From NCBI RefSeq assembly GCF_023715605.1, contig NZ_JAMBOL010000038.1, positions 1 through 32,627 on the forward strand: a DNA stretch of 32,627 nucleotides, given 5' to 3'. The position numbers were made by a program, and so were the translations under genes. The notes beneath the pieces are model-generated. The model saw only the letters and a program-made list of their open reading frames with translations, was not told the origin of the DNA and did not search any database. Below are positions 1-32,627 of the stretch, one piece after another. Positions within the stretch are counted from its first letter, which is position 1. Each line of letters starts with the position of its first letter. Source of the stretch: Halalkalibacter oceani (GTDB lineage: Bacteria; Bacillota; Bacilli; Bacillales; Bacillaceae_D).

Positions 1-129
1 CTGTAAGAAATTTTAATTCGTTCTACTTCTATCCAGTAGTACTGGTGAGATTACTATTTGGTGTTAGTGAAATTTGGAGAATACACGAGTATTAGCGAGA
101 AAATTAAACTTTATTGAGGGAGGTTATTT

Positions 130-594
130 ATGAACAAGTATCCATTTATAGGGGCGTTTATTTTAATTCTTACCATTTTCGGTTGTTCAGATGGAAGCTT
201 TTCAGGAGAAAAACCACCAGAGATGTACATAGTCATTGAAAATGAAAAATATGAAACAAAGCTTGGTTCCTATTGTTGGGCAAGTGAATGCGTTGATACA
301 GTGGGGCCTGTTGAACTCTTAAAAGAAAAAGAACCGATTGTAGTAAATCCTGGGGAGACAATCATTTTCAGTATGGACTACGATCCTCTGCCAAATGAAA
401 TTTATCTTAATGAAATTAATGGAACGAATGAAAGAGAAATCTTAATAGATGAAAATGAGTTTTCTGCCCCTACCCATGCCGGCGCTAAACAGCATCGCAA
501 ACCAGGTTGGTCTGCTAAATTCAGGCCGGTCGGTATCCTTTCCAAGTCTGATTTTTCCGTACTTGCTAATGATCAGAAACAGAGCAAGCAATAA
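130..594 (+). pseudogene. Truncated lipoprotein gene fused to antisense BCCT sequence
   Basis: The first 22 residues form a lipoprotein signal ending in IFGC, with Cys19 as the likely lipidated residue, and GAGGGAGG precedes the ATG. Residues 40-114 (GSYCW, ECVDT, GPVELL, PIVVNPGETI, MDYDPLPNE, then FSAP) resemble small Bacillus lipoproteins of unknown function that normally continue with a Tyr/Trp-rich beta-strand C-terminus. Here the family-like sequence stops at about residue 114 (base 471). The remaining 40 codons are simply the antisense of a transporter gene read in a chance open frame. The 5' part is visibly more AT-rich than everything downstream, which suggests a different origin. 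The protein is probably non-functional, and the family assignment is from memory of similar sequences. Confidence 0.6.
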
Positions 595-759
595 AAAAAA
601 CGTCGCAGAAAGGCTGTAAAACCAGCCAAAGGCATTGAGAAAAAAAGCTTGCGCCTGAAGCATAGCTGCTTCAAGAGGACGGGGGAACAAAGCTCCAATT
701 AACACAAAACCGATAGCCAGCAGTATAGAAACTTTAAATGTACGCGTTAATGATTTCAC
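471..759 (-). pseudogene. BCCT (betaine/choline/carnitine) transporter, N-terminal remnant
   Basis: Reading from a GTG at 759, the protein begins MKSLTRTFKVSILLAIGF and contains two hydrophobic segments, then SKYGKIRLGKD, PEFSRPTWFAMLFSAGMG. This order is typical of the N-terminus of OpuD/BetP-type glycine betaine and choline transporters, which are about 500 residues long. After FSAGMG the family continues with IGLVFWGV. Here the reading becomes RGRKLIFIY and stops at 442, so only about the first 95 residues survive. The break coincides with the end of the recognisable lipoprotein sequence on the other strand. Loss of more than 80 percent of the transporter makes this a dead remnant. Confidence 0.8.
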
Positions 760-988
760 TTTTATTCCCTACTCTCTACGTCATTTACTATTTAGCCTGC
801 ACGAAAACAGGGAACATTATGTTTTTTCTCTGACAAGCATCACTGTTTTCGAATCAGGTCACCGAAGAGCAGTGGCTCAAAAAATCTCTAATATTTTGTG
901 ATACTATGTTTTATTTGCTGCGAGAAAGGGGAGAGAGGAATGAAGCGAGAATGTGTGGAGTGACCAAATAATAAGTAGGAGTGATCAC

Positions 989-2209
989 TTGAAGCGTATA
1001 GCGATTTGGATGATGTTGGCAGTGTGTTTCTTGATGGTGGTGGCAGCCCCGGTTCAAGCAGCGCCGCAGACAGCGGTGGATATCGTTATTGATGGGGAAG
1101 AGGTCATTCTCCCTGATTCCGCTGCTGCCTTTTTGGAGAGCAACCGGACATTTGTCCCTGTCCGCGGTGTATTTGCCCATCTCGGCCTAGAAATTAAATG
1201 GGATCAGGATTCGCAAACTGCGACAATTAGTGGAGACGATGTAACGATTGAGATGAAGCTTGGAGAAAGTCAGGTACAGGTGAATGGTCAGGCGACCGCG
1301 ATAGACAGTCCTGTCATGATGAAGGAGAGTCGTTTGTTTATCCCGCTTCGTTTTGTTGTCGAGCAAGCTGGCTTTGAGGTGAAGTGGAATCAGGAGGAGC
1401 ACACGGTCTATTTGGAAACTCCAGCGCTTGGCGAAGAGCTGACGGATACCGCAGCCTTTTTGCAAGAACTGATTGCGGCCGGGCAACAATTAACGAGTTA
1501 TTCAGCGGAAGTGGATATCGAGCAGGCAATGAGCATGGCCGATGAAAATATCGAGATGGATATGAGAATGCAAATGGATATGGTCACGGATCCACTGAGC
1601 TTTTATCAGCATATGACGATGGAAATGGAAGAATTAGGGGAAGCGGTTAGCTCTGAAGCATATTTTACGGAGGACGGTTTCTATTCCTATGATTCGATGT
1701 TTGATCAATGGATCAAATATGATGAGGATATGTATGAAAGCATGATCGGACTTTCTGAGACTCAGCTCGACCCGGTCGCCCAGTTTGAGCTGATGGAAGC
1801 ATATATCGAGGATTTAAAAGTATATGAGCAGGAAGATACGTACGAGATGCATTTTAATGTGTCGGGAGAAGGCTTTCAGGAACTGCTGGAGCTGATTCTG
1901 AATATGTCTGAGCTCGGTTTGGATGAGGAATTGCTGGAGGATCTTAACCTTGCTATTCATATTGATGAAATGTCCATTGTGACGACGCTTGATAAAGAAA
2001 CGCTCTACCCGCTATCGGAGCAAATGGAATCCGACTTAACCATCACAGTGGAAGGGGAAGAGATTGCAATCAGGCAGAAAGCTGATTCCACCTATTCCAA
2101 CTTCAACAGCTTAAGTGAAATCAATATTCCACAGGAAGTCATTGATTCTGCGATTACGTTTGATGAATATTTGGAGCAAATAGAAATGGACTACGAGGAA
2201 GCGATGTAG
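989..2209 (+). CDS. Secreted stalk-domain protein with LolA-like C-terminal region
   Basis: The chosen start is the TTG at 989, preceded by AGTAGGAG at 7-base spacing. An in-frame ATG at 953 lacks a ribosome site and would place charged residues before the signal peptide. The signal peptide ends around VQAAPQ. Residues about 20-135 form a two-repeat stalk module (older name: copper amine oxidase N-terminal domain), shown by NRTFVPVRGVF, LGLEIKWD, SRLFIPLRFV and AGFEVKWN. The remaining 270 residues are very acidic, rich in Met and Glu, and look like the DUF6612/LolA-like lipoprotein fold (SYSAEVDIEQ and many alternating strands), possibly binding a hydrophobic ligand. There is no amine-oxidase catalytic domain. 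It is the first of six stalk-domain genes and has its own terminator. Confidence 0.85.
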   Translation: MKRIAIWMMLAVCFLMVVAAPVQAAPQTAVDIVIDGEEVILPDSAAAFLESNRTFVPVRGVFAHLGLEIKWDQDSQTATISGDDVTIEMKLGESQVQVNGQATAIDSPVMMKESRLFIPLRFVVEQAGFEVKWNQEEHTVYLETPALGEELTDTAAFLQELIAAGQQLTSYSAEVDIEQAMSMADENIEMDMRMQMDMVTDPLSFYQHMTMEMEELGEAVSSEAYFTEDGFYSYDSMFDQWIKYDEDMYESMIGLSETQLDPVAQFELMEAYIEDLKVYEQEDTYEMHFNVSGEGFQELLELILNMSELGLDEELLEDLNLAIHIDEMSIVTTLDKETLYPLSEQMESDLTITVEGEEIAIRQKADSTYSNFNSLSEINIPQEVIDSAITFDEYLEQIEMDYEEAM

Positions 2210-2221
2210 TTTTCACAAAGA

Positions 2222-2265
2222 AAAAAGCTGTGCCGGTTTCTCACTAACCGTTGGCACAGCTTTTT
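2222..2265 (+). terminator. Rho-independent terminator after the first stalk-domain gene
   Basis: Arms AAAAAGCTGTGCC and GGCACAGCTTTTT enclose an 18-base loop that itself contains GGTT/AACC, and the second arm ends in a T run. It starts 13 bases after the stop codon. The A-rich left flank means it could also work from the opposite strand. Confidence 0.9.
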
Positions 2266-2290
2266 CTAGTTTAGTTGAATCTGTGAAGGG

Positions 2291-2378
2291 ACGTCGGCTG
2301 CGCGCGTTACACGCAAGTCTGAAAGAAGACCACTTTCAGACTTGCTCAAAAGACAGTAACGGCGGCTCCGCACGACGT
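2291..2378. repeat. Long imperfect palindrome with three nested arm pairs
   Basis: ACGTCG at 2291-2296 pairs with CGACGT at 2373-2378, GTTAC at 2306-2310 pairs with GTAAC at 2356-2360, and the perfect 13-base arms GCAAGTCTGAAAG at 2313-2325 and CTTTCAGACTTGC at 2333-2345 surround a 7-base loop. Neither side has a T run, so it is not a standard terminator. It lies between two convergent genes, each with its own terminator. It could be a mobile miniature or REP-like element or a structured RNA. Confidence 0.6.
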
Positions 2379-2382
2379 AATA

Positions 2383-2407
2383 AAAAAAGCCGCTGTGCGG
2401 CTTTTTT
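2383..2407 (-). terminator. Terminator of the two-module stalk-domain gene
   Basis: The stem AAAAAAGCCGC / GCGGCTTTTTT has a 3-base loop (TGT). It overlaps the stop codon of the minus-strand gene by two bases, and on that strand the stem is followed by a T run. The symmetry also allows use from the plus strand. Confidence 0.85.
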
Positions 2408-4304
2408 AACGGATTGTTTCGATATATAAGGCGACTGGGAGGGCGGCTCCGCCGGCATGCATAATCTCAACAGTGATTTCATCCGTTCCCGGTTCGACGC
2501 GGTAATCGATTAATTCCACATAATCCTGGTTTGGCTTTAAGGTTGGAATTAAATGACTTTCTCCATTTACTTTAATCGCTCCACTGTAGAGACCACCGCG
2601 GCCGGTTGCTTTCAGGCGAACCGTTGCTGCTCGAGATGTCTGATTGACGAGTGGGATCGTCACATGATAAGTCATCCCGAAATGGCCTGGGTTGCCAATT
2701 GCCCCATTTGTTGTCGACAGGGAGTTCTCCGCTGTCAACAGGTGGTCGCTGCGGCCGTTTGAAAGATTATAGCCTTGTTCAACAGAACCGATTGTATATT
2801 CCGGTAATGTCGCGGCAAGGTCAGACGCAGGCCATGCCCCGCGTGGGTGAGCGGCGTATGGATTAATCTGGATTGGTTCAGTGCGAATGGAGGTCAGGTC
2901 CTCAAACTCACTTAAAACCGTACGGATAATGTACTCGTCATCACCTGAAGTTTGGACGGTGAAATCATTCAGGAATCCGACAATATACCGCGGATAAAGC
3001 TCAAATTCGTCAATGATCGCCGTTTCACCCGGTGCAATCGTCAAGCCCTGACTGCTCTTTGTTTGCTGTCGGTTGTTTAGAACGCCATCAGCAATCGGTA
3101 ATCCAATGTCATAGTTGACCCAGCTGTTGTTGCTTTTCTTTACGATCCCGCTGGAAGCTGGAATAGTCAGTGACTCGGTTTCAGATGTATTCTCAATCGT
3201 AATCCCGATATTAACCTTTGTCCCTAACTGATTTAAATGCCAGCCGAACACACGGTGGTCGTTCTGCTCTTTATCCGGTGTCACCCGTTGCTCTGACAGT
3301 GTCAGGCGCGGAGCCGGCGGAATCAAAGATGGTGTCAATGTTTCCGGGTTATCGCTGACCAGCAGCTGGCGGTCGCCTACTAATTCAGCTTCCGGGACTA
3401 AATCGGGAACACGCAGGCTGCCTTCCTGTTTAGGGAGGAACTCACTGCTGAACATAAATTGATTCAAATAAATATAAATTTCATTCGTATCACTGCGGAA
3501 ACGCAGATTCCCTCCTAAGGCATTGACGATGAAGTGGACAGGCACATACATTTCATTGCCGACAAGAAATGGGACTTCATTTGATGCAGTCGGTTCCTGG
3601 TTGACCAAAATATTGCTTTGGTTGTTACGGAACGTAAAGACAAGACCTTCAATCTGAAGCTCGACTGTTTGCGAGTCAAGCCATTGAACGGATGAGTTTT
3701 CCAAGTAATTATAGAAATACTTCGCTGGAATATAGTTACGGCCGTTGCGAATGATCGCCGATTCTTCCATTTGAATTCGCTGATTGTTTAAATGCAGCGT
3801 ATAAGGCTCACCGCTGACAGGTGGCTGGCTTGAACCTGTCGTTGAAATCGTAATTAGTTGAGCCTGATGGTTGTAGTTAACAGTGCCGTCAAAGTTTTCG
3901 ATGACAAAACGTAACGGGACGTATGTACGGTTCTTGTACATAATTGAAGGGGCCGTTAACGCCACCCGCTGATTATTTACCCGAGCGGAACTTGAGTTGA
4001 TCGTTAATTCAATCGTCGTTCCGTTTTTGATCGCTTTGGCCGTTTGCGACGCTTTATTCCATTCGATTTGGGCGCCGACAGCTTCATAGAGCGCTCTCAT
4101 TGGTAAAAGCGTGTGACCATTTTTATTAAGAATCGGATCCGAAAGCTGTAATCTGGACCCATTGAGCATGATTGTCATATTGTTTTTCGTATATAAATCT
4201 CCCTGGACGTGAGTGGCTGCCAGTGCTTGTCCTCCGTTAACAGACAAGCCCGTCGTTGTAATCAGAGTCAAAGCCATTAAAACAGTAAATAAACGTTTGA
4301 GCAT
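2406..4304 (-). CDS. Secreted protein with two tandem stalk modules and an unknown C-terminal half
   Basis: The start is the ATG at 4304, with AAGGAG seven bases upstream and a clear signal peptide (MLKRLFTVLMALTLITTTG ... ALAATHV). The frame is open 71 codons further upstream, but that part is AT-rich and has no ribosome site. Residues about 35-155 form stalk module 1 (GHTLLPMRALYEAVGAQIEWN, NRTYVPLRFV). Residues about 165-275 form a more divergent module 2 (GRNYIPAKYFYNYL, EMYVPVHFIVNALGG). The last 350 residues have no motif I recognise. They are Asn/Thr-rich and predicted to be beta-sheet, with phrases such as NIGITIENTSE and YHVTIPLVNQTS suggesting immunoglobulin-like or other adhesive beta domains. 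There is no catalytic signature. It is probably a surface-exposed structural or binding protein, and it is last in a minus-strand run of three stalk-domain genes. Confidence 0.85.
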   Translation of the reverse strand: MLKRLFTVLMALTLITTTGLSVNGGQALAATHVQGDLYTKNNMTIMLNGSRLQLSDPILNKNGHTLLPMRALYEAVGAQIEWNKASQTAKAIKNGTTIELTINSSSARVNNQRVALTAPSIMYKNRTYVPLRFVIENFDGTVNYNHQAQLITISTTGSSQPPVSGEPYTLHLNNQRIQMEESAIIRNGRNYIPAKYFYNYLENSSVQWLDSQTVELQIEGLVFTFRNNQSNILVNQEPTASNEVPFLVGNEMYVPVHFIVNALGGNLRFRSDTNEIYIYLNQFMFSSEFLPKQEGSLRVPDLVPEAELVGDRQLLVSDNPETLTPSLIPPAPRLTLSEQRVTPDKEQNDHRVFGWHLNQLGTKVNIGITIENTSETESLTIPASSGIVKKSNNSWVNYDIGLPIADGVLNNRQQTKSSQGLTIAPGETAIIDEFELYPRYIVGFLNDFTVQTSGDDEYIIRTVLSEFEDLTSIRTEPIQINPYAAHPRGAWPASDLAATLPEYTIGSVEQGYNLSNGRSDHLLTAENSLSTTNGAIGNPGHFGMTYHVTIPLVNQTSRAATVRLKATGRGGLYSGAIKVNGESHLIPTLKPNQDYVELIDYRVEPGTDEITVEIMHAGGAALPVALYIETIR

Positions 4305-4538
4305 GTGTGATCTCCTTATTTTTAAAAGCATTTTCCGAACAATCCCATAATAACACATAAAAATTAGGAGATATATAGAAAAAAATGTGTCTTTTGAGGA
4401 ATTTCTACAGATTGAGACAATTGTCACGAATTGTGTAAAAAATTTTAAAAGACTGTTTCCCTCTCCCCTTACCGTGTCATCTCGAAAAAGTCGGTTCTCC
4501 TCTTTTTGAACGACCATTAGTTGGAAAAAGTTTCACCA

Positions 4539-6176
4539 TCAGTAAAAATATAAAACACGTCCGCGTCCCCAATCAACTTTCGCTTCCAACGCCTCGGAAA
4601 TAAAGCGGAGCGGGACAAGAGTACGCCCATTTTCAATCGTGGCCGGGACATCAAGGCTGACGAGCTGTCCATTGACATAGGCCTGTTTGGAGTTCAGTGT
4701 CATGACAATTTCCGTACCCGGGGCCCGTCCTTCGATCCTTTTCGCCGCAGCGTCCCATTTCAGCTGAAGGCCGGCTTCTTCAAAGAATGAGCGGACAGGT
4801 ACGAGCATTCTCCCATTACGAATAACCGGGCCGACGCGATCAAACGTCAGCAGCTGCTGGTCGAGTGCTGCTTTCATTTGCTGGCTGTCGCTCCGTTTCA
4901 CGCGTGAGATGTGAGTCGAGATCAACGCCAGAACATCGGTTGAAACAAACGTTTTCCCGTTTTCGTTAAAGAGTTGAACTTCGTTTGTCAGCTCCCGGCC
5001 ATTAAAGAACAGTCGTCCGGGAAAAGGCGTAACGTTGATTCGCTTTTTTGCGCCATTCAGATGGGCACGTTTTGTATAAGCTGACTGTAAAAGGTTTCTC
5101 GTATCAACATATCGCTGATTTCGTTCACCTCTTAAGATGACGGTAACATAATCATGGTCATTCGAGCTGGCAAAGCTGACAAGATTGTAGCGCGAAGCAC
5201 TTGTATAGCCCGTCTTGCCGCCGGTCACGGTCGCCGTAAAATAAGGCGAATCAGTACGGATCAAAGAATTGGAATTTCTCCACGTCTTTGCTTTTGCCGC
5301 CCCGTTTGGCCCGCGGTAAGAAGCATAGTAACTTGGGGCGCCGACAATTTTCATAAAAAGGGGAGATGCGGCTGCTTCCTTGGCGACTAATGCGAGATCG
5401 GCAGCGGTCGTATATTGATTCGGATGGTGGTACCCATGTGAGTTGACAAAATTCGTCCGCGTCATGCCAAGCTCCCTCGCCCGGGTGTTCATAAGCTGGA
5501 CAAATTGCTGTTCAGAGCCGGCGATAAGTTCGGCGATCGCGACTGCGGCGTCATTGCCGGATGGAAGCATCATCGCATATAGCAGCTGCTCAAGCGTAAG
5601 ACGGTCGCCCGGTACTAGTCCCGCTTTAGAGCTATCATGGGGGACAGCGGCCGCACGGGGGCTGACGGTGACAAGCTCTTGCAGCTGACCGCGTTCAATC
5701 GCGAGCAGGGCAGTCATGATTTTCAGCGTGCTGGAGGGATAAAGGCGCTGGTTCGCATTTTTTGAAAAGACAGGCAGCGCCGCGTCATCCTCAAGCATAA
5801 CACTTGCCTGAGCGCCAATCTTCGGATTAATGCGTAGCTGCTCGGCTGCAATCGTGGCGTCTTTCGGAAGTGCACCCTCTACTGTGACAGAGCTGTTGAC
5901 AGTCGGCGCGCCATCGAGATGAAGATCGGCTCCCTGCTGACTTAGCGTTAGCCCAAGTATCGAGGCAACGTCTTCAACCGGGAGAAAGGCCTGTTGTTTG
6001 TAAGTAAGGAGCGGGCCATTCCCTTTTGATTCAACCCCCTGGAAATGGTAATAGTAGGATTCTTCATAAACCTGGATTTGCTTTGGTTCCTGAAAGGCGG
6101 CTGCCGTGGCCGTTGCAAGGCCGGGCAGCTTTATCAATAATAGAATCATGAATGTCAGCATACTTTTTTGAAACAT
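4539..6176 (-). CDS. D-alanyl-D-alanine carboxypeptidase (S11) with C-terminal stalk module
   Basis: The start is the ATG at 6176 behind GGAGGAG, and a signal peptide of about 27 residues follows. The penicillin-binding peptidase domain (residues about 110-365) has all three active-site motifs: S149-T-L-K152, S206-G-N208 and K321-T-G323. It should remove the terminal D-Ala from peptidoglycan stem peptides outside the membrane. PBP5-type enzymes normally end in a beta domain plus an amphipathic membrane anchor. Here the C-terminus (residues about 385-545) is instead a stalk module (GRMLVPVRSFFEEAGLQLKWD, GRTLVPLRFISEALEAKVDW). A degenerate half module also precedes the catalytic domain (QAFLPVEDVASILGLTL, residues 62-78). 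It lies 71 bases downstream of the M14 peptidase gene with no clear terminator between, so the two are probably co-transcribed. Confidence 0.95.
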   Translation of the reverse strand: MFQKSMLTFMILLLIKLPGLATATAAAFQEPKQIQVYEESYYYHFQGVESKGNGPLLTYKQQAFLPVEDVASILGLTLSQQGADLHLDGAPTVNSSVTVEGALPKDATIAAEQLRINPKIGAQASVMLEDDAALPVFSKNANQRLYPSSTLKIMTALLAIERGQLQELVTVSPRAAAVPHDSSKAGLVPGDRLTLEQLLYAMMLPSGNDAAVAIAELIAGSEQQFVQLMNTRARELGMTRTNFVNSHGYHHPNQYTTAADLALVAKEAAASPLFMKIVGAPSYYASYRGPNGAAKAKTWRNSNSLIRTDSPYFTATVTGGKTGYTSASRYNLVSFASSNDHDYVTVILRGERNQRYVDTRNLLQSAYTKRAHLNGAKKRINVTPFPGRLFFNGRELTNEVQLFNENGKTFVSTDVLALISTHISRVKRSDSQQMKAALDQQLLTFDRVGPVIRNGRMLVPVRSFFEEAGLQLKWDAAAKRIEGRAPGTEIVMTLNSKQAYVNGQLVSLDVPATIENGRTLVPLRFISEALEAKVDWGRGRVLYFY

Positions 6177-6247
6177 AATAGACTCCTCCCGAGTAGGCAC
6201 TATGTTGTTTTTCTCTTATTCTGTTAATCCATAATTCTGCATTCCGC

Positions 6248-7639
6248 TTATTCAGTGGAAGAGGTGGTGATCCGGACCGTCTGTTCCTTCGACTGCCATT
6301 CGACTTTGGCGCCTAGCGCTTCGGCGATAAAACGGACCGGGACATAGGTGCGGTTATCGACCAACAGTGCCGAAACATCTAGCTCAACTCTTTCCCCGTC
6401 AAGATAAGCGTAGGGACGGTGAACCGGCAGACGAATGCTCTTTTCACTTGATTCAATCTGTACTTCGCGATTGGCGCTGTTCCATTTCACCGAGGCGCCA
6501 AGCCGTTCGAAAATGCTACGTAATGGCACAACGGTGCGATTTTGAACCGTAAATGCGCCTTCAGCAAGAGCGATCCGTTCTCCATCAACTTCAATCGAGA
6601 CAGGAGAAAAGGTATTGCGCAGTCTTGTTTCGAACATTTTCTGGCTTTCACGGGCAACATAAAGGCCGACAAGGCGGTTTTCCTGCCAGATGCGATCAAA
6701 ATTGGCGAGCGGGACGTTGGTCGCGCCGACATACGGTGACACTTCCGGCGTAAAGGCCGGCTTTTTGTATTGTTGAATAAACCAGTCCGTATAGCCGCCA
6801 CCGCCTGTTGCGCCGGGTTCTCCCATCAGACGGTAGCCGGTCATTTGCGACAATGCCCGGGCATGAGTGCGGTCACGGATCAGCTGGGCGCCCTGCTGAT
6901 GGAAATTCCAGAAAAGAATTTGTCCGCTGCTGTGATAGGAGACAGCCATTTCCGGACGAATCTCCTCCGTCAGCTCTAAGACAGCTTTCACCTCAGAAGC
7001 GCTGTGAGGGGTTTTTCCTTTATAGTTGGCGAAGCTCGGACCTCCCGGGCTGTTCGCGAGATTGTTCCAGTTCGCGTTGAATTGCCGGTTCAAATCGACT
7101 CCTTTGCCGTTTGCCTTCCAGCGTTTAAAGTTCGAACTGTTTTGATTCATGACCATAACAGAAGCCACCTCACCTTGAGGGACGCTGGTCAAGCCTTGCT
7201 GCTGAATCATCACCCCGTCGGGATTAAGCATCGGCACAAACCAGATACGGTGTTTATCAAGCAATGTTTTTACATCGTAGCCGCCGATGGAGCGGCGCTG
7301 CTGATACGCTTGGGCATATTGATCAATCATATACATGGTTAAATTAGTCGTGATCCATTCGCGGGCATGGTTGGAGCCGTTTATGTAAGAAGTAGACATG
7401 CCATTTCCGAGCGTAATGGCATAGATCGGACGACCGAATTCGCTTGTGCCGATCACATGGTATTCAATTAAATCAGGATATCTTTCAGCAAGTTTTTTCA
7501 TATCTCGTTCCATTTGTGCATAGGAATAGACTTGCTTAGGATTCACGATGGAAGCTTCGGCTGAAAATGGAGGAAAGAACAGAAGGAAAGTGAATATACT
7601 GGTACCAATCAGTGAGAAGAGATGTTTGCGAGCTGTCAA
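6248..7639 (-). CDS. Secreted M14 zinc carboxypeptidase with C-terminal stalk module
   Basis: The start is a TTG at 7639 with AAGGA upstream. The signal peptide ends near AEAS, residue 30. The M14 domain (residues about 35-335) keeps the zinc ligands H91 and E94 (HAREW) and H236 (SYHSSG), the substrate-binding N184-R185 (DLNRQFN) and the catalytic E299 (FTPEVSP). M14 enzymes of Bacillus include gamma-D-glutamyl-diamino acid peptidases acting on peptidoglycan or spore peptides. The exact substrate cannot be read here. Residues about 345-458 are a full stalk module (NRTVVPLRSIFERLGASVKWN, NRTYVPVRFIAEALGAKVEW). It is the first gene of the minus-strand run and is divergent from the CAP-domain gene. 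The shared module and neighbours suggest action at the cell wall. Confidence 0.93.
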   Translation of the reverse strand: MTARKHLFSLIGTSIFTFLLFFPPFSAEASIVNPKQVYSYAQMERDMKKLAERYPDLIEYHVIGTSEFGRPIYAITLGNGMSTSYINGSNHAREWITTNLTMYMIDQYAQAYQQRRSIGGYDVKTLLDKHRIWFVPMLNPDGVMIQQQGLTSVPQGEVASVMVMNQNSSNFKRWKANGKGVDLNRQFNANWNNLANSPGGPSFANYKGKTPHSASEVKAVLELTEEIRPEMAVSYHSSGQILFWNFHQQGAQLIRDRTHARALSQMTGYRLMGEPGATGGGGYTDWFIQQYKKPAFTPEVSPYVGATNVPLANFDRIWQENRLVGLYVARESQKMFETRLRNTFSPVSIEVDGERIALAEGAFTVQNRTVVPLRSIFERLGASVKWNSANREVQIESSEKSIRLPVHRPYAYLDGERVELDVSALLVDNRTYVPVRFIAEALGAKVEWQSKEQTVRITTSSTE

Positions 7640-7690
7640 ATTATGTCACGTCCTTATCTCAATCTGTCATAGTTGAAAACTATTTGTAGA

Positions 7691-7717
7691 GTAATAGCAA
7701 TCATTGGCAGAAGTCAA
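7691..7717 (-). promoter_or_regulatory. Weak candidate promoter for the M14 peptidase run
   Basis: On the minus strand TTGACT (7712-7717) and TATTAC (7691-7696) are separated by only 15 bases. The spacing is short and the -10 is imperfect, so this is a candidate only. It lies 52 bases before the TTG start, in the divergent region 7640-7870. No clear plus-strand promoter was seen in that region. Confidence 0.25.
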
Positions 7718-7870
7718 TGTTCCATTTTGACTAAATCGCGAGAAAACTACATAAAATGCCGAAATTTTTGTTTCTTTTACGAATCATAGGGGAATGGAAA
7801 TAGTAAGTAGGAAAGTGAAACATGGACGGCGAATGAATCGTTAGATTGTGAGAATACAGGAGGGGATGGG

Positions 7871-9187
7871 ATGAAATGGTGGAATGTCGGAGTCGGCGCG
7901 ATGATTCTCTGGCTTGGACTGTTAGCGACACAAACAGTTGCGGCGGCTGAACAGCAGATCAGTGTTTACATAAATGAGCATCCCCTCGAACTTGAGCATG
8001 AAGCGGTGATGAAAGACGGGGTTACGTTTGTCCCGCTGAGAGACGTCATGCGGGAGCTTGATGCCGAGCTGAGCTGGGAGGCTGAAACCGACACTGTTTT
8101 TATTAAGAAAAACGGGCAAACGATTGAAGTCCCTGTCGGCAAAAGCTATGCGGTTGTGAATGGAAAAAAGCAATTCCTGCATGCTCCGAGCTTTCTTACC
8201 GATCAGACGGCGTATGTTCCCGTCCGCTTTGCTTCGGATATTCTTGGAGCGAAGGTGAAATGGGAGAAGGAGAAGCAGGCTGTGTTTCTTTCAACGGCAG
8301 AGCGGCTAACCTTTGTAGCGGAGCAGACGATCGCTCCTGAACCGCGAGTTGCTTCCTTATGGCTTGGTGATTCGCTTGAAAGCGTGCAGGAGCAGCTTGG
8401 GGAGCCGCTGTCAACAGTAGCCAGTGCCTATTCCTTTGACTGGAATATTTATCAGCTGGCCGATTCCTCTTATCTTCATGTCGGATTGGAGGAGGGAAGT
8501 GTTGTTGCCTTCTATACGAATACAAGCCGGCATGTAACCGGCCTTCCCTTTATCGATGGAATGAGACGTGAACAGATGCTGGCCGACTTCGGGGAGGAGC
8601 GACTCGGAGAGCTTGAGAAGAAAGGTAGCGTCTTCCGTTATGAAGGAAAGAAAGAGTGGGATTTATTTCAGACCGACGATGCTTTTTACACGCTTTTTTA
8701 CGATCAGCTTAAAGGAGGGGCCGTCACTGCGGTTCAAATTATCGCCAAGGATGTAGAGCTTGCTCATGACAGCTATTTCGGCGAGCCGACGGAAGAGCGG
8801 CGAGCTGATTATGAGAAGCATCTGTTTTACTTGCTTCAAGGTGTCCGCCAGCGGGAGGGTGTACCGCCGTTAATGTGGGACGATGAGGCCGCGCAGCTGG
8901 CGCGTAAGCATAGTGAGGATATGCAGGAGAATCAGTTTTTCAGTCATACGAACCTGGATGGTCTGTCTCCTTTTGACCGCTTTGACCGTGAAGGAATTGC
9001 CTTTTATCAAGCCGGGGAAAATTTGGCGGTCGGTCAGTTTCACCCGATCTTTGCCCATGAAGCGCTGATGAATTCAGCCGGACATCGACGCAATATGCTG
9101 GCGCCGGGCTTTGAAAGGGTAGGCACAGGAGTTGCCTTTCTGGGAGAAAAGCCATATTATACTATTAATTTTTATACACCATTATAA
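7871..9187 (+). CDS. Stalk module plus CAP-associated and CAP (SCP/PR-1) domain protein
   Basis: An ATG follows CAGGAGGGG closely, and the signal peptide ends around VAAAEQ. Residues about 27-140 form a stalk module (GVTFVPLRDVMRELDAELSWE, TAYVPVRFASDILGAKVKWE). Residues about 160-295 resemble the CAP-associated N-terminal domain of Bacillus YlbC/YkwD-type proteins (LWLGDSLESVQEQLGEP, repeated at GLPFIDGMRREQMLADFG). Residues about 308-438 are the CAP domain (REGVPPLMWDDEAAQLARKHSEDM, FSHTNLDGLSPFDRF, AGENLAVG, SAGHRRNML, YYTINF), with the family's His and Glu cavity residues present. Bacterial CAP proteins are secreted and their molecular role is mostly unknown. The gene is followed after 39 bases by the L,D-transpeptidase gene with no terminator between, so they form an operon. 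Confidence 0.93.
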   Translation: MKWWNVGVGAMILWLGLLATQTVAAAEQQISVYINEHPLELEHEAVMKDGVTFVPLRDVMRELDAELSWEAETDTVFIKKNGQTIEVPVGKSYAVVNGKKQFLHAPSFLTDQTAYVPVRFASDILGAKVKWEKEKQAVFLSTAERLTFVAEQTIAPEPRVASLWLGDSLESVQEQLGEPLSTVASAYSFDWNIYQLADSSYLHVGLEEGSVVAFYTNTSRHVTGLPFIDGMRREQMLADFGEERLGELEKKGSVFRYEGKKEWDLFQTDDAFYTLFYDQLKGGAVTAVQIIAKDVELAHDSYFGEPTEERRADYEKHLFYLLQGVRQREGVPPLMWDDEAAQLARKHSEDMQENQFFSHTNLDGLSPFDRFDREGIAFYQAGENLAVGQFHPIFAHEALMNSAGHRRNMLAPGFERVGTGVAFLGEKPYYTINFYTPL

Positions 9188-9226
9188 AAAAAAGAGAGAC
9201 ATAGAGAGAAGAAAGAAGGGGTCAAT

Positions 9227-10465
9227 TTGAAAAAATGGATATGGGTGCTATTGCTCGCACTTGCATGGATGCTGCCTCAAGAAGCTGAAGCGGCGTCATC
9301 AGGACAGTTGATTATTATTAATAAGTCAACAAACGAACTAGCATTCTTTGAAAATGGTGAACTCGTACGGACTTTTCCGGTTGCCACTGGGAGGACGTTA
9401 GCACTGACACCGGAAGGACGGTTTCCGATCGTCAATAAAATTAAAAACCGGCCTTACTACACAGATGGAATACCGGGCGGTGATCCGCGCAATCCACTCG
9501 GCGACCGCTGGCTTGGTCTTGACGCCCGGGGAACATACGGCACAACCTATGCCATCCATGGAAACAATAATGAACAGTCGATTGGCAAATATGTCAGCGC
9601 CGGCTGTGTGCGTATGCATAATAAGGACATTCACTGGCTATTTGAAAAAGTGAAGCTGAAGACGGACGTCCTCATCGTTCAATCATCGCGCTCCTTTGAG
9701 GAGCTTGCTAGGTTGAATGGCTATCAACTGGTGCCGCCGATCAGCGTATATGTCGACGGGAAAAAGCTGGCTGTCAGTCAGGATCCGTTCATGAAAGACA
9801 ATCGTGTCCTCGTGCCGATGCGCTCGATCTTCAACGCTTTAGGAGCGTCGGTAGCGTGGAACGCGCAAACGAAAACGGTGACAGCGACAAAGAACGGACG
9901 GAAAATCGAACTGACAATTGATTCAAAGCGGGCCAAAATTGACGGCCGGACGCATATGCTTGATGTCGCTCCGACCATTTCCGGCCAGCAAACATTTGTC
10001 CCGACACGCTTCGTCAGCGAAGCTTTAGGGGCTTCTGTGAAATGGGACGGAAAGAAGCGGATCGTCTCGCTTCTGTCACCGGCAAAGCCAGCCCCTCAGC
10101 CGGATCCGGCCACGCCGGCCAAGACACCGATCAAGGTTACGGTTAATGGTCACCAGGTGGAAGGAGATGCCTTTATTTTGGACGGTGTCTCAATGGTGCC
10201 GATGCGCCAAATTTTCGAATGGCTTGGCGTCCCGTTTTCTTATGACGCCGCTTCGGCCACTGTCCGCGCGTCTCACCAAGGAAAGAGCCTGACGGTGTCG
10301 GCTGGTAATTCCGCGGCAGTCATTAACGGGGCGAAAACGACGCTGCCCCAGTCACCGCTTATTGAAGCCGGCAGATTATACGTCCCGGCCCGCGTCGTCA
10401 CCGAAACATTTTCCGGCAGTATCCGCTGGGATGGAAGCACTCTTCATATTACAGTGAGACAGTAA
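9227..10465 (+). CDS. L,D-transpeptidase (YkuD) with two C-terminal stalk modules
   Basis: The start is a TTG at 9227 with GAAGGGG upstream, and the signal peptide ends at AEAA. The YkuD catalytic domain follows directly (residues about 25-153), with the motif H111-G and S124-A-G-C127-V-R-M; Cys127 is the nucleophile. Such enzymes make 3-3 peptidoglycan cross-links or attach proteins to the wall. Residues about 170-285 are a well-conserved stalk module (NRVLVPMRSIFNALGASVAWN, QTFVPTRFVSEALGASVKWD). After a Pro/Ala linker (residues 287-303) a second, more divergent module runs to the end (VSMVPMRQIFEWLG, RLYVPARVVTETFSG). YkuD enzymes often carry LysM for wall binding. Here the stalk modules sit where LysM would be, which suggests a targeting role. 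Confidence 0.95.
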   Translation: MKKWIWVLLLALAWMLPQEAEAASSGQLIIINKSTNELAFFENGELVRTFPVATGRTLALTPEGRFPIVNKIKNRPYYTDGIPGGDPRNPLGDRWLGLDARGTYGTTYAIHGNNNEQSIGKYVSAGCVRMHNKDIHWLFEKVKLKTDVLIVQSSRSFEELARLNGYQLVPPISVYVDGKKLAVSQDPFMKDNRVLVPMRSIFNALGASVAWNAQTKTVTATKNGRKIELTIDSKRAKIDGRTHMLDVAPTISGQQTFVPTRFVSEALGASVKWDGKKRIVSLLSPAKPAPQPDPATPAKTPIKVTVNGHQVEGDAFILDGVSMVPMRQIFEWLGVPFSYDAASATVRASHQGKSLTVSAGNSAAVINGAKTTLPQSPLIEAGRLYVPARVVTETFSGSIRWDGSTLHITVRQ

Positions 10466-10477
10466 ATGTTTGACCAC

Positions 10478-10519
10478 AGGGCTGGGATAAAGGATTGTTT
10501 TTACCTTTTTCCCAGCCCT
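10478..10519 (+). terminator. Terminator-like hairpin after the L,D-transpeptidase gene
   Basis: AGGGCTGGGA (10478-10487) pairs with TCCCAGCCCT (10510-10519). AAAGG/CCTTT inside lengthens the stem. No T run follows directly (GATGGGTTTC), so it may act as a weak terminator or be the first part of the adjacent repeat. Confidence 0.6.
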
Positions 10520-10521
10520 GA

Positions 10522-10588
10522 TGGGTTTCTCAGACCGGGACATGTGGCGAGTGAAGCCATTGCTAATAGGTCAAAGCTGGTTTTATCA
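10522..10588. repeat. Intergenic repeat, copy A
   Basis: The segment begins TGGGTTTCTCA and contains TGTGGCG(A)GTGAAGCC and ATTGCTAATAGGTC before ending GGTTTTATC. A copy with about 85 percent identity by eye lies at 27219-27287. Both copies follow a hairpin and precede, on the plus strand, the 3' end of a minus-strand gene. It has no coding potential I can support. Confidence 0.75.
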
Positions 10589-10614
10589 CATCCTCTTTCT
10601 CTGTCAGCTGGAGC

Positions 10615-11370
10615 TTACTGCGACACCGCAGCGCGATCCGGCTGATGGCATGCTTCGATAAAATGCTCAAACAGACTTTTCATGAGCCGGTCGTCCTTCG
10701 CCATTTCCTCAGGATGCCATTGCACACCTAACAAATAAGAAGGGGCCTCTTCGGTTTCCTGAACGGCTTCGATAATCCCATCCTTTGCCTGACCGACTTT
10801 CTTTAAAGTCGGAGCTAGTTTGCCAATCGCCTGATGATGCATGCTGTTGACGCGGATTTGCTCTTTTTTGAGGTACTCATAAAGACGGCTGTTCCGCTCA
10901 ATGAGCACATCATGAGTGGCCTCCGGGCGCGCTGCTTTTTGATAATGATTAATCGGCTGATCATGCAAGGTTTCAATATCCTGAAGAACCGTCCCGCCTA
11001 AAGCTGCGTTCATCATCGCAATTCCGCGACAAATGCCAAAGACGGGCTTTTTCTTTTTAACCGCCTCCTTGACCAGCTGAATCTCCGTCTCGTCGCGGGC
11101 TGCTTTCGTTTTTCGGAGCGCTGGATCGGGCTGGGCGCCATATGAATGTGGATCAACATCCTCTCCGCCGCTTAAAATAAGGCCATCGCAGATGGATACC
11201 CAGGCCTCAATTTTTTCCTTCGAGCCGAGTGGAATGACCAATGGGATGCCACCGGCTTCTGATACAGCCTCTATATACTTTTGATGGACGTGAACACTCG
11301 GAATCGCATTATGGTCAATTACCGAGCTTGAGATCCCGATTATCGGTTTTGGATAAGCTGAAGCAGTCAT
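10615..11370 (-). CDS. C26-type glutamine amidotransferase (gamma-glutamyl-GABA hydrolase/PuuD-like)
   Basis: The protein has the class I glutamine amidotransferase fold with a complete catalytic triad: Cys114 in FGICRGIAMMNAALGG, His219 and Glu221 in GVQWHPEE. LILSGGEDVDP and VNSMHHQA are typical of the C26 family, which hydrolyses gamma-glutamyl amides such as gamma-glutamyl-GABA. The start is uncertain. The ATG at 11379 touches the AAAGGAG ribosome site directly, whereas the ATG at 11370 is nine bases from it and gives 251 residues, so I chose 11370. The protein is cytoplasmic, with no signal peptide. Neighbours do not belong to a polyamine or GABA pathway, so the substrate is not set by context. 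An agmatinase-like gene lies 1.2 kb away on the other strand. Confidence 0.9.
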   Translation of the reverse strand: MTASAYPKPIIGISSSVIDHNAIPSVHVHQKYIEAVSEAGGIPLVIPLGSKEKIEAWVSICDGLILSGGEDVDPHSYGAQPDPALRKTKAARDETEIQLVKEAVKKKKPVFGICRGIAMMNAALGGTVLQDIETLHDQPINHYQKAARPEATHDVLIERNSRLYEYLKKEQIRVNSMHHQAIGKLAPTLKKVGQAKDGIIEAVQETEEAPSYLLGVQWHPEEMAKDDRLMKSLFEHFIEACHQPDRAAVSQ

Positions 11371-11644
11371 CAAACTCATCTCCTTTCTTCATTCAAAGAC
11401 CAGGCTTCTCTACTGCTTATATAACCAGCGATTTCGCTGTTGAAACAAGAAAAGTATGGGAAAGCTGCTGCTTGTCTAACAAAACGAATAGAGAGGCTCA
11501 CGGACATTAATGAAGGAATGTCCGACAACTGTGAAAAAAGGAAAAACGGCTTTTTGCCCCGCCGCTGACGTTTCATGCCGGGGAATCAGGGAATAATGGA
11601 AAAAGATCTCGTAGACATTACCTAACAAAAGGAGGCAGAAAATC

Positions 11645-12139
11645 ATGAAAGAGGATCTGACGTATCCGGAAATGGACAGGACCGAACAGAGCAGTAAATT
11701 GATGAAGGCGATGATGATCGGCGCATTGGTAGGGGGAGCTTTGGCGATTCTTGTCGACACGAACACGAGGAGGAAGGTGACCTCCACGACAAAAGAAATG
11801 AAAGAAACGACCGTTGAAGCGATGAAAAAGGTGAAGGAAAATCCTGCTGAGATCAAGCAGGAGCTGCAGGAAAGAGTACGGACAACATCGGAAGCAATCA
11901 GCGAGATCATGAAGGATGCACAAGCGCTTTATGATAAGGTCAATGATACGGTCATCAAGCCGGCAAACCATATTGGCGAAGAAAGTACAGAGCTGCTTTC
12001 TTCAGTTAAGGAAGCGTCGGCAGAGTTAAAAGAAATTGGAGAGAAGGTAAAAGAAGCCGGAGAAGAGATCGCCCATCCGCAGCCGGATGCGGCGTCGGCT
12101 GACGAGGATCGGATGGAAACGCCCGGAGTCAGATCGTAA
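11645..12139 (+). CDS. YtxH-domain stress-type protein
   Basis: AAAGGAGG precedes the ATG. After a short polar N-terminus, a glycine-rich hydrophobic segment (residues about 21-37, MMIGALVGGALAILVD) is followed by a long charged helix rich in Lys and Glu (residues 40-140). This is the usual YtxH layout: one membrane-inserted segment and an extended, probably coiled-coil tail. The tail ends in a low-complexity Pro/Ala/Asp stretch. YtxH proteins in Bacillus are often under general-stress control. Their biochemical role is not known. The next gene, a small membrane protein, follows on the same strand after 147 bases. Confidence 0.8.
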   Translation: MKEDLTYPEMDRTEQSSKLMKAMMIGALVGGALAILVDTNTRRKVTSTTKEMKETTVEAMKKVKENPAEIKQELQERVRTTSEAISEIMKDAQALYDKVNDTVIKPANHIGEESTELLSSVKEASAELKEIGEKVKEAGEEIAHPQPDAASADEDRMETPGVRS

Positions 12140-12286
12140 GCGGGGCGGGGACAGAAGTCGAAGTTGAGAGGGAAAGCATGGCAGCAGCTTCATTCGGCAG
12201 GCTTTTCCTCTTTAAACAAAAAAGCAAAACGGGAACCGGGAGGACAGTTCCACCGTAGATATAGGAAAGAGAAAGGAGTGTTCTCC

Positions 12287-12481
12287 ATGGAATTGTTATT
12301 CTTTCCTATTGTTTTGCTGTTTGTTTTAGGGGGCTTTTTACTTAATCTTTTCACTAGTATTTGGTGTTACCGTGATTCGTTAAACCAGGGGAACAGCAAG
12401 GAATACAGCCTGCTGATCCTTGTGGCGACCCTCTTTTTTCCGGTTCTCGGCTTTATTATTTATTTGATTATCAGACGCTGA
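12287..12481 (+). CDS. Small two-helix membrane protein, PLDc_N-like
   Basis: The start is the ATG at 12287 behind GAAAGGAG. The longer open frame upstream is basic and has no ribosome site. The 64 residues form two transmembrane helices (residues about 2-22 and 40-60) joined by SIWCYRDSLNQGNSKEYS, and the protein ends in RR. The W-x-x-R-D loop with a second helix containing FFPVLGFIIYLIIR resembles the phospholipase D N-terminal (PLDc_N) type of small membrane protein such as YxlE, which lacks catalytic parts. Function is unknown. It sits between the YtxH gene and the agmatinase-like gene, 76 bases upstream of the latter. Confidence 0.7.
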   Translation: MELLFFPIVLLFVLGGFLLNLFTSIWCYRDSLNQGNSKEYSLLILVATLFFPVLGFIIYLIIRR

Positions 12482-12557
12482 GTAATAACGATTAAAAAAG
12501 GTGTAATTGGGTATAGGAATAAGAGTCTGTCATTTTTTTAAAAAGGAGGTGTCAGTT

Positions 12558-13508
12558 ATGAGTGAAGTGATGTATGGAAATACGCCGCCTTTCCTCGGTG
12601 CGATCAATGGAACAACAGACTCAATAGAGGGGGCGGATGTTCTCATCTATGGCGTGCCGTGGGAAGGAGCCGTGACGTGGGGAGATTATACAGGATGTGA
12701 GCTCGGGCCGAAAGTGATGCGGCTATGCTCAGCACGTTACAGCGGCTATTTGCCGGAGCTTGATCATATAGATGTCTTTGAGCATCTGACGCTCGCTGAT
12801 ATGGGTGATGTGGATGTCGTTCCGGCAGACGTGGAGGAAACGATGAAACGGATTGAAGAGTTTGCCGGCGAGATCTGGGAGACCGGGAAATTTCCACTCG
12901 CTTTAGGCGGCGATCATGGTATTACATATCCGATTGTGAAAGCCTTGACAGAAAAAGTAAAGGGTAAGGTCGGGATCATTCACCTTGATGCCCATTATGA
13001 TAATATGCCTCATCATGAAGGAGATAAGTATGCCCGTTCTACCCCATTCGCGCGCATGTATGAATTAGAAGGAGTGCGAAATGAAAGCCTGATACATGCC
13101 GGTATTCACGGCCCGCGCAACAAGCCTGAAAGCGGACGGTTTGCCAGAGAAGCAGGCGCAAAGACGTGGACGATTAATGATATTCGGCAGCACGGGGATC
13201 TGCGCAGCCTGGCAGCAAAGATGTATGAACAGGCCAGCGAAGGAACGGAGGTCGTCTATCTCAGTGTGTGCAGTGATGTGCTGGACTTTGCCTTTAATCC
13301 GGGTGGTCCTGTTGATGGCAACGGTCTCAGCTCTTATGAACTGTTAACTCTTATTTATGAATTTACGAAGCGCGGGATCGCCGGAATGGACTTCGTGGAA
13401 GTGTATCCTCAACAGGACCCGACCGATGTATCGTCTCATTTTGCTTCAATGATTTCACTTTATGCCTTAGCGGGCGAAGTTTCAAACCGAAAAAGAGGCC
13501 AATCATGA
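12558..13508 (+). CDS. Agmatinase/arginase-family ureohydrolase with an altered metal ligand
   Basis: The start is the ATG at 12558, preceded by AAAAGGAGG. The 316 residues have the ureohydrolase order of motifs: GGDH with His120, LDAHYD with Asp144, His146 and Asp148, the SxDxD-type motif at 236-243, and VEVYP with Glu281. In agmatinases and arginases the fourth motif reads S-F-D-x-D-x-x-D-P, and its first two Asp residues bind the manganese pair. Here it reads S-V-C-S-D-V-L-D-F, so the first ligand Asp is Cys238 and the Pro is Phe. Asp240 is kept. The enzyme may use another metal, act on another guanidino compound, or be inactive. Neighbours do not reveal the substrate. Confidence 0.88.
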   Translation: MSEVMYGNTPPFLGAINGTTDSIEGADVLIYGVPWEGAVTWGDYTGCELGPKVMRLCSARYSGYLPELDHIDVFEHLTLADMGDVDVVPADVEETMKRIEEFAGEIWETGKFPLALGGDHGITYPIVKALTEKVKGKVGIIHLDAHYDNMPHHEGDKYARSTPFARMYELEGVRNESLIHAGIHGPRNKPESGRFAREAGAKTWTINDIRQHGDLRSLAAKMYEQASEGTEVVYLSVCSDVLDFAFNPGGPVDGNGLSSYELLTLIYEFTKRGIAGMDFVEVYPQQDPTDVSSHFASMISLYALAGEVSNRKRGQS

Positions 13509-13544
13509 GATGAGCAGGTGAAAAAAGCTCATGCAGATTGCTTC

Positions 13545-13588
13545 GAGGTTGTTCTGAAAGGTTAATGATGGGCCTGAGGAACAGCCTC
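13545..13588 (+). terminator. Probable terminator of the agmatinase-like gene
   Basis: GAGGTTGTTC (13545-13554) pairs with GAACAGCCTC (13579-13588), with one G-U pair. T-rich sequence TCTTCTTGTTCT follows. It lies about 40 bases after the stop codon. Confidence 0.7.
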
Positions 13589-13636
13589 TCTTCTTGTTCT
13601 ATTCCCTTTCCTCTACTACTTTAGTTGATCAAACAA

Positions 13637-13645
13637 TGATATAAT
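13637..13645 (+). promoter_or_regulatory. Extended -10 promoter before the RsbR-type gene
   Basis: The sequence TGATATAAT is a perfect sigma-A -10 hexamer with the TG extension. No good -35 hexamer is visible 17 bases upstream. No sigma-B-like pair was seen. It lies 57 bases before the GTG start. Confidence 0.6.
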
Positions 13646-13701
13646 GAGAATACTAGACATTACAGCAAGTACTTATATAAATTCAGGGAAACGATAATGG
13701 A

Positions 13702-14550
13702 GTGAAAAAGGCCATGGATCTTGAGTTGAAACAGATAAAAGAAGCAAAAGAAGCATTAGGGAAAAAAATGATCGAAGGTTCAGAGCAATTAGCACGGCAA
13801 ATGGTTGAAGCGTTTTACGAGAACATCGATTCAGGAGAAAGAGCGGCGGACAAAGAGTTAATAGAGATCTTAGGCCGTCTGGTGAAAATTATCGGCGAAG
13901 GCCTATTTGATGAATGCGTAGAACAGGAGTCGGCCGTCTGGGGTGAAAGAGTCGGCTTCATGACGATTGACAAGGGAGGAGAACTGATTCCGACGCTGAA
14001 AATGAGTTCGCATTATAAAAAGGTTTTGTTGTCGTATATTTTGGAAGCGGGAGAACAGGCGAAGTGGAACAACAAGATCTTAATTGAAATTATTAGTAAG
14101 GCTGACAGCATCGTCACCACGACAGTCGCCGGGTTTGCCCAAGCGTTTATTTCCCACTCCAATCGGCTATTAGAAGAGTCGCAAAATGAATATCTCAAAA
14201 TTTCTGTTCCGATTGTCCCGCTGTCAAAAAAGGTGGCAATTCTGCCATTGATTGGCGAAATCCATCAAAAGCGTGCCGAGATTTTGATCCAGCAAGCTTT
14301 GAAGGCAAGTTCGGAACAAGGGTACGACAGTTTAATTATTGATGTCTCAGGGGTGCAAACAGCGACGCCGATTGTCATTGATATGTTCCATAAATTAATT
14401 GGCAGCTTGACATTACTTGGCATAACCCCGATTTTGACCGGGATCAGACCGCAGCTGAGCAAATCTTTCGTACAGAGCAATATTACGCTGGATGGGATTA
14501 CGATCATGAATAATCTTCATCATGCTGTAAGCTATTTGTCGTTGGATTAG
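13702..14550 (+). CDS. RsbR-type stressosome protein with STAS domain
   Basis: The N-terminal 160 residues are mostly helical, like the sensory or RsbRD-type N-domain of RsbR paralogues. The C-terminal STAS domain (residues about 168-280) has VAILPLIGEI, IIDVSG and LTGIRPQLSKS, all typical of RsbR proteins, which form the stressosome controlling the sigma-B pathway. In family members the stretch after SGV contains Asp-Thr, and the Thr is phosphorylated by the RsbT kinase. Here SGVQTATPIVID places Pro223 at that position, with Thr222 beside it. No rsbS, rsbT or sigB gene lies in the window. GTG at 13702 was used, but an in-frame ATG at 13714 is an equally plausible start. A stand-alone copy with a changed phospho-site may act as a modulator. 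Confidence 0.85.
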   Translation: MKKAMDLELKQIKEAKEALGKKMIEGSEQLARQMVEAFYENIDSGERAADKELIEILGRLVKIIGEGLFDECVEQESAVWGERVGFMTIDKGGELIPTLKMSSHYKKVLLSYILEAGEQAKWNNKILIEIISKADSIVTTTVAGFAQAFISHSNRLLEESQNEYLKISVPIVPLSKKVAILPLIGEIHQKRAEILIQQALKASSEQGYDSLIIDVSGVQTATPIVIDMFHKLIGSLTLLGITPILTGIRPQLSKSFVQSNITLDGITIMNNLHHAVSYLSLD

Positions 14551-14609
14551 AGCGACTGTAATAACTGCCCCCTTTCGATTCATAAGATGTATCAAAAAGG
14601 GTGAAATCT

Positions 14610-15875
14610 GTGACGATCCATATCGTGCAAGAAGGGGACTCATTGTGGAAGCTTTCACGACAGTACGAAGTGACGATTGACGAAATCAGCGCGGCGAATG
14701 GACTGACTTCCTCCCTGCTTATGCCAGGTCTGGCTCTTTATGTGCCGGACCGTGTTTTGACAAATCGTCTTTACCGGATTCAGGAAGGGGACCAGTTTTG
14801 GTTGCTGGCAAGGCAATTTCGTACGACGGTGACGGCCATCCGCGCGGCCAATCCGGCGTTAGACCCTTACCGCTTACCGGTGGGGGAGACGATGATCATT
14901 CCCTCTCCCCTTTTGCCGGAGATGGTAACGGTCGGCTTTATCGTGCCCTATTCGATTGAACAGTTTCTCGCTTCTTTGGAAGGGTTTGCAGAGCAGCTGA
15001 CGTATGTAGCGGTTGCCTCGTATTCGGTCACGGAAGAAGGCGAGGCTTATGTTTTGCTGGCGGATGACATGATTCCAGAACGGAGCCGTCAGTTGCAAGT
15101 TACGCCATTGCTGATGATTCGCAACATTATGGCTGATGGGACGTTTAACCCGGAGCTGATTGGCGTTGTTCTTGGAAGTGCTTCTATGCGGCGCCGTCTC
15201 ATCGCCTCGCTATTGGCCTTCGTAACTGAAAAAAACTATGGCGGCGTCAGTATTGATTTTGAATTTATTCCTCCTGGTCAGCGCAATGATTTTGTTATCT
15301 TTCTCCGCGAATTGAAGCAGGCATTAGGAGCGTTGCTTCTGCATGTCAATGTTCATTCGAAAACGGCTGACATTCCTGATAATCCGATTATTGGCGCGTA
15401 CGACTACCGGGCGATCAGTCAGGAGGCTGATATTGTCGCTGTGATGACGATGGATTACGGCTATCCGGGAGGCCCTCCCAATCCGATAGCGCCGATTTGG
15501 TGGGTCGATGAGGTCATTCGCTATGCGTTAACCGAGATTCCGGCAAATAAATTGCAAATTGCCTTACCGCTCTATGGGTATGACTGGCTGGAAGGGACAA
15601 ATGAATCAAGCGGCCTGTCCGCTCTCGGGGCGCAAAATCTTGCTCTCGACAGAGGGGCCGTGATTGAGTTCGATATGACCGCGCTCTCCCCGCATTTTGC
15701 ATACTGGCAGGAAGAAGGGCGTCATCTTGTCTGGTTTGAGGATATTAGAAGTTATGTTAGTAAATATCAGTTAGTGGATCTCTACGGGCTTCTCGGCGTT
15801 ACATTTTGGGAAGTAAGACTGCCTTTTCCGCAAAATTGGGCCTATATGAAGCAGCATATAATGGTTTTAAAGTAG
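14610..15875 (+). CDS. LysM-GH18 cortex-lytic-type glucosaminidase (YaaH/SleL-like)
   Basis: Two LysM repeats (residues about 2-47 and 54-100; HIVQEGDSLWKLSRQY and YRIQEGDQFWLLARQF) precede a glycoside hydrolase family 18 domain (residues about 105-421). The active-site motif is GGVSIDFEFI, with the Asp-Phe-Glu pair containing the catalytic Glu. ALPLYGYDW and the WWVDEV segment also match. YaaH/SleL proteins bind peptidoglycan through LysM and are N-acetylglucosaminidases that degrade cortex fragments during germination. There is no signal peptide, as expected for spore-coat-located members. I chose the GTG at 14610 (AAAAAGGG at suitable spacing) over the GTG at 14601, which lies within the ribosome site. 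A weak sigma-E-like CATAAGAT occurs at 14581-14588, but this is not firm. Confidence 0.92.
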   Translation: MTIHIVQEGDSLWKLSRQYEVTIDEISAANGLTSSLLMPGLALYVPDRVLTNRLYRIQEGDQFWLLARQFRTTVTAIRAANPALDPYRLPVGETMIIPSPLLPEMVTVGFIVPYSIEQFLASLEGFAEQLTYVAVASYSVTEEGEAYVLLADDMIPERSRQLQVTPLLMIRNIMADGTFNPELIGVVLGSASMRRRLIASLLAFVTEKNYGGVSIDFEFIPPGQRNDFVIFLRELKQALGALLLHVNVHSKTADIPDNPIIGAYDYRAISQEADIVAVMTMDYGYPGGPPNPIAPIWWVDEVIRYALTEIPANKLQIALPLYGYDWLEGTNESSGLSALGAQNLALDRGAVIEFDMTALSPHFAYWQEEGRHLVWFEDIRSYVSKYQLVDLYGLLGVTFWEVRLPFPQNWAYMKQHIMVLK

Positions 15876-15898
15876 AACGTCAAGGGTATGACGTAGGA

Positions 15899-16513
15899 GT
15901 GGTTGTTATTTTTATTTCGTTCATTGGCTGTTTATTAATCGCTCTGGGTGTCAATCTCGGTTTTATTCCGTTGCAGCTGTTTAGCATCGGTTTTCCGGGA
16001 ATGGGGGTCCTGGCGCATTACACGCTCGGCCTTTCAGTCGGGCTTGTTGTCTTTATCATGAATATTCCTTTGTTTTTGCTGGCGTGGCGTTATATTGGGC
16101 GTGTTTTCGTCTTTAAAAACATCGTCGTGACGGTCGTGCTGTCGATTTTCCTTGACCTCCTTTATCCGCTCAGTCAATGGGTGCACCCGCCGCTTTGGCT
16201 CGGTATTCCGTTAGGCGGATTGCTGATGGGAGTAGGGACGGGGCTTGTCTTTCGACAGGGGCTGACGAGCGGGGGAGTCGGATTGCTGGCGCGTTTAATC
16301 CAGCTTCGTTATCCGCATTGGAAAATGGGACCGATTCATATTGCGTTTGACTTTTGTGTCCTGTTTCTGGGTGCTTTCCTGCTCGATGTGATGACGGCTT
16401 TCTATACGTTTATCGCGGCAGTAATGATGGGGAGAATGATGGATGTGATGAAAACGGTTCCCAATCCTTTCGGTGGGACGAAGAAAAAAGCCGGTTATAC
16501 AGAGGCCTCATAA
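15899..16513 (+). CDS. YitT-type membrane protein without the DUF2179 domain
   Basis: Five or six hydrophobic segments fill the 204 residues. The sequence LALGVNLG-type start, TLGLSVGLVVFIMNIPLFLLAWRYIG, FLDLLYPL and the GVGTGLVFRQGLTSGG loop match the N-terminal membrane region of the YitT family. Family members of about 280 residues end in a cytoplasmic DUF2179 domain, which is absent here. The start is uncertain: GTG at 15899 has AAGGG twelve bases upstream, and the open frame extends into the preceding gene as far as 15806. The tight spacing to the LysM-GH18 gene (23 bases) suggests one transcript. Function of the family is unknown. Confidence 0.82.
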   Translation: MVVIFISFIGCLLIALGVNLGFIPLQLFSIGFPGMGVLAHYTLGLSVGLVVFIMNIPLFLLAWRYIGRVFVFKNIVVTVVLSIFLDLLYPLSQWVHPPLWLGIPLGGLLMGVGTGLVFRQGLTSGGVGLLARLIQLRYPHWKMGPIHIAFDFCVLFLGAFLLDVMTAFYTFIAAVMMGRMMDVMKTVPNPFGGTKKKAGYTEAS

Positions 16514-16517
16514 AAAA

Positions 16518-16555
16518 AGTGTGCCACAAGGAAAGTCCGACCCTTAAGGCACACT
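16518..16555. terminator. Bidirectional terminator between convergent genes
   Basis: AGTGTGCC (16518-16525) pairs with GGCACACT (16548-16555). An A run precedes it and CTTTC follows. It separates the YitT-type gene from the small minus-strand gene ending at 16562. Confidence 0.85.
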
Positions 16556-16561
16556 CTTTCG

Positions 16562-16735
16562 TTATATATGACAAGAGGTGAACTGATTGTCTGTTTCTTT
16601 GCAGATTAGCTGGAGAAGTTCCGATTCGGTCGCTTCATAAAATTGCCGGCCGTCTGGCATTTTGTAATGATGATAGGATAAAAGAGCATCGATCAGCTGG
16701 TCTTTATTCAACTTCTTTTCTTTTAGCAAAATCAT
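16562..16735 (-). CDS. 57-residue FbpA-like small protein
   Basis: This short gene runs from an ATG at 16735 (AAAGGAG three bases upstream) to a TAA at 16562. Its core, KDQLIDALLSYHHYKMPDGR then QFYEATESELLQL, matches the pattern LI..L...YK..D.RQLYE.TLSEL of the Fur-regulated basic protein A family, small proteins thought to help small RNAs spare iron in Bacillus. Unlike that name it is not very basic, and it has two Cys residues near the C-terminus (LICKE and TSCHI). It lies next to the siderophore permease genes on the same strand. No Fur box was seen upstream; instead there is a perfect sigma-A promoter with a cre site. Family assignment is from pattern memory. Confidence 0.7.
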   Translation of the reverse strand: MILLKEKKLNKDQLIDALLSYHHYKMPDGRQFYEATESELLQLICKETDNQFTSCHI

Positions 16736-16746
16736 TCACTCCTTTA

Positions 16747-16760
16747 TGAAAGCGCTTACA
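16747..16760. promoter_or_regulatory. cre site (CcpA operator)
   Basis: TGTAAGCGCTTTCA (minus strand) fits the cre consensus TGWAARCGYTWNCW at every position. It lies between the -10 box and the start codon of the FbpA-like gene, around the expected transcription start. That placement predicts repression by CcpA in the presence of good carbon sources. Confidence 0.8.
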
Positions 16761-16766
16761 ATATCT

Positions 16767-16795
16767 ATTATACCTCCTTCGATTTTAGCTGTCAA
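16767..16795 (-). promoter_or_regulatory. Consensus sigma-A promoter of the small gene
   Basis: TTGACA (16790-16795) and TATAAT (16767-16772) are both perfect hexamers on the minus strand, separated by exactly 17 bases. It drives the FbpA-like gene starting at 16735. Confidence 0.9.
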
Positions 16796-16861
16796 GACGT
16801 GGGAATTATGACAACCTTTCGTGTGTGAAGGGGACTGAAGGAGAAACAATCGCTCGGAAAG

Positions 16862-16882
16862 GGGCGGCTTCGCGCGCCGCTT
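16862..16882 (-). terminator. GC-rich hairpin after the iron permease operon
   Basis: GCGGC and GCCGC arms enclose GCGCGAA, immediately after the stop of the last permease gene, followed on the minus strand by CCCCTTT. The T run is short, so termination strength is uncertain. Confidence 0.5.
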
Positions 16883-17902
16883 TTAAGAAAAGCCGCTGCG
16901 CGATTTTCTCAACAATAAATAAATGAAAAAAGGAGCGCCGATACCCGCTGTAAACACTCCCGCCGGAAGATCAAGCGGCAGGAAGGCTGTCCTTGCGACG
17001 ACGTCGGCGATGACGACGATAAAGCCGCCGACGATGGCTGATAATGGGACGAGGGCTGCAAAGGAGGGGCCGACCAGTTTTCTGGCGATATGCGGGGCGA
17101 TTAAGCCAACGAAGCTGATTCCTCCGGCAAACGCAACGGCGGAACCTGCGAGGGCGACACTGATGAAAAGAAGCAGGAAACGCTGAAGCTGGACGCGGAC
17201 ACCGAGTCCTGTCGCGATATCATCGCCAAGCAATTTCACCTGAACGGTTTTGGCAAACAACAGAGTCAGCGGAATGAAGATGGCAACCCACGGCAGCATG
17301 CCGTACACTTGAGTCCAATTGGCCCCGTACACGCTGCCTGTCATCCAAAGATAGGCTTTCGAAGTCGTAACCGTGTCACTGAAGACGATGACCATCGTCG
17401 TGACGGCTTTCATCGCTGCTGAAACGCCGATGCCGATTAAAATGAGCGTGATCGGCGCGACACCATTTTTCCACGATAGAAGGTAGACCAGCACGGAAAC
17501 AGCCGCCGCCCCGATCAAGGCGGCGATCGGCAAGAAACTGATGCTGACCGTACCACCGAAAAAGGTCAGGAATAAGAGGGCGCCGACTGAGGCGCCACCG
17601 GTGATGCCGATAATATCCGGTGAGCCGAGCGGGTTGCGGATAATCGACTGCAAAATTAAGCCGGAGACCGCCAAGGCTGCTCCGACGAGAAAAGCGAGCA
17701 GGACGCGGGGGAGCCTTAGCGTTTGCAAGACGAAATCGTATTCTCCCGTTCCTTTTCCGAGCAGATTCAGGATGACGGTCATAGGAGACAACCACTCACT
17801 TCCGACTGAAAGCGCAAAAACAAGCAGCAGCAGGCTGAGCAACATAAACGTAAGGACGGACAGCCATTTATGTTGAGTGATTTTTTGTGTGATGGTGTTC
17901 AT
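16883..17902 (-). CDS. Iron-siderophore ABC transporter permease (FecCD family), second subunit
   Basis: The 339 residues form nine to ten transmembrane helices with FecCD family signatures: RLPRVLLAFLVGAALAVSGLILQSI, NPLGSPDIIGITGGAS, GISFVGLIAPHIARKLVG and DLPAGVFTAGIGAPFFIYLL. The Gly-rich cytoplasmic loop contacts the ATPase. With the gene upstream it forms the heterodimeric channel for Fe3+-hydroxamate or catecholate siderophores. The ATG at 17902 overlaps the upstream stop codon by four bases (ATGA), so translation is coupled. It is last in an operon of binding protein, permease and permease under a Fur box. Confidence 0.95.
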   Translation of the reverse strand: MNTITQKITQHKWLSVLTFMLLSLLLLVFALSVGSEWLSPMTVILNLLGKGTGEYDFVLQTLRLPRVLLAFLVGAALAVSGLILQSIIRNPLGSPDIIGITGGASVGALLFLTFFGGTVSISFLPIAALIGAAAVSVLVYLLSWKNGVAPITLILIGIGVSAAMKAVTTMVIVFSDTVTTSKAYLWMTGSVYGANWTQVYGMLPWVAIFIPLTLLFAKTVQVKLLGDDIATGLGVRVQLQRFLLLFISVALAGSAVAFAGGISFVGLIAPHIARKLVGPSFAALVPLSAIVGGFIVVIADVVARTAFLPLDLPAGVFTAGIGAPFFIYLLLRKSRSGFS

Positions 17903-18909
17903 TTTCGTGCCAACCCCTTGCGTGCGATATAAATGAAAAAAGGTGTACCGACAAGCGCCGTCATGACGCCAATCGGCATTTCACGCGGCATGATGATTGT
18001 ACGGGCGACGATATCGGCGATCAATAGCAGGCTCCCACCTAAAAAAGCGCTGTAAGGGATCACGAGCCGGTAATCAGTTCCGAACAGGCCGCGGACAATA
18101 TGGGGGATGATGAGACCGATAAAGCCGATCGAGCCGGCGACCGCGACTGAACCGCCTGCTAGAAAAACGACGATGCAGCCGATAACAAGCTTGGTGAGCA
18201 CCGTTCTTTGTCCGAGACCTGTCGCGACATCCTCTCCAATCAGCAGGATGTTGATCGCCCGCCCTAAATATAAGGCGATGAGGCTCGCCCCAAGCATAAA
18301 TGGCAGAATCGGCAGAAGCATATCGATCGAGCGGCCGGCGACGGAGCCGGCTAGCCAGAATAGGACACTTTGCAGCCCTTGCTCATTCATGACGAGCAAC
18401 CCTTGCGTAAAGGAGACGAATAAGGCGGTTATCGCCGCACCGGCAAGGATCAGCTTGACAGGTGATAACCTGTCTCGTCCAAAAGAGCCAAGGGTGTAGA
18501 CGAAGGCTGCCGCTAATGCCGCGCCGAGGAAACCGACCCACATATAATGGAGTAACGATTGCACGGAAAAGATAGTGGCCGCACTTACGATAAAAAAGAG
18601 CGCTCCCGCATTAATGCCGAAAATGTCAGGAGCAGCTAAAGGATTTTTCGTAAGAGCTTGCATCAATGCCCCGGAGACAGCGAGACTGGCGCCGACCACG
18701 GCGGCTATAACTGTGCGCGACAGGCGTGAGGAGGCGACGATGACATGCTCAGTGACTGTCGCATCATAATTAATCAAAGCATCGAGTACCATCTCAGGCG
18801 GAATTGCTGTTTTTCCGACCAGCAGACTTAAACTGCAGGAAAGGATAAAGACGAAAAAAGCGAGCAACAGTCCAAGCGGATGCGGGATTTTCCTAAATAA
18901 AGGCTTCAT
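17899..18909 (-). CDS. Iron-siderophore ABC transporter permease (FecCD family), first subunit
   Basis: The FecCD family is shown by SRLSRTVIAAVVGASLAVSGALMQAL, KNPLAAPDIFGINAGA, GSIGFIGLIIPHIVRGLFG and PREMPIGVMTALVGTPFFIYIARK. The ATG at 18909 follows a GGAGAG ribosome site. It lies 38 bases downstream of the binding-protein gene and overlaps the next permease by four bases. It pairs with the second permease in the membrane. No ATP-binding protein gene accompanies it. Bacillus subtilis has several such incomplete systems (for example YfiYZ-YfhA) that share the YusV ATPase encoded elsewhere, which is the likely arrangement here. Confidence 0.95.
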   Translation of the reverse strand: MKPLFRKIPHPLGLLLAFFVFILSCSLSLLVGKTAIPPEMVLDALINYDATVTEHVIVASSRLSRTVIAAVVGASLAVSGALMQALTKNPLAAPDIFGINAGALFFIVSAATIFSVQSLLHYMWVGFLGAALAAAFVYTLGSFGRDRLSPVKLILAGAAITALFVSFTQGLLVMNEQGLQSVLFWLAGSVAGRSIDMLLPILPFMLGASLIALYLGRAINILLIGEDVATGLGQRTVLTKLVIGCIVVFLAGGSVAVAGSIGFIGLIIPHIVRGLFGTDYRLVIPYSAFLGGSLLLIADIVARTIIMPREMPIGVMTALVGTPFFIYIARKGLARK

Positions 18910-18947
18910 AGCATTTTCTCTCTCCTGTAAGGTTGCTAAAGACAGCT

Positions 18948-19934
18948 CTATTTTTCTAAGTCAAACCGGTCATAAATGTCATCAAGCATTAAGTTAGCTG
19001 CCTGGACGCCGCCAGCCAAGTTCCAGATCACTTCATCAACGATATAAACCTGATCTTTTTTCACCGCGTCTAAGCTGTCCCATAGTGGGTGGCTTGTCCA
19101 TTCTTCAAATGCCTGTTGGACGGCGGGATCGCTATCATAGTAGAAAACATAAAAGACATCGGCATTCATATCAGGAATGCTCTCTTTATCATTGAGCATA
19201 ATAATGTCTTCATTTAAAGCAAGCTGCTGTTCCGAGCTTGTAAAACCGAGTTCCTGAAGAATGGAGCCGGCAAAACCGGTTACATAAATCCGGGCATGGT
19301 CGGCGCGGAAGTTTAGTACAGCAGCGTTGATCGGCCATTCATCTCCGAGCTTCTCTTTGATCTTCGTCTGGAAATCGGCGACACGCTCATCCCATGCACT
19401 TAAAATCTCCTCGGCCTTTTCCTCGTTGTTCGTTGCATCTGCAAGCAGCTGAAGCGATTCTTTGAAATCATAGATCGTTTCATTCACGACAGTCGGCGCG
19501 ATTTGCGATAATTGTTCGTAAATTTCCTCATGACGGATGTGGGAGGCAACGATTAAATCAGGCTCCAGCTTGGCGATTTCCTCGACATTTGGCTGCGTTT
19601 CGACCCCGACGATGGCCATATTTTCTAACTCCGGTCTTAAATATTCGTACACAGGAGCTTCTTCCCATGATTCAACAGCGCCGACAGGGACAATCCCGAG
19701 CGCATTCGCCGCATCAGTTGCTCCTTGATAGAGGGTCACAATCCGTTCGGGCGTTCCTTCAATTACTGTTGTCCCGAGTGGATGGGTAATTTCACGGACG
19801 TCTTCTGCAGCCGCAGGAGGAGCTTCTCCGTCTTCATTTAGTGACGAAGTATCTTCACTTCCGCATGCTCCTAAGCTGATAAGAAAGCTGCTAATAAGAA
19901 AAATGGATAAAGAGAGCTTCCGTTTTTGCTGCAT
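18948..19934 (-). CDS. Iron-siderophore substrate-binding lipoprotein
   Basis: The start is the ATG at 19934 with AGGAAAGGTGAG upstream. The signal sequence ends in the lipobox SLGAC, Cys24 being the lipid site. The protein has the class III periplasmic binding fold of FecB/FhuD/YfiY proteins (PERIVTLYQGATDAANALGIVPVG, VEEIAKLEPDLIVAS, DVFYVFYYDSDPAV, near-C-terminal WNLAGGVQAANLMLDDI). It captures Fe3+-siderophore outside the membrane and delivers it to the two FecCD permeases encoded downstream. A Fur box overlaps its promoter region. The exact siderophore cannot be read from the sequence. Confidence 0.95.
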   Translation of the reverse strand: MQQKRKLSLSIFLISSFLISLGACGSEDTSSLNEDGEAPPAAAEDVREITHPLGTTVIEGTPERIVTLYQGATDAANALGIVPVGAVESWEEAPVYEYLRPELENMAIVGVETQPNVEEIAKLEPDLIVASHIRHEEIYEQLSQIAPTVVNETIYDFKESLQLLADATNNEEKAEEILSAWDERVADFQTKIKEKLGDEWPINAAVLNFRADHARIYVTGFAGSILQELGFTSSEQQLALNEDIIMLNDKESIPDMNADVFYVFYYDSDPAVQQAFEEWTSHPLWDSLDAVKKDQVYIVDEVIWNLAGGVQAANLMLDDIYDRFDLEK

Positions 19935-19960
19935 TGTTCTCACCTTTCCTAATAATTTGA

Positions 19961-19979
19961 TCTTGATTATCATTATCAA
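19961..19979 (-). promoter_or_regulatory. Fur box
   Basis: On the minus strand the sequence TTGATAATGATAATCAAGA contains TGATAATGATAATCA, matching the 7-1-7 Fur consensus TGATAATNATTATCA closely. It lies 27-45 bases before the start of the siderophore-binding lipoprotein gene. Iron repletion should repress the three-gene operon. Confidence 0.88.
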
Positions 19980-20036
19980 TTAAAGAATAAGTTGTTGCAG
20001 TCAAGATGTCAAACTTTTTTTGGATGTTATTTGTTA

Positions 20037-20074
20037 CATATTACATTGACATACAAAGTAATATGAGTTACATT
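20037..20074 (+). promoter_or_regulatory. Promoter and probable PadR autoregulatory operator
   Basis: TTGACA at 20046-20051 and TACATT at 20069-20074 are 17 bases apart. A perfect inverted repeat, CATATTAC (20037-20044) and GTAATATG (20058-20065), spans the -35 box and the spacer. TTACATTG also occurs as a direct repeat at 20041 and 20068. PadR proteins usually bind such AT-rich dyads in their own promoters. Confidence 0.65.
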
Positions 20075-20094
20075 GCAATAGTGAGGTGAAGGGG

Positions 20095-20442
20095 ATGGCA
20101 GAAAGGATTAGTCGTGAGCTGATTCGAGGTAACATCGATACAATGATTTTGCGGGTGCTAATGGAAGGCGATAATTACGGTTATGAAATTATGAAAGCCA
20201 TTTTCAAAAATAGCGGCGGACACTATGAGCTGAAAGAGCCTTCGTTATACACAAGCTTAAAGAGACTGGAAGCGCACGGGCTGATCGAATCCTACTGGGG
20301 GAACGAAAGCCAGGGAGGACGGCGGAAGTATTATCAGATTACTACGAGCGGGATAAAAGCATACCGTGACAATGTCAGCGCCTGGAAAACAGCCCGCCGG
20401 CTGATCGATCAATTAATTGAGATGAAGGAGGAAACGGAGTGA
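20095..20442 (+). CDS. PadR-family transcriptional regulator
   Basis: This is a small winged-helix protein of 115 residues. RGNIDTMILRVLMEGDNYGYEI, ELKEPSLYTSLKRLEAHGLIESYW, and GGRRKYYQITTSGIKAY are the usual PadR recognition and wing sequences, followed by a C-terminal dimerising helix. The ATG at 20095 is five bases from AGGTGA. The GTG at 20086 is less well placed. It is the first gene of a three-gene operon and overlaps the next gene by four bases. PadR members paired with this type of membrane protein usually repress their own operon. The signal sensed, possibly an antibiotic or envelope stress, is unknown. Confidence 0.92.
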   Translation: MAERISRELIRGNIDTMILRVLMEGDNYGYEIMKAIFKNSGGHYELKEPSLYTSLKRLEAHGLIESYWGNESQGGRRKYYQITTSGIKAYRDNVSAWKTARRLIDQLIEMKEETE

Positions 20443-21122
20443 ACAGCTTAGAGCGACACGTTGAAAAACTGTTTGCTAGTTATCAGGAGACAGCAGAAGT
20501 GAAGGAATTAAAAGAGGAAATTCTTAGTAACCTGGAAGCAAAGTCAGCGGACTTTCAGGCCGAGGGTCTTGAAGCGGCGGAAGCTGATCAAAAGGCGGTC
20601 AGTACATTGGAAAGAGTGGACTTTTTCTTTGCCGACACTGTCGCGCTCTATCTCAACCGCTGGAGATTGGAGGTCATCCAAATCCTGCTCCTGTACACGC
20701 TGATTGCCTGGGTTATCACGATTCCGTTGACCGTTCTCGGCCTGGCGATGCGCCTTCATTTCGTGCTATTGCTTGCTTCGGTTGTAATTGGCCTCATTTA
20801 TTTTTCGTTATATCTCAGAAGAGGCGGCCGTCTGGATGAGAGAATTGTGTCATTCAGTAGAAAAGCGCTGCTCCGTCTGCGGAAGCTTGTCTGGATTGGC
20901 TGGAGTGCTTTGATCCTTGCTCTGCTCATCGGGCTGACGCTTTCACAGTTCGGCAGCAATATTTGGTTTCAGCGGCCTGTTTTGATTTCAGGGCCTTACC
21001 AATTCGCAACACTGGCTGTCAGCTATGGCCTGCCGTTTGTCAGCCTTATTCTTCCACTCGTCGTCTCAGCCGCACTTCGGCTCGTTGACAAGTATAAAGT
21101 AGGTGATGAAGTTGAACGTTAG
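20439..21122 (+). CDS. Membrane protein with permease prefix domain
   Basis: GTG at 20439 overlaps the PadR stop (GTGA) behind AAGGAGG. The N-terminal 65 residues (LERHVEKLFASYQETAEVKELKEEILSNLEAK, EADQKAVSTL) match the soluble helical prefix domain seen on some permeases and on small membrane proteins encoded next to PadR regulators. The rest holds about five to six transmembrane helices. It has no transporter signature of its own. It probably works with the PadR regulator and the DUF4825-like protein in envelope sensing, which is inference from the common gene order. Confidence 0.8.
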   Translation: MNSLERHVEKLFASYQETAEVKELKEEILSNLEAKSADFQAEGLEAAEADQKAVSTLERVDFFFADTVALYLNRWRLEVIQILLLYTLIAWVITIPLTVLGLAMRLHFVLLLASVVIGLIYFSLYLRRGGRLDERIVSFSRKALLRLRKLVWIGWSALILALLIGLTLSQFGSNIWFQRPVLISGPYQFATLAVSYGLPFVSLILPLVVSAALRLVDKYKVGDEVER

Positions 21123-21663
21123 GCATCGATTGATTATGATGATAAGTGTCATTGGGGTGATCGGCTTTTTCATCGTACAGACAATGGTCCTTCCTTCCAT
21201 CGCTGAAAAAGAAGAAGCATATCAGGCAGCGCAGAATGAAGCGATGAGCCATGACATTGAACAAAGTAGGCGCTATCAGCATAACTATATGGGAGATGCG
21301 GGGAATTTGACGCAACTGTTTCGCTCTTTGCCATTACGTGAAGTGCCGATGAGCTTTGAACTCGATTCGGAGCGTTATCGCGTTCAAGTGAATTTTGAAG
21401 GTAATGTTGATGAGCTGGATCGACGGAAGCGGGAACAGGCGTTTATCTATAATGCGACAGCAGCCTTTGCCTTGATTGGAAACTTGCAGGAAATTGATTT
21501 TCACTTTAATGACCGCTCTTTTGTTGTCGAGCGCGAGGCGGTAGAGGAATGGTATGAGCAGCCGTTGCCATCCCTAATAGAGGATGGCAGCTGGGAGAAA
21601 ATGGTGAGACAGCCGCTTGCGGATGCTGACTATCTCGAAAGCTGTACTGAAGCATTTTTTTGA
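21106..21663 (+). CDS. DUF4825-like membrane-anchored protein
   Basis: One N-terminal transmembrane helix (MMISVIGVIGFFIVQ) is followed by an extracellular domain of about 150 residues. NYMGDAGNLTQLFRSLPL, then YRVQVNFEG and the AFIYNATAAFALIGNLQEIDF segment, resemble DUF4825 domains found in regulatory membrane proteins of Bacillota. The ATG at 21106 is used here. The TTG at 21112 is a serious alternative because AGGTGAT, a perfect match to the ribosomal RNA end, sits four bases before it. It overlaps the upstream gene and completes the PadR operon. Function is unknown. Confidence 0.75.
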   Translation: MKLNVRHRLIMMISVIGVIGFFIVQTMVLPSIAEKEEAYQAAQNEAMSHDIEQSRRYQHNYMGDAGNLTQLFRSLPLREVPMSFELDSERYRVQVNFEGNVDELDRRKREQAFIYNATAAFALIGNLQEIDFHFNDRSFVVEREAVEEWYEQPLPSLIEDGSWEKMVRQPLADADYLESCTEAFF

Positions 21664-21712
21664 AATAAGAGTTTTTCTTAGTGAATGAATTAGAGAGTAA
21701 GGTGTGATGAAG

Positions 21713-22459
21713 ATGATTACGTTAAAATCAGAGCGGGAAATTAATTTGATGCATGAGGCCGGCAAGCTGCTGGCGGCTTGCCATAAAGAAATTGCCAAAT
21801 TGATTGAACCGGGTATTTCGACAATGGAAGTCGATCAATTTGTCGAACGTTTTTTAAAGGAGAATGGCGCAACACCGGAGCAGAAAGGCTATAAAGGCTA
21901 TAAATACGCCACTTGCGCCTCCATTAATGACGAGATCTGCCATGGCTTCCCACGTAAGGCGCCATTGAAAAAAGGCGACATTGTCACGATTGACATGGTC
22001 GTGAATTTGAATGGCGGCCTCGCTGATTCGGCGTGGAGCTACGCGGTTGGTCCGATTTCAGAAGAGTCGGAGCGCTTGCTTGCCGTTACTAGAACGGCAT
22101 TGGATAAAGGGATCGAACAAGCGCTTGTTGGCAAAAGAACGGGGGATATTGGGCATGCGATTCAGTCGTATGTCGAGGCGGAAGGCTTTTCGGTCGTACG
22201 CGATTTTACGGGACATGGGATCGGACCAGGACTGCATGAAGCCCCGCAAATTCTTCATTACGGGCAAGCGGGAAAAGGGCTGCGTCTTAAGGAAGGAATG
22301 GTCATTACGATTGAGCCGATGATTAATGAAGGGGCATGGCAAAGCAGGATGGAAGGGAACGGCTGGACGGCAAAAACTGTTGATGGCAAACGTTCCGCTC
22401 AATATGAGCATACAATCGCGATCACGAAGAATGGCCCTCTCATCTTAACAGAGCAATGA
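21713..22459 (+). CDS. map: Type I methionine aminopeptidase, probable accessory paralogue
   Basis: The start is the ATG at 21713 with AAGGTG upstream. The upstream GTG and ATG codons lie in or next to the ribosome site. All metal ligands are present: Asp94 (TIDMVVN), Asp105 (LADSAWS), His168 (TGHGIGPGLHEAP), Glu201 (TIEPMIN) and Glu232 (QYEHT). His77 (CHGFP) is the usual substrate-binding residue. It removes the N-terminal Met from nascent proteins. The housekeeping enzyme lies in the ribosomal protein cluster, and this copy stands alone, like YflG of Bacillus subtilis, so it is probably the dispensable paralogue. The gene ends 12 bases before a strong terminator. Confidence 0.93.
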   Translation: MITLKSEREINLMHEAGKLLAACHKEIAKLIEPGISTMEVDQFVERFLKENGATPEQKGYKGYKYATCASINDEICHGFPRKAPLKKGDIVTIDMVVNLNGGLADSAWSYAVGPISEESERLLAVTRTALDKGIEQALVGKRTGDIGHAIQSYVEAEGFSVVRDFTGHGIGPGLHEAPQILHYGQAGKGLRLKEGMVITIEPMINEGAWQSRMEGNGWTAKTVDGKRSAQYEHTIAITKNGPLILTEQ

Positions 22460-22470
22460 CTCATTTAGAT

Positions 22471-22514
22471 AAAATCGACCAAATCGGCATCGTTCCGAAA
22501 GGTCGATTTTTTTC
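22471..22514 (+). terminator. Terminator after the methionine aminopeptidase gene
   Basis: The stem AAAATCGACC / GGTCGATTTT with a 20-base loop is followed by a T run. Confidence 0.9.
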
Positions 22515-22646
22515 CTTTGAGACAAGCTTGAAGCAATGACTAGTAGAAAAAAGGTGAAAATAAAAGCGGGGAACAGGAGAAGCGTATCAATGCCTCGAAT
22601 TGTATGAAAAGTTGTTCTCCAGACTAGATGGGTAGGAGGAAAGAAA

Positions 22647-23018
22647 ATGGACGCATTTGCAGAATTTTTAGCGGGCATCAAGAACCCGCAGCATCAGCAA
22701 CAAACGGAAGAGGTTTTGGCTTGGGTGGCGAAAAAATTTCCAGCCTTAATGCAGGAAATCAAATGGAAGCAGCCGATGTTTACCGACCACGGGACGTATA
22801 TTATCGGGTTTAGCGTCGCTAAGCATCATTTGGCAGTTGCGCCTGAGCGGGCGGCGATGATTCATTTTGCCAATGACATTATCCAGGCAGGCTATGACCA
22901 TACGAAAGAGTTAATCCGTATGCCTTGGGACCGCCCGGTTGATTATTCCTTGCTTGAGAGAATAATCGAATTCAATATAATGGACAAGGCTGACTGTGAA
23001 ACGTTTTGGCGAAAGTAA
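22647..23018 (+). CDS. fra: Frataxin-like intracellular iron chaperone (YdhG/Fra)
   Basis: TAGGAGGA precedes the ATG. The 123 residues closely follow Bacillus subtilis YdhG (Fra) as I recall it: QEIKWKQPMFTDHGTYIIGF, KHHLAVAPE, LIRMPWDRPVDY, LLERIIEFNIMDKADCETFW. The YdhG/DUF1801 fold resembles frataxin. The protein delivers iron to the iron-sulfur cluster machinery and ferrochelatase in the cytoplasm. Length is that of the family. It lies 2.7 kb from the siderophore transporter but on the opposite strand and outside its operon. No Fur box was noticed upstream. Confidence 0.92.
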   Translation: MDAFAEFLAGIKNPQHQQQTEEVLAWVAKKFPALMQEIKWKQPMFTDHGTYIIGFSVAKHHLAVAPERAAMIHFANDIIQAGYDHTKELIRMPWDRPVDYSLLERIIEFNIMDKADCETFWRK

Positions 23019-23025
23019 AGGAGAT

Positions 23026-23047
23026 GCTGTTTTAGCGGGAAAACAGC
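23026..23047 (+). terminator. Hairpin after fra
   Basis: GCTGTTTT and AAAACAGC form a perfect 8-base stem with a 6-base loop, 8 bases after the stop codon. There is no true T run, so it is a weak terminator or an mRNA-stabilising structure. Confidence 0.45.
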
Positions 23048-23127
23048 AGTTTCCTGTAATTCCCTGGCGAAAATCCGACTAATTTCCCGTGTGAATTTAT
23101 TTCCCGTGCAATATTATGACGATGTAT

Positions 23128-23146
23128 GACATTGCTTGTCAATGTC
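23128..23146. promoter_or_regulatory. Inverted repeat upstream of the SLH gene
   Basis: GACATTG (23128-23134) and CAATGTC (23140-23146) form a perfect dyad with a 5-base centre, 31 bases before the TTG start. It could be an operator. No partner regulator is evident. Confidence 0.35.
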
Positions 23147-23176
23147 GTAAGTCCACTGAGGGAGAAGGGAAATAAA

Positions 23177-24235
23177 TTGAAAAAAATTGGGGCATGGGTG
23201 TTGGCGAGTATCCTTGTTATCGGCGGATTTTCAGGAGGTACGCCGGCTTTAGCAAAAGAAGAAGTGAGAACGGTGGAAAGCTACATTCTTGAAGATATTT
23301 GGGAGCATTGGGGCTTTGAAGAGCTTGATGACCTCGTCAATGCCGATATATTTAAAGGATTTCCAACGGGAGATGATGAGTATTCGTTTAAGCCTGATCA
23401 TCTTATCACGAGAGCGGAGTTCGCTGCGATCATCGTGAGGGCGCTTGACCTGCAGGCGACGGGAGAGGGAGAACGCTTCGACGATATCCCGGTGACGCAT
23501 AGCCTTCAGGCTGAAATCGCGATAGCAAGCGATCATGGAATTATTGAAGGTGTCGGCGCGGGCCGTTTCGCCCCGAATGAGCCGGTGCTTCGTGAGCAAA
23601 TTGCGGCGATGATCGTCCGCGCCTTTTCAGATACGGTTTCATTTCCGGCAGAGGGGAGTCAGTCCTTCCATGATGTCGCGTCAGATCATTGGGCTGCTCC
23701 ATCCATTGCGAAAGCGGCTGGCGCTGAAATCGTCCGGGGCATCACTAGCACGCAATTCGGCTTCAATAAAAAGGCAACAAGAGGTGAGGCTGGAGTCATG
23801 CTGCACCGGGCTCTCCAAAAGGAAACGAGTAACCTGCCAAATGCGAACGAGCTGATGCAGATTGTCAAGGACAGTGAGGTGGAAAGCTTTCCGCTTTTTG
23901 AACAAAAGGATGCTTCGGGCTTGCTGAGCCATAATAAGAAGTATTTGACTGGTTACCAAAAAGCATTGGCCGATGATTTGGCGATGTGGTATTTTGACGA
24001 TGAGACGACAGAAACGATGGCCTTTGCAGCAGAGCCGAAACTTGAAATGAAGCAGAGCAGCAACCGCTTTGCGCGAGTTTCGTTGCAGGGCGAGTTGAAT
24101 GTTCGCTATCAAGACCGGACGACGATTATCGAAACGACGATTGACTATCATCCGGTTTATTATCTGAAGAAAACAGACGGCATATGGAAGATTTATTATA
24201 GCGATATGCCGCTTGAATTTGAAGCATTGTCATAA
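23177..24235 (+). CDS. S-layer-homology (SLH) surface protein
   Basis: The TTG at 23177 has AAGGG nine bases upstream, and the signal peptide ends at ALAKEE. Three SLH repeats cover about residues 35-215: DDLVNADIFKGFP with ITRAEFAAIIVRAL, HSLQAEIAIASDHGIIEGVG with LREQIAAMIVRAF, and HWAAPSIAKAAGAEIVRGI with ATRGEAGVMLHRAL. Three SLH repeats bind pyruvylated secondary cell-wall polymer, so the protein is attached to the wall. The last 135 residues (LMQIVKDSEVESFPLF ... YYLKKTDGIWKIYYSD) have no catalytic motif and may be an NTF2-like fold, judged only from the closing strand pattern. The gene is single and has its own terminator. Confidence 0.92.
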   Translation: MKKIGAWVLASILVIGGFSGGTPALAKEEVRTVESYILEDIWEHWGFEELDDLVNADIFKGFPTGDDEYSFKPDHLITRAEFAAIIVRALDLQATGEGERFDDIPVTHSLQAEIAIASDHGIIEGVGAGRFAPNEPVLREQIAAMIVRAFSDTVSFPAEGSQSFHDVASDHWAAPSIAKAAGAEIVRGITSTQFGFNKKATRGEAGVMLHRALQKETSNLPNANELMQIVKDSEVESFPLFEQKDASGLLSHNKKYLTGYQKALADDLAMWYFDDETTETMAFAAEPKLEMKQSSNRFARVSLQGELNVRYQDRTTIIETTIDYHPVYYLKKTDGIWKIYYSDMPLEFEALS

Positions 24236-24242
24236 GGAAGGC

Positions 24243-24282
24243 AGGGTGTGTCAAAAGGGGATTTACCTTTCGGACACACCCT
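24243..24282. terminator. Terminator between the SLH gene and csgA
   Basis: AGGGTGTGTC (24243-24252) and GACACACCCT (24273-24282) form a 10-base stem followed by TTTTTC. It serves the plus-strand SLH gene and lies just beyond the stop of the convergent csgA gene. Confidence 0.9.
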
Positions 24283-24286
24283 TTTT

Positions 24287-24538
24287 CTAAATTAATAATT
24301 CATAAACGCCAATCAATTGCTCTTCCCTGACCTGATCCTCCTCCTGTCGGGCATAGTTGATCTCGGCGCGGAGGATCAGATTGAGAATTTCTGTTTCCTG
24401 TTCATTCAGGCTGCGGACGAATTGCTCCTCGTCTTTGTAAGCAGACTGCTCCAGCTTATCGTACATATGCTGGCAAAGCGGGTGATTTTCAAGGTGATTC
24501 GATAATGATTCGCGTAAGTAGGCCAAATTAGTATCCAT
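24287..24538 (-). CDS. csgA: Sigma-G-dependent spore protein CsgA
   Basis: The 83 residues are highly charged and mostly helical. LAYLRESLSNHLENHPLCQ, then YKDEEQFVRSLNEQE and EINYARQEEDQ, ending in VYELLI, closely follow Bacillus subtilis CsgA as I recall it, a small acid-soluble protein made in the forespore under sigma-G. AAAAGGG precedes the ATG. A sigma-G-like promoter lies 37-67 bases before the start. The protein's exact role in the spore is unknown. Its presence supports an endospore-forming host. Confidence 0.88.
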   Translation of the reverse strand: MDTNLAYLRESLSNHLENHPLCQHMYDKLEQSAYKDEEQFVRSLNEQETEILNLILRAEINYARQEEDQVREEQLIGVYELLI

Positions 24539-24574
24539 ACATTCATCCCTTTTCGAGTTCTATTGGTTCTACTT

Positions 24575-24605
24575 TAGGATGGATGGAGGACTCTTGCTTC
24601 ATACA
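24575..24605 (-). promoter_or_regulatory. Sigma-G-type promoter of csgA
   Basis: On the minus strand TGTATG (24600-24605) and CATCCTA (24575-24581) are 18 bases apart. These fit the forespore consensus TGAATA with N17-18 and CATNNTA. The -35 box overlaps the stop codon of the upstream TM2-type gene. Confidence 0.65.
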
Positions 24606-24841
24606 TAATTGTTGTCATTCCCTCTGTAACGATTGATTCTGTTTGCGGCGCGGTAGGCATCGACCATTCCCCAAATCCAGATAATCGGTGTCGTGATAAA
24701 GCCGATCAGCACGTACATCAACAGCCATGAAACAGCGTAAATAACAATAAAGAAAAGTCCTTTAAAAATTTGCCCGTTGTAAATTTGCCCCAGTCCGGTA
24801 ATGAAGAAAGAAAGGACGGCGGCGATTCCTGCGTTTTTCAT
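24599..24841 (-). CDS. Small TM2-type membrane protein
   Basis: The start is the ATG at 24841 behind GAGGGG. The upstream frame extension lacks a ribosome site. The 80 residues include two hydrophobic helices. GLGQIYNGQIFKG between them and WIWGMVDAYRAA near the end are the TM2-domain signatures (G-x-G-x-x-Y-x-G and the final D-x-x-x/A motif). The C-terminal tail is polar (NRINRYRGNDNNYV). Function of TM2 proteins in bacteria is unknown. It lies 60 bases upstream of csgA on the same strand, but csgA appears to have its own forespore promoter. Confidence 0.78.
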   Translation of the reverse strand: MKNAGIAAVLSFFITGLGQIYNGQIFKGLFFIVIYAVSWLLMYVLIGFITTPIIWIWGMVDAYRAANRINRYRGNDNNYV

Positions 24842-25026
24842 TTGTATTCCCCTCTCGAATGTCTTTTCCATCGTATCTTACTCATTCAGCTTCAAGAATA
24901 TGTTCGTCGCATGTTTGTCTTATCCTTTCCTTTTTTGCAGAACAATGAAACGAAAAGGTCTTTTGCTGTTTCTTTCGGCGCTGTTCCGGTATTCTAAACA
25001 TAAATAGATCGAGTGGAGGAGAACCT

Positions 25027-25887
25027 GTGGATACGATCACTCATACGCTGTTTGGCGTTGGCTTGTACCATGCTGTCAAGAAGAGCGAGGAGACGAAAAA
25101 GGAAAAGCAGGCGCTGTTGTTTACAGCGATCGTCGGCAGTCAAATCCCGGATATCGATGTGATCTCGCAGCTCTGGGACCAGGAAGGAATGTACCAAATG
25201 TGGCATCGGGGCATTACCCATTCGTTGCTATTGGCGCCGGTGTGGGCGTTGCTTTTGTACTTGCTGGCGATTGCATTTTTCCGGGTGAAGCAGCGAAGGA
25301 TCTTTTATATCGGCCTTCTTGCCGTCGTGATTCATAATACATCCGATGTGTTAAACGCCTGGGGGACAGGCTATTTTGAGCCGGTTTCCGATGTCAGGCT
25401 GACGTTAGGAACAATCCCGATTATCGATGTTGTCATTTGGACGATCTTTTTATCAGCCTTTTTGCTGAAGCGTTTTTCGTCACTGTCCGCGTCGGGAATA
25501 TTTCGCTGGGCCTGGGTGATGATTGCCTTGCATATCGTCATTCAAAGCGCACTCGGCCTGACTTTTCTGCATGAGGCGAAAAAAGAATATGAGCACGCGG
25601 CATTATCAGCGGATTTTGTTCCGTGGCAATATACGGTGATCGGCAAAAACGGAGAGGAGGTCGATTTAGCGCTCGTTTCATTATGGCGCGGGTTCGATGT
25701 CCATACGACGCTTCAGTCGGATGAAAGTGTCGATCTGGAGCCACTGTTTGCTGAAAAACCTGAGGCGAGGACGCTGACGAAATGGAGTCCGTTTGTCGTC
25801 GTCGTCAATGAAGACGGCCGGCTTGGCGTGTTTGATCCGCGCTTTTATCGCAACGGTGAATCGTTTTTATCGGTATTTTTGGAGTAA
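25027..25887 (+). CDS. Membrane-bound metal-dependent hydrolase (YfhP/YdjM family)
   Basis: GTG at 25027 follows [32 protein letters not shown], and [13 protein letters not shown] are the characteristic metal-binding His and Asp stretches of the YdjM/DUF457 family. About five membrane helices lie between residues 60 and 190. The remaining 100 residues form a soluble domain ([37 protein letters not shown]), as in Bacillus YfhP. The family is annotated as hydrolases with unknown substrate. The gene is divergent from the TM2-type gene. It lies 85 bases upstream of the SDR gene on the same strand with no terminator seen. Confidence 0.85.
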
Positions 25888-25972
25888 TTGTAGGCGAGCA
25901 GTTGTTTTGACTTTGAAAGAGGGATTTTTGTATGATAGAGGCTCGGAAAAAGGAAATCAAGGAGGCTATCAC

Positions 25973-26692
25973 ATGGGACAAAACATAGCTGGAAAAACAG
26001 CATTTGTAACTGGAGCAGGAAAAGGAATCGGACGGGCGACGGCGCTTGCCCTTGCTAAAGAAGGCGTTCATGTCGGAATGCTTGCCCGTACAGAGGCGGA
26101 TTTAAAAGAGGTGGCTGCCGAAATTGAGCAGCTGGGGGTAAAAGCAGCCTATGCTACGGCGGATGTTTCCTCGCTTGAAGAGGTGGAAGCGGCTGTGCAG
26201 CGTGTCCAAGGGGAGCTTGGCTCCTTTGATATTTTGATAAATAATGCCGGTACCGGGAAGTTCGGCGGCTTTCTCGATCTTTCACCGGAGGAATGGAAGC
26301 AGATGATTGATGTCAATCTGCTCGGTGTTTACTATGTGACCCGTACCGTCCTGCCGCAGCTGATCGAGAAAAACGGCGGCGATATTATTAATGTTTCCTC
26401 GACTGCCGGTCAAAAAGGAGCACCTGTCACAAGTGCTTACAGCGCTTCAAAATTCGGCTTGCTCGGCTTAACCGAGTCACTCGCGCTGGAGGTTCGCAAG
26501 CATAATATCCGTGTTACTGCCCTTACACCGAGCACGGTGGCGACTGAGCTCGCCTATAAGGAAAACTTAACCGACGGCAATCCGGAAAAGGTGATGCAGC
26601 CTGAAGACTTGGCTGAATTCATTGTCGCTCAGCTCAAGCTGCACCCGCGCGTTTTCATTAAATCGGCCGGATTATGGTCAACGAATCCATAA
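25973..26692 (+). CDS. Short-chain dehydrogenase/reductase (3-ketoacyl-ACP reductase-like)
   Basis: The start is the ATG at 25973 behind CAAGGAGG. The frame is open further upstream but overlaps the preceding gene. The 239-residue protein has the classical SDR motifs: nucleotide-binding [10 protein letters not shown] (residues 14-23), NNAG, the catalytic Ser in INVSSTAG, and YSASK with Tyr and Lys. The Arg in MLARTE after strand 2 suggests preference for NADPH. It is similar in length and motifs to FabG-like 3-ketoacyl-ACP reductases. The acyl chain or other substrate cannot be determined. It is followed by a strong terminator. Confidence 0.93.
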
Positions 26693-26702
26693 AACAGTAC
26701 CG

Positions 26703-26746
26703 AACTTGTCCAGGAAAGGGGAAAGCAGCCTTTTTCCGGACAAGTT
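26703..26746 (+). terminator. Terminator after the SDR gene
   Basis: AACTTGTCC (26703-26711) pairs with GGACAAGTT (26738-26746), extended inside by GGAAA/TTTCC-type pairs and followed by a T run. Confidence 0.9.
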
Positions 26747-26864
26747 TTTTTCGTATGCGTGAAGGCTGCGAGGCTACAGACACATAGAGGCGCAACAGTA
26801 TTATATTGCGACGCTGCACCGGGAAGGCGGAGGAGTAATTGACCCGAGCTGGGAAGAGCTTTCG

Positions 26865-27089
26865 ATGCTTCTGGATCATCCGGCAATCACTGGGTTCGGA
26901 AGTTTACGGCAACAGGATGATGTCCCGGCGGCAGACTTTGTTTCTGCTTTTGACATTACAGCACCGTTACCGCTCCTGCTTGTCATTGGGGTAGAAGGGG
27001 TCATTTACACAAGTGAGGATATCGGTCAAATTCTGAACTATGTCGATGGCCTCACACTCGACAGACAAAAAGAAATAGACCTCCCTTGA
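26865..27089 (+). CDS. Unrecognised open frame, possibly a gene remnant
   Basis: The frame is open from 26763, just after a TGA, to 27089. The first ATG in it is at 26865 and has no ribosome site. GGCGGAGGAG ends only three bases before an in-frame ATT at 26839, so a non-standard start is conceivable. The translated sequence (from HIEAQQYYIATLHREGG to LDRQKEIDLP) is acidic and looks like a real protein, with a hydrophobic strand PLPLLLVIGVEGVIYT and a helix-rich end. I do not recognise it. The absence of a good start just downstream of a strong terminator suggests the C-terminal remnant of a lost gene. Confidence 0.3.
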   Translation: MLLDHPAITGFGSLRQQDDVPAADFVSAFDITAPLPLLLVIGVEGVIYTSEDIGQILNYVDGLTLDRQKEIDLP

Positions 27090-27119
27090 GCGTCACAACT
27101 TGATGAGGAGGTCTATTTC
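27072..27119 (+). terminator. Hairpin at the end of the unrecognised frame
   Basis: GAAATAGACCTCC and GGAGGTCTATTTC are perfect 13-base arms with a 22-base loop that contains the stop codon of the frame ending at 27089. A short TTT lies at the end of the second arm. Confidence 0.6.
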
Positions 27120-27204
27120 AAGATTCTACTAGAGCCAGCCGCTCTTCGATGAGCAACTATTGTCACAGCCTTTAAGCAATGAGCGGAACCGCCACGATCT
27201 TTTA

Positions 27205-27239
27205 AAGCCCGTTGTGAGTGGGTTTCTCATAACGGGCTT
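27205..27239. terminator. Hairpin at the start of repeat copy B
   Basis: AAGCCCGTTGTGAG (27205-27218) pairs with CTCATAACGGGCTT (27226-27239) through one G-U pair, with the loop TGGGTTT. It lies beyond the 3' end of the minus-strand nitroreductase gene and may terminate it. On that strand it is followed by TTTAAAAG. Confidence 0.55.
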
Positions 27240-27287
27240 GTGGCGTGTGAAGCCATTGCCAGTAGGTCCAAAGCTAGTTTTGTCTCA
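27219..27287. repeat. Intergenic repeat, copy B
   Basis: It is the counterpart of 10522-10588, sharing TGGGTTTCTCA, TGTGGCG, GTGAAGCCATTGC, TAGGTC and AAAGCT, with GTTTT near the end. Differences are single substitutions and two short indels. It lies between a hairpin and the 3' end of the nitroreductase gene. Confidence 0.75.
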
Positions 27288-27331
27288 AGCTCTTTTTTAG
27301 TGTATAACGTATTCCCACATCCAGCGACAAA

Positions 27332-28009
27332 TCATTCAATCCATGTGACGATTTCGTCCAGTGGCTTGCGTGTTTTCGGGCGTGGCTCCTTGGCGCGGTA
27401 GCCAAAGGCGACCATCGCGGAGATCGCCAAGTGTCCGTCCTCAAGTAAATGTTCCTCCTCAAGTAAAGCTTGGACTTTGTCAAAGTCAAACCCTTCAATC
27501 GGACAGGAGTCAATGCCGATAAAGGCGGCCGCTGTCATCATATTGGCAAGGGCGATATAGGTTTGCTTCCCGGCCCAGTCGAGCATCGTCCGCTCGTTTT
27601 CAAGCAGCTTGAGATCATGCTCCTGAAAGGCTTTATAGCGGACTTTCGCCTTTTCAAACAGCTCCGGAGGCAGCTTTTTCACATGCAGCATATGGTTCTT
27701 CACATAGTCGGAGTCGTATTTAGTATCCTTTGCTGTTCTGGCGAGAATGAGCACAAAATGACTGGCGGTCGGCAGCTGCCCCTGCGCTCCCCATGTGATC
27801 TCCTTCAATTTATTGCGTAATGTCTCGTTCTGAACGACGACAAATTTCCAAGGCTCGTAGCCGACTGAGCTTGGTGATAGTCGGGCCGCTTCTAATATGA
27901 AATGAAAATCATCCTCCGCTACCTTTTTAGTCGGGTCGAATTCCTTCGTCGCGTGCCGTTCTTGAAAGGCATGAAGGAGATCGGCTTTTCGCTTCGTTTT
28001 ATCTTCCAT
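27332..28009 (-). CDS. NAD(P)H nitroreductase, YfkO-like
   Basis: The start is the ATG at 28009, ten bases from AAGGAG. A TTG directly upstream at 28012 is also possible. The 225 residues have nitroreductase-family motifs: RHATKEFDP with the FMN-phosphate Arg, LSPSSVGYEPWKFVVVQN, TASHFVLILARTAK, DWAGKQTYIALANMMTAAAFIGIDSCPIEGF and MVAFGYRAKEPRPKTR. This pattern follows Bacillus YfkO. The enzyme is a dimeric FMN flavoprotein that reduces quinones or nitroaromatics with NAD(P)H in the cytoplasm, often in defence against quinone stress. No regulator gene lies beside it. Its 3' end faces repeat copy B. Confidence 0.93.
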   Translation of the reverse strand: MEDKTKRKADLLHAFQERHATKEFDPTKKVAEDDFHFILEAARLSPSSVGYEPWKFVVVQNETLRNKLKEITWGAQGQLPTASHFVLILARTAKDTKYDSDYVKNHMLHVKKLPPELFEKAKVRYKAFQEHDLKLLENERTMLDWAGKQTYIALANMMTAAAFIGIDSCPIEGFDFDKVQALLEEEHLLEDGHLAISAMVAFGYRAKEPRPKTRKPLDEIVTWIE

Positions 28010-28087
28010 CAAGATCTCTCCTTTTTTGGTTGATTCCAGTTAAGAGTGTAATCGATCCTCCTTCATCATTTCCACTAATTTGCTTTC

Positions 28088-28127
28088 TTATGAATGATTA
28101 AAAAAGGACAAGTTTTTATGAATCATT
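28088..28127. promoter_or_regulatory. Near-identical 12-base direct repeats before the TRAP operon
   Basis: TTATGAATGATT (28088-28099) and TTATGAATCATT (28116-28127) differ at one base and start 28 bases apart, in the AT-rich region between nitroreductase and dctP. The inner AATGATT and AATCATT are also inverted repeats. This is a candidate regulator site with no known partner. Confidence 0.4.
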
Positions 28128-28225
28128 ATAGAAATAGACAATTAGTAATCTGATTTTTAGTTTTTTTCTATAAATTCTCTGTTAGATAAACTATCAAACT
28201 AGTCATAATTTGTCGAAAAAGCCCC

Positions 28226-28231
28226 TATAAT
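28226..28231 (+). promoter_or_regulatory. -10 box of the TRAP operon
   Basis: A perfect TATAAT lies 38 bases before the dctP start. No good -35 is seen at 16-18 bases, which may indicate an activator-dependent promoter. Confidence 0.45.
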
Positions 28232-28269
28232 GACATCTATAAGAACAAGAGAGGATTGGTGAGAGGAAT

Positions 28270-29328
28270 ATGCGAAAGAAATATGGCTTTCTCGTTTCAG
28301 TTTTCATTTTATTCATTCTATTAGCAGCTTGTGGAGGTGGAGGGAGCGAAACCTCTCAAGGAGATGCGGGAGGTGCTGAAGAGGGAACAGAATCCAATGA
28401 GCCGATCGTCATCCGTTATGCTCATAATCAGCATGAATCAACGCCGCAGCATGAGGGGACCGTTTTATTTAAAGAAAAGATTGAGGAACTGTCAGAGGGA
28501 AGAATTGAAGTCCAAATTTATCCAAACAATCAATTAGGCAGTTTGCGGGAAACGATTGAATCTGTCCAAGCCGGACAAATTGAGCTTGCCCAGCAGCCGA
28601 TTGGGATGATTAGTAATTTTGTTCCGGAAATGACGTTGAATGACCTTCCATACTTATTCCCTTCCGAAGAAGTATTATGGGCCGTGTTGGATGGTGAAGG
28701 CGGCGAAATGTATGATTCTTACTTGGAAAATCAGGGCTTTGTCGGACTTGGTTATATGAGCGGCGGGCCGAAGCAGTTTTCAGCTCATAAACCACTTCGT
28801 ACGACTGACGATTTTGCCGGTACTTCGATCCGGGCTATGGAAGCTCCGATTGTCATTTCGACGATGGAGGCCCTTGGCGCCAACCCGGTCCCGATCGCCT
28901 TTAGTGAATTGTACAATTCCTTGCAGCAGGGAGTCGTGGACGGGCAGGAGAATCCGAATCAGTCATTTGTGATGCTGAACTTGCATGAAGTACAGGATGT
29001 CGTGACGATGACGAATCATTCGTGGATGATTTACAACAATATTATGAATAAAGATTTCTATGAGTCGTTACCTGCCGATTTACAAGAGCTTGTGCGTGAG
29101 GCAATGGAATATGCCAACGATGAGCAGCGGTTGCTGATGCAGGCAGAAGAAGAATCATATATTAGCGAGCTTGAAGAATTGGGGACAGAAGTCGTTCAGC
29201 TTACAGATGAAGAAGTAGAGGCGCTGCGCCAGGCAACATTGCCGGTTTATGACGAGTTTACGGATGTCATCGGGGAAGATCTGATGCAGAGCATTCTGGA
29301 TGAAATTGAGCGCTTGGACAACAAGTAA
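28270..29328 (+). CDS. dctP: TRAP transporter substrate-binding lipoprotein (DctP family)
   Basis: The signal sequence ends with the lipobox LLAAC, lipid Cys21, followed by a Gly/Ser/Glu-rich linker. The DctP fold shows as IVIRYAHNQHESTPQHEGTV, FKEKIEELSEGRIEVQIYPNNQLG, ETIESVQAGQIELAQQ, the substrate-binding Arg segment TSIRAMEAP, and LQQGVVDGQENP. It binds the solute outside the membrane and passes it to DctQM. It begins a four-gene operon ending in an amidohydrolase, so the substrate is probably one the hydrolase can use. The Arg segment is typical for a ligand with a carboxylate. GAGAGGA precedes the ATG. Confidence 0.95.
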   Translation: MRKKYGFLVSVFILFILLAACGGGGSETSQGDAGGAEEGTESNEPIVIRYAHNQHESTPQHEGTVLFKEKIEELSEGRIEVQIYPNNQLGSLRETIESVQAGQIELAQQPIGMISNFVPEMTLNDLPYLFPSEEVLWAVLDGEGGEMYDSYLENQGFVGLGYMSGGPKQFSAHKPLRTTDDFAGTSIRAMEAPIVISTMEALGANPVPIAFSELYNSLQQGVVDGQENPNQSFVMLNLHEVQDVVTMTNHSWMIYNNIMNKDFYESLPADLQELVREAMEYANDEQRLLMQAEEESYISELEELGTEVVQLTDEEVEALRQATLPVYDEFTDVIGEDLMQSILDEIERLDNK

Positions 29329-29342
29329 TATCAACGGGTGAT

Positions 29343-29384
29343 GGGGGGAGCCAAAGGTCGGAATTCGGCTTTTGCGCTGCCCCC
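29343..29384 (+). other. Intercistronic hairpin between dctP and dctQ
   Basis: GGGGG (29344-29348) and CCCCC (29380-29384) close a stem continued by AGC/GCT and CAAA/TTTG pairs. No T run follows. It probably marks a processing or partial-termination point that allows more binding protein than permease to be made. Confidence 0.6.
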
Positions 29385-29431
29385 AAGCTGTTTTCAGACT
29401 TAAGAATCTGGAGTGGAGGGAGTGAGTATCA

Positions 29432-29929
29432 GTGCAGTTGTTAAACAGGCTGTTAAATCGATTTGAAGAAGTAGTGATCGGCAGCGCGATTCTGATTGTT
29501 TCGCTGTTGATTCTCGTCAATGTGGTGCTGCGTTATTTGTTCGGCACCGGCATTAATTGGACAGAGGAAATGGTGCGGTTTTTAATGATCCTGGTGACCT
29601 TTGTCGGGGCGAGCATTTGTGTCCGTCAAGGGTCTCATATTTCCGTCGATTTTCTTTTTAATTTGTTAAAGGGCAAGGCGAAAAAATGGCTGACGCTATG
29701 TATCTATCTGATTTGTGTGATCTTTACGGCTTCCATGGCCTGGTATTCGTTAGAAATTATTCAACAAAATATGCGCTTTATTCAGAAGGCGCCGGCCTTG
29801 CAAATTCCGATGTACATTCCTTATTTGATTTTACCTTTGGGCCTTTTTCTTTGTACGATCCGTTACATCCAGGAGATATACTACATTTTTCGGCCGGGGA
29901 ATAAGCCGAGTAAGGAGGAAGCTCTATGA
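29432..29929 (+). CDS. dctQ: TRAP transporter small permease (DctQ family)
   Basis: GTG at 29432 follows GGAGGGAG. The 165 residues contain four transmembrane helices (about 15-38, 48-68, 88-108, 128-150) with the DctQ pattern RYLFGTGINWTEEMVRFLMILVTFVGASICVRQGSHISVD. It pairs with the large subunit DctM, overlapping its start codon by four bases. The system uses an ion gradient, usually sodium, instead of ATP. This would suit an organism rich in sodium cycling, though that is inference. Confidence 0.95.
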   Translation: MQLLNRLLNRFEEVVIGSAILIVSLLILVNVVLRYLFGTGINWTEEMVRFLMILVTFVGASICVRQGSHISVDFLFNLLKGKAKKWLTLCIYLICVIFTASMAWYSLEIIQQNMRFIQKAPALQIPMYIPYLILPLGLFLCTIRYIQEIYYIFRPGNKPSKEEAL

Positions 29930-31209
29930 TTCTCGCATTATTTGTATTGTTACTCGTCTGTTTGTTCATCGGTGTGCCGATTTTTATCAGTTTAGCTTTT
30001 CCGAGTATGATTGCCATCATGTTTTTCACCGATAATTCTCCTTCGATTATCGCCCAGCGCTTATTCGGCGGGCTGGATCAGTTTGGTTTAATGGCGATGC
30101 CGCTCTTTATTTTCGCGGCACAAGTCATGCTTGACGGCGGGATGGCAAGGAAGCTTTTGGACTGGTCAAAGGCGCTTGTTTCCTGGATGCCGGGGGGCAC
30201 CGCTTTCACAACTCACTTTTCTTCGCTCTTCTTTGGTGCTCTTTCCGGCTCCAGTCCGGCGACTGTCGCGGCAATAGGCGGTATTATGTACCCTGAGCTG
30301 GAAAAGGAAAAATATGACCGTGGTTTCTCGGTAGGGCTGATTAGCAGCAGCAGCTCGGTTGCGATTATCATTCCGCCGAGCGTTACGATGATTTTATACG
30401 GCGTCGCCACGGGTGTTTCGATAGGGTCGCTGTTTATTGCCGGGATCGGGGCCGGGATTCTTTATACGATCGTGCTTGGCATTTACGTTTGGTACCGTGT
30501 GAAAAAAGATAAGCAGGTCGTTGCCGAGCAGGTTCCTTTTAATCCGAAGCAGTTTATCAGCGTGACAATTAAAGCGATCTGGGCTCTCGGTATTCCGTTT
30601 ATCATTTTGGGCGGAATCTATATGGGGATCTTTTCACCGACTGAGGCAGCGGGCATTTCCGTCGTTTACTCGATCTTTGTCTCGATGTTTATTTATAAGG
30701 AAATGAATGTGAAACAGCTGTACAAATCAAGTGTGAAAGCAGCTGTACTGACAGCGCAAGTGATGATTTTGACAGGGGCTGCCGCGGCGTTCGGCTGGAT
30801 CTTGTCCTCGGCGCAGCTTCCGCAGATGCTGGCGAATCTCGTCCTGGAAATGAACACATCTCCGGTGATGTTTCTCCTGCTCGTCAATGTTGTGTTTCTC
30901 ATTGCGGGAATGTTTATGGACGGCTCGGGGGCAATTATGATTTTGGCTCCGCTTGTCTATCCAATCGGCCTGGCGCTAGGCATTGATCCGGTTCATCTTG
31001 GCGTAATCGTCGTGACCAATTTAGCGATTGGTATGTTCACTCCTCCGTTAGGCTTGAATTTGTTTGTCGCCAACGGAATAACGGGCGTTCCTTTTTCCAA
31101 AATGATCCCTTCGACGCTGCCGTTTTTGGCTGCCAGCCTGATTGCACTCGCGCTCATCACCTATGTCGAAGATGTCTCGATGTTTCTCCCGCGTCTGATC
31201 TATCCGTAA
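29926..31209 (+). CDS. dctM: TRAP transporter large permease (DctM family)
   Basis: The ATG overlaps the dctQ stop (ATGA). The 427 residues form about twelve transmembrane segments with DctM signatures: MAMPLFIFAAQVMLDGGMARKLLDW, FFGALSGSSPATVAAIGGIMYPELEK, SSSSVAIIIPPSVTMILYG, GIFSPTEAAGISVVYS, and NLAIGMFTPPLGLNLFVANGI. It is the ion-coupled transport subunit for the substrate captured by DctP. A gap of 24 bases with AGAAGGAG leads to the amidohydrolase gene. Confidence 0.96.
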   Translation: MILALFVLLLVCLFIGVPIFISLAFPSMIAIMFFTDNSPSIIAQRLFGGLDQFGLMAMPLFIFAAQVMLDGGMARKLLDWSKALVSWMPGGTAFTTHFSSLFFGALSGSSPATVAAIGGIMYPELEKEKYDRGFSVGLISSSSSVAIIIPPSVTMILYGVATGVSIGSLFIAGIGAGILYTIVLGIYVWYRVKKDKQVVAEQVPFNPKQFISVTIKAIWALGIPFIILGGIYMGIFSPTEAAGISVVYSIFVSMFIYKEMNVKQLYKSSVKAAVLTAQVMILTGAAAAFGWILSSAQLPQMLANLVLEMNTSPVMFLLLVNVVFLIAGMFMDGSGAIMILAPLVYPIGLALGIDPVHLGVIVVTNLAIGMFTPPLGLNLFVANGITGVPFSKMIPSTLPFLAASLIALALITYVEDVSMFLPRLIYP

Positions 31210-31233
31210 AAATTCAACAGAAGGAGTGTTCGT

Positions 31234-32517
31234 ATGATCTTAATTAAACATGGCTATGTGGTCACCATGAACAAGGAGCGGGCGATTTATCAGGATGGAG
31301 CGCTTGTGTTGCAGGGTGACCGGATTGTGAAAGTCGGCAAAACGGCAGAGCTGGAGCAGGAAAGGGAATACGATCGCGTCATTGATGCAAAAGGAAAGCT
31401 GATTATGCCCGGGCTGATTAACGGGCATACGCATATTTTCCAAACGCTCTTTCGTGGGCTGGGGGATGATCGCCCGCTGTCAGAGTGGCTCGGGGAATGC
31501 GTGTTTCCGCTCTCCATGCATGTCGGTTATGAGGAGAGCCATGCTGCGATGAAGCTTTCCGCGGTGGAGATGATTCAAACAGGAACGACGACGTTTGTGG
31601 ACAGTCACTTTATTCATCACGATAAGAAAGCGATCGATGGGATTGCGAATGCGGCGCTGGAATCAGGCATGCGGGCTGTGTTAGGAAGAACGGCGATCGA
31701 TCAGGGGCCGGCGCCGGAGCGGTTACACGAAACAGTTGAAGAGGCGGCAAAAGAAGCGGTTCGTGTCATCGAGCTTTATCATGATCATCCGTCGGGCCGG
31801 ATGAAGGTGCGGGTGGAGCCGTTAAATGAAACAGTAGCAAGTCCTGAAATGATTAAAGCGATGTTCGAGGTGAGCAAGCACTATCGGGTTGGGATGAATA
31901 TGCATCTCGCCGAAACCGTCCAACGGGTCAAAAGCGTCCAGGACCGCTATCAAATGCGGTCGGTTGAATATTTGCATGATCTTGGCGTACTCGGTCCACA
32001 TCTGCTGCTCGCCCATTGTGTCTGGATTAATCAAAAAGAGATTCACCTCCTCGCTGAAACAGAGACGAATGTTGCTCATAATGCGGTTTCCAATCAATAT
32101 TTGGCTGACGGCGTTGCCCCTGTTCCGGCGATGCTCGCTAACCGGGTTACTGTCACGATTGGCCCGGACGGCGCGGCGAGCAATAATAATTTAGATATGT
32201 TTGAAGTGATGAAATCAGCCGCCCTTCTTCATAAAGTGAATACGTTAAGCACGACAGCGTTAACCGCCGATAAAGTGCTGGAAATGGCGACGATCGACGC
32301 GGCGAAGGCAATCGGCCTTGAAGATGAGATCGGTTCACTTGAAGCGGGGAAGAAGGCAGATCTTATTATGGTGAGCCTGGATGAACCAGAAATGATTCCG
32401 GCCTTTTCACCGCTGTCCCATCTCGTTTATTCAGCGAAAGGAAATGTTGTCACAGATGTGATCATCAACGGAGACATCGTTTATGAAAACCGCTTATTTA
32501 CCAGCCTTGTATATTAA
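31234..32517 (+). CDS. Amidohydrolase/deaminase (TRZ/ATZ, SsnA-like)
   Basis: This 427-residue enzyme has the amidohydrolase beta-alpha barrel with zinc ligands H65 and H67 (GLINGHTHIFQTLFRG), H224 (NMHLAET, with catalytic Glu227) and D312 (IGPDGAASNNNLDMFE), plus H261 (LLAHCVWIN). N- and C-terminal strands form the composite beta sandwich (ILIKHGYVVTMN; KADLIMVSLD; VVTDVIINGDIVY). The set fits the subgroup of cytosine/guanine deaminases, TrzN/AtzB chlorohydrolases, 8-oxoguanine deaminase and SsnA. It probably deaminates or hydrolyses an N-heterocycle. As the last gene of the TRAP operon it should act on the imported compound, most likely a heterocyclic acid. The exact substrate is unknown. 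Confidence 0.92.
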   Translation: MILIKHGYVVTMNKERAIYQDGALVLQGDRIVKVGKTAELEQEREYDRVIDAKGKLIMPGLINGHTHIFQTLFRGLGDDRPLSEWLGECVFPLSMHVGYEESHAAMKLSAVEMIQTGTTTFVDSHFIHHDKKAIDGIANAALESGMRAVLGRTAIDQGPAPERLHETVEEAAKEAVRVIELYHDHPSGRMKVRVEPLNETVASPEMIKAMFEVSKHYRVGMNMHLAETVQRVKSVQDRYQMRSVEYLHDLGVLGPHLLLAHCVWINQKEIHLLAETETNVAHNAVSNQYLADGVAPVPAMLANRVTVTIGPDGAASNNNLDMFEVMKSAALLHKVNTLSTTALTADKVLEMATIDAAKAIGLEDEIGSLEAGKKADLIMVSLDEPEMIPAFSPLSHLVYSAKGNVVTDVIINGDIVYENRLFTSLVY

Positions 32518-32545
32518 GCACAAGAGGTTCGCTACCTCTAGTGCT
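32517..32545 (+). terminator. Terminator of the TRAP-amidohydrolase operon
   Basis: AGCACAAGAGGT (32517-32528) pairs with ACCTCTAGTGCT (32534-32545), with one internal A-A mismatch, a 5-base loop and a following T run. Confidence 0.93.
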
Positions 32546-32548
32546 TTT

Positions 32549-32572
32549 TTTAGTATAGTTTTCTATACTAAA
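32549..32572. repeat. Perfect 10-base inverted repeat after the operon terminator
   Basis: TTTAGTATAG and CTATACTAAA flank the loop TTTT. It directly follows the terminator. It may be a second terminator, an operator for a gene beyond the window, or the end of an element. Confidence 0.5.
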
Positions 32573-32627
32573 AGCAACGCTGTGGATTAGTAGCCCAGCC
32601 TACAGTACTTTTTAGTAACTGGTTTTA

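Follow-up and report, generated by a model that had tools for sequence, protein, structure and literature searches.

Copper-amine-oxidase-like modules of the PF07833 ("stalk") family have been described on secreted proteins of several bacteria. The module of OlpC from C. thermocellum is reported to bind secondary cell wall polymers (PMC4582956), and the available descriptions of OlpC and ScaG place such modules on secreted surface proteins as a non-SLH anchor that displays cohesins for cellulases (PMC4582956, PMC3413522, PMC11557425). In the surfaceome of Desulfotomaculum reducens, PF07833 is reportedly joined to wall hydrolase domains (PMC4137172), and in a Paenibacillus superoxide dismutase the PF07833 domain is described as a dimerisation domain (PMC10432803). 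A further point of reference is the SLH/csaB region of A. pseudofirmus OF4, whose csaB mutant is chained, wall-disturbed and alkali-sensitive; the 2018 study tabulates the SLH proteins, does not use the term "amine oxidase" in its main text, and in its Discussion leaves to future work the hydrolase behind the chaining and disturbed peptidoglycan (PMC5938343).

The locus described here is proposed to use the stalk as OlpC and ScaG use theirs, with binding argued by analogy from the accessible accounts of those proteins. It differs from them in that its modules carry wall-tailoring enzymes and its genes stand six in a row in alkaliphilic bacilli. The accessible text of the D. reducens report contains the same joining of PF07833 to hydrolase domains without a gene cluster, an anchor swap or a link to csaB. 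The likeness to OF4 is one of position and of composition, as the csaB match (3415258-3416163) and a stalk trio (3452195-3457047) lie in the same region of that chromosome, and wall enzymes there carry either anchor, SLH or stalk.

Results

An uninterrupted array of six stalk genes

The window is one whole contig of 32,627 bases, so any genes preceding position 1 fall outside it. A Pfam profile search found eight PF07833 stalk modules in six consecutive genes at 989-10465, and every other listed open reading frame of at least 90 amino acids in this interval overlaps the six. The features are:

989..2209, + strand: gene A, secreted protein with a stalk module (1088-1411) followed by DUF6612 (Pfam)
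2406..4304, - strand: gene B, secreted protein with a pair of stalk modules (3846-4166, 3471-3794) ahead of a C-terminal region (Pfam)
4539..6176, - strand: gene C, S11 D-alanyl-D-alanine carboxypeptidase with a C-terminal stalk (4557-4865) (PF00768, 6.6e-49)
6248..7639, - strand: gene D, M14 zinc peptidase with a C-terminal stalk (6269-6589) (PF00246, 2.5e-40)
7640..7870, no strand: intergenic region from which genes D and E diverge (ORF coordinates)
7871..9187, + strand: gene E, stalk (7967-8287), CAP_assoc_N (PF14504, 3.5e-24) and CAP (PF00188, 5.3e-17)
9227..10465, + strand: gene F, YkuD L,D-transpeptidase with two C-terminal stalks (9749-10069, 10142-10456) (PF03734, 1e-26)

The mechanical reading frames of genes A, B and C are longer than the genes listed; that of gene A opens at 953, with a likely TTG start at 989, that of gene B extends to 4517, with a likely ATG start at 4304, and that of gene C extends to 6200. 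PF07833 scored above its curated cut-off in all six proteins (E-values 2.8e-31, 7e-46, 3.3e-36, 3.7e-33, 1.4e-28 and 6.7e-63), with two modules each in gene B (a 703-aa ORF) and gene F. The original prediction of six uninterrupted stalk genes is borne out, as is its placement of the module: by Pfam, the DUF6612, double-module and CAP proteins carry it at their N-terminal end, and the S11, M14 and YkuD proteins at their C-terminal end. The host genome has 18 PF07833 matches, eight of them in the array, giving 16 stalk genes genome-wide; among about 4,470 genes, a figure estimated from the size of the genome, some 3e-12 runs of six would be expected by chance.

As the strands run +, then - - -, then + +, the six genes are not a single operon. 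Within the divergent region (7640-7870), a promoter and terminator scan listed no sigma-70-like site and one terminator-like site (7702-7719). The scan as a whole gave 17 sigma-70-like sites, where shuffled sequences averaged 10.3, and 8 terminator-like sites, where they averaged 11.4; neither count carries weight in our conclusions.

Each of the six proteins carries a hydrophobic stretch at its N-terminus. A lipobox, an LPXTG motif and any later stretch resembling a membrane span were looked for by simple tests of pattern and hydropathy and found in none of them. None has an SLH match at E 0.01, while relatives do have SLH.

Catalytic motifs and the modelled stalk fold

By sequence, the only clear enzymes among the six are the S11, M14 and YkuD proteins. 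In gene C, S157/K160, S214/N216 and K329-G331 are invariant in four sequences and occupy the SxxK, SxN and KTG motifs of S11 D,D-carboxypeptidases; the best solved relative is DacB (3mfd). In gene D, H91, E94, H236 and E299 are invariant in five sequences and form the M14 zinc peptidase motif of HxxE, distal histidine and catalytic glutamate. Among solved structures, the closest to this protein are those of carboxypeptidase T and digestive types, and a match to MpaA was weak and under the cut-off. Gene F has H111 and SAGCVR (124-129) invariant in four sequences, in agreement with the YkuD L,D-transpeptidase motif, a catalytic cysteine in (S/T)xGCxR with an upstream histidine, and its solved relative is YkuD (2mtz). 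The best solved relative of gene E is 4ifa. For gene B, Pfam found no known domain besides the stalk modules, and its AlphaFold model (mean pLDDT 55) was too poor for a structure search. NCBIfam gave no match above cut-off to any of the array proteins.

These assignments narrow the earlier expectation of six different enzyme domains, all acting on peptidoglycan. Enzyme domains are supported for the S11, M14 and YkuD proteins but not for the CAP, DUF6612 and double-module proteins, and peptidoglycan chemistry is supported for S11 and YkuD, and probably for M14, rather than for all six. The domain once read as LolA-like in gene A is assigned to DUF6612 by Pfam.

One stalk module of gene F was modelled with a pLDDT of 94.7. 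E. coli amine oxidase gave the best PDB matches to the model in Foldseek (E 3.5e-5, with an rmsd of 1.3 over 74 columns), and the module is predicted to fold like the D1 "stalk" domain of this enzyme. The N-terminal domain of the Paenibacillus lautus Cu/Zn superoxide dismutase (PDB 8IMD) is also a relative of PF07833 (1.1e-5), although the Foldseek match of the gene F module to it was weak (E 0.83). Unlike the array proteins, this domain is described as dimerising a secreted-type enzyme, with about 75 residues per chain.

Conservation of the array and history of its modules

All six genes, in the same order, are found in two further Halalkalibacter genomes, H. oceani and H. nanhaiisediminis; the latter array is 50-75% identical to ours and has a different downstream flank. 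Parts of the array are retained in Alkalihalophilus and H. urbisdiaboli, and the CAP-M14-S11 trio (E-D-C) stands side by side in A. pseudofirmus OF4, A. marmarensis and G044. Stalk-YkuD is absent from the three genomes of the genus Alkalihalophilus (g6) and stalk-S11 from H. urbisdiaboli. From locus stretches and side matches of another profile search, the double-module gene B is present in four of the seven family genomes with stalk-M14, and orthologues of gene A in all seven stalk-rich family genomes, host included. The predicted clustering held within the family, where the genes were not found scattered; stalk genes are scattered in the order-level stalk-rich genomes G031 and G038. The complete set of six, however, is found in just three of the seven family genomes with stalk-M14, and outside the family Rossellomorea and Bacillus pinisoli have stalk-M14 without the other array genes, so the six need not act as one team, as had been supposed.

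A tree of 72 modules was informative on the origin of the array. Slots A, B1, B2, C and E each fall on one side of a branch across genera, and the tree needs 9 slot changes as against 37 genome changes. Because the modules group by gene slot and not by genome, the recent local duplication that such a tree had been proposed to detect is contradicted, and an ancient duplication is still compatible with the data. An origin of the array in recent local copying of a single stalk gene, with domain shuffling and without functional meaning, is therefore very improbable; the neighbouring position of the genes favours it, and nothing else does.

The same data bear on whether the stalks are assembly modules that pair mutually, building a six-protein complex anchored by one member or none. 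The reported dimerisation of the Paenibacillus enzyme through its PF07833 domain (PMC10432803) offers a precedent, and the gene order kept in three genomes, together with the adjacent trio in three more, would suit such a complex. Against this, the module slots are different, old lineages, members have been lost singly in relatives, unlike those of an obligate complex, and SLH and PG_binding_1, the domains swapped in for the stalk, are wall binders by family. We consider mutual assembly unlikely.

Exchange of the stalk for SLH and other tails

Relatives of the array proteins, and of a stalk amidase, carry other domains in the place of the stalk. The M14 relative has three SLH domains in G006, seven PG_binding_1 in G012 and SbsC_C in G004, G016 and G017. 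The CAP_assoc_N-CAP protein has three SLH in G020, and in G042 no anchor seen by Pfam. Amidase_3 is joined to a stalk in the host genome and to three SLH in both G006 and G020, and the catalytic parts of stalk amidases are 54-57% identical to that of the G006 SLH amidase. YkuD relatives in G001, G010 and G012 have Y_Y_Y repeats as tails. On M14, CAP and amidase relatives, three kinds of wall or surface protein, stalk and SLH take each other's place. This alternation, which is new in this work, suggests an exchangeable means of keeping wall enzymes on the cell surface. Together with the OlpC precedent in the available literature, the swaps favour wall targeting as the likely role of the module, as the original prediction had proposed.

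Both anchors are possible on one enzyme kind in one genome, and the stalk is therefore no plain SLH substitute. Host contig C46 has an SLH match and a CAP match within one 358-aa frame, and OF4 carries an amidase with SLH (table in PMC5938343) besides its stalk amidase at 3424309-3426024. Mutual exclusion of SLH and stalk between genomes was considered and rejected, as the opposite was found.

The stalk could also be a passive spacer or solubility domain, on proteins that are merely secreted and whose genes lie in a region that gathers surface genes. The predicted fold is that of a domain in E. coli amine oxidase, which is not known to be a wall-bound enzyme, and many SLH genes are gathered in the cluster region, where SLH and stalk genes interleave. 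This account is improbable given the stalk/SLH alternation on three protein kinds and the lack of any other retention signal found in the six proteins.

Association with SLH and CsaB

At the genome level, stalk, SLH and CsaB go together within the family. By raw genome counts that ignore kinship, 7 of 41 genomes are stalk-rich, each of these belongs to the 11 that are SLH-rich, and CsaB exceeds the TIGR03609 cut-off in exactly those 7. The two stalk-rich genomes outside the family, in the set of 40 relatives, are also SLH-rich. In 6/6 stalk-rich relatives, csaB shares a contig with the cluster or its parts, at a distance of 36-112 kb; in the host genome it is on a separate contig (C46), so that linkage there is inferred from the H. 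oceani relative.

Across the phylum the link between stalk and CsaB is a trend only. A PF07833 match occurs in 334 of 398 sampled genomes and CsaB over cut-off in 283-284. Among the 187 stalk-rich genomes, by stalk counts that stop at about 11 scored candidates in each genome and so are lower bounds, 20 have no CsaB over cut-off (13 with a weaker match, 7 with none at 1e-10), and with these exceptions a strict CsaB requirement across the phylum does not hold up.

It is possible, if doubtful, that stalks bind peptidoglycan or another wall polymer independently of CsaB and the S-layer, the SLH/CsaB association then reflecting shared inheritance of one surface locus. The loci of the seven family genomes are related, and these genomes may share one inherited locus; the 7 stalk-rich phylum genomes lacking a CsaB match at 1e-10 and the PG_binding_1-bearing M14 of G012 point the same way. 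On the other side, the OlpC domain is reported to bind secondary wall polymer (PMC4582956), and in the family genomes that are SLH-rich but stalk-poor (G005, G006, G016 and G020) the CsaB homologues are all divergent (161-177 bits vs 302-316).

Discussion

The reading we favour, and hold to be probable, is that the array is part of a surface locus of alkaliphilic bacilli in which stalks anchor wall-tailoring enzymes non-covalently to secondary wall polymer. Each protein would be secreted and then retained in the wall through its one or two stalk modules, in the role that SLH plays in sister proteins. The most likely ligand would be secondary cell wall polymer, probably in its CsaB-dependent form, although the eight modules are very uneven in charge, and their pI spread of 4.4 to 10.3 is a poor fit to one common ligand. 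The solved relatives of the M14 protein and the lack of NCBIfam matches above cut-off also count against this reading. The three enzymes would have separate tasks in the cell: removal of terminal D-Ala for S11, formation of 3-3 cross-links for YkuD and, probably, cleavage of stem peptides for M14. The CAP, DUF6612 and double-module proteins would be accessory.

More tentatively, the stalk may read a mark laid on the secondary wall polymer by CsaB of the TIGR03609 type. CsaB would then retain two classes of protein, SLH and stalk, the stalk class carrying wall-remodelling enzymes, and the defect of the OF4 csaB mutant would partly be one of lost stalk enzymes, namely the amidase, M14, S11 and CAP proteins, which the tabulated SLH set does not cover (PMC5938343).

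PF07833 is very common, yet it still takes its name from an enzyme other than these proteins. Its alternation with SLH gives many "stalk domain" proteins a testable function, and the locus supplies named candidates for the wall hydrolase behind the chaining of the OF4 csaB mutant.

Six consecutive genes carry the stalk module, most with a further domain

Pfam places the stalk module (PF07833) in 6 of 6 proteins encoded by an unbroken row of genes at 989–10465, and the remaining listed reading frames there overlap these six, confirming the original prediction of six consecutive stalk-module genes. The Pfam domain contents are as follows.

Gene A (likely start 989): stalk module and DUF6612
Gene B (likely start 4304): two stalk modules (B1, B2)
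Gene C (likely start 6176): S11 and stalk module
Gene D: M14 and stalk module
Gene E: stalk module, CAP_assoc_N and CAP
Gene F: YkuD and two stalk modules (F1, F2)

The array holds 8 of the 18 PF07833 matches in its genome, and the number of runs of six module genes expected by chance is about 3e-12, given 16 module genes among ~4,470 genes, a total estimated from genome size. All six proteins carry an N-terminal hydrophobic stretch; lipoboxes, LPXTG motifs and further stretches resembling a membrane span were looked for in A to F and not found. Upstream of the array, 130–594 encodes a small putative lipoprotein with a lipobox-like start, judged by eye, and no Pfam or NCBIfam match. A protein with two LysM domains and GH18, an architecture we take to be of spore-cortex type, is encoded 4 kb downstream (14601–15875), and the same contig encodes a 369-aa protein (23126–24235) in which three SLH domains are the sole Pfam matches at 0.001.

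The S11 motifs of C, the YkuD cysteine motif of F and the M14 zinc and catalytic residues of D are invariant across orthologues. The closest solved relatives are DacB for C, YkuD for F, carboxypeptidase T for D and an SCP-domain protein for E. Because of these motifs and relatives, the proposed fit of all the catalytic domains to peptidoglycan chemistry stands for C and F, is probable for D and remains unproven for the other three, A, B and E. For one stalk module of F the predicted structure has a pLDDT of 94.7, and the D1 domain of E. coli amine oxidase superimposes on it at 1.3 A across 74 columns; the predicted structure of B was too poor for use.

The cluster is conserved in family relatives, and stalk genes stand alone or scattered in four genomes farther away

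All six genes occur in the same order in H. oceani (L051, genome G007; 81–95% identity) and H. nanhaiisediminis (L052, G002; 50–75%). The flank, compared on the downstream side as the window begins just upstream of the array, is shared with the former and differs in the latter. In Alkalihalophilus pseudofirmus OF4 (L054, G043), A. marmarensis (L055, G023) and G044, genes E, D and C are adjacent with A 13–22 kb beyond them, and G044 also has B, while H. urbisdiaboli (L053, G022) holds D, a short stalk-CAP gene, A and F inside 14 kb. Across the 41 family genomes, full-length stalk-M14 is found in 7, stalk-S11 in 6, full-length stalk-CAP in 6 and stalk-YkuD in 4; among the seven with stalk-M14, A is present in 7, B in 4 and all six genes together in 3. 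A scan of genome contigs gave 12 loci, in two of which (Rossellomorea aquimaris and Bacillus pinisoli) stalk-M14 has no further stalk gene within 10 kb on either side, and in G031 and G038 of the same order (26 and 19 PF07833 matches) the stalk genes are scattered. These four genomes count against clustering as a general rule; the expected conservation is borne out, whole or in part, within the family.

A tree was built from 72 modules covering most of the model, taken from fetched stretches of seven family genomes, Rossellomorea and B. pinisoli. Slots A, B1, B2, C and E each form one side of a branch spanning genera, D takes three changes, and F1 and F2 take two each, for a total of 9 slot changes against 37 genome changes with unslotted modules left out. 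As the modules group by slot, recent local duplication of the array genes, an origin raised by the original prediction, was rejected. Many forks are unresolved with 107 columns and deep joins are unsafe because the branches are long; from the module sequences, the slots look older than the genus split.

Related catalytic domains carry alternative anchors

The close M14 subfamily of D occurs without a stalk module in five family genomes, joined to SbsC_C and three SLH domains in G006 (L060, H. alkaliphilus), to SbsC_C in G004, G016 and G017, and to seven PG_binding_1 domains in G012. Since G004, G006 and G012 belong to the same genus as the window, the M14 gene type is not tied to genus. In the M14 tree, the stalk-M14 domains of the seven family genomes group in a single clade (95/96) apart from the five stalk-free ones, and because stalk-M14 of Rossellomorea and B. 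pinisoli falls outside this clade, the anchor has changed at least twice. YkuD relatives carry three SbsC_C domains in G004, where one of two copies was scanned, and five Y_Y_Y repeats each in G001, G010 and G012. L,D-transpeptidases with five Y_Y_Y repeats were seen on L122, L123 and L124, from three genomes of the window's genus with one or zero SLH matches. Two of the stalk-free CAP_assoc_N-CAP relatives found were scanned with Pfam; that of G020 has three SLH domains, and no anchor was found in that of G042. Amidase_3 is joined to a stalk module in the window's own genome, with orthologues in G007, G043 and G044, and to three SLH domains in G006 and G020; over their catalytic parts, the four stalk amidases share 54–57% identity with the G006 amidase.

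The alternation is not exclusive inside one genome. Contig C46 of the own genome has SLH and CAP matches in one 358-aa frame, and a table in the OF4 csaB study lists an SLH amidase in that strain (PMC5938343).

Elsewhere in the own genome (C80; L041, 4003–4875), a NEAT domain is joined to a stalk module, upstream of genes resembling the window's iron-siderophore-type binding protein and FecCD permease; this protein is perhaps a stalk-anchored device for haem or iron capture.

Stalk-rich genomes of the family are SLH-rich and encode canonical CsaB

Seven of the 41 family genomes are stalk-rich (at least 9 PF07833 matches), and every other has at most 2. All seven are among the 11 genomes that have 14 or more SLH matches at 1e-10, and none is among the remaining 30 (naive Fisher p 1.5e-5, descent ignored). 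The S-layer pyruvyl transferase CsaB (TIGR03609) exceeds the cut-off in exactly these seven (302–316 bits; naive p 4.4e-8, descent ignored). The four SLH-rich, stalk-poor genomes (G005, G006, G016, G020) have divergent homologues at 161–177 bits, well short of the canonical model's threshold; closely related family species may have two kinds of this enzyme. A single shared locus could lie behind much of the association. In a phylum sample of 398 genomes, the CsaB cut-off was passed by 167/187 genomes with at least 7 stalk matches versus 116/211 with fewer, so the phylum-wide link, in counts that ignore descent, is a trend and not a rule.

The csaB gene lies 36–112 kb from the cluster, the E-D-C trio or the M14 gene on the same contig in six genomes (G002, G007, G022, G023, G043, G044). 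The OF4 match (3415258–3416163) is consistent with the primer coordinates of PMC5938343, and stalk and SLH genes are interleaved at ~3.42–3.51 Mb of that genome. Stalk genes gather in this region, where one 75–91 kb stretch holds 9/14 of them in G007, 7/9 in G043 and 12/14 in G044 (union bounds under random placement 4e-10, 1e-8 and 7e-16, for stretches picked after inspecting the data). In the own assembly csaB sits on C46, a different contig from the array, and we therefore infer its linkage from H. oceani. A region of this kind in the SLH-rich, stalk-poor genomes has an M14-SLH gene 18 kb from the divergent csaB homologue (G006) and a CAP-SLH gene ~1.3 kb from it (G020), with SLH amidases close by. 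Also among SLH genes in G020, ~13 kb from the homologue, is a 787-aa SecA-family protein (L194, 1367–3730), possibly an accessory SecA2.

Discussion

A wall-binding role for the stalk module has precedent. The OlpC domain is described as binding secondary cell wall polymers (PMC4582956, citing Pinheiro et al.) and is termed a cell-surface-binding module (PMC4582956, PMC3413522, PMC11557425), D. reducens is described as having PF07833 proteins with wall hydrolase domains (PMC4137172), and in a superoxide dismutase a PF07833 domain brings about dimerisation (PMC10432803). The OF4 csaB mutant shows chaining, a disturbed peptidoglycan and sensitivity to alkali, and the authors of that study seek an SLH hydrolase (PMC5938343). 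Among the matches listed from titles and abstract openings of the open PMC literature, no report was found of clustered genes for stalk-anchored wall enzymes, or of stalk-SLH alternation.

Anchoring could proceed through a secondary wall polymer and CsaB, or by direct, CsaB-independent binding to the wall; the readings overlap, as the latter includes the anchoring part of the former. The ligand, the reactions in the cell and the cooperation of the proteins are what we infer. What is new is the conservation of the cluster, the alternation of anchors and the genome association, and the best-supported reading is that the stalk module is a swappable, non-covalent anchor on wall-tailoring enzymes in a csaB-linked surface locus.
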